From Rubrivivax sp. (lineage in GTDB: Bacteria > Pseudomonadota > Gammaproteobacteria > Burkholderiales > Burkholderiaceae_C), in assembly GCA_027487905.1 (NCBI GenBank), contig JAIYCR010000038.1:1-64000 (forward strand): a stretch of 64,000 bases of DNA. Reading direction: 5' to 3'. Position numbers and translations under genes: made by a program. Positions 1 to 64,000 of this stretch are shown here, piece by piece (position 1 is the first letter of the stretch; every line of letters begins with the position of its first letter). The notes beneath the pieces were generated by a model. That model was not told the origin of the DNA. It saw only the letters and a program-made list of their open reading frames with translations, and did no database searches.

Positions 1-54
1 ACATAAGATGAATCGTCGGTCAGCTACGAAGCTTCGGGGCAGCGCGCGTTGCGC

Positions 55-3000
55 TCACGCCGGCTGCATCTCGATGGCCGCCAGCAGGGCCGCCGGGTCC
101 ACCGGCTTGGTGAAGTGGTGGTCGAAGCCGGCGGCCAGCGCCAGCGCACGGTCGGCGTCCTGGCCCCAGCCGGTGACGGCGATCAGCAGCAGCCCGTGGC
201 CGTCCGCGCTTTGCTCGCGCAGCCGCCGGGCCAGCTCGTAGCCGGTCATGTCCGGCAGGCCGATGTCCAGGATCAGCACCCGGGCCTGCAGCCGGGACTG
301 CATCTGCAGCGCCGTGCCGCCGTCGATGGCTGTCGCGCAGGAATACCCCGCCAGCCCGAGCAAGGCGCAAAGGCTCTGTGCGGCGTCCTCGTTGTCGTCG
401 ACGACGAGGACCTGGGCCTGCGATGTGGCCTTGGACGCCACCGCAGTGGCGGCGACGGAGGAACCGGGGACGGCGCCGGGCGAGTGGGCCGAAGGGTCCA
501 GCGGCAAGCGGATCTCGCAGCAGCTGCCCTGCCCCTTGCCAGGGCTGGTCAGGCGCACGCTGCCGCCATGCTGCTGCACCAGCCCGCGGGTGAGCGCCAG
601 CCCGATGCCCAGCCCGGAGTTGCCGCCCTGGCCGCTGCGCCCCTCCTGCACGAAGAGGTCGAAGACCGAATCGAGCATGTCCGCGGCCACCCCTTCGCCG
701 CTGTCGGTCACGCGGATGCAGACCTGGTCGTCCGACTCGCGCTCGACCGCCAGTTCGATGCAGCCGCCCGGGGGCGTGAACTTGCAGGCGTTGTTCAGCA
801 CGTTGGCCACCGCTTGCGCGATGCGCGTCTCGTCCACCTGCGCGGGCAGCGGCTCGTCGGGCATGCGCAGGCGGAAGTGGTGCCCGGCCTGCTCGATCAG
901 GGGGCGGGAGGTCTCCAACGCGAGCTCCAGCGTGTGCCGCAGGTCCACCCGGTTGCGCTGCAGGTTCACGCTGCCCAGCGTGATGCGCGAGACCTCCAGC
1001 AGGTCGTCCACCAGGCGCGCGAGCTGGGCCGACTGGCGGTCGATGGTGGCGGCGGCCTGGCCCACCAGCGGGTCGCTGACCGGTCGCTGCCGGATGATGT
1101 GCACCGCCGTGCGGATGGGGGCCAGCGGGTTGCGCAGCTCGTGCGCCAGCGTGGCGAGAAAGCGGTCCTTCTGGCGGTCCGCCTCGCGCAGCAGCGCCTC
1201 GCGCGCGATCAGTCGGTCCTGGCTTTCGCGCAGTGCGTGCTCGATCAGCTGCTGCTCGGTGACATCGGTGAGCGTGCCCACCCAGCGGCTGAGCTCGTCC
1301 TGGGCGTCGCGCACGGGCCGGGTTCGCGAGAGGAACCAGCGCAGCTCGCCGTCGCGGCGGCGCAGCGGGAAGGTGTCCTCCCAGGCGGTGCCCGCGGCCA
1401 GATGCTCGCGCGCCTTGCGCAGCACGCGCTCGCGGTGCTGGGGCAGGTGCAGCTCGGCCCAGTCGAGCGAAGGGGGCGTGCGCAGCTGCCGGTCGGTGAG
1501 GTCCTCCCAACGGCGGTTCATCCAGTGCACCTGGCCCTGTGCATCGGCGATCCATGCCATCTGGTCGATGTTCTCGGCCAGCGCGCGCAGCCGCTCCTCG
1601 CTTTGCAGCGCCTGTGCACGGCTGCGCTGCAGGCTGTCGAAGGCCTGCACACGCTGGGTCACGTCCACGCCGTTGGCGATCAGGAGCGAACCGGGCGTGT
1701 CCGCGAGCGGGGCGATCTGGAAGTCGATGGTGATGCGCTGCCCGCGTCCGGCCTCGATGACGACGTCATAGCGCACCCGCTCGCCGGCGGCCGCGCGGGC
1801 CACCGCCTGCTGGAGCTGGGCGACGCGATGGGCGTCGCCCCGCCACCATGGCGCCTCCCAGAAGGGCTGGTCCAGCACGTCCTCGCGCCGAGCGTCGATG
1901 AGGGCCAGAGGCGGCGCGTTGGCTTCGATCAGCGTGCCATCGGGCCGCAGGATGCCCACGAAGGCGAACAGCTGGTCGAGCACCTGACGGATGCGCTGCG
2001 TGGCCTGCTCGGCGGCCTGCGCGGCCTGCTCGGCGCGCAGGCGCCGCTCGGCGTCGGCACGCTGCAGTTCGATCGCCCGTCGCCCCTGCCCGAGCGCCTC
2101 CTGGACGATGTCGATCTCCACGATGCCGCTGCGTGCGGGGCCGCTCTGCAGGGCCTCGTCCACCTGGGCATGGCCGCCGGTCAGCAGCGTCTCCGGCGTG
2201 CGCGCCTGGCGGGCCAGCTGGGCCAGCGGCAGCACCAGGCGACGCGACACCTGCCCGATCAGCGTGAGCGTGGCGGCCAGCATCATCAGCAGGAACAGGC
2301 CCCAGGCCGTGGCCGTGCGGCGCGCTGCCGCATAGGCGTGCTCGCGGGGCATGGCCACGCGCACGGTGAAGCCGCTCAGCGACGAACGCCCCATCGCGCC
2401 GACCAGCGCGATGCCGTCTCGGCCGACGAGCTCGTAGGCCCGGTCCTCGAGCTCGTCGGCGGTCGGCGGCAGCAGCAGGTCGGCCATGCGGTAGGACGAA
2501 CTGGCGTTGCTCGCCACCACCCGGCGATCGACATCGGCCACCAGCACCCGCATGCCGGGTGGCACGTTGGAGCGCTCGACCAGCGCCTGCAGCGAATCGG
2601 GCGGGAAGGACAGCGTCAACGCATAGGCTACCGAACCGCCCCGTCGCACCGGCACCGAGACGGCCAGCGTCGGGCGCTGGATGTTCACGCCGAAATAGAG
2701 GTGGCTGTAGGCCGTCTCGCCCTGCTCGAGCACGCGCCGCGTCAGACCCTGCGAGCTCATGGGCAGCGTGCGCCCCAGCCACTGGGCGGTGCGGTGCTCG
2801 GACTGCATGCGCCACACATTGGGCAGGGGCGTGCCCAGCGCCACCGCGCTGTTGACCAGCACCTGCCCGTCCGGGCCGAGCAGGCTGATGAGAAAGCCCG
2901 GCCGGTTGCGCACGACGGCGCCGGCGAAGCGATGCAGCGCCGACCAGTCGCGCTCGTCGATGTAGGCCGAGGCCGCCACCGCCTCGAGCTGGGCGGTGTG

Positions 3001-3189
3001 GCCGGACAGCTCGCGGTCGACCGCCTCGACCAGGGCGTCGGTCAGCGACAGCAGCTGCAGATCGGCAGCCGAGCGCTCGGCCTGCCACTGCTGGCGCAGG
3101 ATGAAGGCCGAGCCTGCCACCAGGGGCAGCACGGCCAGGGCGACCAGCCACAGCAGGGCCGCACGGACGGTGAAGGGGCGCAAGGCCAT
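55..3189 (-). CDS. hybrid sensor histidine kinase / response regulator
   Basis: A 1044-residue inner-membrane sensor kinase. The N-terminus has a membrane segment (about residues 9-31), a periplasmic part of about 260 residues resembling a double-Cache sensor, and a second membrane segment (about 294-313). A coiled coil (about 370-402) leads into two PAS-like regions (about 405-515 and 530-650). The HisKA box FLATLAHELRNPL puts the phospho-acceptor at His683. The ATPase domain has an N box near 797-803 and a GLGIGLAL G box. A receiver domain follows (LVVDD near 930, phospho-acceptor Asp975 in LDIGLPD, conserved Lys1028). There is no DNA-binding output domain and no separate response regulator beside it, so it is an orphan hybrid kinase that probably passes phosphate to a distant partner. 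The ligand cannot be read from the sequence. It is a single gene, facing away from its neighbour upstream of the window start. Confidence 0.93.
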   Translation of the reverse strand: MALRPFTVRAALLWLVALAVLPLVAGSAFILRQQWQAERSAADLQLLSLTDALVEAVDRELSGHTAQLEAVAASAYIDERDWSALHRFAGAVVRNRPGFLISLLGPDGQVLVNSAVALGTPLPNVWRMQSEHRTAQWLGRTLPMSSQGLTRRVLEQGETAYSHLYFGVNIQRPTLAVSVPVRRGGSVAYALTLSFPPDSLQALVERSNVPPGMRVLVADVDRRVVASNASSSYRMADLLLPPTADELEDRAYELVGRDGIALVGAMGRSSLSGFTVRVAMPREHAYAAARRTATAWGLFLLMMLAATLTLIGQVSRRLVLPLAQLARQARTPETLLTGGHAQVDEALQSGPARSGIVEIDIVQEALGQGRRAIELQRADAERRLRAEQAAQAAEQATQRIRQVLDQLFAFVGILRPDGTLIEANAPPLALIDARREDVLDQPFWEAPWWRGDAHRVAQLQQAVARAAAGERVRYDVVIEAGRGQRITIDFQIAPLADTPGSLLIANGVDVTQRVQAFDSLQRSRAQALQSEERLRALAENIDQMAWIADAQGQVHWMNRRWEDLTDRQLRTPPSLDWAELHLPQHRERVLRKAREHLAAGTAWEDTFPLRRRDGELRWFLSRTRPVRDAQDELSRWVGTLTDVTEQQLIEHALRESQDRLIAREALLREADRQKDRFLATLAHELRNPLAPIRTAVHIIRQRPVSDPLVGQAAATIDRQSAQLARLVDDLLEVSRITLGSVNLQRNRVDLRHTLELALETSRPLIEQAGHHFRLRMPDEPLPAQVDETRIAQAVANVLNNACKFTPPGGCIELAVERESDDQVCIRVTDSGEGVAADMLDSVFDLFVQEGRSGQGGNSGLGIGLALTRGLVQQHGGSVRLTSPGKGQGSCCEIRLPLDPSAHSPGAVPGSSVAATAVASKATSQAQVLVVDDNEDAAQSLCALLGLAGYSCATAIDGGTALQMQSRLQARVLILDIGLPDMTGYELARRLREQSADGHGLLLIAVTGWGQDADRALALAAGFDHHFTKPVDPAALLAAIEMQPA

Positions 3190-3288
3190 CCCTTTGGCTG
3201 TTGAGGAAACGGGGGGAACCCGCGCCCATCGGGCGTCGGGTGGCGGTTTCCGCGGCAGCCGATTGTGGAGCGTTCGGGCCCCGAGAAG

Positions 3289-5562
3289 TCAATCCGGACT
3301 GTCCAGCCGGGTCGACAGGCCGCTGATGCGGCGGGTTCGCCGGGCCAGACAGTGCTCGACGAGCGCGGCGTCGCCCGCGATCAGCGTGCAGGCCTCGCGC
3401 GCCCGGGTGATGCCGGTGTAGAGCAGCTCGCGGGTGAGCACCGGGCTGTCGCGGTCGGGCAGCGCCACCACGACATGACCGAATTCGGAGCCCTGGCTCT
3501 TGTGCACCGTCATCGCGAAGGCGGTCTCCACGCCGGCCAGGCGGTTCACCGACACCGAACGCAGCGCGCCGGCGTCGTCGAACCAGACGCGGCGCTGCGG
3601 GCTGCCCGCCCAGGCCCGGTCCTGCGGCGCGGCGGGCAGCACGATGCCGATGTCGCCGTTGAATACGCCCAGCGAAGCGTCGTTGCGGGTGATGAGCACC
3701 GGTCGACCCACGTACCACTCGTCCCGCTGGCGGGGCAGTTCGCCCTGCTCGGCGAGCACGGCTTCGATGGCGGCGTTCAGGCCCGCTGCACCCCAGGGCC
3801 CTTCGCGCAGCGCGCACAGCACGCGCATGCGGTCGAAGGCCCGCAGCACCGAGCGGGTCCACAGCGCCCTGGCCTCGGGGCTGTCGCCGCCTGGCCCTGC
3901 CCGCAGGCATTGGAGGTAATCGCGGTAGCTGCCCGGCTGGCCGTGTCTGCCGAGCACCGCCCGCTCGGCGACCTCGCGCGGGTCGACGGTGACCCGCAGC
4001 GCGACCGGCCCGTCGGCCGTGGCCCGCAGCAGCCGGTGGGCGGTGGCTGCGTCGCCGGCGTTGACCGACCGGGCCAGCTCGCCGATGGGGCCGGAGAAGC
4101 GCCGGCTTTGCTGCAGCACGACCGTCTGCCGTGCGATGGCGGGCAGGTCGGGCTTGGAGGACAGGGCCGAGTCCCCGTCTGTGCCTGCTTCGAAGCCGGT
4201 GAGCTGCCCGATCCATCGGGCGGTGGCGGCATCGTGAACCGGTGGACGCCCACCCTGCCGGCGGACCGCCGGCTCGCACAGGTCGCCCAGCACGGCGCCC
4301 GCTTCCACCGAGGCGAGCTGATCCTTGTCGCCCAGCAGCACCAGTCGGGTGGACGGCGACAGCGCCGACAGCAGCGCGTCCATCATCTCCAGATGCACCA
4401 TCGAGGCTTCGTCGACGATGAGCAGGTCGAGCTCAAGCGGGCTGGACGCGTTCCTGGCCATGCGGCGCGTGTCCGAGCGGGCGCCGAGCAGGCGGTGAAG
4501 CGTCACCGCCGCCGGCAGCGTGGTGGCAAGTGCTGCCAGGCCGAGCGCTTGCTGGGTGAGCGGGGGCAGCGTGGACTGCAGCTCGCTCAGCGCCCGTTCG
4601 ATGGACTGGCGAAGCCGAGCCGCCGCCTTGCCGGTGGGTGCGGCCAGCGCCACCCTGAGCCCCCCCGCCCCCGCCGGACGATCTGCCCGCAGCGCGTGCA
4701 GCACCAGCAGCAGCCGGGCAGCGGTGTAGGTCTTGCCGGTTCCCGGGCCGCCGGTGATGACGGTGAAGCCGCTGCGCAGCGCCACCGCGCAGGCGATGGC
4801 CTGCCAGTCCGGCGCGGCGGGCTCGGGCGCAGGCGTGGGTGTGGGTGGTGACGCGGGGGCCCCGGCGGGCGGCGTCGTCGCGGGCCGCGGGAACAGGGTG
4901 CGAAGCCAGTGGGCGGTCTGCGCCAGCGCGTGGGGTGACCAGTCCTCCCGGACGGCGAGCCGGGAGCTGACCGCCGCGGCGATGCGCACCTCGTGCCGCC
5001 AATAGCGGCGCAGGTACAGCCGCCCGTGCTGCAGCACGAGCGGCGTGGTGCCCGCGTCGTTGGGCGGATCCAGTTCGAGCACCCGGGTGGCGCCGGACCA
5101 GCAGGCCTCGCAGGCCTGCGGGTCCGCCGGCAGGCGGGCCAGGCGCTGCGAGGCTTCGGCCAGCCCCGGGGCGGGCCAGCCGAGCAGCACGGCGCGCAGG
5201 TCGACGCCCCGCCCCGCCGCCCCTTCCGCCAGGTCGACAGGCGCAGTCCAAGGGCCGGGGCGCGGCGCGGCCCGGTCTCCTTCTGTCCGTGCCAACGGCC
5301 CCAGCGGCAGGTTGCTGTGCCCGCGCGATTCGAGGTGGCACAGCAGCGCCGCGGCGACCAGCAGCGAGTCGGGAACCTTCGGCTCGAGCTGCAGCAGCCA
5401 GTCGGTGAAGGCCACGTCCAGTGCCCGCAGCCAGCCGGCTTCACGCCAGGCGTCGCGCTGGACGGGGTGGAAGCGGCTCTCGCTCGGCAAGTCGCTGGCA
5501 GACATCGTGGCAGGGCTCGGTGGGTCTTGGCTGAGGGGCAGGCGGGCGGGCGGCGGCGTCAT
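3289..5562 (-). CDS. recD: exodeoxyribonuclease V alpha subunit (RecD helicase)
   Basis: RecD, the fast 5'-3' superfamily-1 helicase of the RecBCD end-resection complex; 757 residues against about 610 in E. coli. Walker A GGPGTGKT lies at about 271-278, the DEAS-type Walker B (IVDEASMV) at about 380, and the C-terminal helicase motifs (MTVHKSQGSEF and YTGITRARE) near the end. A proline/alanine/threonine-rich linker at about 226-250 separates the N-terminal RecB-binding part from the motor. The ATG start overlaps the recB stop as ATGA, which supports translational coupling; an in-frame ATG at 5505 would give a shorter product. It is the last gene of recC-recB-recD. The length and the linker resemble other betaproteobacterial RecD proteins rather than the RecD2 class, which lacks RecBC partners. 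Confidence 0.95.
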   Translation of the reverse strand: MTPPPARLPLSQDPPSPATMSASDLPSESRFHPVQRDAWREAGWLRALDVAFTDWLLQLEPKVPDSLLVAAALLCHLESRGHSNLPLGPLARTEGDRAAPRPGPWTAPVDLAEGAAGRGVDLRAVLLGWPAPGLAEASQRLARLPADPQACEACWSGATRVLELDPPNDAGTTPLVLQHGRLYLRRYWRHEVRIAAAVSSRLAVREDWSPHALAQTAHWLRTLFPRPATTPPAGAPASPPTPTPAPEPAAPDWQAIACAVALRSGFTVITGGPGTGKTYTAARLLLVLHALRADRPAGAGGLRVALAAPTGKAAARLRQSIERALSELQSTLPPLTQQALGLAALATTLPAAVTLHRLLGARSDTRRMARNASSPLELDLLIVDEASMVHLEMMDALLSALSPSTRLVLLGDKDQLASVEAGAVLGDLCEPAVRRQGGRPPVHDAATARWIGQLTGFEAGTDGDSALSSKPDLPAIARQTVVLQQSRRFSGPIGELARSVNAGDAATAHRLLRATADGPVALRVTVDPREVAERAVLGRHGQPGSYRDYLQCLRAGPGGDSPEARALWTRSVLRAFDRMRVLCALREGPWGAAGLNAAIEAVLAEQGELPRQRDEWYVGRPVLITRNDASLGVFNGDIGIVLPAAPQDRAWAGSPQRRVWFDDAGALRSVSVNRLAGVETAFAMTVHKSQGSEFGHVVVALPDRDSPVLTRELLYTGITRAREACTLIAGDAALVEHCLARRTRRISGLSTRLDSPD

Positions 5563-8500
5563 TCAGCCGGCGAAGGGCCTGGCCCTTCAGCACCCGATTC
5601 GGGGCCGCACGCCTGGGACGGCGCATCCACTGGCGCATCGACTGGCGCCTCCCCTGCCTGCGTCCCTGCCGCACCCCCCGCTTGCAGCAGACTGTCCAGC
5701 GCGTCGAGCAGCGCCCGCGGAAGCCGCAGGTGGAAGGCACCCGCGCCGGGCGCGGCCACGCCGCGCAGGAAGCTGTAGATCGCACCGTGCAGCTGCCGCT
5801 CGGGGTCATAGGCCGTGCCCAGCCGCAGCCGCAGCAGGCGGTGCAGGGCCAGGCCGTACAGCGCCGCCTGGACGTCGTAGCGGTTGTCCAGCATGGCCGC
5901 TTCCATCGCCGCGGGGGTGTAGCTCGCGTCGTCCGGGCCCAGGGCGTTGGACTTGTAGTCGAGCACGCCGAAGCGGCCCTCGTGCTCGAAGACGAGGTCG
6001 GCAAAGCCCATCATCAAGCCGGTCAGGGACCGCTCTGGCAGCGCCGGGCGTGCGCGACCGGGCATGAGGTGTCGCCGGCACAAGGCATCCACCGCCGCCG
6101 CGTCCAGCCGGTGCACCGGCAGCCAGAACTCCATTTCGGCCCAGTGCGCGTTCAGGCCACTGAGCGGCACGCCCAACGAGGGCAGCGGCGCGGCGCACAC
6201 CGCCGACAGCCACTGGCAGAGCGCGTCGCTGCGCTGGCCCCAGCCCTTGCGATCGCAGCGACGCGCGAGCGTGGCGGCGAGCGTCGAGCCAGCGGTCAGG
6301 GCGAAGCCTTCGGTGGCCAGCCACTCGAGCTCGCCGTGCAGGAAGTTGCCGGCGAAGGCACCGCGGGGGAAGTGGTGCCAGGGCGCCGGCGCGGCGGCGC
6401 AGTCTTCGTGGGCAGCCTGCCCGATCGCCCGCTGCGCCTCTTCTTCCGCCTGAGCCTCGGGTTCGTCCTGGCGTGGCGGGCGCTGCATCACGGCTGCGGG
6501 GACCGAGGGCCGGCGCGACAGGCTCCGCTGCGATGCGGTGTCCTTCACCAGCGCGGTGTAGCTGCCGATGGCCCATCGGCGCTCGAACCGGCCGGTGTAG
6601 ACCAGCGCCTCGGCCAGCGGGGCGGGCGCCTCGCGGGGCACGAGCCGCTCACGCCCCGCCGCCCGCTGGGCGTCGACGCATTCCAGCCGGATGCCCGAGC
6701 CGGCATCGGGCAAGGCCGCCAGACGCGCCCTGAGCTCGCCCGCGATGTAGGGTGCTTCCAGCGGCATCTCGCCGGTCAGCAGCCGGCCCAGCGCGCTGTC
6801 CTTCCAACGACACGCACTGGCGTTGCCCACCGTCAGCGCGGCCGCGCCGACCCACAGCTGATGGCGCGCACGGGTGAGCGCCACGTACAGCAGCCGGAGG
6901 TCTTCGCGCAGGCGTTCTTCGTCCAGCGCGGCACATTGCTCGGCATCGGGCTCCAGCACCAGCCCCGGCCCCAGCCCCTGGCCAGGCGACGGCTCACGCC
7001 AGAAGGTGCCGGGCCCCGGCTTCACCGGCTTGAGGGCACAGGCGAAGGGCAGGAAGACGATCGGGTATTCGAGCCCCTTGGACTTGTGCACGGTGACCAC
7101 CTGGACCCGCTGGGCATCGCTTTCCAGGCGCAGCAAGGCGGCGTCCTCGCTGCCGGCGCTGCCCGGGTTGGCGTTGGCCTCGTCGATGCGGGTGGCCAGC
7201 CAGCCGATCAGCGCGGTCTCACCTTCGAGCCGGGCACTGGCCGCCTGCAGCAGTTCGGCCAGGTGCAGCACGTTGGTCAGTCGTCGCTCGCCGCCCTCGT
7301 CCAGCTCGGCCTGCGCCAGCCAGCGGGCCGCGAGCCCGAAGCGGTGCAGCATCTGGCGCAGCATGGCGAGCACGCCCTGCCCTTGCCACAGCGGCAGCAA
7401 CTCGGCGAGTGCGTCGCAGAAGGCGTCGAAGGCGCTCTCGTGGTCGGCCAGCTGCACGAGCCGGGCCAGGTCCAGCCCCATCAGGGCGGTGGCCGATGCC
7501 GCCCGCGCGAGGCGCAGGTCGCGCGGAGCGGCGATCGCCGACAGCAGGCGCAGCAGATCCAGCGCTTCGTCGCTCGCAAAGACCGATTCGCGGTCGGAGA
7601 GGTAGACCGAGGCGACGCCGCGCTGGCTCAGCGCCTGCTGCATCGCCTGGGCCTCCGAGCGCTGACGCACCAGCACGGCGATGTCGCTGTGCTGCAGCGC
7701 CTCCAACGGCTCGTCGCCGGCCTGCATCCCGATGCGGCTGTCTGACAGCAGCGTGACGATGCGCTCGGCGGCCAGGGCCGCCAGGCGCCGGGCGCTGTCG
7801 CCCTGGCTGGCGAGTTCGGTGTCCAGCACCAGGTGCACCGGGTCGGCGTCGCGGCCGGCTTCGACCAGGCGTTCGCGCCGCCCGCGGGCGAGCACCGGCA
7901 TGAAGGGCAGTTCGCTGCGGCCATCGGCGGTGGTGTGCAGGAAGGCGCCGCGCGGTCTTTGCTCGGCCGCGGCAAACAGGTGGTTCACCGCGGCCACCAG
8001 CGCCTCACTGGAGCGGTGGTTGGTGTGCAGCCGGTGGTGGCGCCCGGCGGTGGCGCGGCGGGCGTGGAGGTAGCTGCGGATGTCCGCGCCGCGAAAGGCA
8101 TAGATCGCCTGCTTGGGGTCGCCGATCAGCAGCAGCGCACGGCCGGGCGGCTGCGAGCCGGCGCCGTCGTCCGGGCCGTCCAGTCCATGCAGGCGTTCGA
8201 AGATGGCCAGCTGCGTGGGCGAGGTGTCCTGGAACTCGTCGACCAGCGCGACCGGGTACTGCGCCAGGATGCGTTGCCGCAGGCGCTGTGCGCCCGGTGC
8301 GTCGCGCCGCGGATCGAGCGCCTCGCTCAGGCGGTCGAGCAGGTCGGCGAAGCCGAAACGTCCGCGCTGCGCCTTCAGCGCCTGCAGCCGACGGCGGATG
8401 CTGGCGCTGGCGTGCAGGCGCAGCTGCGAGCTGAGCGGCGCGAAGCCGCCGCGGGTGCGGTTCAGCTCGGCGATGGTGGCCAGTGCCGGATGGAGTTCCA

Positions 8501-9560
8501 CCGTTTTGTCCTTCCTGAGCGCCTCGGCCATGCCCTGCGGGCTCAGGCGGCGCCAGGCGGCGTCGGACAGTTTCGGTGGCGTGGGTTCTTCACCCTCGGC
8601 CCACCGCTTCAGGTCTTCCATCCAGTCGGCGCAATGGACCCACTTGAGCTTGTTCCCGTGGAAGGGTTTGTCAGGCCGGGTGCACTGCTCGTGCAGCCAG
8701 TCGCGCAGCGGTTCGACCAGTGGCCTGCAACGCTGGCGGCTCTGCTCGAGCTGAGCCAGGGCCTCGGCCAGCAGGGACTGCATCGGTGCGGCGCAGGCCT
8801 CCTCGGGCATGGGCAGCTGCAGCAGCGGGCGTACCGAGGCCTCCAGGGCGTCGACATCCTTCCAGATGCCCAGCAGCGTTTCCAGCGCTGCGCCCTGCAA
8901 CGGATAGACCTGTTGGCGCCAGTGGTCGTGCACGGCCAGCCGGCGCAGCGCCGATTCATCCGGCTCGAGTTCCTCGTCGAAGAGGCAGCCGCTGTCGAAG
9001 GCGTGCTCACGCAACATGCGCTGGCACCAGGCATCGATGGTGAAGATGGCCGCGTCGTCCATGGCCTGCGCGGCGCACGACAGGCGCCAGGCCGCAAGCT
9101 CCCGGGCCGGCGCATCGGGGTAGGCCTGCACCAGCGATTCGAGGAAGGCATCGGCCGCGCCGCCCGGCGGCGTGTCGCTGCGCATCCGCTCGGCGGCCTG
9201 GACCAGCCGCGCCCGGATGCGCTCGACCAGCTCCCGGGTGGCCACCTGGGTGAAGGTCATCACCAGGATCTGCGACGGCGCGAGCGGTGCGGCCCTGCCG
9301 TGGCCGAGCACCAGCCGCAGGTAGAGCGCGGCGATGGTCCAGGTCTTGCCGGTGCCCGCGCTCGCCTCGATCAGGCGGGTGCCGGCCAGCGGCAGGGTCA
9401 GCGGGTCCAGGGCCAGCGGGTCCGGCTCGAGCAGGTCCGGCGCGAGCGAGTCCGGCGTGAGCGGGTCGGTGCCGATGGCCGACGTGTGGGCGTCCGAAGG
9501 GGTGGATCCTGGGCGTGCGGAGCCCGGACGTGGGGAGACAGATGCGGCGGTGTCAGTCAT
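5559..9560 (-). CDS. recB: exodeoxyribonuclease V beta subunit (RecB helicase-nuclease)
   Basis: RecB, the 3'-5' helicase and sole nuclease of RecBCD, about 1333 residues. Walker A EASAGTGKT lies at about residues 65-73. UvrD-type motifs follow: LVDEFQDTSP, GDPKQAIYAFRGAD, VTVHKSKGLEYPIVF and LYVALTRARHQ. The C-terminal RecB nuclease domain has the metal-binding Asp in GFADLVFEHE and the catalytic VLDYKSN. The start was set at ATG 9560, which overlaps the recC stop by 8 bp (ATGACTGA); the open frame extends to 9599 but that would run deep into recC. The N-terminus carries an unusual stretch of imperfect DPLxPD-like repeats (DNA about 9405-9480) before the motor; such a tail is not expected in RecB and is probably disordered. 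Second gene of the operon. Confidence 0.95.
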   Translation of the reverse strand: MTDTAASVSPRPGSARPGSTPSDAHTSAIGTDPLTPDSLAPDLLEPDPLALDPLTLPLAGTRLIEASAGTGKTWTIAALYLRLVLGHGRAAPLAPSQILVMTFTQVATRELVERIRARLVQAAERMRSDTPPGGAADAFLESLVQAYPDAPARELAAWRLSCAAQAMDDAAIFTIDAWCQRMLREHAFDSGCLFDEELEPDESALRRLAVHDHWRQQVYPLQGAALETLLGIWKDVDALEASVRPLLQLPMPEEACAAPMQSLLAEALAQLEQSRQRCRPLVEPLRDWLHEQCTRPDKPFHGNKLKWVHCADWMEDLKRWAEGEEPTPPKLSDAAWRRLSPQGMAEALRKDKTVELHPALATIAELNRTRGGFAPLSSQLRLHASASIRRRLQALKAQRGRFGFADLLDRLSEALDPRRDAPGAQRLRQRILAQYPVALVDEFQDTSPTQLAIFERLHGLDGPDDGAGSQPPGRALLLIGDPKQAIYAFRGADIRSYLHARRATAGRHHRLHTNHRSSEALVAAVNHLFAAAEQRPRGAFLHTTADGRSELPFMPVLARGRRERLVEAGRDADPVHLVLDTELASQGDSARRLAALAAERIVTLLSDSRIGMQAGDEPLEALQHSDIAVLVRQRSEAQAMQQALSQRGVASVYLSDRESVFASDEALDLLRLLSAIAAPRDLRLARAASATALMGLDLARLVQLADHESAFDAFCDALAELLPLWQGQGVLAMLRQMLHRFGLAARWLAQAELDEGGERRLTNVLHLAELLQAASARLEGETALIGWLATRIDEANANPGSAGSEDAALLRLESDAQRVQVVTVHKSKGLEYPIVFLPFACALKPVKPGPGTFWREPSPGQGLGPGLVLEPDAEQCAALDEERLREDLRLLYVALTRARHQLWVGAAALTVGNASACRWKDSALGRLLTGEMPLEAPYIAGELRARLAALPDAGSGIRLECVDAQRAAGRERLVPREAPAPLAEALVYTGRFERRWAIGSYTALVKDTASQRSLSRRPSVPAAVMQRPPRQDEPEAQAEEEAQRAIGQAAHEDCAAAPAPWHHFPRGAFAGNFLHGELEWLATEGFALTAGSTLAATLARRCDRKGWGQRSDALCQWLSAVCAAPLPSLGVPLSGLNAHWAEMEFWLPVHRLDAAAVDALCRRHLMPGRARPALPERSLTGLMMGFADLVFEHEGRFGVLDYKSNALGPDDASYTPAAMEAAMLDNRYDVQAALYGLALHRLLRLRLGTAYDPERQLHGAIYSFLRGVAAPGAGAFHLRLPRALLDALDSLLQAGGAAGTQAGEAPVDAPVDAPSQACGPESGAEGPGPSPAE

Positions 9561-12500
9561 CGTCGTCGGCCGGGGAATCCTGTGAACCGGGCTCGGCATC
9601 GGCCAGCTCGTCGAACTGCACGAAGCGGTCGGTCCAGTCGGCCAGCGCGGTGTAGAGGCGCTCGCTGGCCGGCGCGAAGCCCGAGTCGCTCAGCAGTGCC
9701 TCCGCATCGGGATAGACCCGGCTGAGGCAGGCGTCCTGGCGCTCGCCGCTCGCGTGGGTGCTGCCGTCGTAGGTCCGGTCCACCCGGTCGATGCCGCTCA
9801 CCCAGGCGAGCCCGGACAGAACGGCCGTGGGCAGCGGCGCGTCGCGTCGAAGGCCGTCGTGCGCGGCGTCCAGCAGGCCTTGCAGCCGGGCCAGCGGTGC
9901 GCCAGCGGGATCGTCCGGCTCGGCGCAGGGGGGTTCGATGTGCACCCGCACATCCGGCCCGAGCAGGATGACGCCCACGGGACGACCGGCTGCGGCACAC
10001 GCCAGCCAGACGAGCCAGGGCTCGACGAGCTTTTCCATGCGCAGCTTGCGCAGCGCGGGGCTCGCCGCGCGGGGCTGGCCCTGCGGGCCCTTGGCCTGGG
10101 TGCTGCCCGGACGGTGCCGAAGCAGGCGACTGGCGCTGAGCGAGAGCCGCCAGCTGCGGCCCTGCGCGTCGCGACGCAGCTGGCCGACGGCGTGCTGCAG
10201 CGTGACCCCCAGCGCGCCCTGCACGTCCACCGCCACCGGTTCGGCCGCTTCGGGGTGCGCGGCGGCGTCGAGCCGCCACTGGCGCAGCAGCGGCGTCAAC
10301 CGGCGGCCGATCTGCCGGGCTTCGGCCACGCCCGGCCCTGCCAGCGGCAGGCGTCCGCGCGCGGCCTGGCGCGCCAGGGCCGTGGCCACGGCAGCGGCCG
10401 GGTCGCCGGCTGCGGCCGGCGTGCCCCCCACGCTGTCGTGGGCGGTGAGTTCTTCAAGCACCTCGTCGACGAGCCGCCAGGCGTGCAGACCTGCCAGCGC
10501 GAAGGTTTCGTCGTCCGGTGTCGGGCGAGGCGGATCGTCGAAGCGCACCTGCAAGCGGTGGCTGAAGAAAGCCTTCACTGGATTGCGCACGAAGCGCTCG
10601 AGTGCGGGAAGGTCCAGCCGCAGCGCCTCGCTGGCGGGGTTGCTCGGCGTGGGCAGGCCCGCGCCTGCGCTGGGTGGCGGCACCGCGTGGGCCGAGCGCC
10701 ACTGGCTCGCATAGGTGAACAGCGGGTCCGACCCGGGTGTCGCGCCAGGGGGCTCGAAATAGCGGCGGCTGAAGGGCTGCAGCGGGTGTTCGGTGTGGCG
10801 GGCCTGCACCTGGGCGCGTCCCCATCCAGCGGCCAGGTAGTCCTGCAACTGGGCCACCAGCACCGAGGGCTGCCGGGCCTGGTTGTCGCGTTCGCTGCGG
10901 CCTGACCAGCTGATGTACAGGCCGCGCCGCGCCGACAGCAGCGCGTCCAGCATCAGCTGGCGGTCGTCTTCGCGGCGCGATCGATCGCCAGGCCGGCTCT
11001 GGCCGGGCAGGGCCATCAGGTCGAAATCGCTGCGCGACGCCTGGCGAGGGAAGTCGCCATCGTTCATGCCGAGCAGGCAGACCAGCTCGAAAGGCACGGC
11101 CCGCAGCGGCAGCAGCGTGCAGAAGGTGACCCCACCGGCCTTGAACCGGCTGCCCAGGCCCGGTGTGTCCACCGCCTGCAGCCAGGCCTCGCGAACCACC
11201 GCGAGCTCCAGGGCGTGGTCGAAGCCGGCGTCCTCGCAGGCCTGCAGCCAGTCTGCCAGGCCCTCGCGCAGCGCCCCCATCACCGTGCGTTCGTCCTCGT
11301 CGCGGGGCTGCAAGAAGCGATCGAGCAGCGCGCGCAGGCACCCGGCCCAGTCGGTCGGGGTGCGGGTCTGGGCGGCCTGGCCGGTCCACACCTTCAGCGC
11401 CGCCAGGCATTCGGCCAGCTGGCCAGCCAGGCCCGCTTCGAGCCCGCCCACCTCCGCGTAGGGCTCGATGCCCGCATGGGGTGCGGGCAGGTCTCCGGTG
11501 GCGTAGCCCATCAACAGGCGCTGCAGGCCGAAATGCCAGCTGTTGGCATCTGCGCAGGCGCCAAGCCCGAGTGCGTCACGCTGCGATGCGTCCAGACCCC
11601 AGCGGATGCCGGCGCCGTCGATCCAGCCGAACAGGCGGTCCAGCGATGCGTCGTCCAGACCGAAACGGGCCGCCACGGCCGGCACTTCGAGCAGCTCGCG
11701 CAACTCGCTGACCGTGAAGCGGCTGTGCGCCACGCCCAGCAGCCATTCGACGGCCAGCAGCATCGGGTGACGGCCGCGGTTGCGCTGGTCGGCCAGGCCC
11801 CAGGGGATGTAGCGCGGGTCGGAACGGGGGTATTGATTGAAGACGGAACGGATGGCGCTGGCGAAGCGGTCGATGTCGGGCACCATCACGACGATGTCGC
11901 GCGGTGCGAGCGGTGCGCGGCCCGGCTCGGGTTGCGCCAGGCGGTGCAGCAGCTGGTCGTGCAGCACCTCGACCTCGCGCTGGTCGCTGTGGGTGCTGTG
12001 AAACACGATGGAGCGATCGTGCGGGTCCAGCGGCGCCTCGGGCACCTCGCCCGGGGGCTCCAGGTCGCGGATGCGGGCCTGCACGCGTTCGAGCCAGCGG
12101 CTGCCGCGGTCGTCGTCGAAGAGGTCGACCCGCGGCATGTCCAGGACGTCGCGGCTTCGGCGGGTGTCGTCGAAGGCGTCGAGCTGGCGGATGAAGTCGC
12201 GGCTCTGTCGTCCCCAGGCGGCCAGCAGCGGGTGGCCGTGGCCCTGGAGGCTTTCCAGCGGGCGGGCGGCGAGGTCGATGCCGCCCTTGGCCGGATGCCG
12301 CGGCCGGGCGGCGCCCAGGCTTTCGCGGCCTTCGATGAGATCGGCCCAGTGGAAACGGCAGGGATTGGGCACGACCAGCAGCACCTGCAGGTGCCTGCCC
12401 AGCGCAGCCAGGGCCTCCAGCGTGGGTTGCGGGATGTGGGTGCTGCCCAGCAGCAGCACCCGCCGCGGCAGTGAAGTCCAGCGGGAGGCGGCCTCGCTGC

Positions 12501-13155
12501 CCGGTGCGGCCTGCAGCGAGCGCAGGAAGCGCTGGTGCAGGGCGGGCCGCGTCGTGTCGCGCTCGACCTCGGGCAGGCCGGCGAGCAGTTCGCGCCACAG
12601 CATCGGCTGCCAGCGCTGATCGGGCGGCACCGGCGCTCCGCCCGGACCCAGCCGGTCTCGGCCCGCAGCCCAATCGGCCAGCCAGTCGCTGCGGTAGACC
12701 TGGTACTGATCGAGAAGGTCGGCCAGCCGCTGGGCCAGCTGCAGCGCGCGCAGCGGCTGGGCATCGGCCTGCAGGAATCGGGCAACCGGCTCGAAGGTGG
12801 GTTCCTGCAGGAGCGCGGGCAGCCGCTGCATGCAGCGCCACACCAGCGGCTGACGGTCCAGAGGCGAGGCAGGCGGGACCGCCTGGCGACCCAGCACCGC
12901 CCGATAGGCCCGCCACAGGAATCGGGCCGGCAACTCCACGCGGGTGGCCGCGCTGATGCCCAGACGCTCGGCCTGCTGCATCTTCACCCACTCGGCCATG
13001 CCGTTGCTCTGCACCAGGACGACCTCCTCGTCCAGCGGGCCCAGTGGATGGCGGGCGAGCCAGTCGAAGGTGACCTCGGCGAGGTGTTCGAGCCGGTTGC
13101 CGTGCAGCGCAAGCAGGCCGGGCGGCAACGCGGAGGATGGGGACGGTTTGGACAT
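9553..13155 (-). CDS. recC: exodeoxyribonuclease V gamma subunit (RecC)
   Basis: RecC, the scaffold subunit of RecBCD that splits the DNA strands and recognises Chi; 1200 residues, near the usual length of about 1120. It begins with the family-typical LALHGNRLEHLAEVTFDWL and VQSNGMAEWVKMQQ. A central block contains GMNDGDFPRQ and the C-terminal portion resembles an inactive nuclease fold. The ATG at 13155 is the first of the three-gene operon recC-recB-recD, with 8-bp and 4-bp overlaps between genes, so all subunits are probably made from one transcript. The Chi octamer recognised by this enzyme cannot be inferred here. No clear promoter was seen in the 105 bases upstream. Confidence 0.95.
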   Translation of the reverse strand: MSKPSPSSALPPGLLALHGNRLEHLAEVTFDWLARHPLGPLDEEVVLVQSNGMAEWVKMQQAERLGISAATRVELPARFLWRAYRAVLGRQAVPPASPLDRQPLVWRCMQRLPALLQEPTFEPVARFLQADAQPLRALQLAQRLADLLDQYQVYRSDWLADWAAGRDRLGPGGAPVPPDQRWQPMLWRELLAGLPEVERDTTRPALHQRFLRSLQAAPGSEAASRWTSLPRRVLLLGSTHIPQPTLEALAALGRHLQVLLVVPNPCRFHWADLIEGRESLGAARPRHPAKGGIDLAARPLESLQGHGHPLLAAWGRQSRDFIRQLDAFDDTRRSRDVLDMPRVDLFDDDRGSRWLERVQARIRDLEPPGEVPEAPLDPHDRSIVFHSTHSDQREVEVLHDQLLHRLAQPEPGRAPLAPRDIVVMVPDIDRFASAIRSVFNQYPRSDPRYIPWGLADQRNRGRHPMLLAVEWLLGVAHSRFTVSELRELLEVPAVAARFGLDDASLDRLFGWIDGAGIRWGLDASQRDALGLGACADANSWHFGLQRLLMGYATGDLPAPHAGIEPYAEVGGLEAGLAGQLAECLAALKVWTGQAAQTRTPTDWAGCLRALLDRFLQPRDEDERTVMGALREGLADWLQACEDAGFDHALELAVVREAWLQAVDTPGLGSRFKAGGVTFCTLLPLRAVPFELVCLLGMNDGDFPRQASRSDFDLMALPGQSRPGDRSRREDDRQLMLDALLSARRGLYISWSGRSERDNQARQPSVLVAQLQDYLAAGWGRAQVQARHTEHPLQPFSRRYFEPPGATPGSDPLFTYASQWRSAHAVPPPSAGAGLPTPSNPASEALRLDLPALERFVRNPVKAFFSHRLQVRFDDPPRPTPDDETFALAGLHAWRLVDEVLEELTAHDSVGGTPAAAGDPAAAVATALARQAARGRLPLAGPGVAEARQIGRRLTPLLRQWRLDAAAHPEAAEPVAVDVQGALGVTLQHAVGQLRRDAQGRSWRLSLSASRLLRHRPGSTQAKGPQGQPRAASPALRKLRMEKLVEPWLVWLACAAAGRPVGVILLGPDVRVHIEPPCAEPDDPAGAPLARLQGLLDAAHDGLRRDAPLPTAVLSGLAWVSGIDRVDRTYDGSTHASGERQDACLSRVYPDAEALLSDSGFAPASERLYTALADWTDRFVQFDELADAEPGSQDSPADDDD

Positions 13156-13260
13156 GGTCGGCGGGCTCGGCCGTGCAGTGTCGCCGCCGCGAAGCTCAGC
13201 CGGTGAGCCTGCTGGACACGTTCGTAGGTCAGGTGTCGGGCTGGCCGCCGCGCCCGCGAT

Positions 13261-13833
13261 TCAGAAGAGCTCCCCGACGTTGAGCAGGGTCAGCACGCCC
13301 AGTGCGGCGAAGATGGCCGCTGCCGCGGCATGCACCCACTGCATCGACACCCGCCGCGCGATGCGTTCGCCCAGGAAGACGGCCGGCACGTTGGCCAGCA
13401 TCATGCCCAGCGTGGTGCCGGCCACGACCGCCCCCATCTCCGCATATCGCGCAGCCAGCGCGACAGTGGCGATCTGGGTCTTGTCGCCCATCTCGGCCAG
13501 GAAGAAGGCGATCACCGTCGTGTTGAACACGCCCAGGCCCTTGCGGCCCTCCACCGCCGTGTCGTCCAGGCGATCCGGGATGAGCATCCACACCGCCATG
13601 GCCAGGAAGGACACGCCGATCACCCAGCGCAGCACCTGCGGACCGAGCAGCCGGGCCACGCCGTCGCCCACCCAGGCCGCCAGCGCGTGGTTGGCCAGGG
13701 TGGCCACCAGGATGCCCAGCACGATGAGCCAGGGTCGGCGGAAGCGGGCGGCCAGCATCATGGCCAGCAACTGGGTCTTGTCGCCCATCTCGCCCAGGGC
13801 GACGACACCGGTGGATATGAAGAAGGCTTCCAA
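13261..13833 (-). CDS. TMEM165/GDT1 family cation (probably Mn2+) transporter
   Basis: A 190-residue inner-membrane protein with six predicted membrane segments in two homologous halves. Each half carries the family signature E-x-G-D-K-T (Glu15-Thr20 and Glu114-Thr119), which binds the transported divalent cation. Bacterial members studied so far export manganese; other members handle calcium. The start is TTG at 13833, preceded by GGAGA, and gives the expected N-terminus MEAFFISTGVVAL. It lies 15 bp behind a small unknown gene on the same strand. Relatives in other proteobacteria are often under a yybP-ykoY manganese riboswitch. None fits here because the upstream gap is too short, so any such control would have to act before 14178. 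Confidence 0.9.
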   Translation of the reverse strand: MEAFFISTGVVALGEMGDKTQLLAMMLAARFRRPWLIVLGILVATLANHALAAWVGDGVARLLGPQVLRWVIGVSFLAMAVWMLIPDRLDDTAVEGRKGLGVFNTTVIAFFLAEMGDKTQIATVALAARYAEMGAVVAGTTLGMMLANVPAVFLGERIARRVSMQWVHAAAAAIFAALGVLTLLNVGELF

Positions 13834-13848
13834 GTCGAGGTTCTCCGA

Positions 13849-14178
13849 TCAGCTCAGCGCGTCCCAGCGCATCAGCTCGGCCAGGCGGCGCAGCGTCCAT
13901 TGCGCCTCCGCCGGGCTGGCGCCAGCGGCCCCGTCGGCCAGGCCTCGCTCGATGCGTTCGAGCACATCGGAGGGCGGCAGCCCGGCATCCAGGTGCGCCT
14001 GCCGCGCGGTGTCGACGAGCATCTGGGCGAGGTCTTCGCAGTAGTCGTAGCGTTCGGCCAGCTCGGCCAGGCTGAGCTGCACCCGCCCTCGTGCACCGTC
14101 GGCGCGGTAGAGCGCCACGAAGGAACCGGGAATGTCGCCCAGGGGTTCGGGCGTGCGGGGAGACGGGAAGACGGACAT
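13849..14178 (-). CDS. conserved hypothetical protein (109 aa)
   Basis: A soluble protein of 109 residues with no signal peptide or membrane segment. It reads as mostly helical, with LAELAERYDYCEDLAQMLVDTA in the middle and a C-terminal helix rich in Arg and Leu. I do not recognise a named domain. It starts at ATG 14178, lies 51 bp behind the recombinase-like gene and 15 bp ahead of the GDT1-type transporter on the same strand, and so is probably co-transcribed with the transporter. No function is proposed. It is kept as a real gene because codon-position composition, spacing and the flanking operon structure all agree. Confidence 0.7.
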   Translation of the reverse strand: MSVFPSPRTPEPLGDIPGSFVALYRADGARGRVQLSLAELAERYDYCEDLAQMLVDTARQAHLDAGLPPSDVLERIERGLADGAAGASPAEAQWTLRRLAELMRWDALS

Positions 14179-14229
14179 GGACGCGTGGGCCGGTGAATGT
14201 ACAGGCGCCGCGACGCGGTACTGCGTCGG

Positions 14230-15246
14230 TCAGATGACGTCGGTGGGTGGCGTGTCCAGCACCCGCCGGTAGCGGGCCATGACCTTGGCCTCCTTCACGC
14301 CCAGCCACGAAGCGACATCCGCCTCGGCAGCGCCCCGTCGCAGTTGCCGCAGCGCAAACGTGTGCCGCAGCCGGAAGGCGGCGCCGGTCGCCGACGCAGG
14401 CTCGAGCCCGGCAGCCTCGAGCACGCGCCGCACGGCCAGCGCATGGCCATCGGCCGACCAGGGCTTGCCCGAGCGGGTCGCGCAGAACAGCCAGTCGCCG
14501 CCGATGCCGGCGCTGCGGCGTGCCACGGTCCATTGGGCGAGCAGTGGCTGCGCCCAGGCCGCCAGCGGCGTCTCACGCCCCGCGCTTTCCAGGCTGGCCG
14601 GTATCCGCACCTTGCCGCTCAGGCGGTTACCGCGCTGGTCGGACAGGAGCAGGTCGGTCACCTTCAGGCTGCGGGCCTCGGCAGGTGTGGCCCCGCCACC
14701 CAGATGCAGCGCGACGACGGCGGCATCGCGAACGTCCTGCCACCGCGCAGGCACCGCGTGCGTGTCGGACTGAACACGCCGTGCCCGCGCCAGGTGGGAC
14801 AGCAACTGTGCCGCCGAGGCGGCATCCAGGTGATCGGGCGGCCGCTCGTTCTCGGGTGCGTTCGCCCAGCGCCAGTCCGGGTGCCTCAGCAGCGCGTCGC
14901 GAACGGCGGTGCAGGCCGTCCCGGTCGCCCCCTGGGAGGCCGCGTGCTGCAGCACATGGTCGACCACCGTGAGCACGCGCCAGGCGTAGCGCGCGGTGAC
15001 GGGCTCATCCGCCCTGTCGCGCGCGCTGCGGCCGAGCACGTAGGCTTCCAGGTCCCGCGCTGCAATGGAGTGCGGCGACAGCGGCGGCTGCTGGGTGACG
15101 CACCACTGGACGAAGGGTTGCCAGATCCGTCGGTAGGCCTGGGGCGTGTGTTCGCTTCGCCAGCCTTGTTGATGGCGGGCCTGGGCCTCCCAGGCGTCGA
15201 AGGCTTGGGCGAAAGGAGTCAGCAGGGTGCCGGCGGCCGAAGTCAT
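14230..15246 (-). CDS. tyrosine recombinase-like protein with degenerate catalytic site
   Basis: A 338-residue protein with the two-part layout of phage/Xer-type integrases: an N-terminal SAM-like DNA-binding part (about 1-120) and a C-terminal catalytic part (about 135-335). Arg192 (in PAEARSLKVTDL) matches catalytic Arg I, Arg294 (in FRLRHTFALRQL) matches Arg II, and Tyr326 (in ARYRRVL) matches the nucleophile. The two expected histidines are missing: position 291 of the HxxR box is Phe, and position 317 of the LGH box is Val. Tyrosine recombinases vary at these sites, but losing both is unusual, so cleavage activity is doubtful. It has no prophage or transposon neighbours, so it looks like a resident chromosomal gene. 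A 16-bp inverted repeat lies just upstream. Confidence 0.85.
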   Translation of the reverse strand: MTSAAGTLLTPFAQAFDAWEAQARHQQGWRSEHTPQAYRRIWQPFVQWCVTQQPPLSPHSIAARDLEAYVLGRSARDRADEPVTARYAWRVLTVVDHVLQHAASQGATGTACTAVRDALLRHPDWRWANAPENERPPDHLDAASAAQLLSHLARARRVQSDTHAVPARWQDVRDAAVVALHLGGGATPAEARSLKVTDLLLSDQRGNRLSGKVRIPASLESAGRETPLAAWAQPLLAQWTVARRSAGIGGDWLFCATRSGKPWSADGHALAVRRVLEAAGLEPASATGAAFRLRHTFALRQLRRGAAEADVASWLGVKEAKVMARYRRVLDTPPTDVI

Positions 15247-15486
15247 GGGGCAAGATTATCGGGTAACGGCAAGACCGTTTGACTAGTTTGCAACCTAGCT
15301 TCAATGAGCAGCTTATTGCCGTTATCCGATATTTCAAGCCCTCAAAAGCCCTGTCTCTTTCGGCTAGCCCACTTCCACGCCATCCGCCCACGGCCAGACG
15401 CCCCTGCGGGCTTCGGTGACGGCTGCCACCCATCGACGCCCAGGCGCGGTTTGCGGGGCCTGGGGCGTCGATGCCGGCGGATGCCC
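15247..15486. other. gene-free interval between recombinase-like gene and H-NS-family gene
   Basis: About 240 bases upstream of one minus-strand gene and downstream of the next. The first 85 bases hold the inverted repeat and are AT-richer. The remainder is GC-rich with no open frame that I can support and no hairpin followed by a T-run. Confidence 0.5.
15257..15331. repeat. 16-bp inverted repeat upstream of the recombinase-like gene
   Basis: Left arm TATCGGGTAACGGCAA (15257-15272) and right arm TTGCCGTTATCCGATA (15316-15331) are inverted copies matching at 15 of 16 positions, separated by 43 bases. The left arm ends 10 bases upstream of the recombinase-like start codon. The block is more AT-rich than its surroundings. 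It could be a pair of binding sites for that protein or an operator that controls it; the spacing is long for a simple RNA hairpin. No target-site duplication was seen around it. Confidence 0.6.
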
Positions 15487-15852
15487 TCACTTGACCAGCA
15501 AGTCCTCGGGCTTCTTTCCCGAGGCCAGTGCCTCGAGATACCAGCGCGGGCGCTTGCCCACCCCGGTCCAGGCGTGACCCGCATCGTCGCGGTACTTGAT
15601 GACCCCGATCTTGCGACCCGATTTCCCTCGCCCCTTGGCGGTGCCGGGGCGGGCTCCGGTGCCCGGTCTTGGCGACGCGCTGCGGGAGGCCAGACCCAGA
15701 TCGGCTGCGGTGAGCTGGTAGTGCTCGATGGCCGTCTTGATTCGGGCAATCACTTCGCCCAGTTCCTGGGTGCGGATGGCCTCGGCTTCCTTCTGCAGCT
15801 TGTCGATCGCGGCTTGAATGTCTGCAAGGGACTTCTTCCGTGTGGATGACAA
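15487..15852 (-). CDS. H-NS family nucleoid-associated protein
   Basis: A 121-residue DNA-binding protein of the H-NS histone-like family. A predicted coiled coil at about 5-50 (ADIQAAIDKLQKEAEAIR) would mediate dimerisation. A basic linker with Gly/Arg/Lys repeats follows. The C-terminal DNA-binding domain ends with the Burkholderiales-type AWTGVGKRPRWYLEALASGK. The start was set at TTG 15852: it has AGGAG six bases upstream, and the longer frame from TTG 15867 would place that Shine-Dalgarno site inside the coding sequence. The AGGAG overlaps the stop codon of the helicase-nuclease gene upstream, so translation is probably coupled, although a promoter inside the 3' end of that gene is also possible. 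H-NS proteins often silence AT-rich acquired DNA. Confidence 0.9.
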   Translation of the reverse strand: MSSTRKKSLADIQAAIDKLQKEAEAIRTQELGEVIARIKTAIEHYQLTAADLGLASRSASPRPGTGARPGTAKGRGKSGRKIGVIKYRDDAGHAWTGVGKRPRWYLEALASGKKPEDLLVK

Positions 15853-15863
15853 AACGCTTCTCC

Positions 15864-18368
15864 TCAAAATTGTGGATAAATGGGGACCGGAGGATATGAC
15901 AACTCCGAACCCGAATCATCGTCCGCATCCCCAGGGTGATTGTCAATTGCAAGATTCGGCCCGACACGTGCAGTGCGAACATCGTCATCCGCGCTTTCGA
16001 ACCACGCGCCAGGCAGCAATCGGCGGGTGCTCTGGTGCCCGTAGCGTTCGTCGAGCAGCCACAGGACACCGCAGTCCTGCGGCGTGCGAACGATCCGCCC
16101 CGCTGCCTGGACGACTCGCTGCATCGCCGGCACCCAATCGGCATAGCGCTGCTCGGGGCCGAAGAGCGCATTCATCCGGGCTTTGGTGGCTTCCAGCAGC
16201 GGGGACACCGGCGCCAGGCCCATCGTCGCGATGAACGCGCCGATCAGCCTCCTGCCCGGCAGGTCCACGCCTTCGGCAAACAGCCCGCCCAGCACGGCAA
16301 AGCCCACGCCCTGCCCGTCCGCACGGAAACGCTCGAGGAACTCGGCACGGGCCGCAGGGCCCATGCGAGGCGATTGGCGCCATTGCGGCAGGTCGGGGCG
16401 GCGCGACTGAAGTTCATCGGCCACGCGGTCGAGGTAGTCGAAGCTGCTGAAGAACGCGAGGTAGTTGCCCGGGGCTTGGTCGAATTGAGCAGCGATGCGC
16501 TCGACCAGGGCCTTGAGCGTGCGGCCCCGGTCGGGGTAGCGGGTGGAAAGACCGTGTGCAATGCGCACCGACAGGTTGCGGGCGGGAAAGACCGGACCCA
16601 CCTGGCACCAGACGGTGTCTTCAGGCAAGCCCAGCATGCGAATGGCGTAGTCGGGCGGACTCAAGGTGGCCGAGAAGAGCACCAGGCTGTGCAGGGCCTT
16701 CCAGCGCTGACGCAGGTGCGATGCAGGCACCACGCAGCGAATCGACAGCCGCGCCTGTTCGGGCGATGGGCATTGCACCTCCAGCAAGGACGCATCGGCG
16801 ACGCTGTCGAGCAACCGGGCCAGGCGGTGCAGCGAGAAATGCACGTCCAGCAAGGCCCCCACGGTCAGCGGGTGACGCTGGAAGTGGTCGGACAGGACCG
16901 ATACGCATTGCTGCAGCGCCTGGCCGAGTTCGTCGGGCGGCGCCTGGACGAATGCATGGGGCCGGGCGACCGAGGCCGCCCATTCGCCCGCCTGGGCCTG
17001 CCAGCGTTCGAGGGCTGCGCGGACCTCGGGCGGGGCCGACGGCGCCACACGCGAGACCTCGGCCAGGTCCACCTCCGCGCCGTACATCGCACGGGTGCGC
17101 TCGACCAGGTTGTGCGCCTCGTCCACCAGCACCGAGACCCGCCACTCCAGCGCCTGCATCAAAGAGGCGATCTGGCCATTCGGGTCGAGCAGGTGGTGCA
17201 CATCGGCCACGATGACATCGCCCCATCGCAGCAGTTCCTGCCCCAGGTAGTAGGGGCAGATGCCATGCGCGAGCGCGATTTCGCGCTGCGCATGGCCGTC
17301 CATCCAGCCCCGCGCGACCGCCGCCTCACGGGCCGGTGCCAGGCGGTCGAAGAAGCCGCGCGCCAGCGGACAGGCATCGCCATGGCAGGCCTTTCCCGGG
17401 TGTTCGCAGGCCTGCTCCTTGGCAACGGCCACCACCACCCGCAGCGCCGGTGTCTGCAGGGAGGCCCTCAGCGTGGCGAGCGTGGCCAGTGCATGCGGAC
17501 GGGCGCTTCCCTTGCAGGTGAGGAAGACGAGCTTGTCGATGGCCTGCTCGGGCAAGGCCCGAAGGCTCGGAAACAGGGTTCCCACCGTCTTGCCGATGCC
17601 GGTGGGCGCCTCGCAGAGCAGGCTTCGGCCCTGGATGGCCGCCCGGTAGACCGCCTCGGCGAGCGTGCGCTGCCCGCGACGGAAGTCGCCCGCCGGAAAG
17701 GCGAGCGTGCGCAGCGCCTCGTCGCGCCGCGTGCGGTGCTCGGCCTCGGTTCGGGCCCATCCGGCGAAGGCCTGGCATCGGGCCTCGAAGAGCGACTCCA
17801 GCGCGGCCGCGCCGAAACGCTCCTGCAGCACGGTCTCCTGCTGGGTGTCCACATCGAAGTACACGAGGGCCAGCAGCAGTTCGTCGCAGCCTCGGTCGCG
17901 GCAGAACAAGGCGCCGTAGGTCAGCAGCTGCGCCCAGTGCAGGTGGCGGCGGTTGTCGGGCAGATCTTCGGGCCGGCCGCGGATGGTCTTGACCTCCTCC
18001 AGACAGAGCCGATCGGGGTCGTAGCCGTCGGCCCGCCCGCGCACGCGCAGCCCCCCCTGCTGCGACTGCAGCGCCACTTCGGTTTCGTAGCCAGGGCCGC
18101 GGCGAAGGGCCACCAGCTGCTGCCCCCGCAGGCCTTCGATCGCGGTGGCCGAAGGCGTGAAGCGGCGGTCCAGGTCGCCCGCCTTGGCGGTGAACTCGCA
18201 CAGGCTGCGCACCGACACGGTGAAACGCCAGCCGCCCTCGGGCGTGACCTGTGCGTCGACGGCATCGCCGGCCAGACGCGGCGCGTCATCCGCAGGCGCG
18301 CTGCTCAGCCCTGCATCGGGGGAGCGTTCATCCGAAGGCCGCGGAGTCGGGGGTGCGGCGTGCAGCAT
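15864..18368 (-). CDS. PD-(D/E)XK nuclease fused to XPD/DinG-type Fe-S DNA helicase
   Basis: An 834-residue superfamily-2 helicase. The N-terminal part holds a RecB/Cas4-like nuclease motif: Asp114 in GRADGYD, Glu125-x-Lys127 in LEEVKT, and Gln147 in the downstream WAQLLTYG. Walker A (EAPTGIGKT) spans 253-261. Four cysteines at about 321, 328, 333 and 371 match the 4Fe-4S pin of the XPD/Rad3/DinG class. The DEAH box is at 416-419 (VDEAHN), and the C-terminal half carries the Helicase_C_2 part with GLFAEGVDLPG and QAAGRIVR. It probably unwinds and trims DNA during repair. The ATG at 18368 gives a proline-rich leader of about 35 residues. The stop TGA overlaps the Shine-Dalgarno site of the H-NS-family gene. 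The last 30 residues use AT-richer codons. Confidence 0.9.
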   Translation of the reverse strand: MLHAAPPTPRPSDERSPDAGLSSAPADDAPRLAGDAVDAQVTPEGGWRFTVSVRSLCEFTAKAGDLDRRFTPSATAIEGLRGQQLVALRRGPGYETEVALQSQQGGLRVRGRADGYDPDRLCLEEVKTIRGRPEDLPDNRRHLHWAQLLTYGALFCRDRGCDELLLALVYFDVDTQQETVLQERFGAAALESLFEARCQAFAGWARTEAEHRTRRDEALRTLAFPAGDFRRGQRTLAEAVYRAAIQGRSLLCEAPTGIGKTVGTLFPSLRALPEQAIDKLVFLTCKGSARPHALATLATLRASLQTPALRVVVAVAKEQACEHPGKACHGDACPLARGFFDRLAPAREAAVARGWMDGHAQREIALAHGICPYYLGQELLRWGDVIVADVHHLLDPNGQIASLMQALEWRVSVLVDEAHNLVERTRAMYGAEVDLAEVSRVAPSAPPEVRAALERWQAQAGEWAASVARPHAFVQAPPDELGQALQQCVSVLSDHFQRHPLTVGALLDVHFSLHRLARLLDSVADASLLEVQCPSPEQARLSIRCVVPASHLRQRWKALHSLVLFSATLSPPDYAIRMLGLPEDTVWCQVGPVFPARNLSVRIAHGLSTRYPDRGRTLKALVERIAAQFDQAPGNYLAFFSSFDYLDRVADELQSRRPDLPQWRQSPRMGPAARAEFLERFRADGQGVGFAVLGGLFAEGVDLPGRRLIGAFIATMGLAPVSPLLEATKARMNALFGPEQRYADWVPAMQRVVQAAGRIVRTPQDCGVLWLLDERYGHQSTRRLLPGAWFESADDDVRTARVGPNLAIDNHPGDADDDSGSELSYPPVPIYPQF
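15918..15946 (-). promoter_or_regulatory. possible promoter for the H-NS-family gene
   Basis: A perfect -35 hexamer TTGACA (minus strand, 15946-15941) lies inside the 3' end of the helicase gene. The hexamer 17 bases downstream (GACGAT) is only a weak -10 match. The surrounding 80 bases are clearly AT-richer than the rest of the gene, and the distance to the TTG start (about 60 bases) would suit a promoter. The weak -10 keeps this tentative. Confidence 0.3.
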
Positions 18369-18504
18369 GCCCCGATTGTCGCGACCTGATCGGCTCCGAC
18401 CGGACCGGCTGCCGTGGCAAGGCGCTGTCGTTCACCGGCGGGAAGTCGGCCAGCGCTGCCCACCCCACGCGCCGAAAGTCGAACCCGGTGCTGCGCAACG
18501 CGCG

Positions 18505-18510
18505 TATAGT
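18505..18510 (+). promoter_or_regulatory. -10-like hexamer TATAGT upstream of the cold-shock gene
   Basis: TATAGT stands out in a GC-rich region and is followed by about 155 bases before the cold-shock start codon. No good -35 hexamer lies 16-18 bases upstream. A start near 18517 would give a leader of about 150 nucleotides, the long untranslated type usual for cspA-like mRNAs. Confidence 0.4.
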
Positions 18511-18620
18511 GGAACGGCAGCTTTGCTCAGGACCGTCTCTCGTAGGTCTCTTCTGGTCCGCCGGTCCCACCGGTTGCTTGGTCGATTCTTCCCTCAGGTG
18601 TATCTCGTGGCGCTTCTGCA

Positions 18621-18644
18621 CTGCGTTGGCATGTGCCGACGCAG
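18621..18644 (+). promoter_or_regulatory. stem-loop in the cold-shock mRNA leader
   Basis: A 10-bp stem (CTGCGTTGGC / GCCGACGCAG, one G-U pair) with the tetraloop ATGT ends six bases before the AAGGAAA ribosome-binding site. It has no T-run, so it is not a terminator. It could control translation or mRNA stability with temperature; this is inference from position. Confidence 0.5.
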
Positions 18645-18665
18645 CATCTGAAAGGAAATCTAGAC

Positions 18666-18881
18666 ATGGCAACGACCGAAACCGGCACTGTGAAATGGTT
18701 CAACGACGGCAAGGGCTTCGGGTTCATCACCCCCGACACCGGCGGCAAGGACCTCTTCGCCCACTTCAGCGAAATCAAGGGTTCGGGCTTCAAGACCCTG
18801 ACCGAAGCCCAGCGCGTCGAGTTCGAAGTGACGCAGGGCCAGAAGGGCCCGCAGGCGTCCAACATCCGGCCTGTGGCCTGA
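18666..18881 (+). CDS. cspA: cold-shock protein (CspA family)
   Basis: A 71-residue single-domain OB-fold RNA chaperone. RNP1 (KGFGFIT) and RNP2 (DLFAHFSEI) are both present, and the protein starts with TGTVKWFND as in other CspA proteins. These proteins melt mRNA secondary structure and are often induced by cold or made constitutively. The ATG at 18666 is preceded by AAGGAAA with good spacing; the longer frame from 18633 would begin inside the leader stem-loop and is rejected. The gene is monocistronic, with a leader of about 150 bases containing a stem-loop and a strong terminator 37 bases after the stop. Which of several possible paralogs it is cannot be decided from one copy. Confidence 0.95.
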
Positions 18882-18918
18882 GCGTTCGTGACCCGGGCCC
18901 GCCAGGGCCCTTGATCTG

Positions 18919-18945
18919 AAACCGCGGCCCAGTCCGCGGTTTTTT
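18919..18945 (+). terminator. rho-independent terminator after the cold-shock gene
   Basis: AAACCGCGG and CCGCGGTTT arms around a CCCAGT loop, followed by a run of Ts. It is the clearest intrinsic terminator in the window and closes the cold-shock transcript. The next plus-strand gene begins 13 bases later. Confidence 0.9.
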
Positions 18946-18958
18946 CATGGGGCCGACG

Positions 18959-19222
18959 ATGAAGAACCTTCAGGAAGCCACCGAGAAGATCTGTGAACTC
19001 AAGGGGAACCTGGTCGCGCTGGACGCCTTGGTGTCCGCCTTGATCAGCCAGTGGCCCGAACCGGCGCGGGCAGAACTGCTGCGGGTGTTCAGCGTGAACA
19101 TCGAGATCGCACGCACGGTGTTGCTCAACGCGCCCGTGTCCGATCTCACCGTGGCCGCCTTCGACCACGACACCGGCCGCATGGCCGCCTTCCTGCGCAG
19201 CGGCTCGCCGACTCAGGCCTGA
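18959..19222 (+). CDS. hypothetical protein (87 aa)
   Basis: A soluble, mainly helical protein of 87 residues beginning MKNLQEATEKICELKG. I do not recognise the family. The start at ATG 18959 is preferred to 18947 because the latter sits next to the terminator T-run and adds only four residues. The upstream terminator means it needs its own promoter or read-through; none is obvious. Its 3' end overlaps the convergent small membrane-protein gene by 10 bp. Codon-position composition supports it as coding. No function is proposed. Confidence 0.65.
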   Translation: MKNLQEATEKICELKGNLVALDALVSALISQWPEPARAELLRVFSVNIEIARTVLLNAPVSDLTVAAFDHDTGRMAAFLRSGSPTQA

Positions 19223-19548
19223 GCCGGCGGCGCCGGCTGCCCACTGCCTGCCTGGCGCACTTCGGGCGCAGCCGCTCCGTCCCGACTGCCGCCCTCGGTT
19301 GATCCGGCGTTCTGCTCGGCCCGGCGCGCCTTGCGCGCGCCGCGGACGTTCATCAAAGCCAGCGCCACCTGCAGCAGCACCAGGGCGATGGCGCCGTCGT
19401 CCACGCCCCAGGCCACCCACAGGGCATTGCTGAGCAGAAAGACCCAGAAGCCGGCGCGTCGCCGGCCGGCGCGTTCGGATGCCACCAGCCAGGAAGCGGC
19501 GATGGTGGCGACCATGGCGGGCCACTGCAGCAAGGCGATCCAGTCCAT
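19213..19548 (-). CDS. small membrane protein, unknown function (111 aa)
   Basis: A 111-residue protein starting MDWIALLQWP with three likely membrane segments (about 2-22, 32-52 and 53-70) and a charged, alanine-rich C-terminal tail. The pattern ALWVAWGVDDGAIALVLLQ resembles small PnuC- or SemiSWEET-like membrane proteins, but it is too short and divergent to assign. The open frame extends upstream to 19686, but that extra part is basic, low in hydrophobicity and runs into the ku promoter region, so ATG 19548 is preferred. It is transcribed divergently from ku and convergently with the 87-residue protein. Confidence 0.6.
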   Translation of the reverse strand: MDWIALLQWPAMVATIAASWLVASERAGRRRAGFWVFLLSNALWVAWGVDDGAIALVLLQVALALMNVRGARKARRAEQNAGSTEGGSRDGAAAPEVRQAGSGQPAPPAQA

Positions 19549-19738
19549 CGGGCGAGTGCCTCCTGAGGTCGCGGACGGGTGGCCCGCGCCCCGCGCTTGA
19601 GGCAAGCAGCGCGCCCTGGCCGTGCGCCCGCACCTGGCGGTTTGCGGGGCCGTGCCCCTGGCTGGCCAGCACCACGCCGACACCACCCGATCGGGCGACG
19701 GTCACGGTCACGGGCGCGTCATTTGCCGAACGCACACC

Positions 19739-20674
19739 ATGCCCCGCGTGATCTGGAAAGGCGCCATCAGCTTCGGCCTCGTGCATGTGCCGGTGTCGCT
19801 CGTGTCCGCCTCCAGCGTCAGCGGCATCGACTTCGACTGGCTGGACCAGCGCACGATGGACCCGGTGGGCTACAAGCGCATCAACAAGCGCACGGGGGAG
19901 GAACTCGCCGGCGAGCACATCGTGCGGGGCGTCAAGGTGGCCGATGGCCGCTACGTCGTCCTGAGCGACGACGAGATCAAGGCGGCCTATCCGCGCACGG
20001 TGCAGACCATTGAGATCGAGGGCTTCGTCGACCCGTCGCAGATTCCCTTCACCTTCCTGGAGAAGCCCTTCTACCTGGAGCCCCTGCCCAAGGGCGAACG
20101 GGTCTACGCGCTGCTGCGCGAGGCGCTGAAGGACGCCGGCGTCGTGGGTGTGGCCCGGGTCGTGATGCACACCAAGGAGCACCTGGCCGTGCTGGTGCCG
20201 GTGGGCGAAGCGCTGATGCTGGACACGCTGCGCTGGGCCGCGGAGGTCAAGCCCCCGGACGGTCTGAAGCTGCCGCCGCAGGACCGGCAGGCCGCGCGTC
20301 TCAAGGAAGCCGAGCTGCAGATGGCACGCCAGCTGATCGCCGACATGACCTACGACTGGCAGGCCGACCGCTATGCCGACCGCTTCACCGAGGCGGTGCA
20401 GTCGTTGGTGGACCAGCGCGCTGCCGCGGGACGGGTGGAGGAGGTCGAGCCGCTGGAAGCTTCGGCGCCGGGCAGCGCCGCGTCCAACGTCGTCGACCTC
20501 ACCGAGCTGCTGCGGCAAAGCCTGGACAAGCGGGGGGCCCGACCGGCGAGCGCCGACCCTGGCCCGCGTCGCCGCGCCGCGACGGCGCGGAAGGCACCGG
20601 CACCTGCACCGGCATCGGCGCCAGCACCAACGCCGGCAGCCGCATCCAAGCCCTCGTCGCGGCGGCGGGCCTGA
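19739..20674 (+). CDS. ku: Ku DNA end-binding protein (bacterial NHEJ)
   Basis: A 311-residue homodimeric Ku that rings broken DNA ends and recruits LigD. It begins with the family-typical MPRVIWKGAISFGLVHVPV and contains GYKRINKRTGEE, EIEGFVD and YLEPLPKGERVYALLREAL. The core Ku domain fills about residues 1-235. It is followed by a linker (NVVDLTELLRQSL, the conserved minimal C-terminal motif) and a 45-residue tail rich in Pro, Ala, Arg and Lys, of the kind that contributes to DNA binding in other bacteria. ATG 19739 is chosen because the residues upstream have no family similarity. ligD begins 30 bases downstream on the same strand, so the two form an operon. Confidence 0.96.
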   Translation: MPRVIWKGAISFGLVHVPVSLVSASSVSGIDFDWLDQRTMDPVGYKRINKRTGEELAGEHIVRGVKVADGRYVVLSDDEIKAAYPRTVQTIEIEGFVDPSQIPFTFLEKPFYLEPLPKGERVYALLREALKDAGVVGVARVVMHTKEHLAVLVPVGEALMLDTLRWAAEVKPPDGLKLPPQDRQAARLKEAELQMARQLIADMTYDWQADRYADRFTEAVQSLVDQRAAAGRVEEVEPLEASAPGSAASNVVDLTELLRQSLDKRGARPASADPGPRRRAATARKAPAPAPASAPAPTPAAASKPSSRRRA

Positions 20675-20704
20675 GCGGCCCGAGGCCCCCAGCCTGCGCG
20701 CACC

Positions 20705-23302
<2,598 letters not shown>

Positions 23303-23365
23303 CACCGGTCGATCCGGCGCGAACGGGCTGCGCCGGCGCAGGTACTCGACTTGCCGAGGCCGGCC

Positions 23366-24274
23366 ATGCAGCCAACGCCGCCCGACAGGCCCGCCCCGTG
23401 GGGCGGGATATCACCCGCGCCCGCGCCCACGCCCCGGCTTGGGGGTGGCGGTGGGGGTGAGCGCGGCGAGGGCCCACTGCAGGCGGTGCTGGCGCGCATC
23501 GGCGCCCCCGTTCAGCGCAGCCTCGAGCGCTCGCGCGGCACGCTGTCCTTCGTGGGCGAGGTGCTGCTGGCGCTTTCGCGGCTGCTGCGCGGACGCGGGC
23601 AGATGCGGCGGGCCGATCTGGCCTGGCACATCGAGCAGGCGGGCCCCCGCGGGCTGGGCGTCGTGGCGCTGGTCAGCGCCATGGTCGGGCTCATCCTGGC
23701 CTACATGGGCGCCACGCAGCTGCAGCGCTTCGGCGCGCAGATCTACATCGCCGACCTGGTCACCATCGGCGTCGTCCGCGAGGTGGCCGCGCTGATGGTG
23801 GGCATCGTGCTGGCCGGTCGGGTGGGCGCGGCCTTCGCGGCCCAGCTGGGCAGCATGCAGGCCAACGAGGAGCTCGACGCGCTGCGGGTGCTGGGCATCG
23901 ACCCGGTGGATCACCTCGTGCTGCCGCGACTGCTGGCGCTGGCGGTGTGCGGGCCGCTGCTCACGGTGTTCGCCGCGGGCGTGGGCCTGCTGGCCGGCAT
24001 GGCGGTGGCCGTGGGGGTGCACGGCATCGGCGCTGTGGAATACCTCACCGCCAGTGCCCAGGCGATGACGCTGCCCAACGTGGGGGTGGGGTTGCTCAAG
24101 GGCACCGTGTACGCGCTGCTGGTCGCGCTGGCCGGTTGTCGCCAGGGCCTGGCGGCCGGACGCAGCGCCGAGGCCGTCGGCCAGGCCACCACCGCGGCGG
24201 TGGTGCAGTCCATCGTGTGGTCCACCGTGGCGGCATCGGTGCTCACGGTGATGCTGCAGCGGCTGGGGTGGTGA
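23366..24274 (+). CDS. MlaE-family ABC transporter permease (MCE system)
   Basis: A 302-residue inner-membrane permease of the MlaE/YrbE family. After a Pro/Gly-rich leader of about 45 residues it has five to six membrane segments. It includes family-typical GVVREVAALMVGIVLAGRVG and a block with LGSMQANEELDALRVLGIDP, the cytoplasmic coupling region. ATG 23366 is preferred to the TTG at 23351 because GAGG lies seven bases upstream of it. It opens a four-gene set with an ATPase, an MCE protein and a lipoprotein; the ATPase starts 4 bp after its stop. Such systems move phospholipids or other lipids between the inner and outer membranes. No MlaB (STAS) or MlaC gene is present nearby, so it is more like the PqiABC or generic MCE type than the classic mla operon. 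Confidence 0.92.
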   Translation: MQPTPPDRPAPWGGISPAPAPTPRLGGGGGGERGEGPLQAVLARIGAPVQRSLERSRGTLSFVGEVLLALSRLLRGRGQMRRADLAWHIEQAGPRGLGVVALVSAMVGLILAYMGATQLQRFGAQIYIADLVTIGVVREVAALMVGIVLAGRVGAAFAAQLGSMQANEELDALRVLGIDPVDHLVLPRLLALAVCGPLLTVFAAGVGLLAGMAVAVGVHGIGAVEYLTASAQAMTLPNVGVGLLKGTVYALLVALAGCRQGLAAGRSAEAVGQATTAAVVQSIVWSTVAASVLTVMLQRLGW

Positions 24275-24278
24275 GGCC

Positions 24279-25103
24279 ATGGCCCACGCGGTGAGCGTCC
24301 AGGCCCGCGGACTGACGCTCGCGCACGGCGAGCGCGTGCTGCAGCGAAACCTGGACTTCGACGTCCGGCAGGGCGAGGTGCTGGCCATCACCGGCACCAG
24401 CGGCTGCGGCAAGAGCACGCTGCTGCGCCACCTGGTGGGCCTGCAGGCGCCTGCGGCGGGGCAGGTGCTGCACGATGGTGTGGACCTGCAGGCGGCCGAC
24501 GGGCCCACCCTGTCGCGCCTGCGCCGTCGAATGGGCGTGAGCTTGCAGTCCGGTGCGCTCTGGAGCAGCCTGAGCGTGGGCGAGAACCTGATGCTGCCGC
24601 TGGAGCTGCTGAGCGATCTGGACGCCGCGCAACGGCAAGCCCGGGCCCGCTCGCTGCTCGAGCGCGTGGGCCTGGCCGACAGCTTCGACCGCGAGCCGGC
24701 CGCCCTTTCCGGAGGCATGCGCAAGCGCGCCGCCATCGCCCGCTCGCTGGTGCTGCAACCCGCGGTGCTCTTCCTGGACGAGCCGTCCGCCGGACTCGAC
24801 CCTGTGGCCTCGGCCCAGCTGGACGCGCTGATCGACTCCCTGCGCCGCGAGCTGGACACCGCCGTGGTGATGGTCACCCACGAGCTGGCAAGCCTCTTCG
24901 CGCTGGCCGACCGCATGCTCTTCCTGGACGTGCAGGCCGGCACGATGACCGCACTGGGCGCGCCCGCCGTGCTGATGCACGAGGGCCCGGGTCCGGTGCG
25001 CGAGTTTCTCGGGCGGCAGGGCCGGACCCCGGTCCGATCGTCCCCAGCGTCGCCCTTGCAGCCGGACAGCCTGACATGGCGCGCCGAAGTCGTCCGGCCC
25101 TGA
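24279..25103 (+). CDS. ABC transporter ATP-binding protein of the MCE system
   Basis: A 274-residue MlaF-like ATPase. Walker A GTSGCGKST (39-47), the signature LSGGMRKRAAIARSL, Walker B VLFLDEPSAGLD and the switch histidine in MVTHE are all intact, so it should hydrolyse ATP and drive the MlaE-type permease encoded just upstream. The start ATG 24279 lies 4 bp after the permease stop. Its 3' end overlaps the start of the MCE gene by 28 bp, an arrangement that supports co-translation. The C-terminal tail after about residue 240 is Pro/Arg-rich and carries no recognised domain. Confidence 0.93.
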   Translation: MAHAVSVQARGLTLAHGERVLQRNLDFDVRQGEVLAITGTSGCGKSTLLRHLVGLQAPAAGQVLHDGVDLQAADGPTLSRLRRRMGVSLQSGALWSSLSVGENLMLPLELLSDLDAAQRQARARSLLERVGLADSFDREPAALSGGMRKRAAIARSLVLQPAVLFLDEPSAGLDPVASAQLDALIDSLRRELDTAVVMVTHELASLFALADRMLFLDVQAGTMTALGAPAVLMHEGPGPVREFLGRQGRTPVRSSPASPLQPDSLTWRAEVVRP

Positions 25104-26104
25104 TCGGGGCCTTCGTGGTCGGCGCGCTGGCGCTGCTGGCGCTCACGGTCATCGCGCTCGCGGGCGATCGGCTCTTCGTGCGCTCCGAGCGCGCGGTGAT
25201 GCACTTCACCGGCTCGGTCTACGGGCTGCAGACCGGCGCGCCGGTGGTCTTCCGGGGCGTGCGCGTGGGCAGCGTGAGCGCGCTGGAGGTGGTCTACGAC
25301 AGCCATGCGGACACCCACTCGATCCGGGTGCGCGCCGACCTGGACGCGCAGGCGGTCAGGGCGCTTCAAGTTGCAGCGGACGACGCCGGCGTGCCGCTGG
25401 GTCTGGAGCGCCTGGTCCAGCGCGGGCTGACCGCCCAGCTGCAGATGCAAAGCTTCGTCACCGGGCTGCTCTACATCGACCTGGACCTCAGGCCCGGTCG
25501 CAGCGCCGGCCTGAAAGGCCCCCGCAGCCGGGGCGCCGGCGCTGGCGCTGCGGTGGAGATTCCCACCACCGCCACCGCCATCCAGGCCTTGAAGAGCCAG
25601 CTGGACGGCATGGACTTCCGTCGCCTGGCCGAAGACGTGTCGGCCATCGCGGCCTCCGCGCGCGCCGTGCTCGCCGGGCCGCAGCTGCAGGCGGCCCTGG
25701 AAGACCTCGCGCAGGTGGCGGCCAACGTCAACCGGCTGACCGCCCGCCTGGACAGGCGGCTGGACCCACTGTCCGAGGAACTGCAGCGCACGCTGCAATC
25801 CGCCCGGCAGGCGCTGCATTCCGGCGGCGAGGCCTCGCGCAGCGTGGCGCAGACCAGCGACCGCCTGGGGCTGCTGCTGGCACCGGAAGGCCCGCTGGTG
25901 CAGGACCTGCGCACCGCGCTGTCCGAGGTGGCGCGCAGCGCGGAGGCCCTGCGGGCGACCGCCGAAAGCGGAGCGCCCCTGGCCGAGGACGCCGACCGGG
26001 CGCTGCGCGATGTCTCGGCGGCGGCGCGTGCGCTGCGCACGCTCGTGGAGACCCTCGACCGACAACCGGATGCCTGGCTGCGCGGCCGGCGAACCCAGCC
26101 ATGA
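25076..26104 (+). CDS. MCE (MlaD-like) periplasmic lipid-binding protein
   Basis: A 342-residue protein anchored by an N-terminal membrane segment (about 8-30). The MCE domain at about 40-120 contains LQTGAPVVFRGVRVGSV, the characteristic start of the fold. A long helical region follows (about 150-340) rich in Ala, Leu, Gln and Arg with heptad character; in related proteins this forms a periplasmic tube or bundle. It would form a hexamer on the MlaE-type permease and pass lipids across the periplasm. Its ATG overlaps the ATPase gene by 28 bp, and its TGA overlaps the lipoprotein start as ATGA, so all four genes are tightly coupled. Confidence 0.92.
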   Translation: MARRSRPALIGAFVVGALALLALTVIALAGDRLFVRSERAVMHFTGSVYGLQTGAPVVFRGVRVGSVSALEVVYDSHADTHSIRVRADLDAQAVRALQVAADDAGVPLGLERLVQRGLTAQLQMQSFVTGLLYIDLDLRPGRSAGLKGPRSRGAGAGAAVEIPTTATAIQALKSQLDGMDFRRLAEDVSAIAASARAVLAGPQLQAALEDLAQVAANVNRLTARLDRRLDPLSEELQRTLQSARQALHSGGEASRSVAQTSDRLGLLLAPEGPLVQDLRTALSEVARSAEALRATAESGAPLAEDADRALRDVSAAARALRTLVETLDRQPDAWLRGRRTQP

Positions 26105-26796
26105 ACCTTCACCGACGGCTGTGCTTGAAGCGGCTGCTGCCCCTGGCCGGCAGTGCCCTGGCCGCGGGTGGCCTGGCCGCGGGCTGTGCTTCGCCCTCGC
26201 CGCCGGTTCGCCTGTATGCACTTCGCGACCTGCCACCGAGCGGCGAGCTGCTGCCGGCGCGGCGCCCGGGCCTGGGCCCCTGGGAACTGTCGATGCGGGT
26301 GGACATGCCCGGCCTGCTTGAGCGCGACACGCTGCATCGCCTGAGCGGAGCGGCAGGCCTTGAGCCGCTGGTCGGGCATCGCTGGGCCGAGCCCCTGCGG
26401 GACGCGGTGCCCCGCATCCTGCTGCGCGACCTGCAGGCACTGACCGCGGCGGATCGGGTGTGGCCAGCGCCCGCGCCCCGCGAGGTTCGGCCCCTGGAGC
26501 GGCTGCATGTGACGCTGCTGGCCCTGCACGCCGGCCCCGAGCCTGAACGCCTGCGTGTGGCCGCGCGCTGGTGGTGGGTGCGACTCGCGCCCACCGCCGC
26601 CAGGGGCAACGGTTCGGCCCTCCCGGGAGCGCAGGGCGCGGTGCCCGAGGGGATAGGCGCCCACACCGCAACGGCGCCCGGGGCCGAGGCCGACTTCGCC
26701 CTGGCACTGCCCGATGCGTCCGCCGACGCCCTGGCCGAGGGCCATCGGCTGGCGCTGTGGCGCCTGGCCAGCCGGGTGGTCGATTCGGCGGCCTGA
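26101..26796 (+). CDS. ABC transporter auxiliary lipoprotein (PqiC-like)
   Basis: A 231-residue lipoprotein. The signal peptide has RRLCLKR followed by a hydrophobic core and the lipobox LAAGC, with lipidation expected at Cys29. The rest matches the ABC_trans_aux/PqiC type: RLYALRDLP near the N-terminus and a repeated beta pattern. In PqiABC and related systems this outer-membrane-facing lipoprotein completes the lipid path. A Gly/Ala-rich insert lies at about 165-195. It overlaps the MCE gene by 4 bp and ends the operon; the next gene is on the opposite strand. Confidence 0.85.
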   Translation: MNLHRRLCLKRLLPLAGSALAAGGLAAGCASPSPPVRLYALRDLPPSGELLPARRPGLGPWELSMRVDMPGLLERDTLHRLSGAAGLEPLVGHRWAEPLRDAVPRILLRDLQALTAADRVWPAPAPREVRPLERLHVTLLALHAGPEPERLRVAARWWWVRLAPTAARGNGSALPGAQGAVPEGIGAHTATAPGAEADFALALPDASADALAEGHRLALWRLASRVVDSAA

Positions 26797-26856
26797 GGCG
26801 GCTGGGGTGCGCCGGGAGGTGCGCCAGGTGGTGCGGACCGCTCCAGCGCCGGTCGC

Positions 26857-29079
26857 TCAGGGCGGGCTGCTCCGCCCGGGCAGCAAGGCCGCCAGCGCCT
26901 GCAGGGCGTCCACCAGCGAAGGCGGCGTGATCGGCTTGGGCAGGTGCAGCTGATAGCCGGCGGCCCGGGCGAGGTCGGCATCGTCCGGCCGGACGAAAGC
27001 GGTCATGGCCGCCGCAGGCGTGGCGCCGCCCTCCTCGGGCGGCAGCTGGCGCACCCGGCGGATGAATTCGTAGCCATCCATGTCGGGCATGCCGATGTCG
27101 CTGACCAGCAGGTCGGGCCGATCGCGGGTGACCCGCCCGAGGGCGTCCATGGCCGCCGAGGCCAGCAGCACGCGCGCGCCCGCCTGCTGCAGCACGTGTC
27201 CGATCACCGCTCGCACATCGGGCTGGTCGTCCACCAGCAGCACCGACAGGCCATCCAGCGGGCGTTCGTGCACAGCGGGTGTGGTGGAGGGTGAGTGGGC
27301 GGGTCTGGGTGAAGGTGCGGGTGAAGGCGCCGGCGCGGCACCCACGCGCGCGCCCCCCGCCGTGGCGGCAGGGGCCGGCTGCACGGTGCCGGACTGCACG
27401 CGCAGCCCACCGGCCCCGCCCGAGGCGCCCAGGTCCGCCAGGGGCGCAGGGACACGGCCGGCCTCATCGGGCAGCGCCGCCTCGAGCAAGGGCAACACCA
27501 CGGTGAAGGTGGAGCCCAGGCCGCTGCCAGCGCTGTGCGCCCACACGCTTCCGCCATGCAGTTCGACCAGGTGGCGCACGATGGAAAGCCCGATGCCCAG
27601 CCCGCCATAGCGTCGGCTGGTGCCCGGGTCCTGCTGCTGGAAAGGCTCGAAGAGCCGGGCGCTGAAATGCGGCTCGATGCCCTGGCCGTTGTCGCGCACG
27701 GTGATCACCGCGCGCCCGCCTTCGGCCTTCAGCGAGACCTGCACGTCCGAGCCCTCTGGCGAGAACTTGATGGCGTTGTTCAGCAGGTTGCCCACGATCT
27801 GCTGCAGCCGCGCCGCGTCTCCCAGCACCTCGACCAGCCCGGGGCTGAACGAGGCTCGCAGGCCCACCTGCCGGTTGCTGGCGGCGGGCAGCGCCGCATC
27901 GATGGCTGCAGCCACGGCGCTCCCCAGGTCGATGCGCTGGCGGTCAAGGCGCAACTGCCCGGCCTCGATGCGGTTCATGTCCAGCAAGTCCTCGATGAGC
28001 CTGACCTGCAGCCGGGCGTTGCGCGAGATGGCCTGCAGGCCATGCTGCAGCGTGGACGCGTCCAGGTTGCCCCGCTCCAGCACATGGGCCCAGCCAAGGA
28101 TGGCCGCCAGCGGCGTGCGCAGTTCGTGCGACAGCGTCGCCAGGAACTCGCCCTTGATGCGGCTGGCCCGCTCGGCTGCCAGCCGGGCCGACTGCGCCTG
28201 AGCGAGCGACTGCTCGCTCGCGCGCTCGATCTGCCGGCGCTCGGTGATGTCCTGGATGAGCATCAGGTAGCCGATCAACTCGTCGCGTGGACCCTTGAGC
28301 GCGCTGAGCACCACCGCAGCGTCGAAGCGGCTGCCGTCGCGACGCTGCCGCACGACGTCGCCCGCGAACTCGCCGCGCTCGGCGGCCAGGCGGCGCTCCT
28401 CGGCCGGCCGGCAGGCCACCAGGTCCTCGCGGGTGTAGAGCCTTTCCACCGGCATGCCCATGGCCTCCTCGGCCGGGTAGCCCTGGATGCGGGCGGCGCC
28501 CTGGTGCCACGAGGTGATGCGCCCCGAAGGGTTGAGGGTGAAGATCGCGTAGTCGCGCACGCCGTCGAGCAATGCGCGCAGCTCCGCGGTGCATGCGTGC
28601 AGCACCCGCTCGACGCGGTGCAGGTCGCGCCCGGGCGGTGCGCAATGGGCCCGCTCGGTGACATCGCTGGTCACCGCCACGGCGCCGATCACCGATTGCG
28701 CCACGCGGATCGGCGCGGCGGCCGTTCTGAGCAGCACGTCCCGACCGGAGTCCGGGCGGGTGATCCACAGTTCGTCCACCGTGTTGCGGCCCTGCAGCGC
28801 CCGTCGGAAGGGCAGGTCGGCCTCGTCGATCAGCGGGCCCGCGCGCAGACGACGAAGGCGGAACTGCCCGATGCGCCCGGCCGGTGTGGGCTCAAGGCTT
28901 TCGTTGGAGGCGATGCCCAGCTGCTGCAGCGCCGCCGCATTGCAGTGCAGCGACCCATCGTGTCCGCCCACATGAACGCCATCGGCGAGGTCGGCCAGGG
29001 CGCTGTCCAGCGCCTGGCGCAGCTGCTCATCGATCGGCGCGGCCGCGGGGCTCATGGACTCGCTCGAGGGGCAGGGCAT
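26857..29079 (-). CDS. hybrid sensor histidine kinase / response regulator (soluble)
   Basis: A 740-residue kinase with no membrane segment, so probably cytoplasmic. Two PAS-like regions (about 20-145 and 165-285) are followed by HisKA with the phospho-acceptor His318 in FLATLSHELRTPL. The ATPase domain follows (N box NLLNNAIKF, G box GLGIGLSI). After a Pro/Ala-rich linker of about 65 residues comes a receiver domain (LLVDDQPDV, phospho-acceptor Asp661 in VSDIGMPDMDG, Lys715). Numbering is from ATG 29079; an in-frame ATG at 29055 is also possible and neither has a strong ribosome-binding site. There is no adjacent response regulator. The soluble PAS sensing part suggests a redox, light or small-ligand signal. 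Confidence 0.92.
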   Translation of the reverse strand: MPCPSSESMSPAAAPIDEQLRQALDSALADLADGVHVGGHDGSLHCNAAALQQLGIASNESLEPTPAGRIGQFRLRRLRAGPLIDEADLPFRRALQGRNTVDELWITRPDSGRDVLLRTAAAPIRVAQSVIGAVAVTSDVTERAHCAPPGRDLHRVERVLHACTAELRALLDGVRDYAIFTLNPSGRITSWHQGAARIQGYPAEEAMGMPVERLYTREDLVACRPAEERRLAAERGEFAGDVVRQRRDGSRFDAAVVLSALKGPRDELIGYLMLIQDITERRQIERASEQSLAQAQSARLAAERASRIKGEFLATLSHELRTPLAAILGWAHVLERGNLDASTLQHGLQAISRNARLQVRLIEDLLDMNRIEAGQLRLDRQRIDLGSAVAAAIDAALPAASNRQVGLRASFSPGLVEVLGDAARLQQIVGNLLNNAIKFSPEGSDVQVSLKAEGGRAVITVRDNGQGIEPHFSARLFEPFQQQDPGTSRRYGGLGIGLSIVRHLVELHGGSVWAHSAGSGLGSTFTVVLPLLEAALPDEAGRVPAPLADLGASGGAGGLRVQSGTVQPAPAATAGGARVGAAPAPSPAPSPRPAHSPSTTPAVHERPLDGLSVLLVDDQPDVRAVIGHVLQQAGARVLLASAAMDALGRVTRDRPDLLVSDIGMPDMDGYEFIRRVRQLPPEEGGATPAAAMTAFVRPDDADLARAAGYQLHLPKPITPPSLVDALQALAALLPGRSSPP

Positions 29080-29167
29080 GGCGGATCACAGCAATCGGCG
29101 TTCCGCCAGAGCGCAGCGCCCGGGCCGCACAGCACCGCCGGGCGCCCCGGGCGCCTCCCAGGGCCGT

Positions 29168-29662
29168 TCAGGGCTGGGACGACTCGGCCAGCGACGCCAG
29201 CACGTCCTCGCGCACGGCGGCGATTTGTTCGGCCAGGCTTTGCAGGTCCGCCTGCGACTCGCGCATGCGCGGGAAGATCTCGCCCTCCTCTTCCTGCACG
29301 TGACGCCGGACCAGCTCGGACAGCACGGCCACGGTGCTGTCGAAGCGGTCGTCGGACGGGTCGAGCGACTGGATCTGGCCGATGAGCTCGCGCATCGACG
29401 CGTGTTCGGACTCGGCCTCGTCGACCTCCTCTTCGTCGCCCAGGGCCGCGCGCACCGCGGGGTAGAAGACCTCTTCCTCGGCGGCGGCGTGGGCGGTGAG
29501 CGCGTTGCAGATGCGCAGGGCCAGCGTCTGGCGCTGGGCGTCATCGGCGCCCTCGTCCACCAGGTCCTCGAATTCGTCGAACCATTCCCGCACATCGTCA
29601 TGGTCCAGGGTGAGCAGGTCGATGGCGTTGTCGACGGGGTCGGTCTGGGTATCGGGGGTCAT
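29168..29662 (-). CDS. hemerythrin HHE domain protein (1 of 4)
   Basis: A 164-residue, acidic, four-helix-bundle protein with the HHE-type di-iron pattern: DHDDVREWFDEF, AHAAAEEEVFYPAV, SEHASMRELIGQI and RRHVQEEEGEIFPRM. These supply five His and two carboxylate ligands of the kind that bind O2, NO or iron. ATG 29662 has AGG seven bases upstream. The open frame extends to 29887 in a different, basic composition and is rejected. It lies alone between the second hybrid kinase and a divergent small gene. The same class of protein is encoded three more times in the window at 38037, 45042 and 61072. Confidence 0.88.
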   Translation of the reverse strand: MTPDTQTDPVDNAIDLLTLDHDDVREWFDEFEDLVDEGADDAQRQTLALRICNALTAHAAAEEEVFYPAVRAALGDEEEVDEAESEHASMRELIGQIQSLDPSDDRFDSTVAVLSELVRRHVQEEEGEIFPRMRESQADLQSLAEQIAAVREDVLASLAESSQP

Positions 29663-29867
29663 GGTCATGCCTGTGGTGACGCCGGGCCCCACGGCCCAGT
29701 CGGTTACGAATTCGGGCAATCGACACGCCCGCGCCGGGCGACACGGGCATGCTCGAGACCTCTGCAGCCGGCCGTGGAACGGCGCTTTTCGAGCGATCGC
29801 GGAACCGCCATGGACGCCATTCTCGAAACGCATCACGCCCGGTGCTCCACGACCCCATCGACCCGCC

Positions 29868-30191
29868 ATGCGCCAACGCCTCGCCAACCGCCGCCTCTAC
29901 ATCGCTGACCTCGCCCGGCGTCAGTCCGAGCTTGAAAACGGGCGCATCCCCATGGATGCACTGGCCTATCGGGTGCTGGCCAAGCGGATGCGTTCAGCGC
30001 TGGCCGGGCTGCCCGCGCCAAGGCTGATGTACGGCTTCGCCGAACTGGAGCCCCACCTGCAGCCGCTGGTGTACGCAGCGCTGGAGCAGCGCCATTTCGA
30101 CGAAACCGGGATGCTGCTCGGACCGCAGGGCCGGCGCTCGGCCGAGCTGGCCGAGGCCTTGCTGGCGCGGCTGCAGATCGCAGCGGCCTGA
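29868..30191 (+). CDS. conserved hypothetical protein (107 aa)
   Basis: A soluble 107-residue protein, basic at the N-terminus (MRQRLANRRLYIADLARRQ) and predicted helical throughout. I do not recognise a domain. ATG 29868 is chosen since the codons before it belong to a shadow frame; no strong ribosome-binding site is seen. It is transcribed divergently from the hemerythrin gene and convergently with the ABC exporter, ending 10 bases before it. No function is proposed. Confidence 0.6.
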   Translation: MRQRLANRRLYIADLARRQSELENGRIPMDALAYRVLAKRMRSALAGLPAPRLMYGFAELEPHLQPLVYAALEQRHFDETGMLLGPQGRRSAELAEALLARLQIAAA

Positions 30192-30200
30192 AGCGCCGAC

Positions 30201-32009
30201 TCAGGCCGCGCTCAGCGCCGCCCCGGTGGCGGCCTGCGGCCCCTGAAGCATCGCGGCGAACACCGGCTGGCGGGCTTGCAGCTCGTCGGCCGTGCCCACA
30301 TCGACCAGGCGGCCGTCGATCATCAGGCCCACCCGGTCGAAGTGCCGCAGAAGGCCCATGCGGTGGACGGCGGCCACCAGCGTGGAGCCCTCGAAGGCCT
30401 CGCCGATGCGCTGCTGCACATGCTGCTCGATCAGCGGGTCCAGCGCGCTGGTGGGCTCGTCGAGCAGCAGCAGCGAACTGCGCCGCGCGGCGAGCAGACC
30501 CCGGGCGAGCGCCAGGCGCTGGCGCTGGCCACCGCTCAGATTGAAGCCCCGCTCGGACATCGGGGTGTCCAGCCCCTGCGGAAGGCTGGCCAGCACCTCG
30601 TCGAAGGCACTGGCACGCATCGCGCGGAGAAGGTCGGTCTCGTCCACGGCTTCGCCGAAGCACAGGTTCTCGCGCAGGCTGGCCTCGAAGACCTCGGTTT
30701 CCTGTGGCACGAGCGTGGAGACGCCCGCCGCGTGCCGCAGGCCCGGATGCACCACGCCGTCCACTGCCAGCTGCCCCTCCTGGGCGTCGTAAAGCCCCGC
30801 CAGCACGCGCAGCAGCGTGCTCTTGCCCGACCCGCTGGGCCCGACGAGGGCCAGGCGCTCGCCGCGCCGCAGGCTCAGATCGACGCGCTCGACCCCACCG
30901 CGCGAGCGGCCATCGGGGCGCTGCGCGTGGGCGAAGCCCAGCTGCCGCCACTCCATGCGCTCCCAGCGCTGCGGCCAGGCCGGCCCGGGCGTGCACTGGG
31001 GCGCGGTGCGCACGATGCCGGCGCTCGCGTGATCGGCCTGCGTCTGGGCCAGGCCCTGGTAGTGGGCGGCCATCGAACCCAGCACGCTGGAGGCTTGCTG
31101 CGCGTATTGGTGGACCATGAACAGGCTGCCGATGAGCAAGGTGCCGCCGGCGCCCGCCGCCCCCAGGGTGTGCAGCGCGTAGACCACCACCAGCCCCCAG
31201 CTGAGGGCCACGGTCAGCAGGTCCACCGTGCACCACTTCCATTCGGTGAGCACGATGCTGCGGCCCAGGGGCTTGAACACCGCCAGCAGCCGCTCCTCGA
31301 GCAGCCGTCGCGCCGGCTGCTGCAGCCGCAGGCTGGCCAGCGCGGAGATGTTGCCCACGAAGTCCAGCAGGCGCGCCGCGTAGCGCCGCTCGGCGAGGTT
31401 CTCGCGCAGGGCCAGGTTCATCAGCGCCCGGTCGAAGCGCAGCACCGCCAGCGCCACCGCGCAGAAGCCCAGCAAGGCCAGCCCACCGGTCGTGGGCGAC
31501 AGCAGATACAGCGCCACCAGCGGGCCGACGAGCTGGATGAAGTTCTGCAGGTAGATGAACTGGGTCTGGGTGAAGCCGTACAGCGCCTGGCTCGCCTGGC
31601 CGACACGATGCTGCAGGTCGCCCGAGTGGTGCTGGTCGTGCCAGGCGAGCGGTGCGGCCAGCAGCCGGGCGAACAGGGCGTCGGCCACGCTGTGCCGCAC
31701 GCGCAGCGCCACCCCGCGCTCGAGCACCCGGGCCGGGCCGTGCAGCGCCCAGGACAGCCCGTGCAGCATCAGCGACGCGCCTATCCACAGGGCCGCCGTC
31801 TGAAGGCCTGCCCGGCCCTGGGTCTGGATGGCGTTGATGGCCTGCGCAGCCATCAGCGGCAGCGACAGCTTGAGCAGCTGCGATCCGCCCAGCAGCGACA
31901 GCGCCAGCGCCAGGCGGGCGCGGGCACCCCGGGCATGGACCCACATGTCGCGGTAGAGATCGGAAAGCGGCGTGGCAGGGTCGAGGACAGGACTGGCAGC
32001 GTGTGACAT
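30201..32009 (-). CDS. ABC exporter, fused permease and ATPase
   Basis: A 602-residue half-transporter of the exporter class. The N-terminal membrane domain (about 30-320) has six segments. The ATPase domain (about 350-590) has Walker A GPSGSGKST (390-398), the signature LSGGQRQRLALARG (from 491), Walker B LLLLDEPTSALD (513-524) and a switch His in AAVHRMG. All catalytic positions look intact, so a homodimer should be active. The substrate is unknown; lipid, drug or peptide export are all possible. It is a single gene. The 5' region before 32009 is a 415-base gap shared with the divergent L,D-transpeptidase-like gene. Confidence 0.9.
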   Translation of the reverse strand: MSHAASPVLDPATPLSDLYRDMWVHARGARARLALALSLLGGSQLLKLSLPLMAAQAINAIQTQGRAGLQTAALWIGASLMLHGLSWALHGPARVLERGVALRVRHSVADALFARLLAAPLAWHDQHHSGDLQHRVGQASQALYGFTQTQFIYLQNFIQLVGPLVALYLLSPTTGGLALLGFCAVALAVLRFDRALMNLALRENLAERRYAARLLDFVGNISALASLRLQQPARRLLEERLLAVFKPLGRSIVLTEWKWCTVDLLTVALSWGLVVVYALHTLGAAGAGGTLLIGSLFMVHQYAQQASSVLGSMAAHYQGLAQTQADHASAGIVRTAPQCTPGPAWPQRWERMEWRQLGFAHAQRPDGRSRGGVERVDLSLRRGERLALVGPSGSGKSTLLRVLAGLYDAQEGQLAVDGVVHPGLRHAAGVSTLVPQETEVFEASLRENLCFGEAVDETDLLRAMRASAFDEVLASLPQGLDTPMSERGFNLSGGQRQRLALARGLLAARRSSLLLLDEPTSALDPLIEQHVQQRIGEAFEGSTLVAAVHRMGLLRHFDRVGLMIDGRLVDVGTADELQARQPVFAAMLQGPQAATGAALSAA

Positions 32010-32424
32010 GGCGAGGGCACGAGGCCGGAAAGCTGTGGAACGGGGCGGCGCAGGGGACCGGCGTGGAGAAACGGGCGCGGAGGAAAGGGCGCGAAGAAGC
32101 GGACTGCAAGAAGCGATGGCGTGCAGGGCATTCGGACGCTTCTTGTTGCGATGGCACGGGTGCAGGGCCGACAGAATCGTCTGCAGGTCCGGTGCTCAAC
32201 CCAGAGCCCCTCCCCCGTTTTTCCCCGCTTTCCCGCTGCGCCGACACCTCGGACGAACGATGCTGGCTTTCCCTCGATCCTGCGTTCAGTCAACGCGCTG
32301 CGACCCCCTCCGGGTTGACCCCAGGTGTAAGCGCCCGCAACGCTTCTGGGCCGTCGTTCACGCTGCGTTCCAGGCCCCTTCGAATCACTGCAGTGCGCGC
32401 TCGCGGAGCTTCTCGCCTGGGCGG
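32010..32424. other. divergent intergenic region with an inverted repeat
   Basis: About 415 bases between the ABC exporter and the L,D-transpeptidase-like gene, probably holding promoters in both directions. CAAGAAGCG (32107-32115) and CGCTTCTTG (32137-32145) form a perfect 9-bp inverted repeat with a 21-base loop. A pyrimidine-rich stretch follows at about 32205-32235. The open frames that cross it have no supported start or domain. No convincing -35/-10 pair was found. Confidence 0.5.
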
Positions 32425-33087
32425 GTGGGCCTGTGGATGGCGCTGGCCGCGTTGCCTGCGAGTGCATTCGCTTCCCCCAACCCGGAGCAGGCAAGGTTTC
32501 GACTGGACACGGCTGAGACGCGCACGGACCCGGCGGCACCCAGCCCGACGCAGGGTCTGGTTCGCGAGATCGTGCAGCGCGGCGACGGCCAGGGGCGCCC
32601 TTTCGTCGTGGTGGACAAGCGCAGCGCCCAGGTGTGGGTGCACGCCGCGGACGGCCGCCTGGTGGGCCGCTCACCGGCCTTGCTGGGCTCTGCCTCGGGC
32701 GATGGTTCCGTCCCGGGCGTCGGCGAACGCACCCAGCGGCGAGCCTTGCGGCCGGAGGACCGCACCACGCCGGCCGGGCGCTTCGAGGCCCGGGTGGGGC
32801 GCAACCTCAGCGGGGAGGCGGTGGTGTGGGTCGACTGGGATGCGGCGCTGGCCATCCACCGGCTGCGCGACGGACCGAGCCGGGCGCAGCGCGAACTGCG
32901 GCTTCGAAGTCGCGCCGAGGCGCGGCGGGTCTCCGACGGCTGTGTCGTCGTGCCGGGCGAGTTCTTCGACGCGGTGGTGCTGCCCACGCTGTCCGGCGGC
33001 CGTTCGACGGTCTACATCCTGCCCGAGGGGCCGGGCGCGGCGACGCTCGACGCGATGGCCAGTGCATCAGCCCGGCAGGCGATGTAG
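32425..33087 (+). CDS. L,D-transpeptidase (YkuD)-like secreted protein
   Basis: A protein of about 220 residues. It has a hydrophobic leader ending ALPASAFA, likely cut after Ala. A YkuD-type domain follows, with AIHRLRDG supplying the family histidine and RVSDGCVVV supplying the catalytic cysteine of the SxGC motif. The usual Arg after the Cys-Ile pair is replaced by Val, so activity is less certain. Such enzymes make 3-3 cross-links in peptidoglycan or attach proteins to it. The start is unsure: GTG 32425 and ATG 32437 both give a signal peptide without a charged n-region, while ATG 32260 gives a long leader with SARSRSFSPGR before the hydrophobic core. It ends 200 bases before a convergent minus-strand gene. 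Confidence 0.75.
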   Translation: MGLWMALAALPASAFASPNPEQARFRLDTAETRTDPAAPSPTQGLVREIVQRGDGQGRPFVVVDKRSAQVWVHAADGRLVGRSPALLGSASGDGSVPGVGERTQRRALRPEDRTTPAGRFEARVGRNLSGEAVVWVDWDAALAIHRLRDGPSRAQRELRLRSRAEARRVSDGCVVVPGEFFDAVVLPTLSGGRSTVYILPEGPGAATLDAMASASARQAM

Positions 33088-33285
33088 CTCTGCGCTGAGC
33101 CGCCCAGCAAGGGGTGGCCCGCCCGACCGAATGCAGCAACCGAACAGCACCGCTTCCGGCAGCGCCCAGATGCAAGCAGAGGTAAGAAAAGCTGCAGGCA
33201 CGGCTGCGCCTGGTGAAGCCTGAGCACGACACGAAACCGGCACGGGAGCCTCACTCGAACCGCACGGGAGCGGCCCGCCGCCGCT

Positions 33286-33549
33286 TCAGCGCCCACCGCG
33301 AACCGCCTGAAGCAAGCCGATGGCCACGCCCGACTCGGCCACTGGCGCCGGCCCGGCCGGCGAAACCCCCTCCCCCACCTGCAGACCGACGGCCGCCATT
33401 GCCAGCGCCCCGCAGACCGCCCAGATGAAGAGGCTGCGCCAGGGCCGCTGCCGCCGCTCCCGCCGCCGCCGCTCCGGCTGATGTCCGCCGGCGCGGGAAG
33501 GCTCGGGGCGTTCGGACGCCGGGTGGACGAGGGCAGACAGGTTGGCCAT
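33286..33549 (-). CDS. small single-span membrane protein, unknown function
   Basis: An 87-residue product with a strongly basic cytoplasmic part (QPERRRRERRQRPWR) and one membrane segment (SLFIWAVCGALAMAAVGLQV). No family is recognised. It begins 35 bases after the AsmA-like gene on the same strand and may be its operon partner. The Shine-Dalgarno site is poor. A competing open frame at 33251-33565 on the same strand reads as Gly/Ala-rich noise and was set aside. Confidence 0.5.
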   Translation of the reverse strand: MANLSALVHPASERPEPSRAGGHQPERRRRERRQRPWRSLFIWAVCGALAMAAVGLQVGEGVSPAGPAPVAESGVAIGLLQAVRGGR

Positions 33550-33584
33550 GGCGGTGGATCGGCAAACCCCGTGCCCATCCCGCT

Positions 33585-35651
33585 TCAGCGGGTTGGCTTC
33601 AGCGGTGCACAGGGGTCCTGTGCGCTGCCTTCGCCCGGGTCCACCAGCGGCAGCAGTGCCGCCAGGGGCCCGGCCACGGCGCCCAGGATGACCGCGCCCG
33701 CAGCCTTGCCGGCCATCGGCCCGGCTTGGACCGACAGCCGCGGCGCAGCCAGGCTGCCGGTGACGGTGATGGGCGCACGCAGGCTGAGAGGCGAGAAATC
33801 CTTGGGACGGGCCACGGCCCGCAGGTCCAGCGTCTCGCTGCCCAGGTCCAGTTGGCCGGTGGCGCGCAAGGTGGTGTCCGGCGTGTCCATCACCGCCTGG
33901 CGCACCGACAGTCGGCCCGCCTCGGCCTCGACCTCCAGCCGGGCACAGCGCAGGGGCAGCGATCGGTCGCCCCGGGCCAGCACGCCCAGGGCCTGCGCCA
34001 CATCGAGGCCCAGCATCTCCACCACCAGATGGGACAGGGTGCCGTCCCGCACCATCAGCCGGGCCCTGCCCTGCAGACTTCCCAGCACGAGGGCGGTGGA
34101 GTCTCCACGGCCGGCGAAGTCCAGCTGGCCGGCCAGCACGCCGCTGATGTAGGGCGTGGAGCGCCGGCCCTGCCGGACCCGGAAGCCCTGCAGCCACTGC
34201 GCGAGGTCGATGCGCTCGAACTCCAGCGCGGCCGCCCACTGGGCGGGTCGGCTCGATGCCTCCAGCTGGGTGCTGCCGCGCACGCTGCCGCCGGCCACCT
34301 GGGCCCGCAAATCCTGCAGCCGCAGCACGCCCGAGCGCAGAACGACCTGGCCGCTCAGCGCCTGCAGGGGCCGCAGCCGGGCCTGCCCGAGGTCGAGTTC
34401 ATCCAGGGCCACCTCCACCTGCGCGTCCATGCGCCCCAGCGCCGACAGGTCGAGGCTTCGCCGGGGCAGCACCTTGCCGGGCAGCGACGCCGCCGGAGCG
34501 CCGGCGGGCGAGCGGGCGCCGGTGGCCGGGGCCAGGTCGGCGAGCACCAGGCGGCGACCTCGCAGCTGCCCCTGCAGACGTGCGGGCCGGGCGTTCAGGT
34601 CATACAGGAAATGTCCGCCCAGCTCGCTGCGGCCGATCCGCGCCTGCTGCGCCTTGAGCTCCCACAGCCCCGAGCGGTGCGACATCCAGCCCCGCAGATC
34701 GAAGGCGGGCGTTGCCGGCAGCGTCAGGCCGAAGGGCTCGCCGGCTGCAGCCAGCGAAGGGCCTGCGAGCTCCACCCGGCCCTGCAGCGGCCGGTCGCCC
34801 AGCAGCGCCGCGGCAGCGCCATCGAAGAGCAGGCGAGCCGCGCCGATGCTGCCTTCCACGCGCAGCGGCACCAAGCCATCAGCGGGGTCCACATGGGGGG
34901 CCAGCGCCTGACCGCGACCGGTCTCGTCGAACAGCGGCAGCGCCGACCGGGCCTGCACCCGCAGGTGCAGTTCGGTCGCCCTGTAGTGCCCGTCGATCGT
35001 TGCCGCGTAGCCGGGCGATCGCCCCTGCGCCGACGCCCAGGCGGCTCCCTCGCCGCCCTGCACACCGACCACCAGCTGCGTGCGATGGGCCACATCCTCG
35101 AAGAGCAGCCGTCCCCGGTCGACCCGCAGGAGCCCGAACTGCGGCCAGGGCGAAGACGCGGGCCGACCCTCAGGCGCTGGCGCCTGCGAGCGGCCCAGCG
35201 ACCAGGACGTCCGGCCATCGGCAAGGCGAACGAGCCGCGCGTCCAGCGTGTGGGCCGTCAGGCTGTGGATGCGCAGCGGCGCGGCACCGGAGCGCGCCCG
35301 CCAAAGGTCGGCCCAGCGCCATCGCAGCAGCACCTCCTCGGCCTGGAGCAGATGGGGCAGTTCGAAGCCGGCCGGTGCTGCAACCCGCAGCCCCTGGACC
35401 TCCAGCCGCGGGTCCAGCACCAAGCGTGCGTGGAACTGGCCGCTCAGGCGCACCGGAGCACCGATGCTGCGAGCCAGCACCGCTTCGACCGGGACGCGCA
35501 GCAATCGCCAGCCCGAGGCTTCCATCAACCCCACGAGGACGACCGCACCACCCAGCAGGCTCAGCGCCCAACGCGCCGCCGGGTGCTGCCGCATCCAGGT
35601 GCGGGTGCGACGCCACCGGCGCGCGACGCCGCCCGCGCCACCCCGGACCAT
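33585..35651 (-). CDS. AsmA-family envelope protein
   Basis: A 688-residue protein with an N-terminal membrane anchor (about 28-46, ALSLLGGAVVLVGLMEASGW) and a long beta-rich periplasmic part. The AsmA pattern is visible: a first domain with RLSGQFHARLVLDPRLEVQGLRV, repeated short beta units, and the C-terminal AsmA_2 part with LDFAGRGDSTALVLGSLQGR and AVARPKDFSPLSLRAP. AsmA-like proteins are linked to phospholipid transport between the membranes. The ATG at 35651 overlaps nothing and follows a small hypothetical gene by one base; the frame itself runs further upstream but changes character there. An insert at about 370-390 is proline-rich. Confidence 0.88.
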   Translation of the reverse strand: MVRGGAGGVARRWRRTRTWMRQHPAARWALSLLGGAVVLVGLMEASGWRLLRVPVEAVLARSIGAPVRLSGQFHARLVLDPRLEVQGLRVAAPAGFELPHLLQAEEVLLRWRWADLWRARSGAAPLRIHSLTAHTLDARLVRLADGRTSWSLGRSQAPAPEGRPASSPWPQFGLLRVDRGRLLFEDVAHRTQLVVGVQGGEGAAWASAQGRSPGYAATIDGHYRATELHLRVQARSALPLFDETGRGQALAPHVDPADGLVPLRVEGSIGAARLLFDGAAAALLGDRPLQGRVELAGPSLAAAGEPFGLTLPATPAFDLRGWMSHRSGLWELKAQQARIGRSELGGHFLYDLNARPARLQGQLRGRRLVLADLAPATGARSPAGAPAASLPGKVLPRRSLDLSALGRMDAQVEVALDELDLGQARLRPLQALSGQVVLRSGVLRLQDLRAQVAGGSVRGSTQLEASSRPAQWAAALEFERIDLAQWLQGFRVRQGRRSTPYISGVLAGQLDFAGRGDSTALVLGSLQGRARLMVRDGTLSHLVVEMLGLDVAQALGVLARGDRSLPLRCARLEVEAEAGRLSVRQAVMDTPDTTLRATGQLDLGSETLDLRAVARPKDFSPLSLRAPITVTGSLAAPRLSVQAGPMAGKAAGAVILGAVAGPLAALLPLVDPGEGSAQDPCAPLKPTR

Positions 35652-35652
35652 G

Positions 35653-35994
35653 TCAGTGGCGAGCGGGCTTGCGGCCGGCCGCTTCGGCGTCCTCGAGCGC
35701 CTCGGCCTCCTCGGCGCTGGCCGGTGCGGCCGACCGCGCGGCGCTCGGCACGGCGCCGGACTCGACGAAACGCTCGGCCGACTCGCGGTGGCGCCGCGCG
35801 GCCTCGTAGTCGCCCTCGCCTTGAACGGCACTGCCGGGCGTCGCGCCCGCCGGGGTCGGGTCGCCCTGCTGCTGCCCGCCATCGAAGGCGTCCTCGCTGC
35901 GGGGGAAAGGGGTTTGCTGTTCTTGCTGGGGGCCTTGCTGCGGGCCTTGCTGCGCAACGGACGACGGGCTGGTGGGCTTGGAGGAATCGGGCAT
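35653..35994 (-). CDS. hypothetical protein with Gln-rich N-terminus (113 aa)
   Basis: A soluble, probably disordered 113-residue protein. The N-terminal part contains the repeats QQGPQQGPQQEQQ; a short helix with DYEAARRHRESAERFVESG follows; the end is acidic and alanine-rich. No family domain is named with confidence. ATG 35994 has AGGAG six bases upstream, one of the best ribosome-binding sites here, which supports it strongly as a gene. It ends one base before the AsmA-like start codon, so the two are coupled. Its upstream region is shared with the divergent SGNH hydrolase. Confidence 0.75.
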   Translation of the reverse strand: MPDSSKPTSPSSVAQQGPQQGPQQEQQTPFPRSEDAFDGGQQQGDPTPAGATPGSAVQGEGDYEAARRHRESAERFVESGAVPSAARSAAPASAEEAEALEDAEAAGRKPARH

Positions 35995-36168
35995 GTCAGC
36001 TCCTGGGGGTTTCCGCTGCGACGCGCGGCGGTTGCGATGAGCTTGATCCCCAGCCGACGGTCTGCCCATCGGGCAAGCGGCCGAGCCGCTGTGGGCGCCG
36101 CCTGACAGGCGCCCTGCCCGCAGAGGGGCGTTCGAACGCATGGAACCCCGCTTGCCTGAAAGCGGACG

Positions 36169-37002
36169 ATGTCGCTTGCCGACCCGCCTCCTTCGATGCG
36201 TGCACTGAGCCGATCGTCCTGGACGCACCGGGCGACGCGGGCCGCACTGTGGCTGCCGCTGGGCGCCGCGCTGGCCGCCAGTGCCTGGCAGGCCTTGCAG
36301 GTGCGTTCGGCCACGGCCATCGGTCGCCGCGCGGCGGCTTCGACCGTCGCGTTCGAGCAAGGACCGCCGAGCGCCGCCGTGACCGTGCTGGTGCTGGGCG
36401 ACAGCACCGGCGTGGGCGTGGGCGCGCACAGCCCCCGCCATTCACTCGTCGGCCTGCTCGCCCTGGACTTCCCCCGGGCGCGCATCGTCAACCGCTGCCG
36501 AAACGGAGCCCGGGTGGCCGACCTTGCCGAGCAGTTCGCCGACCTGAAGGCGCGGGGTGAACGCTTCGACCTCGTGCTGGTGCTGGCCGGCGGCAATGAC
36601 GTGCTTCGGCTCACGCCGCCCGGGCTGCTGCTGGACGCAGCGCGTGGCACCCTGCGCGCCTTGCGCGGCCTGGCGAGCACCGTGGTCTGGTTGGGCAGTG
36701 CCAACGTGGGGGCCTCGCCGCGCCTGCTGCGCCCGCTCGCCTGGTACGCCGAGCGCCAGACGGCCCAGCGCGTGCGCCTGCTGGCCCAGGCCGCCCGGGA
36801 ACAGGACGTGGCCTTCATCGACTTCTTCCAGCGCCGACGGGACGACCTCTTCGCTGCCGACCCTGGCCGCTATTTCGCCGCCGACGGCATCCACCCCAGC
36901 AGCGCGAGCTATGCGCATTGCTACCAGGCGCTGCGGCGCATCGCCCGCCTGGGCGAGCGCTTGGGGGCGGCGCGGCCCGCCGGGACGCCACCGGAGGATT
37001 GA
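36169..37002 (+). CDS. SGNH/GDSL-family hydrolase
   Basis: A 277-residue esterase or lipase-like enzyme. An N-terminal hydrophobic segment (about 25-43) anchors or secretes it. Block I LGDSTGVGVG gives the catalytic Ser79, block III GGND gives Asn143, and DGIHPS gives the Asp239/His242 pair. All three active-site elements are present, so it is probably an active serine hydrolase in the periplasm. The substrate could be an acyl or acetyl ester on a lipid, peptidoglycan or polysaccharide. ATG 36169 lacks a strong ribosome-binding site. It is transcribed alone between a divergent small gene and the convergent DksA-like gene. Confidence 0.9.
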   Translation: MSLADPPPSMRALSRSSWTHRATRAALWLPLGAALAASAWQALQVRSATAIGRRAAASTVAFEQGPPSAAVTVLVLGDSTGVGVGAHSPRHSLVGLLALDFPRARIVNRCRNGARVADLAEQFADLKARGERFDLVLVLAGGNDVLRLTPPGLLLDAARGTLRALRGLASTVVWLGSANVGASPRLLRPLAWYAERQTAQRVRLLAQAAREQDVAFIDFFQRRRDDLFAADPGRYFAADGIHPSSASYAHCYQALRRIARLGERLGAARPAGTPPED

Positions 37003-37079
37003 ACGGCAGCGTCGCTCGGCCTGTGATGGGGCGGCGCCGGGTGCGCGGCGCTGGATCCGCCGCGATCAATCGGCCGTGA

Positions 37080-37496
37080 TCAATCCGCCGCGCCCACCCC
37101 GGTGCCCACCAACGCGCGCAGCCGCTCGCTGCGTCCCTGGCAGTCCACGCAACGCACGGCGGCAGGCTGAACCTGCAGGCGCTGCGGGTCGATCTCCAGG
37201 CCGCAGTCGATGCATTCGCCGTACTCGCCGCGCTGCAAGCGCTCCAGGGCCAGTCCGATGGCGCGCAGCTCCTCGACGTCGCGCTCGTTCTCGGCGTCCA
37301 CCACGGCCTCCTGGCTGAGCCGCTGTCCGGCGTCGCCCAGGTCCTCGACCTCCGGTGCGCTGAGCTCATCGGAGGCGGCACGGGCCTGAAGCACCGCGCC
37401 GATCTGCGACGAGAGTTCGGCTGCCCGCGAACGCAACCTGTGCCCGATGTCGGACGGTACGGCGTCCGAGCGAAGGGTGTCGGTCGGCTCAGCCAC
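37080..37496 (-). CDS. TraR/DksA-family zinc-finger protein
   Basis: A 138-residue protein with a predicted coiled coil (about 45-90, rich in Ala, Glu and Arg) followed by a C4 zinc finger: CIDC and CVDC, in the order GEYGECIDCGLEI and AVRCVDCQGR. DksA-type proteins insert the coiled coil into the RNA polymerase secondary channel and tune transcription with ppGpp. This copy lacks a long N-terminus and is likely a stress paralog rather than the main DksA. GTG 37496 has GGAG eight bases upstream and overlaps the stop of the gene before it by 8 bp (GTGGCTGA), so the two are translated together. The frame continues to 37562 but with no ribosome-binding site. Confidence 0.88.
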   Translation of the reverse strand: MAEPTDTLRSDAVPSDIGHRLRSRAAELSSQIGAVLQARAASDELSAPEVEDLGDAGQRLSQEAVVDAENERDVEELRAIGLALERLQRGEYGECIDCGLEIDPQRLQVQPAAVRCVDCQGRSERLRALVGTGVGAAD

Positions 37497-37929
37497 GGGG
37501 ATCGCTCCCCGCTTCGGGCGGCAGCCGCCGCTGCAGCGTGACCGAGGCGGCGTCCTCGCCACAGCTCGAGCGCCACTCGCGCAGCAGCAGTTCGAGCTGG
37601 GCGTCGCCTTCGTCCTGGGCCATCTGCACCAGTGCCTGCACGTTCTCGTCGTTCACCTGCTCCCGGGCGACGCCCTTTTGCAGCCCACGGAAGATGTCCA
37701 GCAGCGAAGCGGGCGCCGCGTCCATTCGCGCGGTGGGGCGGGAAGCCGGCGGAATCAGGTCCGACGCCTGCGCTGGGTCGCCGTGACCGGGCTCGCCGGA
37801 GGCGGCGCTGTCGGTCGATGGTCCAGTGGCCTGTGTGCTGGCGCTTGGGCTTGGGCTTGGGCTTGGGCTTGGGCTTGGGCTGGAGGCGGAGATTGCGTTC
37901 GGGTTTGCCGTGCGTACGTCTTGGTTCAT
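37489..37929 (-). CDS. hypothetical protein with Ser-Pro repeat (146 aa)
   Basis: A 146-residue protein in two parts. The first 60 residues are disordered and carry a run of Ser-Pro pairs coded by six exact hexamers (37843-37878). The rest (about 70-130) is a predicted helical domain with ASLLDIFRGLQKG and QALVQMAQDEGDAQLELLLREW; it is not assigned to a family. ATG 37929 has GAGG ten bases upstream. It is translationally coupled to the DksA-like gene, so the two may work together. Hexamer slippage would change the number of Ser-Pro pairs without breaking the frame. Confidence 0.7.
   Translation of the reverse strand: MNQDVRTANPNAISASSPSPSPSPSPSPSASTQATGPSTDSAASGEPGHGDPAQASDLIPPASRPTARMDAAPASLLDIFRGLQKGVAREQVNDENVQALVQMAQDEGDAQLELLLREWRSSCGEDAASVTLQRRLPPEAGSDPRG
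37843..37878. repeat. tandem hexamer repeat (GCTTGG)x6
   Basis: Six exact copies of GCTTGG on the plus strand, followed by a partial copy GCTGG, inside a minus-strand gene. Read in frame it gives alternating Pro and Ser. Copy number can change by slipped replication without a frameshift. Confidence 0.9.
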
Positions 37930-38036
37930 GGGGTGTTGTCCTCGTCGGGGGTCCGGGTGGCGTGCCGGCGCCCCCGGGCAAGGTGGGTTCCCGGCCTGGC
38001 CAACCCGGCTGAGCGCCGGGGGCGACCGCGCAGGCG

Positions 38037-38567
38037 TCAGTCGTCCAGGGCGGGGGCCGCCAGGGTCTGGGCGGCCATCAGCCGGCGCGGTTCGCCTTCG
38101 GCGCGCAGCGCCTGTTCGTGTTCGAGCACGCGCTGGCCCAGCCGCGATCGGGCCTCGGCATCGAGCAGGCGCTGAACGGCGGGGAAGAGGTGTTCCTCTT
38201 CCTCCTGGTGGTGGTGGCGGGCCTGTTCCTCCAGCACCTTGCATTTGGGCGTGAAGGTGGTGTCGGTCGGGTCCAGCGCCAGCAGATCGGCCACCAGGCG
38301 CTTGAGCGACAGGTGCTCCTCGAGCGACTCCAGCAGGATGTCCTCGGTGCGACCCGCCCGCACGGCCGGGTACATCACGGTTTCTTCGGCCCCCACGTGC
38401 ACGGCCAGCTCGTCGGTGGCCTGGTGCAGCAGGCGCTTGCGCTGGCATTCGTCCTCGCAGTCCACCAGGCCCTGCAGCAAGCGCTCGACCTCGCGGTGCT
38501 GCTGGACGAGCAGCGCCACGACATCGCGCGGCGGCGCCGAGAGTTCACTCGAGACGTCTGGGGACAT
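38037..38567 (-). CDS. hemerythrin HHE domain protein (2 of 4)
   Basis: A 176-residue HHE protein: QHREVERLLQGL, AVHVGAEETVMYPAV, LEEHLSLKRLVADL and RHHHQEEEEHLFPAV give the complete di-iron ligand pattern. The C-terminal tail (about 150-176) is short and basic to neutral. The paralogs at 29168, 45042 and 61072 share the same four-helix core but have different ends. It lies on the minus strand between the Ser-Pro repeat gene and the divergent AI-2E-type permease. Iron, oxygen or NO sensing or storage is inferred from the family. Confidence 0.88.
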   Translation of the reverse strand: MSPDVSSELSAPPRDVVALLVQQHREVERLLQGLVDCEDECQRKRLLHQATDELAVHVGAEETVMYPAVRAGRTEDILLESLEEHLSLKRLVADLLALDPTDTTFTPKCKVLEEQARHHHQEEEEHLFPAVQRLLDAEARSRLGQRVLEHEQALRAEGEPRRLMAAQTLAAPALDD

Positions 38568-38665
38568 GGCGGGCTTTCATGAAGGAGGACGGGCCGGGAG
38601 TTCCGGGGCGCGGCGCACCGGGGCAAGCGCGGTGCCGGGCACACCCCCTGCCTTGACGCTGCACG

Positions 38666-39856
38666 ATGCCGCACCCCCCCGACCGCTTCCCTGGCCCTGC
38701 AGCCGAGCCCGCTTCGGATACGGCGGCCGACTCGGGCCCCTTAGCCGCACCGGTCGCCACACAGGTTGCAGCACCGGTGGCCACACCGGCCCCCCCCTCG
38801 GCCTCCCCGCCCCCTGTGCGCGCCGGTGGGCAGTCCCTCAGTCGGCAGGACGTGCTGACGGTGCTGGCGCTGGGGGCTGCGGCCTGGCTGGCCTGGCAAC
38901 TGGCCGCGGTGCTGCTGCTGGCCTTCGCAGGGGTGCTCGTCGCGCTGGTGCTGCGCCAGCTCGCGCAGCCCTTCGAACGGCGGCTGGGCCTGCGGCCATC
39001 GGTGGCGCTGGCCACGGTGGCCATCGGACTGCTGCTGCTGCTGGTGGGCGGCAGCTGGCTGGTCGGCGCGAACATCGCGGCCCAGCTGCAAGCCCTCAAC
39101 GAGACCCTGCCGCGCGCCTGGCAGGCCTTGCAGGGTTGGCTGGCGCAGTCCGCCCCCGGACGGTCGGCGCTGGCGATGTGGCAATCCGCCACGCGCGACG
39201 CCCAGGGCCTGCAGCAGCTGGCGGGTCTGTTCACCGGCACCGTCAACGCGACGGTGGCCGCCGGCGGGGCCCTGGTGCTGGTGCTGGCCATCGGCGTCTA
39301 CCTGGCCGCCGACCCGAGGGTCTACGTCATGGGTCTGCTGCAACTGATGCCTCACCGCCACCGCGAGCGCGCACGCCGCACGCTGGCCGCCTGCGGGGAG
39401 GGCCTGTCGCGCTGGCTGCTCGGCCAGGGCGCATCCATGCTGGCCGTGGGTCTGCTCACCGCGCTGGGCCTGGGCGCCATCGGCATGCCGCTGGTGCTCA
39501 GCCTGAGCGTGATTGCTGCCATCCTGGAGTTCGTGCCCTATTTCGGCCCCATCTTCACGGCAGTGCTGATCATTGCGGTGGCGCTCACCGAAGGCGAGCG
39601 CATGGCCTTGATGGCCACCCTTGTGTGCCTGGCCGTTCAGCAGCTGGAGGCCTATGTGGTGCAACCCGTGGCCCAGCGCTGGGCGGTGCGGCTGCCGCCG
39701 GTGATGGGCCTGCTGGCCGTGCTGGTGTTCGGGCTGCTGTTCGGGCTGGCCGGCGTGCTGCTGGCGGTGCCGCTGATGGTGCTGTCGATGGTGGTCATCC
39801 GCACCCTGTATGCCGACCCGCTCAACGGCAGGACCGATCGCAACCCGCTGAGGTGA
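38666..39856 (+). CDS. AI-2E family permease (PerM-like), copy 1
   Basis: A 396-residue inner-membrane protein with about eight membrane segments after a low-complexity leader of about 58 residues (Pro/Ala-rich). Family-typical elements include EFVPYFGPIFTAVLIIAVAL and the end RWAVRLPPVMGLLAVLVFGLLFGLAG. The family was named for autoinducer-2 export but several members are now known as antiporters or unknown transporters; no AI-2 synthesis gene is nearby. A second member lies at 49788. ATG 38666 is chosen by the ORF; the long leader means a later start is possible. Confidence 0.88.
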   Translation: MPHPPDRFPGPAAEPASDTAADSGPLAAPVATQVAAPVATPAPPSASPPPVRAGGQSLSRQDVLTVLALGAAAWLAWQLAAVLLLAFAGVLVALVLRQLAQPFERRLGLRPSVALATVAIGLLLLLVGGSWLVGANIAAQLQALNETLPRAWQALQGWLAQSAPGRSALAMWQSATRDAQGLQQLAGLFTGTVNATVAAGGALVLVLAIGVYLAADPRVYVMGLLQLMPHRHRERARRTLAACGEGLSRWLLGQGASMLAVGLLTALGLGAIGMPLVLSLSVIAAILEFVPYFGPIFTAVLIIAVALTEGERMALMATLVCLAVQQLEAYVVQPVAQRWAVRLPPVMGLLAVLVFGLLFGLAGVLLAVPLMVLSMVVIRTLYADPLNGRTDRNPLR

Positions 39857-39979
39857 GGCGGGCGGGGGGCAGGATGGGTGGAAGTCGTAGTGTCACTTTC
39901 ACCGCGCCGTGGGCGGAGGCGGGCCAGGCTGCGGAGCGACGCCGCCCCGGCCTGATCCCGACCTGACCCCGGCCTGCAC

Positions 39980-40624
39980 TCAGGCCCGTGCGACCCAGGC
40001 GCTGCACCACGCCGGCGCGGCCACGTTGCGACCGGCAAAGAGCGGGCAGGGCGCCTGGGGCTGGGTGGGTGGCCCCCCGTAGAGCGAACAGGATGCGCAA
40101 CTCTGGCCGGCGGTGTACTTCGGAAAGCGCGACTTGTCGGCCTGGCTGGCCTGGGCCACATAGCCCAGTGCCTGGGCCTGGGGATCTGACGGGTTGACCA
40201 GCGGCAGCGCAGCCGCAGGGCCGGCCGCCGTGGGCGTCGTGGGCGTGTTGCCCGTCGAGCCCGGCATGGACGGGCTTCCGGTGTTGCCCGAGCGGGCGCC
40301 GCCCCCCGTCTCGTTGGCACCGGCCGCGGTGGTGCCGCCACCCGGTGCATTGCCGCCCGTGGTGTTGCCCGCACTGCCGCTGCCGCCCGCGGTCATGCCC
40401 GGCCCGGCGGCGGTTCCGGACGTCGGGCTTGACCCGGTCGTGCTTCCGGTGCCGCTGCCGGTGGTGGGCGTCGGTGCGTTGGGGGTCTGGGTCCGCTCGG
40501 AGCAGGCCGAAAGCCAGCCGAGTCCGACCACGGGAAGCAGCGAGATCAGTGCGCGACGGGCGCGCAGGCTGCCCTGATCATCGGCGGCGGCGGCCCCGCC
40601 CGGGGCTTGGGTGTCGGTGCTCAT
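39980..40624 (-). CDS. lipid-anchored high-potential iron-sulfur protein (HiPIP)-like
   Basis: A 214-residue protein. RARRALISLLPVVGLGWLSAC is a signal peptide with both an RR pair and a lipobox ending in Cys41. Residues 45-140 are a Gly/Thr/Ser/Ala linker. The C-terminal 70 residues match HiPIP: LGYVAQASQADKSRFPKY, then Cys176, Cys179, Cys193 and Cys207 in CASC, APCPLFAG and PAWCSAW, the four ligands of the 4Fe-4S cluster. HiPIPs carry electrons in the periplasm. The unusual parts are the lipid anchor and the tethering linker, which would let the domain swing out from the membrane. Start ATG 40624; the stop of the upstream YflT-like gene lies one base before it, so they form an operon. Confidence 0.85.
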   Translation of the reverse strand: MSTDTQAPGGAAAADDQGSLRARRALISLLPVVGLGWLSACSERTQTPNAPTPTTGSGTGSTTGSSPTSGTAAGPGMTAGGSGSAGNTTGGNAPGGGTTAAGANETGGGARSGNTGSPSMPGSTGNTPTTPTAAGPAAALPLVNPSDPQAQALGYVAQASQADKSRFPKYTAGQSCASCSLYGGPPTQPQAPCPLFAGRNVAAPAWCSAWVARA

Positions 40625-40625
40625 G

Positions 40626-41150
40626 TCAGCGATACACCGATTGGCCCTGGGCATCGCGCCAGTGCTGTTCCAGGTGCGTCGCATCCTCGTCGTTGCGCGG
40701 CCGCAGCCCCATCAGGATGCCGCCCTGCTGGATGCCCGACTCGTACTCCTTCACCCGCTCCTCGGGAATGTTCCAGCCGATGAGCGCGCCCACCAGCGAG
40801 CCCGCAGCACCTCCCGCGCCGGCCCCGGCGAGTGCGGCCGCGACGGGCCCGGCGATGACCAGCCCCAGGCCCGGCAGGGCGATGCTCGTGCCCACCGCCG
40901 CGATGGCCGCTGCGATGGCGCCCACCGTGCCGCCGATGCCCGCACCGATGCCCGCGCCCTCGGCGGCCTTGGTGCCCAGTTCGGTGGTCTGCCCGGCGGT
41001 GTTGCCGAAGTGGCGCTTGCGCGTCTCGTCGGACATCACCAGGTTGATGTCGTCTTGCTGATAGCCGCGCTCGACCACGCCCTGGTAGGCGCGCTCGGCG
41101 CTGTCGCGGTCGGGGAAAAGGCCGGTGAGGTATCGGGTGTCGTCTGCCAT
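40626..41150 (-). CDS. YflT-like general stress protein with glycine-rich membrane core
   Basis: A 174-residue protein. The N-terminal part (YLTGLFPDRDSAERAYQGV and VERGYQQDDINLVMS) matches the heat-induced stress protein YflT fold. The middle (about 65-130) is a Gly/Ala-rich hydrophobic stretch resembling glycine-zipper membrane segments. The C-terminal part contains VKEYESGIQQGGILMGL. ATG 41150 has GGAG upstream. It sits one base before the HiPIP start codon, so the two are co-translated, which links a stress membrane protein with an electron carrier. The molecular role is unknown. Confidence 0.8.
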   Translation of the reverse strand: MADDTRYLTGLFPDRDSAERAYQGVVERGYQQDDINLVMSDETRKRHFGNTAGQTTELGTKAAEGAGIGAGIGGTVGAIAAAIAAVGTSIALPGLGLVIAGPVAAALAGAGAGGAAGSLVGALIGWNIPEERVKEYESGIQQGGILMGLRPRNDEDATHLEQHWRDAQGQSVYR

Positions 41151-41254
41151 GGGCTGCTCCGTTCGAGGGGTTGTCTGCCGTCCGCACGGGTCTGCGCGGG
41201 CCGTGCAACGAGTCGGCAAGCCCCGCTCCCGAGACTGCGGCGCTGTGCCCCGCC

Positions 41255-42493
41255 TCAGGACATCCCGGGCGCGGCCCCAGCGACGGAGCCGGTGACGGAG
41301 CCAGCGACGGAGCCGGTGACGGAAGCGAGCCCCGGCGTGAGCACCACCTTGCGGCAGTCCTCCTCCTTCTCGTCGAAGACGCGGTAACCGCGGGCGGCGT
41401 CCTCCAGCGACATCTGGTGGCTGATGATCACGTCGGGCTTGAGCTCGCCGCGCTGGATGTGCTCGAGCAGGCGCGGCATGAACTGCTGCACATGGGTCTG
41501 GCCCATGCGGAAGCTCAGTCCCTTGTCGAAGGCGTCGCCGAAGAGGAAGCCGTGGATGAAGCCGGCATACACGCCCGGCACGCTCACGACGCCGCCGCGG
41601 CGGGTGGCCGCGATGGCCTGGCGAAGCGCCTTGCCGCTGCTGCCTTCGACCTTCAGGTTGGTCATCACCGTCTCGAGCATGCTGCCCTTGGCCTCGAAGC
41701 CCACCGCCTCGATGCTCGCGTCCACGCCGCGGAACTGCGTCTGCTCGATGATGTGCTCGGCCGGGTCGTCCACCTTGCTGAAATCGATGGGCTCCACGCC
41801 CCAGGTGCGCTGCGCGAACTGCAGCCGGTAGTCGTGGTGGTCGATCATGAAGATGCGCGCGGCGCCCAGCAGGCGCGCGCAGGCCGCAGCCATCATGCCC
41901 ACCGGCCCGGCGCCAAAGATGGCCACCGTGCTGCCCGGCCCGATCTGCGCATTCACCGCCGCCTGGTAGCCGGTGGGCAGGATGTCCGACAGGAACAGCA
42001 CCTGGCTGTCGCTCAGGCCCTGCGGGATGGGCAGCGCGCCCACGTCGGCATGGGGCACCCGGACGTACTCGGCCTGGCCGCCGGGCAGCCCGCCGTACAG
42101 GTGGGTGTAGCCGAACATGGCCGCACCCGAGCGGGCCGACTTCTTGTTCAGGATGGCGCCGCGCCCGTCGTTGCTCGTCTCGCAGGCCGCGAAGAGGGCG
42201 CGGTCGCAGAAGAAGCAGCTGCCGCAGGCCACGATGAAGGGAATGACCACGCGGTCGCCGCGCTTGACCCGCGTCACCGCCGCGCCCACGTCCTCGACGA
42301 TGCCCATGAACTCGTGGCCCAGGATGTCGCCGGCCTTCATGCCCGGCACCTTGCCCCGGTACAGGTGCAGGTCGGACCCGCAGATGGCGGTGGCCGTCAC
42401 CCGAAGGATCAGGTCGGTGGGGGCCTGCAGCACCGGATCGGGCTGGGTCTCGACCCGGACGTCGTGGATGCCGTGGTAGGTGAGTGCGCGCAT
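41255..42493 (-). CDS. zinc-dependent alcohol dehydrogenase (medium-chain)
   Basis: A 412-residue MDR-family dehydrogenase. Catalytic zinc ligands are in [10 protein letters not shown] (Cys38) and [12 protein letters not shown] (His-Glu). The structural zinc site is [15 protein letters not shown] (four Cys). The Rossmann fold has [14 protein letters not shown] and MIDHHDYRL. The sequence is closest to the glutathione-independent formaldehyde/alcohol dehydrogenase subgroup ([19 protein letters not shown]), using NAD. It probably detoxifies aldehydes in a stress response. The last 24 residues are Val-Thr-Gly-Ser/Val-Ala-Gly-Ser repeats from a 24-bp DNA duplication and are not part of the family. 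ATG 42493 has AAGGG upstream. Confidence 0.92.
41279..41326. repeat. two 24-bp tandem repeats at the dehydrogenase 3' end
   Basis: Copies at 41279-41302 and 41303-41326 match at 22 of 24 positions. They encode the low-complexity C-terminal tail of the zinc dehydrogenase. The length is a multiple of three, so the reading frame is kept. Confidence 0.85.
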
Positions 42494-42621
42494 GGAGAAC
42501 CGCCCTTCAGTGATGAAGCCGCGCATCGGCAATCGGGGTGCCCCGGCGGGCCGGCGCGGCCTGCCTGCGCCGGGGAATCGCGATTGCCGCGCCCGCGTTC
42601 CTTCCCCTCGAAAGGATCTCC

Positions 42622-43062
42622 ATGACCCGCTATCAAGGCCCCGATGGCCGCCCCCCGGCCCCACCCCCGCGTGACGCCGCCGCCGACCGATCCCGTGAGG
42701 ACGCTGCGAGCGCCCGGCCGACGCCTGCACCCCCTCCGGCCACGGCCTCCAGCGGCGGCACCCGCAGCGCCGCCGGCAGCACCTACGGCGACTGGCGACC
42801 GAAAGACCGCCAGCCCATCGACGGCGAGCCGGGAACCGGCGCGGACGACCGGCAGGGCGACGGCGCGTCGGTGCTGAGCGGGCCGACCACGCCGGCGGGT
42901 GCGGGCCCGGGTGCGGGCCCGGCTGCGGGCCCAGGGACCGACCCCGCCCCAGGCGACCTGCCGAGCACCGGCAATGCGGCGCACCGCCGCGGCTCTGGCG
43001 TGGCCGGAACCGGACTGGACAAGGGCCGGGACGCGGCGGACGAGCGCAAGCCCGCGGGCTGA
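42622..43062 (+). CDS. hypothetical disordered protein (146 aa)
   Basis: A 146-residue protein rich in Pro, Ala, Gly and Asp, with no membrane segment. [14 protein letters not shown] stretch lies near the middle and the end is charged ([14 protein letters not shown]). It is predicted disordered and no domain is recognised. ATG 42622 has AAAGGA seven bases upstream, which supports it as a real gene. It is divergent from the zinc dehydrogenase and convergent with rpoN. No function is proposed. Confidence 0.6.
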
Positions 43063-43108
43063 AGCGCAGCGCCTGACGGCCCCGGCTGCAGGCGCTGGCC
43101 GCCTCTGG

Positions 43109-44605
43109 TCAGGCAGCGTGCCGGCGCCGGCGCTCGACCGCCTCGATCTTGAGCATCTGGCGGTACTTGGTGACGGTGCGGCGCGCCACGATCAGGCCCT
43201 GCTGGCCCAGCTGGCGGGTGATCTCCGCATCCGACAGCGGATCGTCGGGACGTTCAGCCTCGATGATGTCCTTGATGAGCCCGCGGATGGCGGTGCCTGA
43301 ACAGGCACTTCCATTGGCGCTGATCATCGCCCGCGAGAAGAAGTACTTGAGCTCGAACACGCCGATCGGCGTGGCCATGTACTTGTTGTTGGTCACCCGC
43401 GAGACGGTGCTCTCGTGGATGCCCACCTCCTCGGCGATCTCCTTCAGACCCAGCGGCTTCATCGCCATCGCGCCGTACTCGAGGAAGTTGCGCTGTCGCT
43501 TCACGATGGCCTCGGCCACGTCCAGGATGGTGGAGAAGCGCTGCTCGACATTGCGCAGCGTCCACTTCGCCTCGTTCAGGTGTTCGCCCAGCTCGGCGTT
43601 GGCCGCCGTTCGATGGCGCTGGAAGAGCTGTGCATAGACCTGGTTGAGCCGTACCTTGGGCACGATGGCCGGGTTGAGCTGGCAGGTCCACTGCCCGCGG
43701 ATCTTTCTGACGATCACGTCGGGCACGACGTAGGCGATCTGCGCACTGCTGAAGCGCCAGCCCGGACGGGGGTCGAGCCGGCGGATGCGGTCGCACACCG
43801 CCTCCACGCGGGCGGCGCATTCACCGGTGGCCCGTGCAAGGCCGGCGACATCGCGGGCGGCCAGCAAGGGCAGGTGGCGCTCGACGATGCGCTCGGCCAG
43901 CGCGCGAACCTCGGGGCAGACGATGCCGGGCATCTGCAGCAGCAGGCACTCGCCCACGCTGCGGGCGGCCACGCCGGCGGGCTCCAGAGCCTGCACCCGG
44001 CGCAGCGCGACCTGCATTTCCTCCAGCGTCACGGCCGGGTCGAGTTCGACCACCTCGACCAGTTCCTCCAGCGGCGTGCGCAGGTAGCCGTCGTCGTCCA
44101 GCGACTCGACGATGGCGCGCGCCAGCGCCAGGTCGCGTTCGGGCAGCGTGAGCACCTTGAGTTGCCCGTGCAGGTGGGTGTTCAGGGATGTCTCCACCGC
44201 CATCATGTCCAGCGCGGACATCTCCCCTTCATCGCCCTTTCGTGTGCCGGCCGTGCCATCGGCGGCCCACAGGTCCCGGTCGTTGCCGCCGTCATCGTCG
44301 CCATCGGCGCTGCTGCTGCCCACCGCGTCGCTGCCGTCCGCGCCGCCCGACAGCGACTCGCTGCCCAGCCGGTCCAGCGCCGCGTCGGCCGCTTCCACGC
44401 CGTCCTGGCTGGAGCCGGCGTCGTAGGCGCCGTCGTCACCGTCATCGCCCTCTTCGGCCTCCAGGAAAGGGTTCTTGCCCAAGGCATCGCGCACGAGCGC
44501 CGCGAAATCAAGTGACGACATCTGCAGCAGGCGCACCGCATGCTGCAAACGCGGTGACAGGGTCTGGCTCTGGCGGTGCTCGGCCCGCATTTCCATCGAA
44601 TTCAC
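43109..44605 (-). CDS. rpoN: RNA polymerase sigma-54 factor (RpoN)
   Basis: A 498-residue sigma-54. Region I is Leu/Gln-rich (SQTLSPRLQHAVRLLQM) and binds enhancer-dependent activators. A long acidic region II of about 80 residues follows, unusually rich in Asp, Gly and Ser. The C-terminal core and DNA-binding part ends with the RpoN box ARRTVTKYRQ (about 474-483), which reads the -24 promoter element. The start is GTG 44605 with AGGAGG six bases upstream. The usual neighbours lptB and hpf are absent, so this may be a second, specialised sigma-54 copy. Its promoter region is shared with a divergent hemerythrin gene. Confidence 0.93.
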   Translation of the reverse strand: MNSMEMRAEHRQSQTLSPRLQHAVRLLQMSSLDFAALVRDALGKNPFLEAEEGDDGDDGAYDAGSSQDGVEAADAALDRLGSESLSGGADGSDAVGSSSADGDDDGGNDRDLWAADGTAGTRKGDEGEMSALDMMAVETSLNTHLHGQLKVLTLPERDLALARAIVESLDDDGYLRTPLEELVEVVELDPAVTLEEMQVALRRVQALEPAGVAARSVGECLLLQMPGIVCPEVRALAERIVERHLPLLAARDVAGLARATGECAARVEAVCDRIRRLDPRPGWRFSSAQIAYVVPDVIVRKIRGQWTCQLNPAIVPKVRLNQVYAQLFQRHRTAANAELGEHLNEAKWTLRNVEQRFSTILDVAEAIVKRQRNFLEYGAMAMKPLGLKEIAEEVGIHESTVSRVTNNKYMATPIGVFELKYFFSRAMISANGSACSGTAIRGLIKDIIEAERPDDPLSDAEITRQLGQQGLIVARRTVTKYRQMLKIEAVERRRRHAA

Positions 44606-45041
44606 GCAACTCCTCCTCGTGGCTGTTCAAGCGCATTGATGCCCGGTGCGGCGGCTGCGATCGGCCCACCGGCAGGCTGTCTGTACGCAACGCCCGTGCC
44701 GGGTTTCTTGCGGGGTTCGCGACCCTGGACGAAGGGGCCCTCGGCGGGCGAACCAGGGGCTCTTACCGGCCGAGAAATTCCATTGGAATCAAGCACCTGC
44801 GGGCGTTGCGGTGCATCGTTTCAGGCCATGCCGGGGGCTGATCTCGCTCCTTGCTGCCCTGGCCTTTCTTACCGAAGCGGCCGCGGGCCGGGGCTGGGCC
44901 TTGCGGTAAAGGCTGCCGATGACGAGCCCGGGGACGGGGGCGCGGGGCGGGCAGCGGGAACCCACGCGAAGTGGGGTCGAGCCCGGTGGGTACACCCCTT
45001 GCCGGATGCGCACCGGTCCAACTTCAAAACCGGAGAATTCC
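44606..45041. other. divergent intergenic region between rpoN and a hemerythrin gene
   Basis: 436 bases with no supported gene. It includes a 13-bp perfect palindrome ATTCCATTGGAAT (44777-44789) in an AT-richer patch and a weaker TTACCG/CGGTAA pair around 44870-44915. No -24/-12 sigma-54 promoter with the GG and GC elements at the right spacing was found in either direction. Both genes probably start here. Confidence 0.5.
44777..44789. promoter_or_regulatory. 13-bp palindrome, possible operator
   Basis: ATTCCATTGGAAT reads the same on both strands apart from its central base. It is AT-rich in a 70% GC setting, 172 bases before the rpoN start and 253 before the hemerythrin start. A dimeric repressor or activator could bind it; no matching protein can be named. 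Confidence 0.35.
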
Positions 45042-45671
45042 ATGCCCACCGCCCGCAGCGCCTCGCGCAACACCTCCCGTGCGGCCGCCGCCGCGCGCAA
45101 CCAGATCCTCAGCGAGCTCAAGGACGACCACAAACGGGTGAAGAAGGCCTATCGCGAGTTCCAGAAGATGGACAGCGAGGCCGATCCGCAATCCTGCGAG
45201 GCGCTGGTGCGCCAGGTCCTTGATGAGCTGACGGTGCACGCGCAGCTCGAGGAGGAACTGCTCTACCCGGCAGCCCGCGGCGCCATCGCCGACGAGGACC
45301 TGGTGGACGAGGCCGAGGTCGAGCACGAGTCGGTCAAGACGCTCATCGAGCAGCTGCGCGAGATGTCGCCCGACGACGAGAAGTACGCCGCGCGCTTCAC
45401 CGTGCTGTGCGAGTACGTACTGCACCACGTGAAGGAAGAGGAAGGCGAGATGTTCCCTCAGCTCGAGCGGGTTCGGCTGGACTGGGAGACGCTCAGCGCG
45501 GAGATGACCAAGCGGCGCGAGGAACTCATGCCCGAAGAGGGCGCCGATCTGCAGGCCGAGGGTGAATCCGGTGGCGAGATGGCGATGGCCGAAGGCCAGA
45601 GCGACGACGCGGACAGCCCGAGCGGCGCTGGCCAGACCGAACGCAAGACGCCCGCGCGCAAGCGCGGCTGA
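45042..45671 (+). CDS. hemerythrin HHE domain protein (3 of 4)
   Basis: A 209-residue HHE protein. Ligand motifs are DHKRVKKAYREF, VHAQLEEELLYPAARG, EHESVKTLIEQL and HHVKEEEGEMFPQL. The N-terminus is Ser/Arg/Ala-rich and basic; the C-terminal 45 residues are acidic and disordered, ending in a Lys/Arg cluster (KTPARKRG). ATG 45042 has GGAG six to seven bases upstream; the longer frame from 44919 has none. It is divergent from rpoN and 95 bases ahead of a glycosyltransferase on the same strand. The basic and acidic tails set it apart from the other three copies. Confidence 0.88.
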   Translation: MPTARSASRNTSRAAAAARNQILSELKDDHKRVKKAYREFQKMDSEADPQSCEALVRQVLDELTVHAQLEEELLYPAARGAIADEDLVDEAEVEHESVKTLIEQLREMSPDDEKYAARFTVLCEYVLHHVKEEEGEMFPQLERVRLDWETLSAEMTKRREELMPEEGADLQAEGESGGEMAMAEGQSDDADSPSGAGQTERKTPARKRG

Positions 45672-45766
45672 TGCCCGCGGCGAGGGTCACGGCCCTCGCC
45701 CCCCCTTTCCCGGACAGATCGCCGCTCAGCCCCGGTCGCCGGCAGCCCACCCCTGACTGGATGCCC

Positions 45767-47035
45767 ATGTCGAACCCGACTCTGCTTGTCTTCTCCCATC
45801 TGCGCTGGTCCTTCGTGTTCCAGCGCCCCCAGCACCTGCTGTCGCGGCTGAGCGACCGCTGGAACATCCTCTTCGTCGAGGAGCCGGTGCACACCGCCGG
45901 CGAGGCCTTCCTCGAACGGCGGGAGGTCGACGAAGGCCTCACCGTGCTGGTCCCGCACACGCCGGTGGCTGCCCCGGGCTTCGACGACGCCCAGCATCCG
46001 GTGATCCAGCGGCTGCTGGAGAACCACCTGGCCACCCACCGGCTGGCGGTGGACGTGGCCTGGGTGTACACGCCCCTGGCGCAGCCGATGGTCAAGCCGC
46101 TCAGGCCGGTGTGCACCGTATACGACTGCATGGACGAGCTGTCGGCCTTCAAGAACGCACCGGCGCAGCTGCGCCAGCGCGAGGCGGCCTTGATGCGTGC
46201 GGCCCAGCTGGTGCTGACCGGCGGGCCCTCGCTCTACGAAGCGCGGCGTCACCAGCACCCGCAGGTGGTGTGTCTGCCCAGCGCCGTGGACAGTGCCCAC
46301 TACGCGCCGGGAGGGCTCGATGCGGCGAGCCCAGCCGCCCTGGAGGCCGAGCGGCTGCAGGGCCATCTGGTCGGCCCGCGCCTGGGCTTTTTCGGCGTCA
46401 TCGACGAGCGCCTGGACATCCGGCTGGTCGACCGCCTGGCAGCGGCCCACCCGGAGTGGTCGGTGGTCATGGCCGGACCGGTCGTGAAGATCGACCCCGC
46501 CGATCTTCCCCGTCGCGAGAACATCCACTGGCTGGGCATGCAGCCCTACGGCCGCCTGCCCTATCTGCTGGCCGGCTGGGACGTGGCGCTGATGCCCTTC
46601 GCGCTGAACGAATCCACCCGCTTCATCAGCCCGACCAAGACGCTCGAATACATGGCCGGCGAGCGACCGGTGGTGAGCACCCCCGTTCGCGACGTCGTGT
46701 CTCTCTATGGCGATGCGGTCGAGGTGGCCGAGGCGGGCGATGCCTTCGTCCGCGCCTGCGAGCGGGTGCTGGCCGAGTCACCGAGCGAGCGCTGCACCCG
46801 GGCCATTGCCATGCTCACCAGCGTGGCGCAGCACTCGTGGGACCGCAGCGCCGACAGCGTCCACCTGCTGATGGCCGAAGCGCTGATGCAGGCCCGCTCG
46901 CGCAGCGCCGAGCGGCGCGTGTCCGCCCGTTCGATGCGTGAGAGCGAAACCACGGCCAACCAGGCCGCCGCGAAGGCCGCGGCCTGGCCCGCCGCAGCGA
47001 ACGCACCGGCCAGCGCCGGGGCCTGGCGGTCCTGA
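45767..47035 (+). CDS. glycosyltransferase (GT1/GT4-like)
   Basis: A 422-residue GT-B-fold enzyme. The N-terminal part begins LLVFSHLRWSFVFQRPQHLLSRL, typical of a subgroup of surface-polysaccharide transferases. The C-terminal part contains FFGVIDERLDIRLVDRLA, NIHWLGMQPYGRLPYLLAGWD and RFISPTKTLEYMAGERPVVST, the sugar-nucleotide binding face. No membrane segment. ATG 45767 follows another ATG at 45761; the frame extends further but without support. The C-terminal 40 residues are Ala/Arg-rich and outside the domain. It starts a cluster with an amidohydrolase and a second glycosyltransferase, probably for a surface glycan or a glycolipid. Confidence 0.86.
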   Translation: MSNPTLLVFSHLRWSFVFQRPQHLLSRLSDRWNILFVEEPVHTAGEAFLERREVDEGLTVLVPHTPVAAPGFDDAQHPVIQRLLENHLATHRLAVDVAWVYTPLAQPMVKPLRPVCTVYDCMDELSAFKNAPAQLRQREAALMRAAQLVLTGGPSLYEARRHQHPQVVCLPSAVDSAHYAPGGLDAASPAALEAERLQGHLVGPRLGFFGVIDERLDIRLVDRLAAAHPEWSVVMAGPVVKIDPADLPRRENIHWLGMQPYGRLPYLLAGWDVALMPFALNESTRFISPTKTLEYMAGERPVVSTPVRDVVSLYGDAVEVAEAGDAFVRACERVLAESPSERCTRAIAMLTSVAQHSWDRSADSVHLLMAEALMQARSRSAERRVSARSMRESETTANQAAAKAAAWPAAANAPASAGAWRS

Positions 47036-47072
47036 AGCACCGGCGCAGGGGAGAGGCCGCGGCGCACACGCC

Positions 47073-48071
47073 ATGCTGATCGACGCCCACCTGCACTGCA
47101 CAGGGGCCGAAACCCCAGGCGCCGTGTTGCGGGCCCTGGACGATTCGCAGACCGACCTGGGCGTGGTTCTGGCGCCTTTCCTGTCCGCCGGCTATTCGAT
47201 GCACGACGCCGCATCGCTGCGACGGGCCAATGCCTACCTGGCGGACCTGGTGCGCGGACGCAGCGACCGCTTGTTCGGCATGGCGGTGATCAACCCGGCG
47301 CTGCCCGGCGCGGTGGACGACCTGGACCGCGCCATCGCGGCCGGCCTGCGCGGCGTGAAGATGGTGCCCAGCGGCTGGTACCCCCACGATGACCGTGTGC
47401 AGCCGGTGTTCGCGCTGGCCTCGCGGCTGCAATTGCCGCTGCTCTTTCACAGCGGCATCTTCATCGACGGCCGCTCCAGCCGCTTTTGCCGTCCGGTGAA
47501 CTTCGAGGCGCTGCGAGACCACCCGGGCGCCCGGGTGGCCTTGGCCCACCTGAGCTGGCCCTGGACCGACGAGGCCATCGCACTGGGCCTGATCGACCGC
47601 ATCCACGGCGTGCCGGACGATGCGGCCGCCTTCCGCTTCGATCTGTCCTTCGGGCCGCCGCCGGCCTATCGGCTGCAAGTGCTGCGGCGTGCCCTGGCGG
47701 TGCTGGGAGCGGGTCTGCTTCAGTTCGGCAGCGACTGCTTCCTTCCCTGCAGCGGCGCGGACATCCGCGAAAGGCGAGGCTGGCTGGAAGACCTTCTGGA
47801 CGAGCTGGAGGTGGACACGCCCGCACGCGAGCGGCTCTTCCACGGAACGGCCGCGGCCTGGCTGGGGCTGCAGCCGCCCGAGCGTCCAGCGGATGCGGGG
47901 CCGGCGCTGCCCGACCTGCCCGAAAGCGTTCGAAACGAAGGCCTGCCGCCGGCTCGGGCCACCGCCCTGGCCATGCGCCGGCCGCACCGGGCGCCCGGTT
48001 GGCTGATGGGGCGCCCTGCGGCTGCAGCAGGCCTTCGCGCATCGGGCAGTGCCTGGCAGCGCTGCTGCTGA
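47073..48071 (+). CDS. amidohydrolase (metal-dependent, TIM-barrel)
   Basis: A 332-residue amidohydrolase-2-like enzyme. It has the metal motif DAHLH (residues 4-8), GLRGVKMVPSGWYP, the later histidines in LLFHSG and ALAHLSW, and the active-site Asp in FGSDCFLP. Members of this family are lactonases, decarboxylases or hydrolases; the substrate is unknown. It lies 37 bases after the first glycosyltransferase and 55 bases before the second on the same strand, so a role in making or trimming the same glycan is likely. The C-terminal 65 residues after the barrel are Pro/Ala/Arg-rich. No good ribosome-binding site precedes ATG 47073. Confidence 0.82.
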   Translation: MLIDAHLHCTGAETPGAVLRALDDSQTDLGVVLAPFLSAGYSMHDAASLRRANAYLADLVRGRSDRLFGMAVINPALPGAVDDLDRAIAAGLRGVKMVPSGWYPHDDRVQPVFALASRLQLPLLFHSGIFIDGRSSRFCRPVNFEALRDHPGARVALAHLSWPWTDEAIALGLIDRIHGVPDDAAAFRFDLSFGPPPAYRLQVLRRALAVLGAGLLQFGSDCFLPCSGADIRERRGWLEDLLDELEVDTPARERLFHGTAAAWLGLQPPERPADAGPALPDLPESVRNEGLPPARATALAMRRPHRAPGWLMGRPAAAAGLRASGSAWQRCC

Positions 48072-48126
48072 GCGCCAGGGCATCGCGCCTTTCCTGAGCT
48101 CTTCCACCTCGACGAGAAGCAACGCC

Positions 48127-49395
48127 GTGAACGCACCTGAACGAATGTCCGACCCGCGTCGATTCGACACCCGCGCACCGCTGCGCGTGCTGCAGGTGGT
48201 GGGCAACGCCATCGTCGGAGGCATGGAAAGCTGGGTGCAGCGCCTGGTCGAGCAGCTGCCCCGCGAGCGATTCGAGTTCTGGGCACTGTGCCCCTTCGAG
48301 AGCGCCTTCACCGAAAAACTGCGGGCGTTGGGCGCCACCGTGCACGTCGCCCCGCTGCCCGACGATCCTCCCTGGACGACGGTGCAGATGGCTGCATCCA
48401 TCGTCCAGCATGCCCGCATCGACGTGCTGCACGCCCACCTGCCCAAGGCCCACCTGCTGGCCGGTCTGGCCGGTGCACTCACCCAGCGCCCGGTGGTGGC
48501 CACCGTCCATGGCCGCTTCCTGTCCACGCTCGACCTGGAGGTGCACCACTTCGCCCGCAGCCACCTGAGCGTGGTCTGCCACGCCAGCTATTTCCACGCC
48601 CTGTCGCTGGGGGTGGACCCTCAGCGGCTGAGCTGCGAGCTCAATGGCGTGGACACCGAGCGCTTCCAGCCGCAGCCCGCTGGCCTGCCACGGCCGAACG
48701 CACTTCACGAAGCGCTCGGCCTGCCGCCACAGGCCCCGCTGGTGGGGTTCATCGGCCGCCTCTCGGCCGAGAAGGGGCCGGAGGTGTTCGTGCGGTCCGC
48801 CCTCATCCTGGCCAGCCACAGGCCGGATGTCCATTCGGTGCTGATCGGCGAAGGCCCGATGCGCGAAGAACTGTCGGCGCTGATCCGGCGTTTCGGTCTG
48901 CAGGACCGGGTGCACCTGGCCGGCGCCCGCAGCGACATGCCCACGGTGTACCCCGAGCTGGACCTGGCCGTGTCGTGCTCGCACACCGAGGCCATGCCGC
49001 TGGCGGTGATGGAAGCCATGGCCAGCGGCGTGCCGGTGGTGGCCACGCGCGTGGGTGGCGTGTCGCATCTGGTGGAGCACGCCCATACCGGCTGGCTGGT
49101 GGCGCCCGGTGACTTCGACGACATCGGCAACCGATGCGCCGCGCTGCTCGGTGAACCCGCAACGCTCGAGCGCATGGGCCAGGCCGCGCGGGCGCGGGCC
49201 GTGGCCCAGCTCGGGCTGGCGGCCAGCAGCGCCCGCGTGGCCGACCTGCTCGAGCAGGTGGCCGCGCGCGCGGCGAGCGTCACCGGCTCGCCGGCTCCCG
49301 GACACACACACACCCAGACCCACACCCACACCCATACCAAGGACCACGCCCAGGCCCCCGCAGGCCCGGTGCCCTGGGCCTGCCGCTTGCCCTAG
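48127..49395 (+). CDS. glycosyltransferase (GT4) with His-Thr tail
   Basis: A 422-residue GT-B enzyme. The N-terminal part includes RVLQVVGNAIVGGMESWVQ, typical of GT4. The C-terminal part has FIGRLSAEKGPEVFV, DLAVSCSHTEAMPLAVMEAM and GVPVVATRVGGVSHLVEH, containing the EX7E motif for the nucleotide-sugar. GTG 48127 has GAGAAG upstream; an ATG at 48145 is an alternative. The tail after about residue 385 carries an alternating His-Thr repeat (12 codons, DNA 49303-49338) that could bind metal. It ends the glycosyltransferase/amidohydrolase cluster. Confidence 0.86.
   Translation: MNAPERMSDPRRFDTRAPLRVLQVVGNAIVGGMESWVQRLVEQLPRERFEFWALCPFESAFTEKLRALGATVHVAPLPDDPPWTTVQMAASIVQHARIDVLHAHLPKAHLLAGLAGALTQRPVVATVHGRFLSTLDLEVHHFARSHLSVVCHASYFHALSLGVDPQRLSCELNGVDTERFQPQPAGLPRPNALHEALGLPPQAPLVGFIGRLSAEKGPEVFVRSALILASHRPDVHSVLIGEGPMREELSALIRRFGLQDRVHLAGARSDMPTVYPELDLAVSCSHTEAMPLAVMEAMASGVPVVATRVGGVSHLVEHAHTGWLVAPGDFDDIGNRCAALLGEPATLERMGQAARARAVAQLGLAASSARVADLLEQVAARAASVTGSPAPGHTHTQTHTHTHTKDHAQAPAGPVPWACRLP
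49302..49338. repeat. AC-rich simple repeat coding for His-Thr pairs
   Basis: An (AC)6 run at 49302-49313 followed by ACACCC-type units. Slippage by one dinucleotide would shift the frame and shorten or lengthen the C-terminal tail; slippage by six would not. Confidence 0.8.
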
Positions 49396-49427
49396 GCCGA
49401 ACACCTCAACCAACGGGAGCCCTCTCC

Positions 49428-49739
49428 ATGAAGAACCTGATCCTTGCGTCGATGATTGCCGTGAGCGCGCTTTCAGTGGGCGGCTGCGCCGTCACCAGCG
49501 GCCAGAGCAGCGTGGGCCAGTACGTGGACGACGCCACCATCTCCACCCGGGTGAAGGCCCGCTTCGCCGAAGACCCCGGGGTGAGCGCGATGCGCCTGCA
49601 GGTGGAGACCATGAACGGCGTGGTGCAGCTCTCCGGCTTCGCCACCACCCAGGCCGAACGCGATCGCGCGGCGCAGATCGCCCGCGCGGTGCCCGACGTC
49701 AAGGAAGTTCGCAACAACATCATCGTGCGCGGCAGCTGA
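49428..49739 (+). CDS. BON-domain periplasmic lipoprotein
   Basis: A 103-residue lipoprotein. Signal peptide MKNLILASMIAVSALSVGGC ends in a lipobox with Cys20. The BON domain (about 35-100) has DDATISTRVKARFAED, TMNGVVQLSGFATT and VPDVKEVRNNIIV. BON proteins such as OsmY and DolP bind membranes or lipids and are induced by osmotic or envelope stress. GGGAG precedes the ATG. It stands between the glycosyltransferase cluster and an AI-2E-type permease. Confidence 0.92.
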   Translation: MKNLILASMIAVSALSVGGCAVTSGQSSVGQYVDDATISTRVKARFAEDPGVSAMRLQVETMNGVVQLSGFATTQAERDRAAQIARAVPDVKEVRNNIIVRGS

Positions 49740-49787
49740 ACGGGCCCGGGCGGGTCCGAGTCGGCTTGCACCTGCACAGGACCCGCC

Positions 49788-51134
49788 GTGCCCACCGCCG
49801 ACTCCGTGCCATCGACTTCCTGGCGCTGGGGCTGGCCGCTCAAGGGCTTGTTCGCGCTCGCCCTCGTCTTCACCATCCGCGAAGCCAGGCCACTCCTGGC
49901 GCCGCTGCTGGTGGCGGTGGTGCTCACCTTCGTGCTGGCACCGGGCGTTCGGTGGCTCAAGCGCCGGGGCGTTCCCGAGTTGCTGGGCGCCTTGCTGATG
50001 GTGCTGGCCCTGGTGGCCACCACGGTGCCGGTGGCCAGCACCGTGGCGCGGCCCGCCGCGCTGTGGGTGCAGGCGCTGCCGGAGACACTGGCGCAACTGC
50101 TCGCCCGTCTGGAACGCCTTCGTGAACGGGTTCCCGGCTTGTCCCCGCCGGTCGCCGCCGTGCCCGCAGCGCCGCAAGCCGGCCCACCGTCGCGGGCGGC
50201 CCGCCCGGCAGCGGCAGGCCCTGCGTCCGCTGGCGCCACTGCCAGTGCGGCACCGCCACCCGATCCGCTGGCCGAACGCATCGCGACCGAGGGCTTTGCG
50301 CTCACCGGCCGGGTGCTCGGTCAAGGCTTCACCTTCTTCGTGGCGGCAGGCGCCACGCTCATCCTGCTGTACTTCCTGCTCGCTTCGGAACACTGGATGC
50401 TGTCCCGGGTGGTCGAGGCCGTTCCGCGCTGGCGAACCCGCGCCTTGCTGCTGGGCGGCGTGCGGATGGCCCAGCGCGAGATCGGCCGCTACCTCGTCGC
50501 GCTGGCCATCATCAACGGCACGGCCGGCCTGGTCACGGGCGTGGCGCTGTGGTTCATCGGGTTGCCCAATCCGACGCTGTGGGGCGCGCTGGTGGCGGTG
50601 CTGTGCTTCGTGCCCTATCTGGGCCCGCTCGCGCTGATGGGGCTGCTGGCGGTGGCGGGCATCACCACCTTCGACACGCCCGCCCAGATGCTGGCACCCA
50701 CGGCCGCCTTCATGCTGATCCACGCGGTCGAGAGCAACCTGGTGAGCCCCTGGATCGTCGGTCGACGCCTGTCGCTCAGCCCGATCTCGGTCTTCCTGTC
50801 CGTGATGTTCTGGGGCTGGCTGTGGGGCATCGCCGGCGCCTTGATCGCCGTGCCGGTGCTCATCGCGCTGCGCATCCTGAGCCAGCGCACCCGGCAGCTG
50901 CGGCTGCTGCGCCGCTTTCTCGAGGGTGACCGCCGGCGGCCACCGTCGATCCGCTCGCTGATGCGGCGCCCGCTGACGCGGAGCAGCGCGCCGCTGCGCC
51001 CGGCCGTGGCCGAGCGCAAGCTTCAGGACCGGTCAGAAGCGGTGCACATAGCCCAGGGTCGTGGTGTCGACGCTGCGACGATCCAGCCCCGGGAAGGGGA
51101 TTTCGTGCCGGGTCCATTCCAGCACCACCCCTGA
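49788..51134 (+). CDS. AI-2E family permease (PerM-like), copy 2
   Basis: A 448-residue inner-membrane protein with about eight membrane segments. Motifs NPTLWGALVAVLCFVPYLGP and AVESNLVSPWIVGRRLSLSP and a final WGIAGALIAVPVLIAL block match the family. A Pro/Ala-rich insert of about 45 residues lies in the periplasmic region at about 120-160. The GTG 49788 start has AGGA six bases upstream. The last 34 codons overlap the convergent outer-membrane gene by 102 bp; that tail is low-complexity and may be an extension past the functional end. Substrate unknown. Confidence 0.88.
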   Translation: MPTADSVPSTSWRWGWPLKGLFALALVFTIREARPLLAPLLVAVVLTFVLAPGVRWLKRRGVPELLGALLMVLALVATTVPVASTVARPAALWVQALPETLAQLLARLERLRERVPGLSPPVAAVPAAPQAGPPSRAARPAAAGPASAGATASAAPPPDPLAERIATEGFALTGRVLGQGFTFFVAAGATLILLYFLLASEHWMLSRVVEAVPRWRTRALLLGGVRMAQREIGRYLVALAIINGTAGLVTGVALWFIGLPNPTLWGALVAVLCFVPYLGPLALMGLLAVAGITTFDTPAQMLAPTAAFMLIHAVESNLVSPWIVGRRLSLSPISVFLSVMFWGWLWGIAGALIAVPVLIALRILSQRTRQLRLLRRFLEGDRRRPPSIRSLMRRPLTRSSAPLRPAVAERKLQDRSEAVHIAQGRGVDAATIQPREGDFVPGPFQHHP

Positions 51135-51707
51135 GGCAGGGGTGAAGTCGAAGCCCACGCCAGCGCCATAGGCCGGCCCCCAGCCGCGACGGGTGCCCGC
51201 CACGGTGGTGGACAGTGCCGCGGTGGAGACCTTGGCTTCGCCATAGACCGCGCCGGCCTTGGCGAACACGTTGAACGCCCCCAGCGGGACCCGGCCCACG
51301 AGCAGCAAGTCCAGCCCCTGCACGCGGGTGTCGCCGCCGGAGCGACTGGCGGTGCCGGAGTTCATGTAGCCCACCTCGGCGCCCAGCCATTCGGTGACGA
51401 GGCCACCGGTGTAGAGGCGGCCGGACAGGTCGGGGTTGCCGCAGTCGAAGCCGATGGAGCAATCGGTGTCGAACTCCGAGCGACCGAGGTTCAGGCCGAC
51501 GTAGCCCCGGCGTGTGAAGGGCAGCAGCGAGAAGCCGTCGGCATTGGACCAGCGCTGGCCGACAGACGGCCCGGCGCGGGAGGACGACGGGTCCGTTGCG
51601 CCGGCTGAGGCGTTTCCGGGGCCCGGTGTGGATTGAGCGAAGGCCAGACCCGTTCCCAGCGCCAGGGCCAGGGGCAGGAGGAGGCGTGCGGTGGCGAGTG
51701 TCTTCAT
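51033..51707 (-). CDS. outer-membrane beta-barrel protein (OmpA/OmpW-like)
   Basis: A 224-residue precursor. The signal peptide ends ALGTGLAFA-QS. A linker of about 35 residues rich in Ser, Ala and Pro leads into a small beta-barrel with alternating strands (RRGYVGLNLGRSEFDT, VGRVPLGAFNVFAKAGAVYGEAK, WGPAYGAGVGFDFTP) and a C-terminal aromatic residue (GYVHRF), the BAM recognition signal. A pair of cysteines (TDCSIGFDCG) could form a disulfide loop. Its 3' end overlaps the convergent permease by 102 bp. Its function as a porin or adhesin is unknown. Confidence 0.85.
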   Translation of the reverse strand: MKTLATARLLLPLALALGTGLAFAQSTPGPGNASAGATDPSSSRAGPSVGQRWSNADGFSLLPFTRRGYVGLNLGRSEFDTDCSIGFDCGNPDLSGRLYTGGLVTEWLGAEVGYMNSGTASRSGGDTRVQGLDLLLVGRVPLGAFNVFAKAGAVYGEAKVSTAALSTTVAGTRRGWGPAYGAGVGFDFTPASGVVLEWTRHEIPFPGLDRRSVDTTTLGYVHRF

Positions 51708-51867
51708 AGGAGTTCATCCAAGCAGGTAAAGGCGCAGCACGCGCCGGAAGGAATGACCGGCCCGACGCGACATGGGCGTCCGACGGTCCGGCAGACCGTG
51801 AACCCGCTCACGGCAAGGACGGTGCCCGCCGGCCTCAAGCTGGGAATGCCGCTTGCCCGCCAGGGCG

Positions 51868-52998
51868 ATGGCGCTCTCCTTCCCGCACCTGTCACCGCCC
51901 CTGCGCGATCCGCCGGGCCGGCGCGCGACCCCCCTGCCGGGCGCGGCCGGCGGCAATGCGGTGACCTTGCTCAGTCCGGCGCGGGCCGCTGCCGAACTGC
52001 TCCTGGCCGTGGACGGGGCACGCGACCACATCAACCTGGAGACCGATGCCTTTCCCGACGACGACCTGGGCCTTCGGCTGGTCGAGCGGCTGGTGGCACG
52101 CGCCCGCGACGGCATCCGCATCAACCTGCTGCACAACCTTGCCGCCAGCGAGCGCTGCGCGCGCCTGCTGCAGGAGCTGAGCGGCCACACCGTGCGCCTG
52201 GGCCGCTTCCGCCCCCGGAGCTCGTGGACGCGCTGGCTCAGCCTGGAGCCGCCACAGCGACACCGGCCCCGCCGCCTGCTGGGCGTGGATGGCCGCATCG
52301 GCTTCATGGCCACCGGCCAGGCCGACGCCGCAGTCGGCTGGAACCAGACCCGGCTGAGGCTGGAGGGGCCGGTGGTGCAGGGTCTGCAGCGCGAGTTCGT
52401 CGCCTGCTGGCAGCGACACAGTGCCGTGCCGCTGGCCGACGCGCGCTACTTTCCGCCTTTGGCGGTGCGGGGCACGCAGGGGGTCGCACTCGGCCCCATC
52501 GGCGCCACCGCTGCGCTCGAGCCCTGCCGGCCCTGGCGCAGTGCGCTGCTGGGTGCGGTCGCTTCGGCCCGGGAGTCGGTGGCCATCGCGCTGGCCTGCT
52601 GGCCGCCGCCCTGGCGGCTGGGCCTGGCGCTGCGCCGGGCGCGCTCGCGGGGCGCGCAAGTGCGGCTTCTGGCACCCCCCGGCCCTGCCGGGGCCCGAAC
52701 GGATCGGGCGCTGGTCGAAGCGGGGGTCGAGGTGCAGATGCGGACCGACGATCTGCAGGGCTGCACCGTCTGTGTCATCGATGGGCACTGGACAAGCCTG
52801 GGCGCCGGCCAAGGCGACTGGCGCAGCGTCCTCGACCACAGCGAGACGGACCTGATCGTGGCCGACGGTTCCTTCGCACGGTCGGTGCTGCAGGCCCTGG
52901 GTCTTCAGCTGAACGCCAAGCCCGGCGCGAAACTCGCCGCCGCCGAGGCAGGGCCTGTGCGGGGTGGCGCCATACGACAGGCGGACAGTCAGGCTTGA
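51868..52998 (+). CDS. phospholipase D/cardiolipin synthase-like protein, catalytic residues lost
   Basis: A 376-residue protein with the two-lobe layout of cardiolipin synthases (INLETDAFPDDDLGLRLVERL, then GVDGRIGFMATGQ, then VIDGHWTSLGAGQGDWRS). The HxKx4D signatures are broken. Lobe 1 keeps Asp141 but has Pro134 and Arg136 in place of His and Lys; lobe 2 keeps Asp305 but has no His or Lys in the preceding segment (LQGCTVC). Without the histidines no phosphodiester chemistry is expected, so it is probably a pseudo-enzyme or a binding protein. ATG 51868 is used; a TTG at 51853 is also possible. It stands alone before a hybrid kinase. Confidence 0.8.
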   Translation: MALSFPHLSPPLRDPPGRRATPLPGAAGGNAVTLLSPARAAAELLLAVDGARDHINLETDAFPDDDLGLRLVERLVARARDGIRINLLHNLAASERCARLLQELSGHTVRLGRFRPRSSWTRWLSLEPPQRHRPRRLLGVDGRIGFMATGQADAAVGWNQTRLRLEGPVVQGLQREFVACWQRHSAVPLADARYFPPLAVRGTQGVALGPIGATAALEPCRPWRSALLGAVASARESVAIALACWPPPWRLGLALRRARSRGAQVRLLAPPGPAGARTDRALVEAGVEVQMRTDDLQGCTVCVIDGHWTSLGAGQGDWRSVLDHSETDLIVADGSFARSVLQALGLQLNAKPGAKLAAAEAGPVRGGAIRQADSQA

Positions 52999-53115
52999 AG
53001 GGTGGCCGTGCACGGCCCCGCCACATGCGCTAGCTTTCGCCCTGGACATGGGCGCCTGGCCGGTCAACCCGACCTCAGCCCCCACCCGCGTCCGCTCAAG
53101 GCTGATCCCCCGTCC

Positions 53116-55404
53116 ATGTCCCTGTCGATCCGGTCCCGGCTGCTGCTGCTCATCCTGTCCGTGCTGGTGCCAGGCCTGCTGGGCCTGTCCTGGATGGTGC
53201 TGAGCACCTTGAAGGCCGAGCGTGCTGCCAACGAGCGCCTGCTGCGCGACACCTCCCGCGCGCTGTCGCTGGTGGTCGACCGCGAGCTGGCCCGCCGCGC
53301 CACCATCGGCCAGGTGCTGGCCCAGTCGCGCTGGCTCGACGGGGCGCTGGGCCCGGCCGAGCAGGCGGGCTTCGAGGACCAGGCCCGCCGGGCGCTGGCC
53401 GGCATCGACGGCTGGATCGAACTGCACGGCTCGGGCGGTCGCATCCTGGACACCCGGTCGGACGCCGTGGCCGACGTCGAGGGCCTGAGCCCGCCGCTGG
53501 CCGACGGCTTTTCCCTCGTGGCACTGCGCCTGGCCGGCACGCCCGATGCGCATGCGGCGCTGGTGCAGCCGGTGATTCGCCAGGGGCAGACGCTCTACAA
53601 CCTGCACGTGTCGCTGCGGCCCCGCGAAATGCAGGCCATCATCGACCGCCAGGGCCTGCCCGAGGGCTGGGTGGGCGCGGTCATCGACAACGAAGGTCAG
53701 GTGGTGGCCCGGCACCCGCACGGCGAACGCCATGTGGGCCGTCTGGCCACCGCGGACCTGCGCCAGCACATGAGCCAGGCCACCGAAGGCCTGACCGAGT
53801 CGGTGTCGCTGGACGGCGTGCGGTCGATGGCCTTCTTCAGCCGCTCTCCGATGGGTTGGACCTATGTGAGCGCCATGCCCAAGGCCCAGTTCGCCGGTGC
53901 AGCCTCGCAGGCGGTCATCCACATCGTGGTCGGCGCGCTGGTGCTGCTGGCGCTGTCGATGGCCGCGGCGACCTGGCTGGCCAGGCGCATCGCCGAGCCG
54001 GTGCACGCGCTGAAGGATGCGGCGCTGCTGCTGCAGGCGGGCGATGCGGTCGCGGTGCGCTCGACCGGGCTGGTGGAGTGCGACGAGGTGGTGCTGGCGC
54101 TGGCCGAGGCTTCCGAAACCATCCGCCACGGGCGCGACGACCTGGAGCGCCAGGTGCAGGACGCCGTGCAGCAGACCCGCCTGGCCGAGCAGCGCATCTC
54201 GCAGGGGCAGCGCGTGGAGGCGCTGGGGCGGCTGACCGGTGGCGTGGCGCACGACTTCAACAACCTGCTGGGCGTCATCAGCAACAGTGCCCACCTGATG
54301 CAGCGGCATCCCACGGTGGCGCGGGAGCTTCAGGGGCCGGTGTCGGCCACCTTGAGGGCGGTGAACCTGGGCAGCCAGCTGACGCAGCACCTGATGCGCT
54401 TCGCGGGGCAGCGGCCGGTCTCGCCGCGGGCCTTGCACCTGACGCAGGCGCTGCCCGATGCGCAGGATCTGCTGTCCAGCGTGCTGGGTCGGCGCGTGGA
54501 GGTGTCGGTGCGGGTCGAGCCCGGGACGCTGCCTGTGCAGGCCGATCCGGGCGAGCTCGAACTCGCGCTCATCAACCTGGCGCTCAATGCGCGCGACGCC
54601 ATGCCCCGGGGCGGGCAGCTGCGGCTGCAGGCCCGCAACGCCGATGCCGAGGACCTGCGCAGCCTTCAGGGCCCGTTGTCCGATGGGCGGCCCTTCGTGT
54701 TGATGACCGTGGGCGACACCGGAACGGGCATGCCGCCCGAAGTGGTCGAGCATGCCTTCGACCCCTTCTTCACCACCAAGCCGCTCGGCCAGGGCACGGG
54801 CCTCGGCCTGAGCCAGGTGCACGGCTTCTGTGTCCAGGCGGGGGGCAGCGCCCGCATCGACAGCACGCCCGGCCTGGGAACGACGGTGTCGCTGCTGCTG
54901 CCCGCGCAGCTGGCCACACCTGCCGATCCGTCGGGCATCCAGGACAGCCGCAGCGGCTCGCCCAGCGCCGCGCTGGCGGCCGACCCGGTGCTGGGCGCTC
55001 CCGCCACCGCCACGCTGGCCGGCCAGCAGGTGCTGCTCGTGGAGGACAACCCGACGCTCGCCGAGGCCACCGCCGCCCTGCTGCGTTCGCACGGCGCGCA
55101 GGTCCAGCATGTGGGCAGCGCCGTCGAGGCGCTGGACCGGCTGGGCCGGCTGCCTGCGCAGGCGGTGGATGTCGTGCTGTCCGATGTCGTGATGCCCGGC
55201 CCGATCGATGGTCTGGCCCTGGCCCGACAGCTGCGGCAGGAACGCCCTGCACTCCCGGTGGTGCTGATCACCGGCTTCAGTGCAGCCGCCACGGCCGCGT
55301 CCGACGAATTCACCGTGCTGCGCAAGCCCTGTCCCGAGGGTGAGCTGCTGGCCGCCCTGACCGGCCACAGGGGAAGCCGCGCCAGCGCATCGGCCCCCGC
55401 CTGA
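53116..55404 (+). CDS. hybrid sensor histidine kinase / response regulator
   Basis: A 762-residue inner-membrane kinase. An N-terminal membrane segment (about 8-30), a periplasmic sensor of about 230 residues (Cache-like) and a second segment (about 267-288) are followed by a HAMP-like linker and a coiled coil. HisKA has the phospho-acceptor His379 in GGVAHDFNNLLGVI, of the DFNN subgroup. The ATPase domain has GTGLGLSQVHGF. The receiver domain (LLVEDNPT, phospho-acceptor Asp690 in VLSDVVMPG, Lys737) is at the C-terminus. ATG 53116 is chosen; residues before it (frame from 53002) are low-complexity. The third orphan hybrid kinase of the window, with no DNA-binding partner beside it. Confidence 0.92.
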   Translation: MSLSIRSRLLLLILSVLVPGLLGLSWMVLSTLKAERAANERLLRDTSRALSLVVDRELARRATIGQVLAQSRWLDGALGPAEQAGFEDQARRALAGIDGWIELHGSGGRILDTRSDAVADVEGLSPPLADGFSLVALRLAGTPDAHAALVQPVIRQGQTLYNLHVSLRPREMQAIIDRQGLPEGWVGAVIDNEGQVVARHPHGERHVGRLATADLRQHMSQATEGLTESVSLDGVRSMAFFSRSPMGWTYVSAMPKAQFAGAASQAVIHIVVGALVLLALSMAAATWLARRIAEPVHALKDAALLLQAGDAVAVRSTGLVECDEVVLALAEASETIRHGRDDLERQVQDAVQQTRLAEQRISQGQRVEALGRLTGGVAHDFNNLLGVISNSAHLMQRHPTVARELQGPVSATLRAVNLGSQLTQHLMRFAGQRPVSPRALHLTQALPDAQDLLSSVLGRRVEVSVRVEPGTLPVQADPGELELALINLALNARDAMPRGGQLRLQARNADAEDLRSLQGPLSDGRPFVLMTVGDTGTGMPPEVVEHAFDPFFTTKPLGQGTGLGLSQVHGFCVQAGGSARIDSTPGLGTTVSLLLPAQLATPADPSGIQDSRSGSPSAALAADPVLGAPATATLAGQQVLLVEDNPTLAEATAALLRSHGAQVQHVGSAVEALDRLGRLPAQAVDVVLSDVVMPGPIDGLALARQLRQERPALPVVLITGFSAAATAASDEFTVLRKPCPEGELLAALTGHRGSRASASAPA

Positions 55405-55590
55405 GTTCTTCGACCCACGCCCGTTGCCGGGGGTGGCGTGTGTGGCGGGCAGGCCGGCGTCGGCCAATGCCTGTCGATGCCTGAAAGGCCTGCGGGCACA
55501 TGCCCTGCCCTTGCTGGTGGCGTGGCACCGCGCGGCCTCCTGGCCGCATCCGGTGCCGATGTTCCACCCCGCCACCGAAAGGACTTTCCT

Positions 55591-56046
55591 GTGCAGAACG
55601 ACGACACCATCGACACCCTGAACACGCTCATCGAGACCTCCAAGGACGGTGAGTACGGCTTCCGCACCTCGGCCGAACACCTGAAGAACGACGAGATCAA
55701 GCAGCTCTTCATGCGCCGGGCCGAGGAATGCCGACAGGCCGCTGCCGAACTGCAGGCCCTCGTGGGCACCCTGGGTGGCAAGGCCGAGGACAGCGGCAGC
55801 GCCACCGGCGCCATGCACCGCGGCTGGGTGGCCGTCAAGGCCACGCTGGCCGGCTACACCGACAAGGCCATCCTGGAGGAGACCGAACGCGGCGAGGACA
55901 TCGCGCTGGCGGCCTACCGCAGCGCGCTCGAGGAAGACCTCCCCGCCCAGGTGCGCTCGGTGGTGGAGCAGCAGCTGCAAGGGGTGATGCGCAACCACAA
56001 CCAGGTCCGCACGCTGCGCGACCAGGCCCGCACCGCCAGCGCCTGA
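55591..56046 (+). CDS. DUF2383 (PA2169-family) four-helix-bundle protein
   Basis: A 151-residue protein with the PA2169/DUF2383 pattern: TIDTLNTLIETSKDGEYGF at the N-terminus and EEDLPAQVRSVVEQQLQ at the end, forming a four-helix bundle similar to ferritin-like folds. The role is unknown; members are often induced by stress and may bind metal. The GTG 55591 start has AAGGA seven bases upstream. It lies 22 bases ahead of the antiporter gene, which is probably co-transcribed. Confidence 0.85.
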   Translation: MQNDDTIDTLNTLIETSKDGEYGFRTSAEHLKNDEIKQLFMRRAEECRQAAAELQALVGTLGGKAEDSGSATGAMHRGWVAVKATLAGYTDKAILEETERGEDIALAAYRSALEEDLPAQVRSVVEQQLQGVMRNHNQVRTLRDQARTASA

Positions 56047-56068
56047 CGCCCACGCAGGCGCCGGCTCC

Positions 56069-57334
56069 ATGCTGACCACGGCGCTGGCCCTTTTGGGCCT
56101 GACGCTGCTGGGCATCGCGCTCGGCCATCGCGTGGTCGAGCGGGGGCCGCTCGCTCCGGCGCTGGTCTATCTGCTGGCCGGCTGGGGCGCCGCGGCCGCC
56201 CTGGGCGGCCTGCCGCAGGGGGTGCTGAGCCTCGAGCCAGCGGTGTGGACCCATGTGACGGAAGTCGTCGTGCTGGTCTCGCTGGTGGCGGTGGGGCTTC
56301 GGCTGCGCCTGCCTTTCCTCCTGCCGGCGTGGCGGCAGGCGCTGTGGCTGGCCGGCCCGGGCATGGTGCTGACGGTGGCGCTGTGCACGCTGACCGGCAT
56401 GGCGCTGCTGGGCCTGAGCTGGCCTGCGGCCTTGCTGCTGGGCGCCATCCTCGCGCCCACCGACCCGGTGCTGGCGTCTGAGCTGCGGGTGGCTTCCGAC
56501 CACGACCGCGATTCGGTGCGGGGCGCGCTGACCGCCGAGGGCGGACTGAACGATGCCACGGCGCTGCCTGCAGTGATGCTGGGACTGGGCTTGCTCGGCC
56601 TGCATACCCTGGGGCCGGGCGCATTGGCCTGGATGTGGGCAGACCTCGTCTGGCCCATCGGCGCCGGTGCTGCCTTCGGAGCGGCGCTGGGACTGGCCAC
56701 GGGGCATGCGCTTCGCTGGCGCATGGAACGCGGCGACGAATTGCACCGCGACGAACTCATCTACGTCGGGCTGGTTCTCGTCGCGTACGCGGTGGCGCGC
56801 GTGAGCGGCACCTCCGCCTTCATCGTGGCTTTCGTGGCCGCCGCGTTCGTGATGTCGCCGCTGCACCTGCGGCCCGACGGGCAGGGTGCCAAGCCCCTGG
56901 CCGATCGCATGCTCGCCTTCGGGGGCCGGGTGGAACGCCTGCTGGAAGCGGCTGCCGTGCTGGCCCTGGGCGCCCTGCTGAACCAGGTGCAGTGGAGCGG
57001 CGCGGTGCTGGCCTACTCAGCGGTGATGCTCGGCGTGGTGCGGCCGGCGTCGGTGATGGCCTTCGTCAGACTCGGGCCGAACACCACGCGGCACCAGCGT
57101 CGACTGATGGCCTGGTTCGGCATCCGCGGCATCGGCACCCTCTTCTACCTGGCCTTCGCCATCGAGCACGGCCTGTCGGGCGAGCAGGCCAAGCTCATCG
57201 TCCAGGCTTCGGTGGTGACGGTGGCGATGTCCATCCTGGCCCACGGCGTGTCGGCCACCCCGCTGATGCAGGCCTATCGCCGCAGCGGCGAGCGCCGCCG
57301 GCGGCTGGAACAACGTCGCGCACAGCGCCCGTGA
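56069..57334 (+). CDS. sodium/proton antiporter (CPA1-type)
   Basis: A 421-residue inner-membrane antiporter with 12-13 segments. The unwound helix motif LAPTDPVLASE (Thr131-Asp132-Pro) and the ion-binding EGGLNDATALP (Asn161-Asp162) are both present; an ND pair rather than DD points to the electroneutral CPA1 class. It should exchange Na+ (or K+) for H+ to control pH and salt. The C-terminal tail is short and strongly basic (RRRRLEQRRAQRP). ATG 56069 follows the DUF2383 gene by 22 bases; no strong ribosome-binding site is seen. Confidence 0.9.
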   Translation: MLTTALALLGLTLLGIALGHRVVERGPLAPALVYLLAGWGAAAALGGLPQGVLSLEPAVWTHVTEVVVLVSLVAVGLRLRLPFLLPAWRQALWLAGPGMVLTVALCTLTGMALLGLSWPAALLLGAILAPTDPVLASELRVASDHDRDSVRGALTAEGGLNDATALPAVMLGLGLLGLHTLGPGALAWMWADLVWPIGAGAAFGAALGLATGHALRWRMERGDELHRDELIYVGLVLVAYAVARVSGTSAFIVAFVAAAFVMSPLHLRPDGQGAKPLADRMLAFGGRVERLLEAAAVLALGALLNQVQWSGAVLAYSAVMLGVVRPASVMAFVRLGPNTTRHQRRLMAWFGIRGIGTLFYLAFAIEHGLSGEQAKLIVQASVVTVAMSILAHGVSATPLMQAYRRSGERRRRLEQRRAQRP

Positions 57335-57337
57335 ACG

Positions 57338-57365
57338 AGCCGCCGTGCAGACGGCAGCGGCGGCT
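57338..57365. other. GC-rich stem-loop between convergent genes
   Basis: AGCCGCCG and CGGCGGCT arms (8 bp) around a 12-base loop, between the antiporter and the acidic minus-strand gene. There is no T-run, so it is only a possible factor-dependent end for one or both transcripts. Confidence 0.3.
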
Positions 57366-57392
57366 TCCCGTCGCCCCGACCGCGGGGGGGAC

Positions 57393-57893
57393 CTAGCGCA
57401 CACGCGGTGAGCCGACCTGTCCGTCCTGCGGGGTATCGTCCGCGTCATCGCCCGCAGGGTCATCGTCCAGGCCGTCGTCCGAGCTGTCGGGGTCGACGGG
57501 TTGCAGCTCGGCGTCGGCCACCGCCTCATCGATGAAGGCGAGGTCCGCGTCCTCGTCGTCGGACGCGTCCAGACCACCGTCCTCCAGCGCGAACACGCGG
57601 TCCACCCCGATGTCGGCGGCTTCACGCCCGCTGTCGCCGGCGGCACCCCTGCGTTCGCCGGTTCCCGAGGCATCGCCGGAGGCCGACCGGATGCCGTCCA
57701 CGCTCGGATGAACCGGGCCGTCGTCGGACAGCGCCACATCCACCGGCAGCGTCGGGTCGGCGGCGTCGTCGCCCGCCAGACCCATCAGGTCGCTGCCGCT
57801 GTCGGAGTTGTCCCCCGTGCCCAGGCGATCGGTGTCGCGGCCCTCGGCCTGACGGCGGGCACGCTCGGCGCCGAGAAGACTGCTGTGGGCCAT
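57393..57893 (-). CDS. acidic conserved hypothetical protein (166 aa)
   Basis: A 166-residue, highly acidic, mostly disordered protein (many Asp, Gly and Ser; DADLAFIDEAVADAELQ near the end). Starts MAHSSLLGAERARRQAEGRD; no domain is recognised. ATG 57893 has AGGAG six bases upstream, good evidence that it is real. The frame upstream of that ATG lacks a ribosome-binding site. It is convergent with the antiporter and precedes a gap of about 145 bases. Its function is unknown. Confidence 0.65.
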   Translation of the reverse strand: MAHSSLLGAERARRQAEGRDTDRLGTGDNSDSGSDLMGLAGDDAADPTLPVDVALSDDGPVHPSVDGIRSASGDASGTGERRGAAGDSGREAADIGVDRVFALEDGGLDASDDEDADLAFIDEAVADAELQPVDPDSSDDGLDDDPAGDDADDTPQDGQVGSPRVR

Positions 57894-58038
57894 GTCGGCT
57901 CCTGTGCGAATGAACGGGACATCCCCGCACAAGGCTTCAGGCAAATGCGGTGCCCTGAGCAGCGGCTGGGAGTCGACCGGGTTTGCCGGGCCGCGCCAGT
58001 GCGGATCCACCGCCATCGGCACCCGATGCGCGCCTGGC

Positions 58039-59004
58039 TCAGGGCCGAAGCGCGTCCCCGCGCAGCCGCTCGTCGAGCGAGGGGGCGAACACCAGCCGGT
58101 CGGCGGCATAGCCGCGGTCGTGGGCCAATTGCACCAGCGCCATCAGTCGGTCCAGTGGCGGCTCAGGGTCCCGGCTCATCAACCACAAGCGGCTTCGGGC
58201 AGGGTTGCCCACCAGCGCCTCCTGGTAATGAGGGTCGACATGAACGACGGCCTGCGCTTCCCAGGCAGCGGGCAGCGCCTGCAGCAGGGCCGGCCAATCG
58301 CTCCATTCCAGCTGCGTGCCTGCCGTCCCGGGGACGGTGCGGGCGGTGTGGGACTCGCTCGCCGCGGCGGAACCGCCCGCAGCGGTGGACGAGCGCAGCA
58401 GGATCTCGATGCTGCCGTCCGGTTGCGGCACCCAGTCCATCGGGCCGGTGATTGGCGCCCGGCGCGAAAGCCGGGGTGCCAGCGATGCCACAACGTGCCA
58501 GCGCCCGGAAAAACGCCGGGCATCCACCGCGTCCACCGTCAGCAAGGGACTGGGCGGGCGGCGCACCAGCCACTCGGCCAGCGGAAGCCCGAGCGACACG
58601 GCCGCGCTGGCCATCGCCGGGCTGACCCGGGCCCTCAGGTGAGCGGGCAACAGCGGCCAGGCCAGCCCGAGCAGGCGAATCCAGCCTGCGCCGCCGCCTG
58701 CGCCCAGCGGCGCAGCGCCTGCAGCAGCAGTGCCGGCAGCCCAGGCACCCGAGCCGCCCGACGCCCGCGGCGCCAGGCCCCGCGGCACGCCGCGCACTGG
58801 ACGTCGGCGACCGCGTTGCAGCCGCCAAAGTCCCAGCAGCATCGCAGCGGCGCCTGCCATCAACGCGGGCGATCTCAGACGGCGCGGGCTGAACTGCCGG
58901 CGCAGGCTGCGCCAGCCAGCGCCCAGCTGGCGGCGGATGCCTTCTTCCCGGTCGATGAGCCGCAGTTCCACGGCCTGTATGCGCTGTTCAAGGTCCTTGG
59001 CCAT
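58039..59004 (-). CDS. lipocalin-like protein with N-terminal coiled coil and membrane anchor
   Basis: A 321-residue fusion. Residues 1-25 look like a coiled coil (DLEQRIQAVELRLIDREEGIRRQ), a membrane segment lies at about 46-61, and a second hydrophobic Gly/Ala-rich part at about 85-145. The C-terminal 160 residues resemble a bacterial lipocalin (Blc-type): RFSGRWHVVASLAPR (the GxW start signature), SIEILLRSS, and a final SRDPEPPLDRLMALVQLAHDRGY. Lipocalins bind lipids or other hydrophobic molecules. ATG 59004 is one base after the stop of the holin-like gene. The domain mix is unusual and may place a lipid-binding domain at the membrane. Confidence 0.72.
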   Translation of the reverse strand: MAKDLEQRIQAVELRLIDREEGIRRQLGAGWRSLRRQFSPRRLRSPALMAGAAAMLLGLWRLQRGRRRPVRGVPRGLAPRASGGSGAWAAGTAAAGAAPLGAGGGAGWIRLLGLAWPLLPAHLRARVSPAMASAAVSLGLPLAEWLVRRPPSPLLTVDAVDARRFSGRWHVVASLAPRLSRRAPITGPMDWVPQPDGSIEILLRSSTAAGGSAAASESHTARTVPGTAGTQLEWSDWPALLQALPAAWEAQAVVHVDPHYQEALVGNPARSRLWLMSRDPEPPLDRLMALVQLAHDRGYAADRLVFAPSLDERLRGDALRP

Positions 59005-59005
59005 G

Positions 59006-59542
59006 TCAGGTTTCCGCGCCGGCAGCAGGCCCTGCGGGGTTGAGCTTGGGGTTGGGCGCCGCACCCGTGGGGACCACCGGCTGCGGGAACACCGTGGGAA
59101 CGGTGTGGCGGGGCGAGGGAGAAGGCATCAGGTGGCGCCGGGTGGCGGGCAGCGCGATGGACGGCAGCAATCGGCGGATGCGCCAGGCCGCCCAGAGCAT
59201 CACGCCCAGGTTGGCGATCACGGCCACCAGCAGGGCGACCGGCGAGGGCAGCCCCAGGTGGATGAGAAGCCCGACCAGGGCGGCCCACACCAGCAGCCAG
59301 GTGGTCACGCCCAGCACGGTGAGCATGACCAGGAGCGCCGCCACCTGCGCCAGCGCGCGAGCGGCCCGCTGCAGTTCCAGGCTGAGCAGCTCGATGCGGT
59401 CACCGACCAGGCCGGGCAGTGCGCGCCACAGTGCCTGGAACTGTCCCATCAGTCCCGGCCCCCCCGCCGGTGCGTCCGGTGGAGGTGGCCCGGTGGGCGT
59501 CGCGGGCGGGTCGGGTGCCGACGGTTGGGCGGCCTCAGCCAT
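59006..59542 (-). CDS. phage holin-like small membrane protein
   Basis: A 178-residue protein with a Pro-rich leader (about 30 residues), an amphipathic stretch (LPGLVGDRIELLSLELQRAARALAQ is the type seen in the Holin-X family) and two membrane segments (about 66-95 and 98-118). It ends in a basic, Pro-rich tail. Such chromosomal proteins share the holin-like fold but are not part of a phage here; no lysis genes are nearby. ATG 59542. Between DUF883-like and lipocalin-like genes on the same strand with gaps of 5 and 1 bases, so all three are co-transcribed. Confidence 0.75.
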   Translation of the reverse strand: MAEAAQPSAPDPPATPTGPPPPDAPAGGPGLMGQFQALWRALPGLVGDRIELLSLELQRAARALAQVAALLVMLTVLGVTTWLLVWAALVGLLIHLGLPSPVALLVAVIANLGVMLWAAWRIRRLLPSIALPATRRHLMPSPSPRHTVPTVFPQPVVPTGAAPNPKLNPAGPAAGAET

Positions 59543-59547
59543 GGCGA

Positions 59548-60180
59548 TCAGCGGCTCAGCCGAGACACCAGCACGCCCACGGCCACGGCGGTGGCCAGCG
59601 CTGCCAGCGGGTTTTCGCGCACCGTGCAGCGAAGGCTCTCGGCCCACTCGTCGCCCACGTCGCGGGCCTCGTCCGCACGCGAGCTGAGCCGGCTGCCCGT
59701 GGTGCTGACGCCTTGCTGCAGCTTGTGCACATGGGGCGCGGCAGCGTCGGCCAGGCGGTCGATGGTGTGGTGCGCGCCCTGCACCACCCGCGAGAGCAGG
59801 TCGGAGCCTGAACCGCTGCGCTCATGGCCCGAGGCCTGCGCGTTCGACCCCTCGGGATCGTCCAGGCCGTCCAGCGTGCCCTGCCCGGAGCCCGTCGCGG
59901 AAGACGCGGGCATCGAGCGGTAGGACGCGCCTTCGGTGGCGCTGCCCAGGCTGTCGGCGCCCGCGGGCCAGGGGGCGCTCGAAGCCGCTGAGCGGCCCGC
60001 GCCGGAAGTGCCCGAAGTGCCGGAAGTGCCCGATGCGCTCGAAGCGCCCGAGCTGCCGGCCGCCATGCCGCCGCTGGAGCCGCTGGAGCCGCCGGGGGCG
60101 CTAGTCGCGCCGCTCCCGGAAGAACTGCCCGGCCCGTTGGCCGATGCGGAGGTGGGGAAGGGAAGATCGGTCGTGGCCAT
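59548..60180 (-). CDS. DUF883/ElaB-YqjD-like membrane-anchored protein
   Basis: A 210-residue protein. The first 100 residues are Ser/Gly/Ala/Thr-rich with repeated Gly-Thr-Ser triplets. The second half (about 120-187) has helices (LLSRVVQGAHHTIDRLAD) like ElaB/YqjD proteins and ends with a C-terminal anchor ENPLAALATAVAVGVLVSRL. ElaB/YqjD-type proteins sit on the inner membrane and can bind ribosomes in stationary phase. The long Ser/Gly-rich leader is not typical. ATG 60180; part of the operon with GlsB-like, holin-like and lipocalin-like genes. Confidence 0.75.
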   Translation of the reverse strand: MATTDLPFPTSASANGPGSSSGSGATSAPGGSSGSSGGMAAGSSGASSASGTSGTSGTSGAGRSAASSAPWPAGADSLGSATEGASYRSMPASSATGSGQGTLDGLDDPEGSNAQASGHERSGSGSDLLSRVVQGAHHTIDRLADAAAPHVHKLQQGVSTTGSRLSSRADEARDVGDEWAESLRCTVRENPLAALATAVAVGVLVSRLSR

Positions 60181-60221
60181 ATCAGTCCTCGGTTCGATGC
60201 AGGTTCGGCAGCAGCGGCGCC

Positions 60222-60491
60222 TCAGCGCGGCGAGCCACGGCGGAAGAGATTGACGATGGCCAGCAGGATCACCGCGCCCACCAGCGAGACCAGCAGCGAG
60301 CCCATGCTGAACGACCCCTGGTTGATGGTGCCCACGCCCACCAGCGGCGAGATGAACCAGCCACCCAGCGCCGCACCCACGATACCCACGATGATGTTGA
60401 GCAGCAGACCCTGCTGCCCGTTGGTCCGCATGATCATGCTGGCCACCCAGCCGATCAGACCGCCCACGACAAGCCAAATGATGAAGTTCAT
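60222..60491 (-). CDS. GlsB/YeaQ/YmgE-family stress-response membrane protein
   Basis: An 89-residue protein with three membrane segments (MNFIIWLVVGGLIGWVAS, LLLNIIVGIVGAALGGWF and SMGSLLVSLVGAVILLAIV). The glycine-rich segments are the family mark; relatives are transglycosylase-associated and general-stress-induced. ATG 60491 has GGAG seven bases upstream. First gene of the minus-strand envelope-stress run that continues with the DUF883-like protein 41 bases later. Confidence 0.9.
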   Translation of the reverse strand: MNFIIWLVVGGLIGWVASMIMRTNGQQGLLLNIIVGIVGAALGGWFISPLVGVGTINQGSFSMGSLLVSLVGAVILLAIVNLFRRGSPR

Positions 60492-60581
60492 GTGTCACTC
60501 CGGTTAGTAGCGGGATGGTCCGCTGCGCTGCTGAGGCAAACGCGGTGCCATGACGGCTGCCGGCGAACGCAGCAGACCGCT

Positions 60582-60956
60582 TCAACCCGCGGTGGATGCG
60601 CGCCGCCGCCAGGCCAGCAGACCGGCGGCGAACAAGGCCCCCAGCACCAGCAGCCCCGGACGCAGGCGCATCGCGGTGCGCTGCGCGGGAGCCGCTGGCA
60701 CCGCCGCGGCCGGCGGCGCGGCAGGCTTCATCGCCATCGCGCCCGCGATGGGTGAGGCAAGCGCCTGCGCCAGGGCGGTTCGCAGCGCGCGCGCTGGATC
60801 AGCGACTTCCCCGCTGGCGGGGGCCCCCGCCGCCACGGACGGCCTGAGCTCAGCCGCCCGCTCACCGCGACGGGCATCGGGCGGCAGCGGCCCGAATGCG
60901 GCGGCCAGGCCCAGCATTACCAGCACACCGAAGTAGAGGGAAGCACGCAGGCTCAT
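60582..60956 (-). CDS. small membrane protein, unknown function (124 aa)
   Basis: A 124-residue protein: an N-terminal hydrophobic segment (LYFGVLVMLGLAAAFG), a Pro/Ala-rich middle, and a C-terminal segment (GLLVLGALFAAGLLAWRRR). No domain is recognised. ATG 60956 has GGAG six bases upstream. It faces the hemerythrin gene at 61072 across 115 bases and stands 90 bases ahead of the GlsB-like gene. Confidence 0.6.
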   Translation of the reverse strand: MSLRASLYFGVLVMLGLAAAFGPLPPDARRGERAAELRPSVAAGAPASGEVADPARALRTALAQALASPIAGAMAMKPAAPPAAAVPAAPAQRTAMRLRPGLLVLGALFAAGLLAWRRRASTAG

Positions 60957-61071
60957 CAGGGGCTCCAAACCCCGATGCGGGCAATCGGCGCGCCAGCGGC
61001 GGCGGGCCCGTCGGGCACCCGCGTTGCCGCCGCCGGGCGGCCCATCCACCGTTCCAACCCAGGAGACTCGC

Positions 61072-61683
61072 ATGAGCCTGCTCACCCCGGTCCTCGCCAA
61101 GGTGTCCCCCAACGTCACCCAGATGATCCGCATCGACCACGCCGCCGTCGTGGCCCTGTTCCACAAGGTCCGCCCCGACCAGCCCGAAGGCGTGCGCGCG
61201 GCTGCCGCCCGAAGCATCTGCCTGTCCCTGGAGATCCACGCCCAGCTGGAAGAGGAGATCTTCTATCCCGCCGTGCGCGACGCGGGCATCGACTCGCCGG
61301 TGCTGGAGATGTCCGTGCCGGAACACGACGAGATGCGCCGCCTCATCGCCCGGGTGCGTGAACTGCAGGCCCAGCCGGCCGAGCGCGACCAGGCGGTGCG
61401 CGAACTGATGTCGGCGGTGATGCACCACGTGGCCGACGAGGAGACTCAGTTGCTCGCCGCGGCCGAGCGCCAGATGAGCCCCAAGGAGCTGGAGACGCTG
61501 GGCGGGCGCATGAGCGAGCGCCGCCTGGTGCTGATGAAGCCGCACCTCGGGGAGATGGCGGGCAACCATGCGCGGGCCATGCCGATGCAGACCGCTGTGC
61601 TCGCCATGGGCGCGGTGGCCATCGGTGCGCTGCTGTTCGGGCGGCGCGGCACAGCCCGCACGGCGTACGCACGGCGCTGGTGA
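61072..61683 (+). CDS. hemerythrin HHE domain protein with C-terminal membrane anchor (4 of 4)
   Basis: A 203-residue protein. HHE motifs are IDHAAVVALFHKV, EIHAQLEEEIFYPAVRD, PEHDEMRRLIARV and HHVADEETQLLAAAE. Unlike the three other copies it ends in a hydrophobic segment (MQTAVLAMGAVAIGALLFG) and a short basic tail, so it is probably fixed to the inner membrane. ATG 61072 has AGGAG upstream. It lies 63 bases ahead of the acyl carrier protein on the same strand and could belong to that transcript. Confidence 0.88.
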   Translation: MSLLTPVLAKVSPNVTQMIRIDHAAVVALFHKVRPDQPEGVRAAAARSICLSLEIHAQLEEEIFYPAVRDAGIDSPVLEMSVPEHDEMRRLIARVRELQAQPAERDQAVRELMSAVMHHVADEETQLLAAAERQMSPKELETLGGRMSERRLVLMKPHLGEMAGNHARAMPMQTAVLAMGAVAIGALLFGRRGTARTAYARRW

Positions 61684-61746
61684 TGGAGGCGTGAAGACTT
61701 CGCCTGCCCCGGCTGTGGCGGGCACCGGGCTTGCCTTGCCGCCAAG

Positions 61747-62073
61747 GTGAACCCGACCACCGACACCCAAGCGCTCCATGAGCAAGTGCTACTGACCTTT
61801 GCCCGCGAAGCGGGTGTGGATCGGGCGTCCCTCCACCTGGACATGCGCGCCGAGGAGCTCGGCTTGGGGTCGCTCGATCTCACGCTCGTGCTCTTCGAGC
61901 TGGAGGACAAACTGGGCATCCGGCTGCCCGACTTCCCGGCCGGTGCCCAGCAGATGACGCTGCGCGAGCTGATGGCCGAGGCGACGCCGCGGGCCGCTCC
62001 GACCACCGCCACCGCCACCGCCACCACTGCACCGGGCGCTGCCAGCACCTGCGGACCTGGCGCGTCGGCCTGA
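61747..62073 (+). CDS. acyl carrier protein-like protein
   Basis: A 108-residue protein with an ACP-type fold in the first 75 residues. The phosphopantetheine site is LGLGSLDLTLV: the attachment serine is present but the usual Asp before it is Gly. ELEDKLGIRLPDF matches helix III. The last 30 residues are Thr/Ala-rich. The start is GTG 61747, which lacks a strong ribosome-binding site; the N-terminus is uncertain. It stands 52 bases ahead of the ketosynthase gene. It probably carries the acyl chain for that enzyme. Confidence 0.8.
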   Translation: MNPTTDTQALHEQVLLTFAREAGVDRASLHLDMRAEELGLGSLDLTLVLFELEDKLGIRLPDFPAGAQQMTLRELMAEATPRAAPTTATATATTAPGAASTCGPGASA

Positions 62074-62125
62074 CCCGGACCGGACGCCTCGAAGGCTTCG
62101 ACCGGGTCGACCCTGCAGCAAGGCC

Positions 62126-63475
62126 ATGGCCAGCGCCCCCAACGGACGCGCCGCAAGCGGCTCGGGCCCGTCGATGCCCGGTTCGCCGCGCCGCGTGGCC
62201 GTCACCGGCGTGGGCACGGTGAACGCCTGTGGCGGGGATGCCCTGGCACTGGCCGCGGCCCTGCGCCGTGGCACCTGCGGCATTGCCCTTCACGAAGGCA
62301 GCCCCTGGCCGCAGGCGCGGGTCACCGGCTTTCGTGGCGAGGACCACTTCGGTCCGCGCGAGCTGCCGCTGCTCGACCGGGCCGCGCAGATGGCGCTCGT
62401 GTCGGCCCGCCAGGCCGTCCACCAGGCCGTTCATCAAGCTGTCGATCAAGCCATTGATCAAGCCGCGGGGCCTAGGGTGTCCGCCCCGGTCACCCAGCAC
62501 GGCCCGAGCACACGCATGGCCCTGGGTGCGCACCTCGACCTGGACCCCGACCGCTGCGGCGTGGTCTACGCGGCCAGCCTGGGCCACCACACGCTCGAAG
62601 AGGGCTACGAAGCCTTCCACCGCGAGGGCAAGCGACGGCTGCATCCCCTGCTGGTCCCACGCGGCATGCCCAGCGCGTCGGCCAGCCAGCTGTCGATGGC
62701 CTTCGGGCTCACCGGCCCCACGCTGGCCACGGCCAGTGCGTGCGCGTCGTCGACCCACGCCATCGGCCTGGCCTTCCAGTTCATCCGCAGCGGCCTGCTG
62801 GACCTGGCGCTCACCGGAGGCGCGGAGGCTTCCCTCGTGCCTGGCATGGTGTGCGCCTGGGAGGGCCTGCGGGTGCTGAGCCCCGAGGCCTGCCGGCCCT
62901 TCAGCGCCGACCGCTCCGGCCTCGTCATGGGTGAGGGGGCCGCCACCCTGGTGCTCGAGGAATGGGAACACGCGCGGCGGCGCGGCGCGGTGGTGCTGGC
63001 CGAGGTGCTCGGCCTGGGCATGAGCGCCGACGCGGCGGACATCACCGCACCCAGTGCCAGCGGCGCCGTGCGGTCGCTGCGCGCTGCGCTGCGCGACGCA
63101 GGCCTGCACCCCGCACAGGTGGACTATGTCAATGCGCACGGCACCGGCACCCGGCTGAACGACCCGAGCGAGGTCGCGGCGCTGCGCGAGGTGTTCGGCG
63201 CGCATCTGGACGGCTTGCCCGTGTCGTCCAGCAAGGGCCAGTTCGGCCATGCGCTGAACGCTGCCGGTGCGCTCGAGGCGGTGGTCACGGTGCTCGCGTT
63301 GCAAGGCGGCTTCCTGCCGGCTTCGGTGGGCTTTCGCCAGAGCGACGCCCAGTGCGCCATCGACTGCGTGCCGCTGCCGGGCCGATCGGCGGGGCTGCGG
63401 ATCGCGGTGTCCAACTCCTTCGCCTTCGGCGGGCTCAATGCCACGCTGGTGCTGGGTCGGGCGGAGCCCTCATGA
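62126..63475 (+). CDS. beta-ketoacyl-ACP synthase (KAS II-like)
   Basis: A 449-residue thiolase-fold condensing enzyme. Active Cys is in TASACASSTHA, the two histidines in YVNAHGTGTRLNDP and SSKGQFGHALNAAG, and the end is NSFAFGGLNATLVLG. All three catalytic residues are present, so it should extend acyl chains by malonyl-ACP condensation. An insert with four imperfect 12-bp repeats (QAVHQAVHQAVDQAID, DNA 62411-62466) lies in a variable loop. Its stop overlaps the type III polyketide synthase start as ATGA. Together with the ACP it probably supplies a long or branched starter chain for the downstream enzyme. Confidence 0.92.
   Translation: MASAPNGRAASGSGPSMPGSPRRVAVTGVGTVNACGGDALALAAALRRGTCGIALHEGSPWPQARVTGFRGEDHFGPRELPLLDRAAQMALVSARQAVHQAVHQAVDQAIDQAAGPRVSAPVTQHGPSTRMALGAHLDLDPDRCGVVYAASLGHHTLEEGYEAFHREGKRRLHPLLVPRGMPSASASQLSMAFGLTGPTLATASACASSTHAIGLAFQFIRSGLLDLALTGGAEASLVPGMVCAWEGLRVLSPEACRPFSADRSGLVMGEGAATLVLEEWEHARRRGAVVLAEVLGLGMSADAADITAPSASGAVRSLRAALRDAGLHPAQVDYVNAHGTGTRLNDPSEVAALREVFGAHLDGLPVSSSKGQFGHALNAAGALEAVVTVLALQGGFLPASVGFRQSDAQCAIDCVPLPGRSAGLRIAVSNSFAFGGLNATLVLGRAEPS
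62411..62466. repeat. four imperfect 12-bp tandem repeats in the ketosynthase gene
   Basis: Units at 62411, 62423, 62435 and 62447 plus a partial fifth unit code for Gln-Ala-Val-His/Asp. The repeats keep the frame and map to a variable loop of the protein. Confidence 0.8.
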
Positions 63476-64000
63476 ACTCGAACGCCGCTTTCCTGGCCGG
63501 CGTGGGGCTGGCCACGCCGCCCCACGAGGTGCACGGCGCCTTCGTCGCCTATGCACGCGGCCTGCTGGCCGACCCCCGAGAGCAGCAGGTCTTCGACCGC
63601 ATGGCCGAACGAAGCGGCATCGAGCGCCGCCGAGCGGTGCTGCCGGCCGGTCGGCTCGAGCACGGCGAGGTGGACGCCGAGGGCTTCTACCGGCCGGGTG
63701 CCTTTGCCGGCACGGGTGTGCGCATGGACCGCTACGAAGCCGAGGCGCTGCCGCTGGCGTCCCGCGCGGTGCAGGCGCTGGGCACGCGGCTGGGCATCAC
63801 CGAGCTCGATCTGCCGGGCATCACCCACCTCGTCGTCGTGTCGTGCACCGGGTTTTCGGCACCCGGCCTGGATGTCGGGCTGATCGACGCGCTGGGCCTG
63901 AGCCCCCGCGTCCAGCGCACCGTGGTGGGCTTCATGGGGTGCTCGGCGGCGCTGCCGGCGCTGCGCATCGCCCAGGCCACGGTGCTGGCCGACCCGCGCG
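63472..64000 (+). CDS. type III polyketide synthase (partial, cut by window end)
   Basis: The first 176 residues of a chalcone/stilbene-synthase-type enzyme, running off the window. It begins MNSNAAFLAGVGLATPPHE, and contains GIERRRAVLP, HLVVVSCTGFSAPGLDVG and VGFMGCSAALPALRIA, which holds the active-site Cys; the His and Asn of the triad lie beyond the window. In bacteria such enzymes make alkylresorcinols, alkylpyrones or flaviolin-like products from acyl and malonyl units. The start overlaps the ketosynthase stop by 4 bp (ATGA), so it is made with it. The presence of an ACP and ketosynthase points to a lipid-type starter. Confidence 0.92.
   Translation, partial: MNSNAAFLAGVGLATPPHEVHGAFVAYARGLLADPREQQVFDRMAERSGIERRRAVLPAGRLEHGEVDAEGFYRPGAFAGTGVRMDRYEAEALPLASRAVQALGTRLGITELDLPGITHLVVVSCTGFSAPGLDVGLIDALGLSPRVQRTVVGFMGCSAALPALRIAQATVLADPR

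Follow-up and report, generated by a model that had tools for sequence, protein, structure and literature searches.

Why is a type III polyketide synthase (T3PKS) encoded directly behind an acyl carrier protein (ACP) and a FabF-like ketosynthase (KS), and do these two proteins serve it? The question is raised by the last genes of the window, i.e. the 64,000 nucleotides of Rubrivivax sp. DNA that we analysed (positions 1-64000 of a 165-kb contig, from which the genes past 64000 were also taken). We lean towards the view that the locus is an operon for a phenolic lipid, in which ACP and KS act like NodF/NodE: the acyl chain would be tailored while bound to this ACP and then be passed on to the T3PKS.

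Gene organization of the operon

Five genes follow each other on the plus strand in the order ACP-KS-T3PKS-MT-FAD, MT being a methyltransferase and FAD a FAD oxidoreductase, and all five reading frames are open. The ACP gene (61747..62073) starts with GTG and encodes 108 amino acids with a Pfam PP-binding domain (4.3e-6, 27.3 bits against a cut-off of 20.8). It is followed by the gene of the KS, a NodE-like beta-ketoacyl-ACP synthase (62126..63475; ATG start, 449 amino acids; ketoacyl-synt N 2.7e-33, C 8.6e-33), and by the T3PKS gene (63472..64629; 385 amino acids), whose first 176 of 385 codons lie inside the window, up to 64000. The chalcone/stilbene synthase domains of the T3PKS (Chal_sti_synt N 4.7e-19, C 5.7e-20) reached 69.2 and 72.3 bits against a cut-off of 27. 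The sequence-only reading of the window had described these three genes as consecutive on this strand, with the KS stop and the T3PKS start sharing ATGA. Open reading frames and Pfam agree with the former, and the overlap is found at 63472-63475.

Past the window the plus strand continues with the MT gene (64629-65384; Methyltransf_25, 2.9e-10) and the FAD oxidoreductase gene (65381-66559; FAD_binding_3, 8.6e-9). The T3PKS/MT junction is a TGATG overlap and the MT/FAD junction an ATGA overlap, which brings the overlapping junctions inside the operon to three. The top NCBIfam match of the FAD oxidoreductase was the geranylgeranyl-reductase family with 72.9 bits, under the cut-off of 158.8. Methyltransferase and FAD oxidoreductase are the usual tailoring pair of phenolic-lipid-type clusters, as which the locus had been read, and the genes behind the T3PKS are thus not of unrelated function. 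No transport gene, which was also to be looked for past 64000, stands directly behind them.

According to Pfam, the five operon genes include no ketoreductase, dehydratase, enoyl reductase or transporter. No nod genes were detected by Pfam in these five and the two adjoining genes, the wider neighbourhood being read by eye. A hemerythrin gene lies upstream of the operon. Downstream of the FAD gene, a gap of 52 bases is followed by a response regulator (Pfam) and then by hypothetical, phosphatase-like and glycan genes, identified by eye from the open reading frames. Rfam on 7 kb and a tRNA scan of 55000-64000 gave nothing useful.

Relationships of the ACP and the ketosynthase

The host carries a fabH-fabD-fabG-acpP-fabF-like set (named by eye from the open reading frames) on another contig, and its AcpP, which has the DSL motif, sits among these fab genes. 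The match between the window ACP and this AcpP spans 26 residues only. In the window ACP the serine is part of a GSL motif, the Asp of the usual DSL being replaced, and the protein ends in a low-complexity C-terminal tail. All 29 T3PKS-linked ACPs have the serine, and the residue before it is S, A, G or P in 29/29, i.e. the Asp is lost throughout. The same loss was observed in the ACPs L144, L146 and L151, which are not linked to a T3PKS, and in one NodF (L101). Judged from these sequence features, the window ACP is a specialised carrier and not the housekeeping AcpP. The neighbours of L146 and L151 had at one stage been given an 'AOS' identity, which was wrong; Pfam assigns them to the class-III aminotransferases and the radical-SAM enzymes.

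The KS scored 354.5 bits against the NCBIfam equivalog for FabF (KAS II), below the cut-off of 493.75. It is 42% identical to the host FabF over the matched part, compared with up to 60% for other T3PKS-linked KSs, and, relative to three KSs aligned with it, it is extended at the N-terminus and has an insertion near residues 100-138. The catalytic Cys is conserved in 29/29 T3PKS-linked KSs that cover the site, and the two His and the Lys in 30/30. Moreover, the KS differs in the A/G-F-G-G motif, which we take to be the gating loop of FabF (GFGG in FabF) and which reads AFGG in the window. F-A-F-G-G or F-A-M-G-G replaces the F-G-F-G-G of FabF in all 30 T3PKS-linked KSs. The Ala was also present in 29/29 other ACP-KS pairs, in 5/5 NodE-clade rows and in one of 11 FabF-like rows (L169), the other ten having Gly. 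L104, L152 and L169 show the Ala motif though ACP linkage is not established for these KSs.

In a first KS tree the T3PKS-linked KSs and NodE were joined with bootstrap/SH-aLRT values of 93/94, and in a second tree the ACP-KS family including NodE received 89/91, both under the 95 mark. For the second tree ten KSs and two FabF-like rows were added and others thinned; it contained 21 of the 29 linked KSs (eight near relatives were dropped), and the references L105, L107, L109 and L110 of the first tree, which have long branches, were left out. Here the linked KSs fell into two groups with the unlinked pairs L144 and L151 inside (4 changes). Since they are not one clade, the tree does not show that the pair was recruited once only. 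L141, which had been labelled FabF beforehand, was placed outside the FabF rows in this tree.

Taken as a stray copy of FabF, the KS would be at odds with its score, the trees, the gate motif and the second fab set in the genome, and this explanation was ruled out. With moderate support, its sequence places the KS in the company of NodE from rhizobia and of further ACP-linked KSs rather than with the housekeeping FabF. The earlier description as KAS II-like therefore holds as far as a FabF-like ketosynthase is meant, but the protein lies below the KAS II cut-off and groups with NodE.

A search of 398 Pseudomonadota genomes with the KS gave, among the matches listed, a top score of 509 bits; below it the scores descend to a densely populated range that begins at about 351 bits and includes the host FabF (344 bits). 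At the 29 best loci outside the window an ACP is adjacent to the KS in every case, and no T3PKS was found within the 1.5 kb examined around them. An LpxD-like acyltransferase adjoins 26 of these 29 loci; 25 of the 26 belong to one family and thus nearly to one lineage. On plasmids, of which 60 of 799 records were examined at even steps, so that closer KSs may exist among the rest, the thirteen matches ranking next after Sphingobium yanoikuyae were all rhizobial among the matches listed, with 39-42% identity to the S. yanoikuyae KS. We inspected three of the rhizobial loci. In all three the KS stands directly after an ACP, as NodF-NodE; two of them adjoin nodABC and one a nodA-family gene.

Distribution and co-inheritance of the pair

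We compared 92 T3PKS loci, namely the window, one genome of the same order (L008), 10 plasmid loci picked from 20 listed of 189 records, and 80 genome contigs, taken from the 107 relatives that a search with patterns derived from the window and four carriers had retained. The ACP-KS pair was present in 30 loci and absent from 52, and ten had too little upstream sequence (less than 2 kb and no KS; the tree counts do not include these rows). As the queries bias the set toward the pair, 30/92 is not a prevalence. The order T3PKS-MT-FAD was found at 49/92 loci, ACP-KS-T3PKS-MT-FAD at 18 including the window, and an MT divergent upstream of ACP-KS-T3PKS-FAD at 11. One locus (L049) is cut before the ACP and was counted for the KS only; in 12 others MT or FAD is missing, the gene order is a different one, or the sequence is cut. 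ACP and KS were present together in 29/29 carriers with upstream sequence. L079 was rejected as a carrier, because the KS and ACP near its T3PKS resemble a housekeeping acpP-fabF pair and the ACP has the DSL motif.

Plasmid pKN1 of S. yanoikuyae shows the identical five-gene order, and KS and T3PKS overlap by four bases there as well. Further carriers include Novosphingobium pentaromativorans (pLA3), Lichenicoccus roseus, Croceicoccus, Sphingomonas vulcanisoli and two Burkholderiaceae metagenome bins. By their titles the 30 carrier loci belong to Burkholderiaceae, Acetobacteraceae/Rhodospirillales and Sphingomonadales. As the gene order ACP-KS-T3PKS recurs in other genera and taxonomic orders, it is not a chance arrangement.

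Of 398 Pseudomonadota genomes sampled evenly, 12 had a T3PKS at E <= 1e-60, the window's included. FAD and MT matches stood beside it in 12/12 (the MT of L161 being weak with 67 bits, the others reaching 260 or more), and a KS within the 1.5 kb examined in one, that of the window. Within the window's own order, 2 of 399 genomes had a T3PKS at E <= 1e-40, and the second of them is without the pair at the locus. ACP and KS are thus an optional minority addition to a commoner T3PKS-MT-FAD core. They had been regarded as a dedicated pair; the ACP is a specialised one, and the presence of the pair is optional.

On the T3PKS tree the carriage of the pair required 6 changes, with L079 as a non-carrier, compared with 19 or more in all of 200 shuffles. 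Pairwise distances of KS and T3PKS were correlated with r = 0.905 across 29 loci, a value that none of 2000 permutations reached, and the distances of all ten gene pairs correlated (0.678 to 0.905). For three loci nested among the carriers (L025, L027, L028) a search of the genomes, whose completeness is not stated, did not reveal a KS of this kind: the best matches reached 289-320 bits, less than the host FabF with its 344 bits. Hence the core operon can probably work without the ACP-KS pair. Genome G097 (92% complete), which has the window's sister T3PKS L008, contains no KS above 352 bits.

The T3PKS could instead use ordinary acyl-CoA or AcpP-bound chains, with ACP and KS supplying some other lipid as mere genomic neighbours. 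This would fit the absence of the pair from 52 of 82 judgeable loci and 11 of 12 members of the even sample, ACP-KS pairs in genomes without a T3PKS match (G541, G487, G602), and the LpxD-like acyltransferases, largely of one family, beside most of the other KS loci. We nevertheless consider it rather improbable, as it leaves unaccounted for the four-base KS/T3PKS overlap shared by the window and S. yanoikuyae, the spread of the 30 carrier loci over three taxonomic groups, and the matched divergence of KS and T3PKS.

The type III polyketide synthase of the window

The triad of the T3PKS, Cys157, His291 and Asn324, is conserved at each position in 92/92 homologues; a loss of the His and Asn residues, which would have spoken against a coupled pathway, is thus not seen. 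An AlphaFold2 model of the protein had a pLDDT of 91.8, and in a Foldseek comparison with the PDB all of the best 50 rows were type III PKSs, be it as chains, as fusions or in complexes.

In the tree of 92 rows the terminal branch of the window T3PKS is the longest (1.06), and no other row deviates at so large a share of the conserved columns (9 of 92). By the same measure the KS ranked second of 30 (5/80), the ACP second of 29 (1/8), the FAD oxidoreductase seventh of 85 and the MT thirtieth of 84. Such values, together with the low-complexity tails on ACP and T3PKS and the insertion in the KS, would be expected if the window copy were decaying or changed in function. All five frames are open, however, the catalytic residues are kept, the T3PKS model is of high confidence and the MT is not conspicuous by its rank, which makes this explanation very unlikely. 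Because of the long branch and the departures from conserved columns, the product of this T3PKS may still differ.

Inspection of carriers and non-carriers revealed no clean T3PKS sequence signature for ACP use. Residues 42, 62, 78, 193, 210, 253 and 335, the most class-different among those inspected, were considered as a docking signature of carriers. This candidate was rejected: among the nested non-carriers, L027 agrees with its neighbours at 6 of the seven sites, L025 at 5 and L028 at 4, and L008 has the window's residue at 3/7. The seven differences therefore largely follow lineage.

Proposed function

In the reading that we prefer, the KS would lengthen an acyl chain on the dedicated ACP, with FabG, FabZ and enoyl reductase of the host acting in trans on the bound chain, as for NodF/NodE. 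The catalytic Cys of the T3PKS would then accept the completed acyl chain directly from this ACP, a transfer that we infer by analogy with the supply of ArsB/ArsC by ArsA. After addition of malonyl units and cyclisation by the T3PKS, MT and FAD protein would decorate the ring. By lengthening or desaturating the chain before the T3PKS acts, the pair would determine how long or how unsaturated the tail of the lipid is. By analogy with known operons, the product is probably an alkylresorcinol, methylated and oxidised towards a hydroquinone or quinone.

The KS might instead perform a single, unreduced condensation and pass a beta-ketoacyl-ACP to the T3PKS, which would then need fewer malonyl units, following the logic of germicidin synthase. 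The KS has its complete catalytic residues, and the operon encodes none of the three enzymes of reduction and dehydration. Besides, the title of a reference in PMC6274091 is concerned with how selective a type III PKS is for beta-ketoacyl-ACP starters. We regard this alternative as unlikely. The T3PKS-MT-FAD core is common to carriers and non-carriers, which suggests an equal number of condensations by the T3PKS. In addition, the nearest characterised relatives of the pair point the other way: NodE serves polyunsaturated chains, like NodF, and such chains require reduction and dehydration. PMC9542644 describes an involvement of NodF in the polyunsaturated C16 chains that Nod factors carry.

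Chain tailoring by the pair may extend to the other contexts in which such KSs were found. Tentatively, we propose that the NodF/NodE-type ACP-KS pair is a portable acyl-tailoring cassette, placed by evolution before different acyl acceptors, namely type III PKSs, LpxD-like hexapeptide acyltransferases and the system of NodA. In that case the donor side of the window operon would be of the fully discrete (type II) kind, and the chain with which it supplies the T3PKS would be made to measure, perhaps very long or polyunsaturated.

Comparison with known systems

The srs operon of Streptomyces griseus is a T3PKS-methyltransferase-oxidoreductase operon, and hidABC and the planctomycetal operons likewise unite the same three enzyme classes; the likeness of the window operon to Hid and Srs is one of enzyme class. 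According to PMC10896814, operons of this kind lead to alkylresorcinols in Planctomycetota and to hierridins in cyanobacteria, the planctomycetal methyltransferase is probably a C-methyltransferase and HidA an O-methyltransferase, and the products of SrsA and FtpA are oxidised to quinones. The gene order there is MT-oxidoreductase-PKS in hidABC and the planctomycetal operons, in contrast to T3PKS-MT-FAD with ACP-KS in front in the window. T3PKSs of Acetobacteraceae (Roseomonas) are predicted to make pyrones or resorcinols (PMC8776678).

With NodF-NodE the pair shares the adjacency of a specialised ACP and a KS, the grouping of the KS and the Ala in the gate motif. It differs in that no nod genes were seen around the operon, the acceptor would be a T3PKS instead of NodA, and the window ACP is without the Asp of DSL. 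Of the four NodF rows two keep DSL, a third has DSI, and the Asp is lost in L101.

Gcs reportedly uses housekeeping acyl-ACP. Acceptance of acyl groups from an ACP is described for Gcs, for SCO7671, and for ArsB and ArsC from ArsA in PMC6274091, and PMC4824345 gives C23-C25 for the chains that ArsA makes for ArsB and ArsC. Like ArsA of Azotobacter vinelandii, the window pair would be a fatty-acid-making partner beside a T3PKS for long-chain resorcinols or pyrones. ArsA, however, is a type I fatty acid synthase, whereas the window encodes a free-standing ACP and KS without reductive enzymes, and has MT and FAD. Gcs and CylB/CylI, compared by description, resemble the window in a T3PKS fed by acyl-ACP but differ in the partners. 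Transfer from CylB to CylI runs by way of type I PKSs, and HidC is putatively ACP-fed (PMC8086630).

In the non-subscription literature searched, no paper contained both 'type III polyketide synthase' and 'NodF', and a NodE-type ACP-KS pair combined with a T3PKS phenolic-lipid operon was not met in the titles, abstract openings and passages covered. The parts are known, and their combination is, as far as this literature goes, a new variant. It connects the ACP-KS pair of nodulation with a broader role, and its five genes make up a small, expressible system in which the transfer of a starter from a free-standing carrier protein to a type III PKS could be studied.

Surroundings of the operon

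The genes upstream of the ACP-KS-T3PKS-MT-FAD operon (window positions 55438-56046, 60222-60491 and 61075-61683) look like a general stress island. They include a hemerythrin identified by Pfam, together with what we take, naming them by eye, to be a DUF2383-like helical bundle and a GlsB/YeaQ-like membrane protein. Such neighbors would fit lipid production in stationary or stressed cells. Downstream of the operon, reading by eye indicated a glycan region (contig positions 74796-77108; 13796-16108 of L005, a stretch of this contig) which presumably encodes a NodU/CmcH-like carbamoyltransferase, glycosyltransferases and a heptosyltransferase-like protein.

Within the operon, low-complexity insertions with His-Gln-Ala-Val and Thr-Ala repeats occur in three adjacent genes. 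They lie at about residues 100-138 of the KS (gene 62126-63475) and in the C-terminal tails of the ACP and the T3PKS. The KS and T3PKS stretches were not found in the relatives aligned with each. Elsewhere in the same genome, a type I polyketide synthase gene on the minus strand is interrupted by the end of contig C41 (735-7163 of its stretch L100); a scan covering 1422 of its 2143 residues detected KR, dehydratase, ACP and thioesterase domains.

Related ACP-KS pairs

In the KS tree, the KS of another ACP-KS pair (L151, on G541:C16) groups among T3PKS-linked KSs of Sphingomonadales. No T3PKS match was found in its genome, G541, and the pair is perhaps a remnant or has been re-used.

Among the 29 best KS loci outside the window from 398 Pseudomonadota genomes (L112-L140), 26, all within L113-L140, carry a conserved set of LpxD-like hexapeptide acyltransferase, ACP and KS, as exemplified by L147, L148 and L149. 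All but one of these 26 loci (25/26) lie in one family (f95). The KS in this set, across the 26, is of the same KS family as the window KS.
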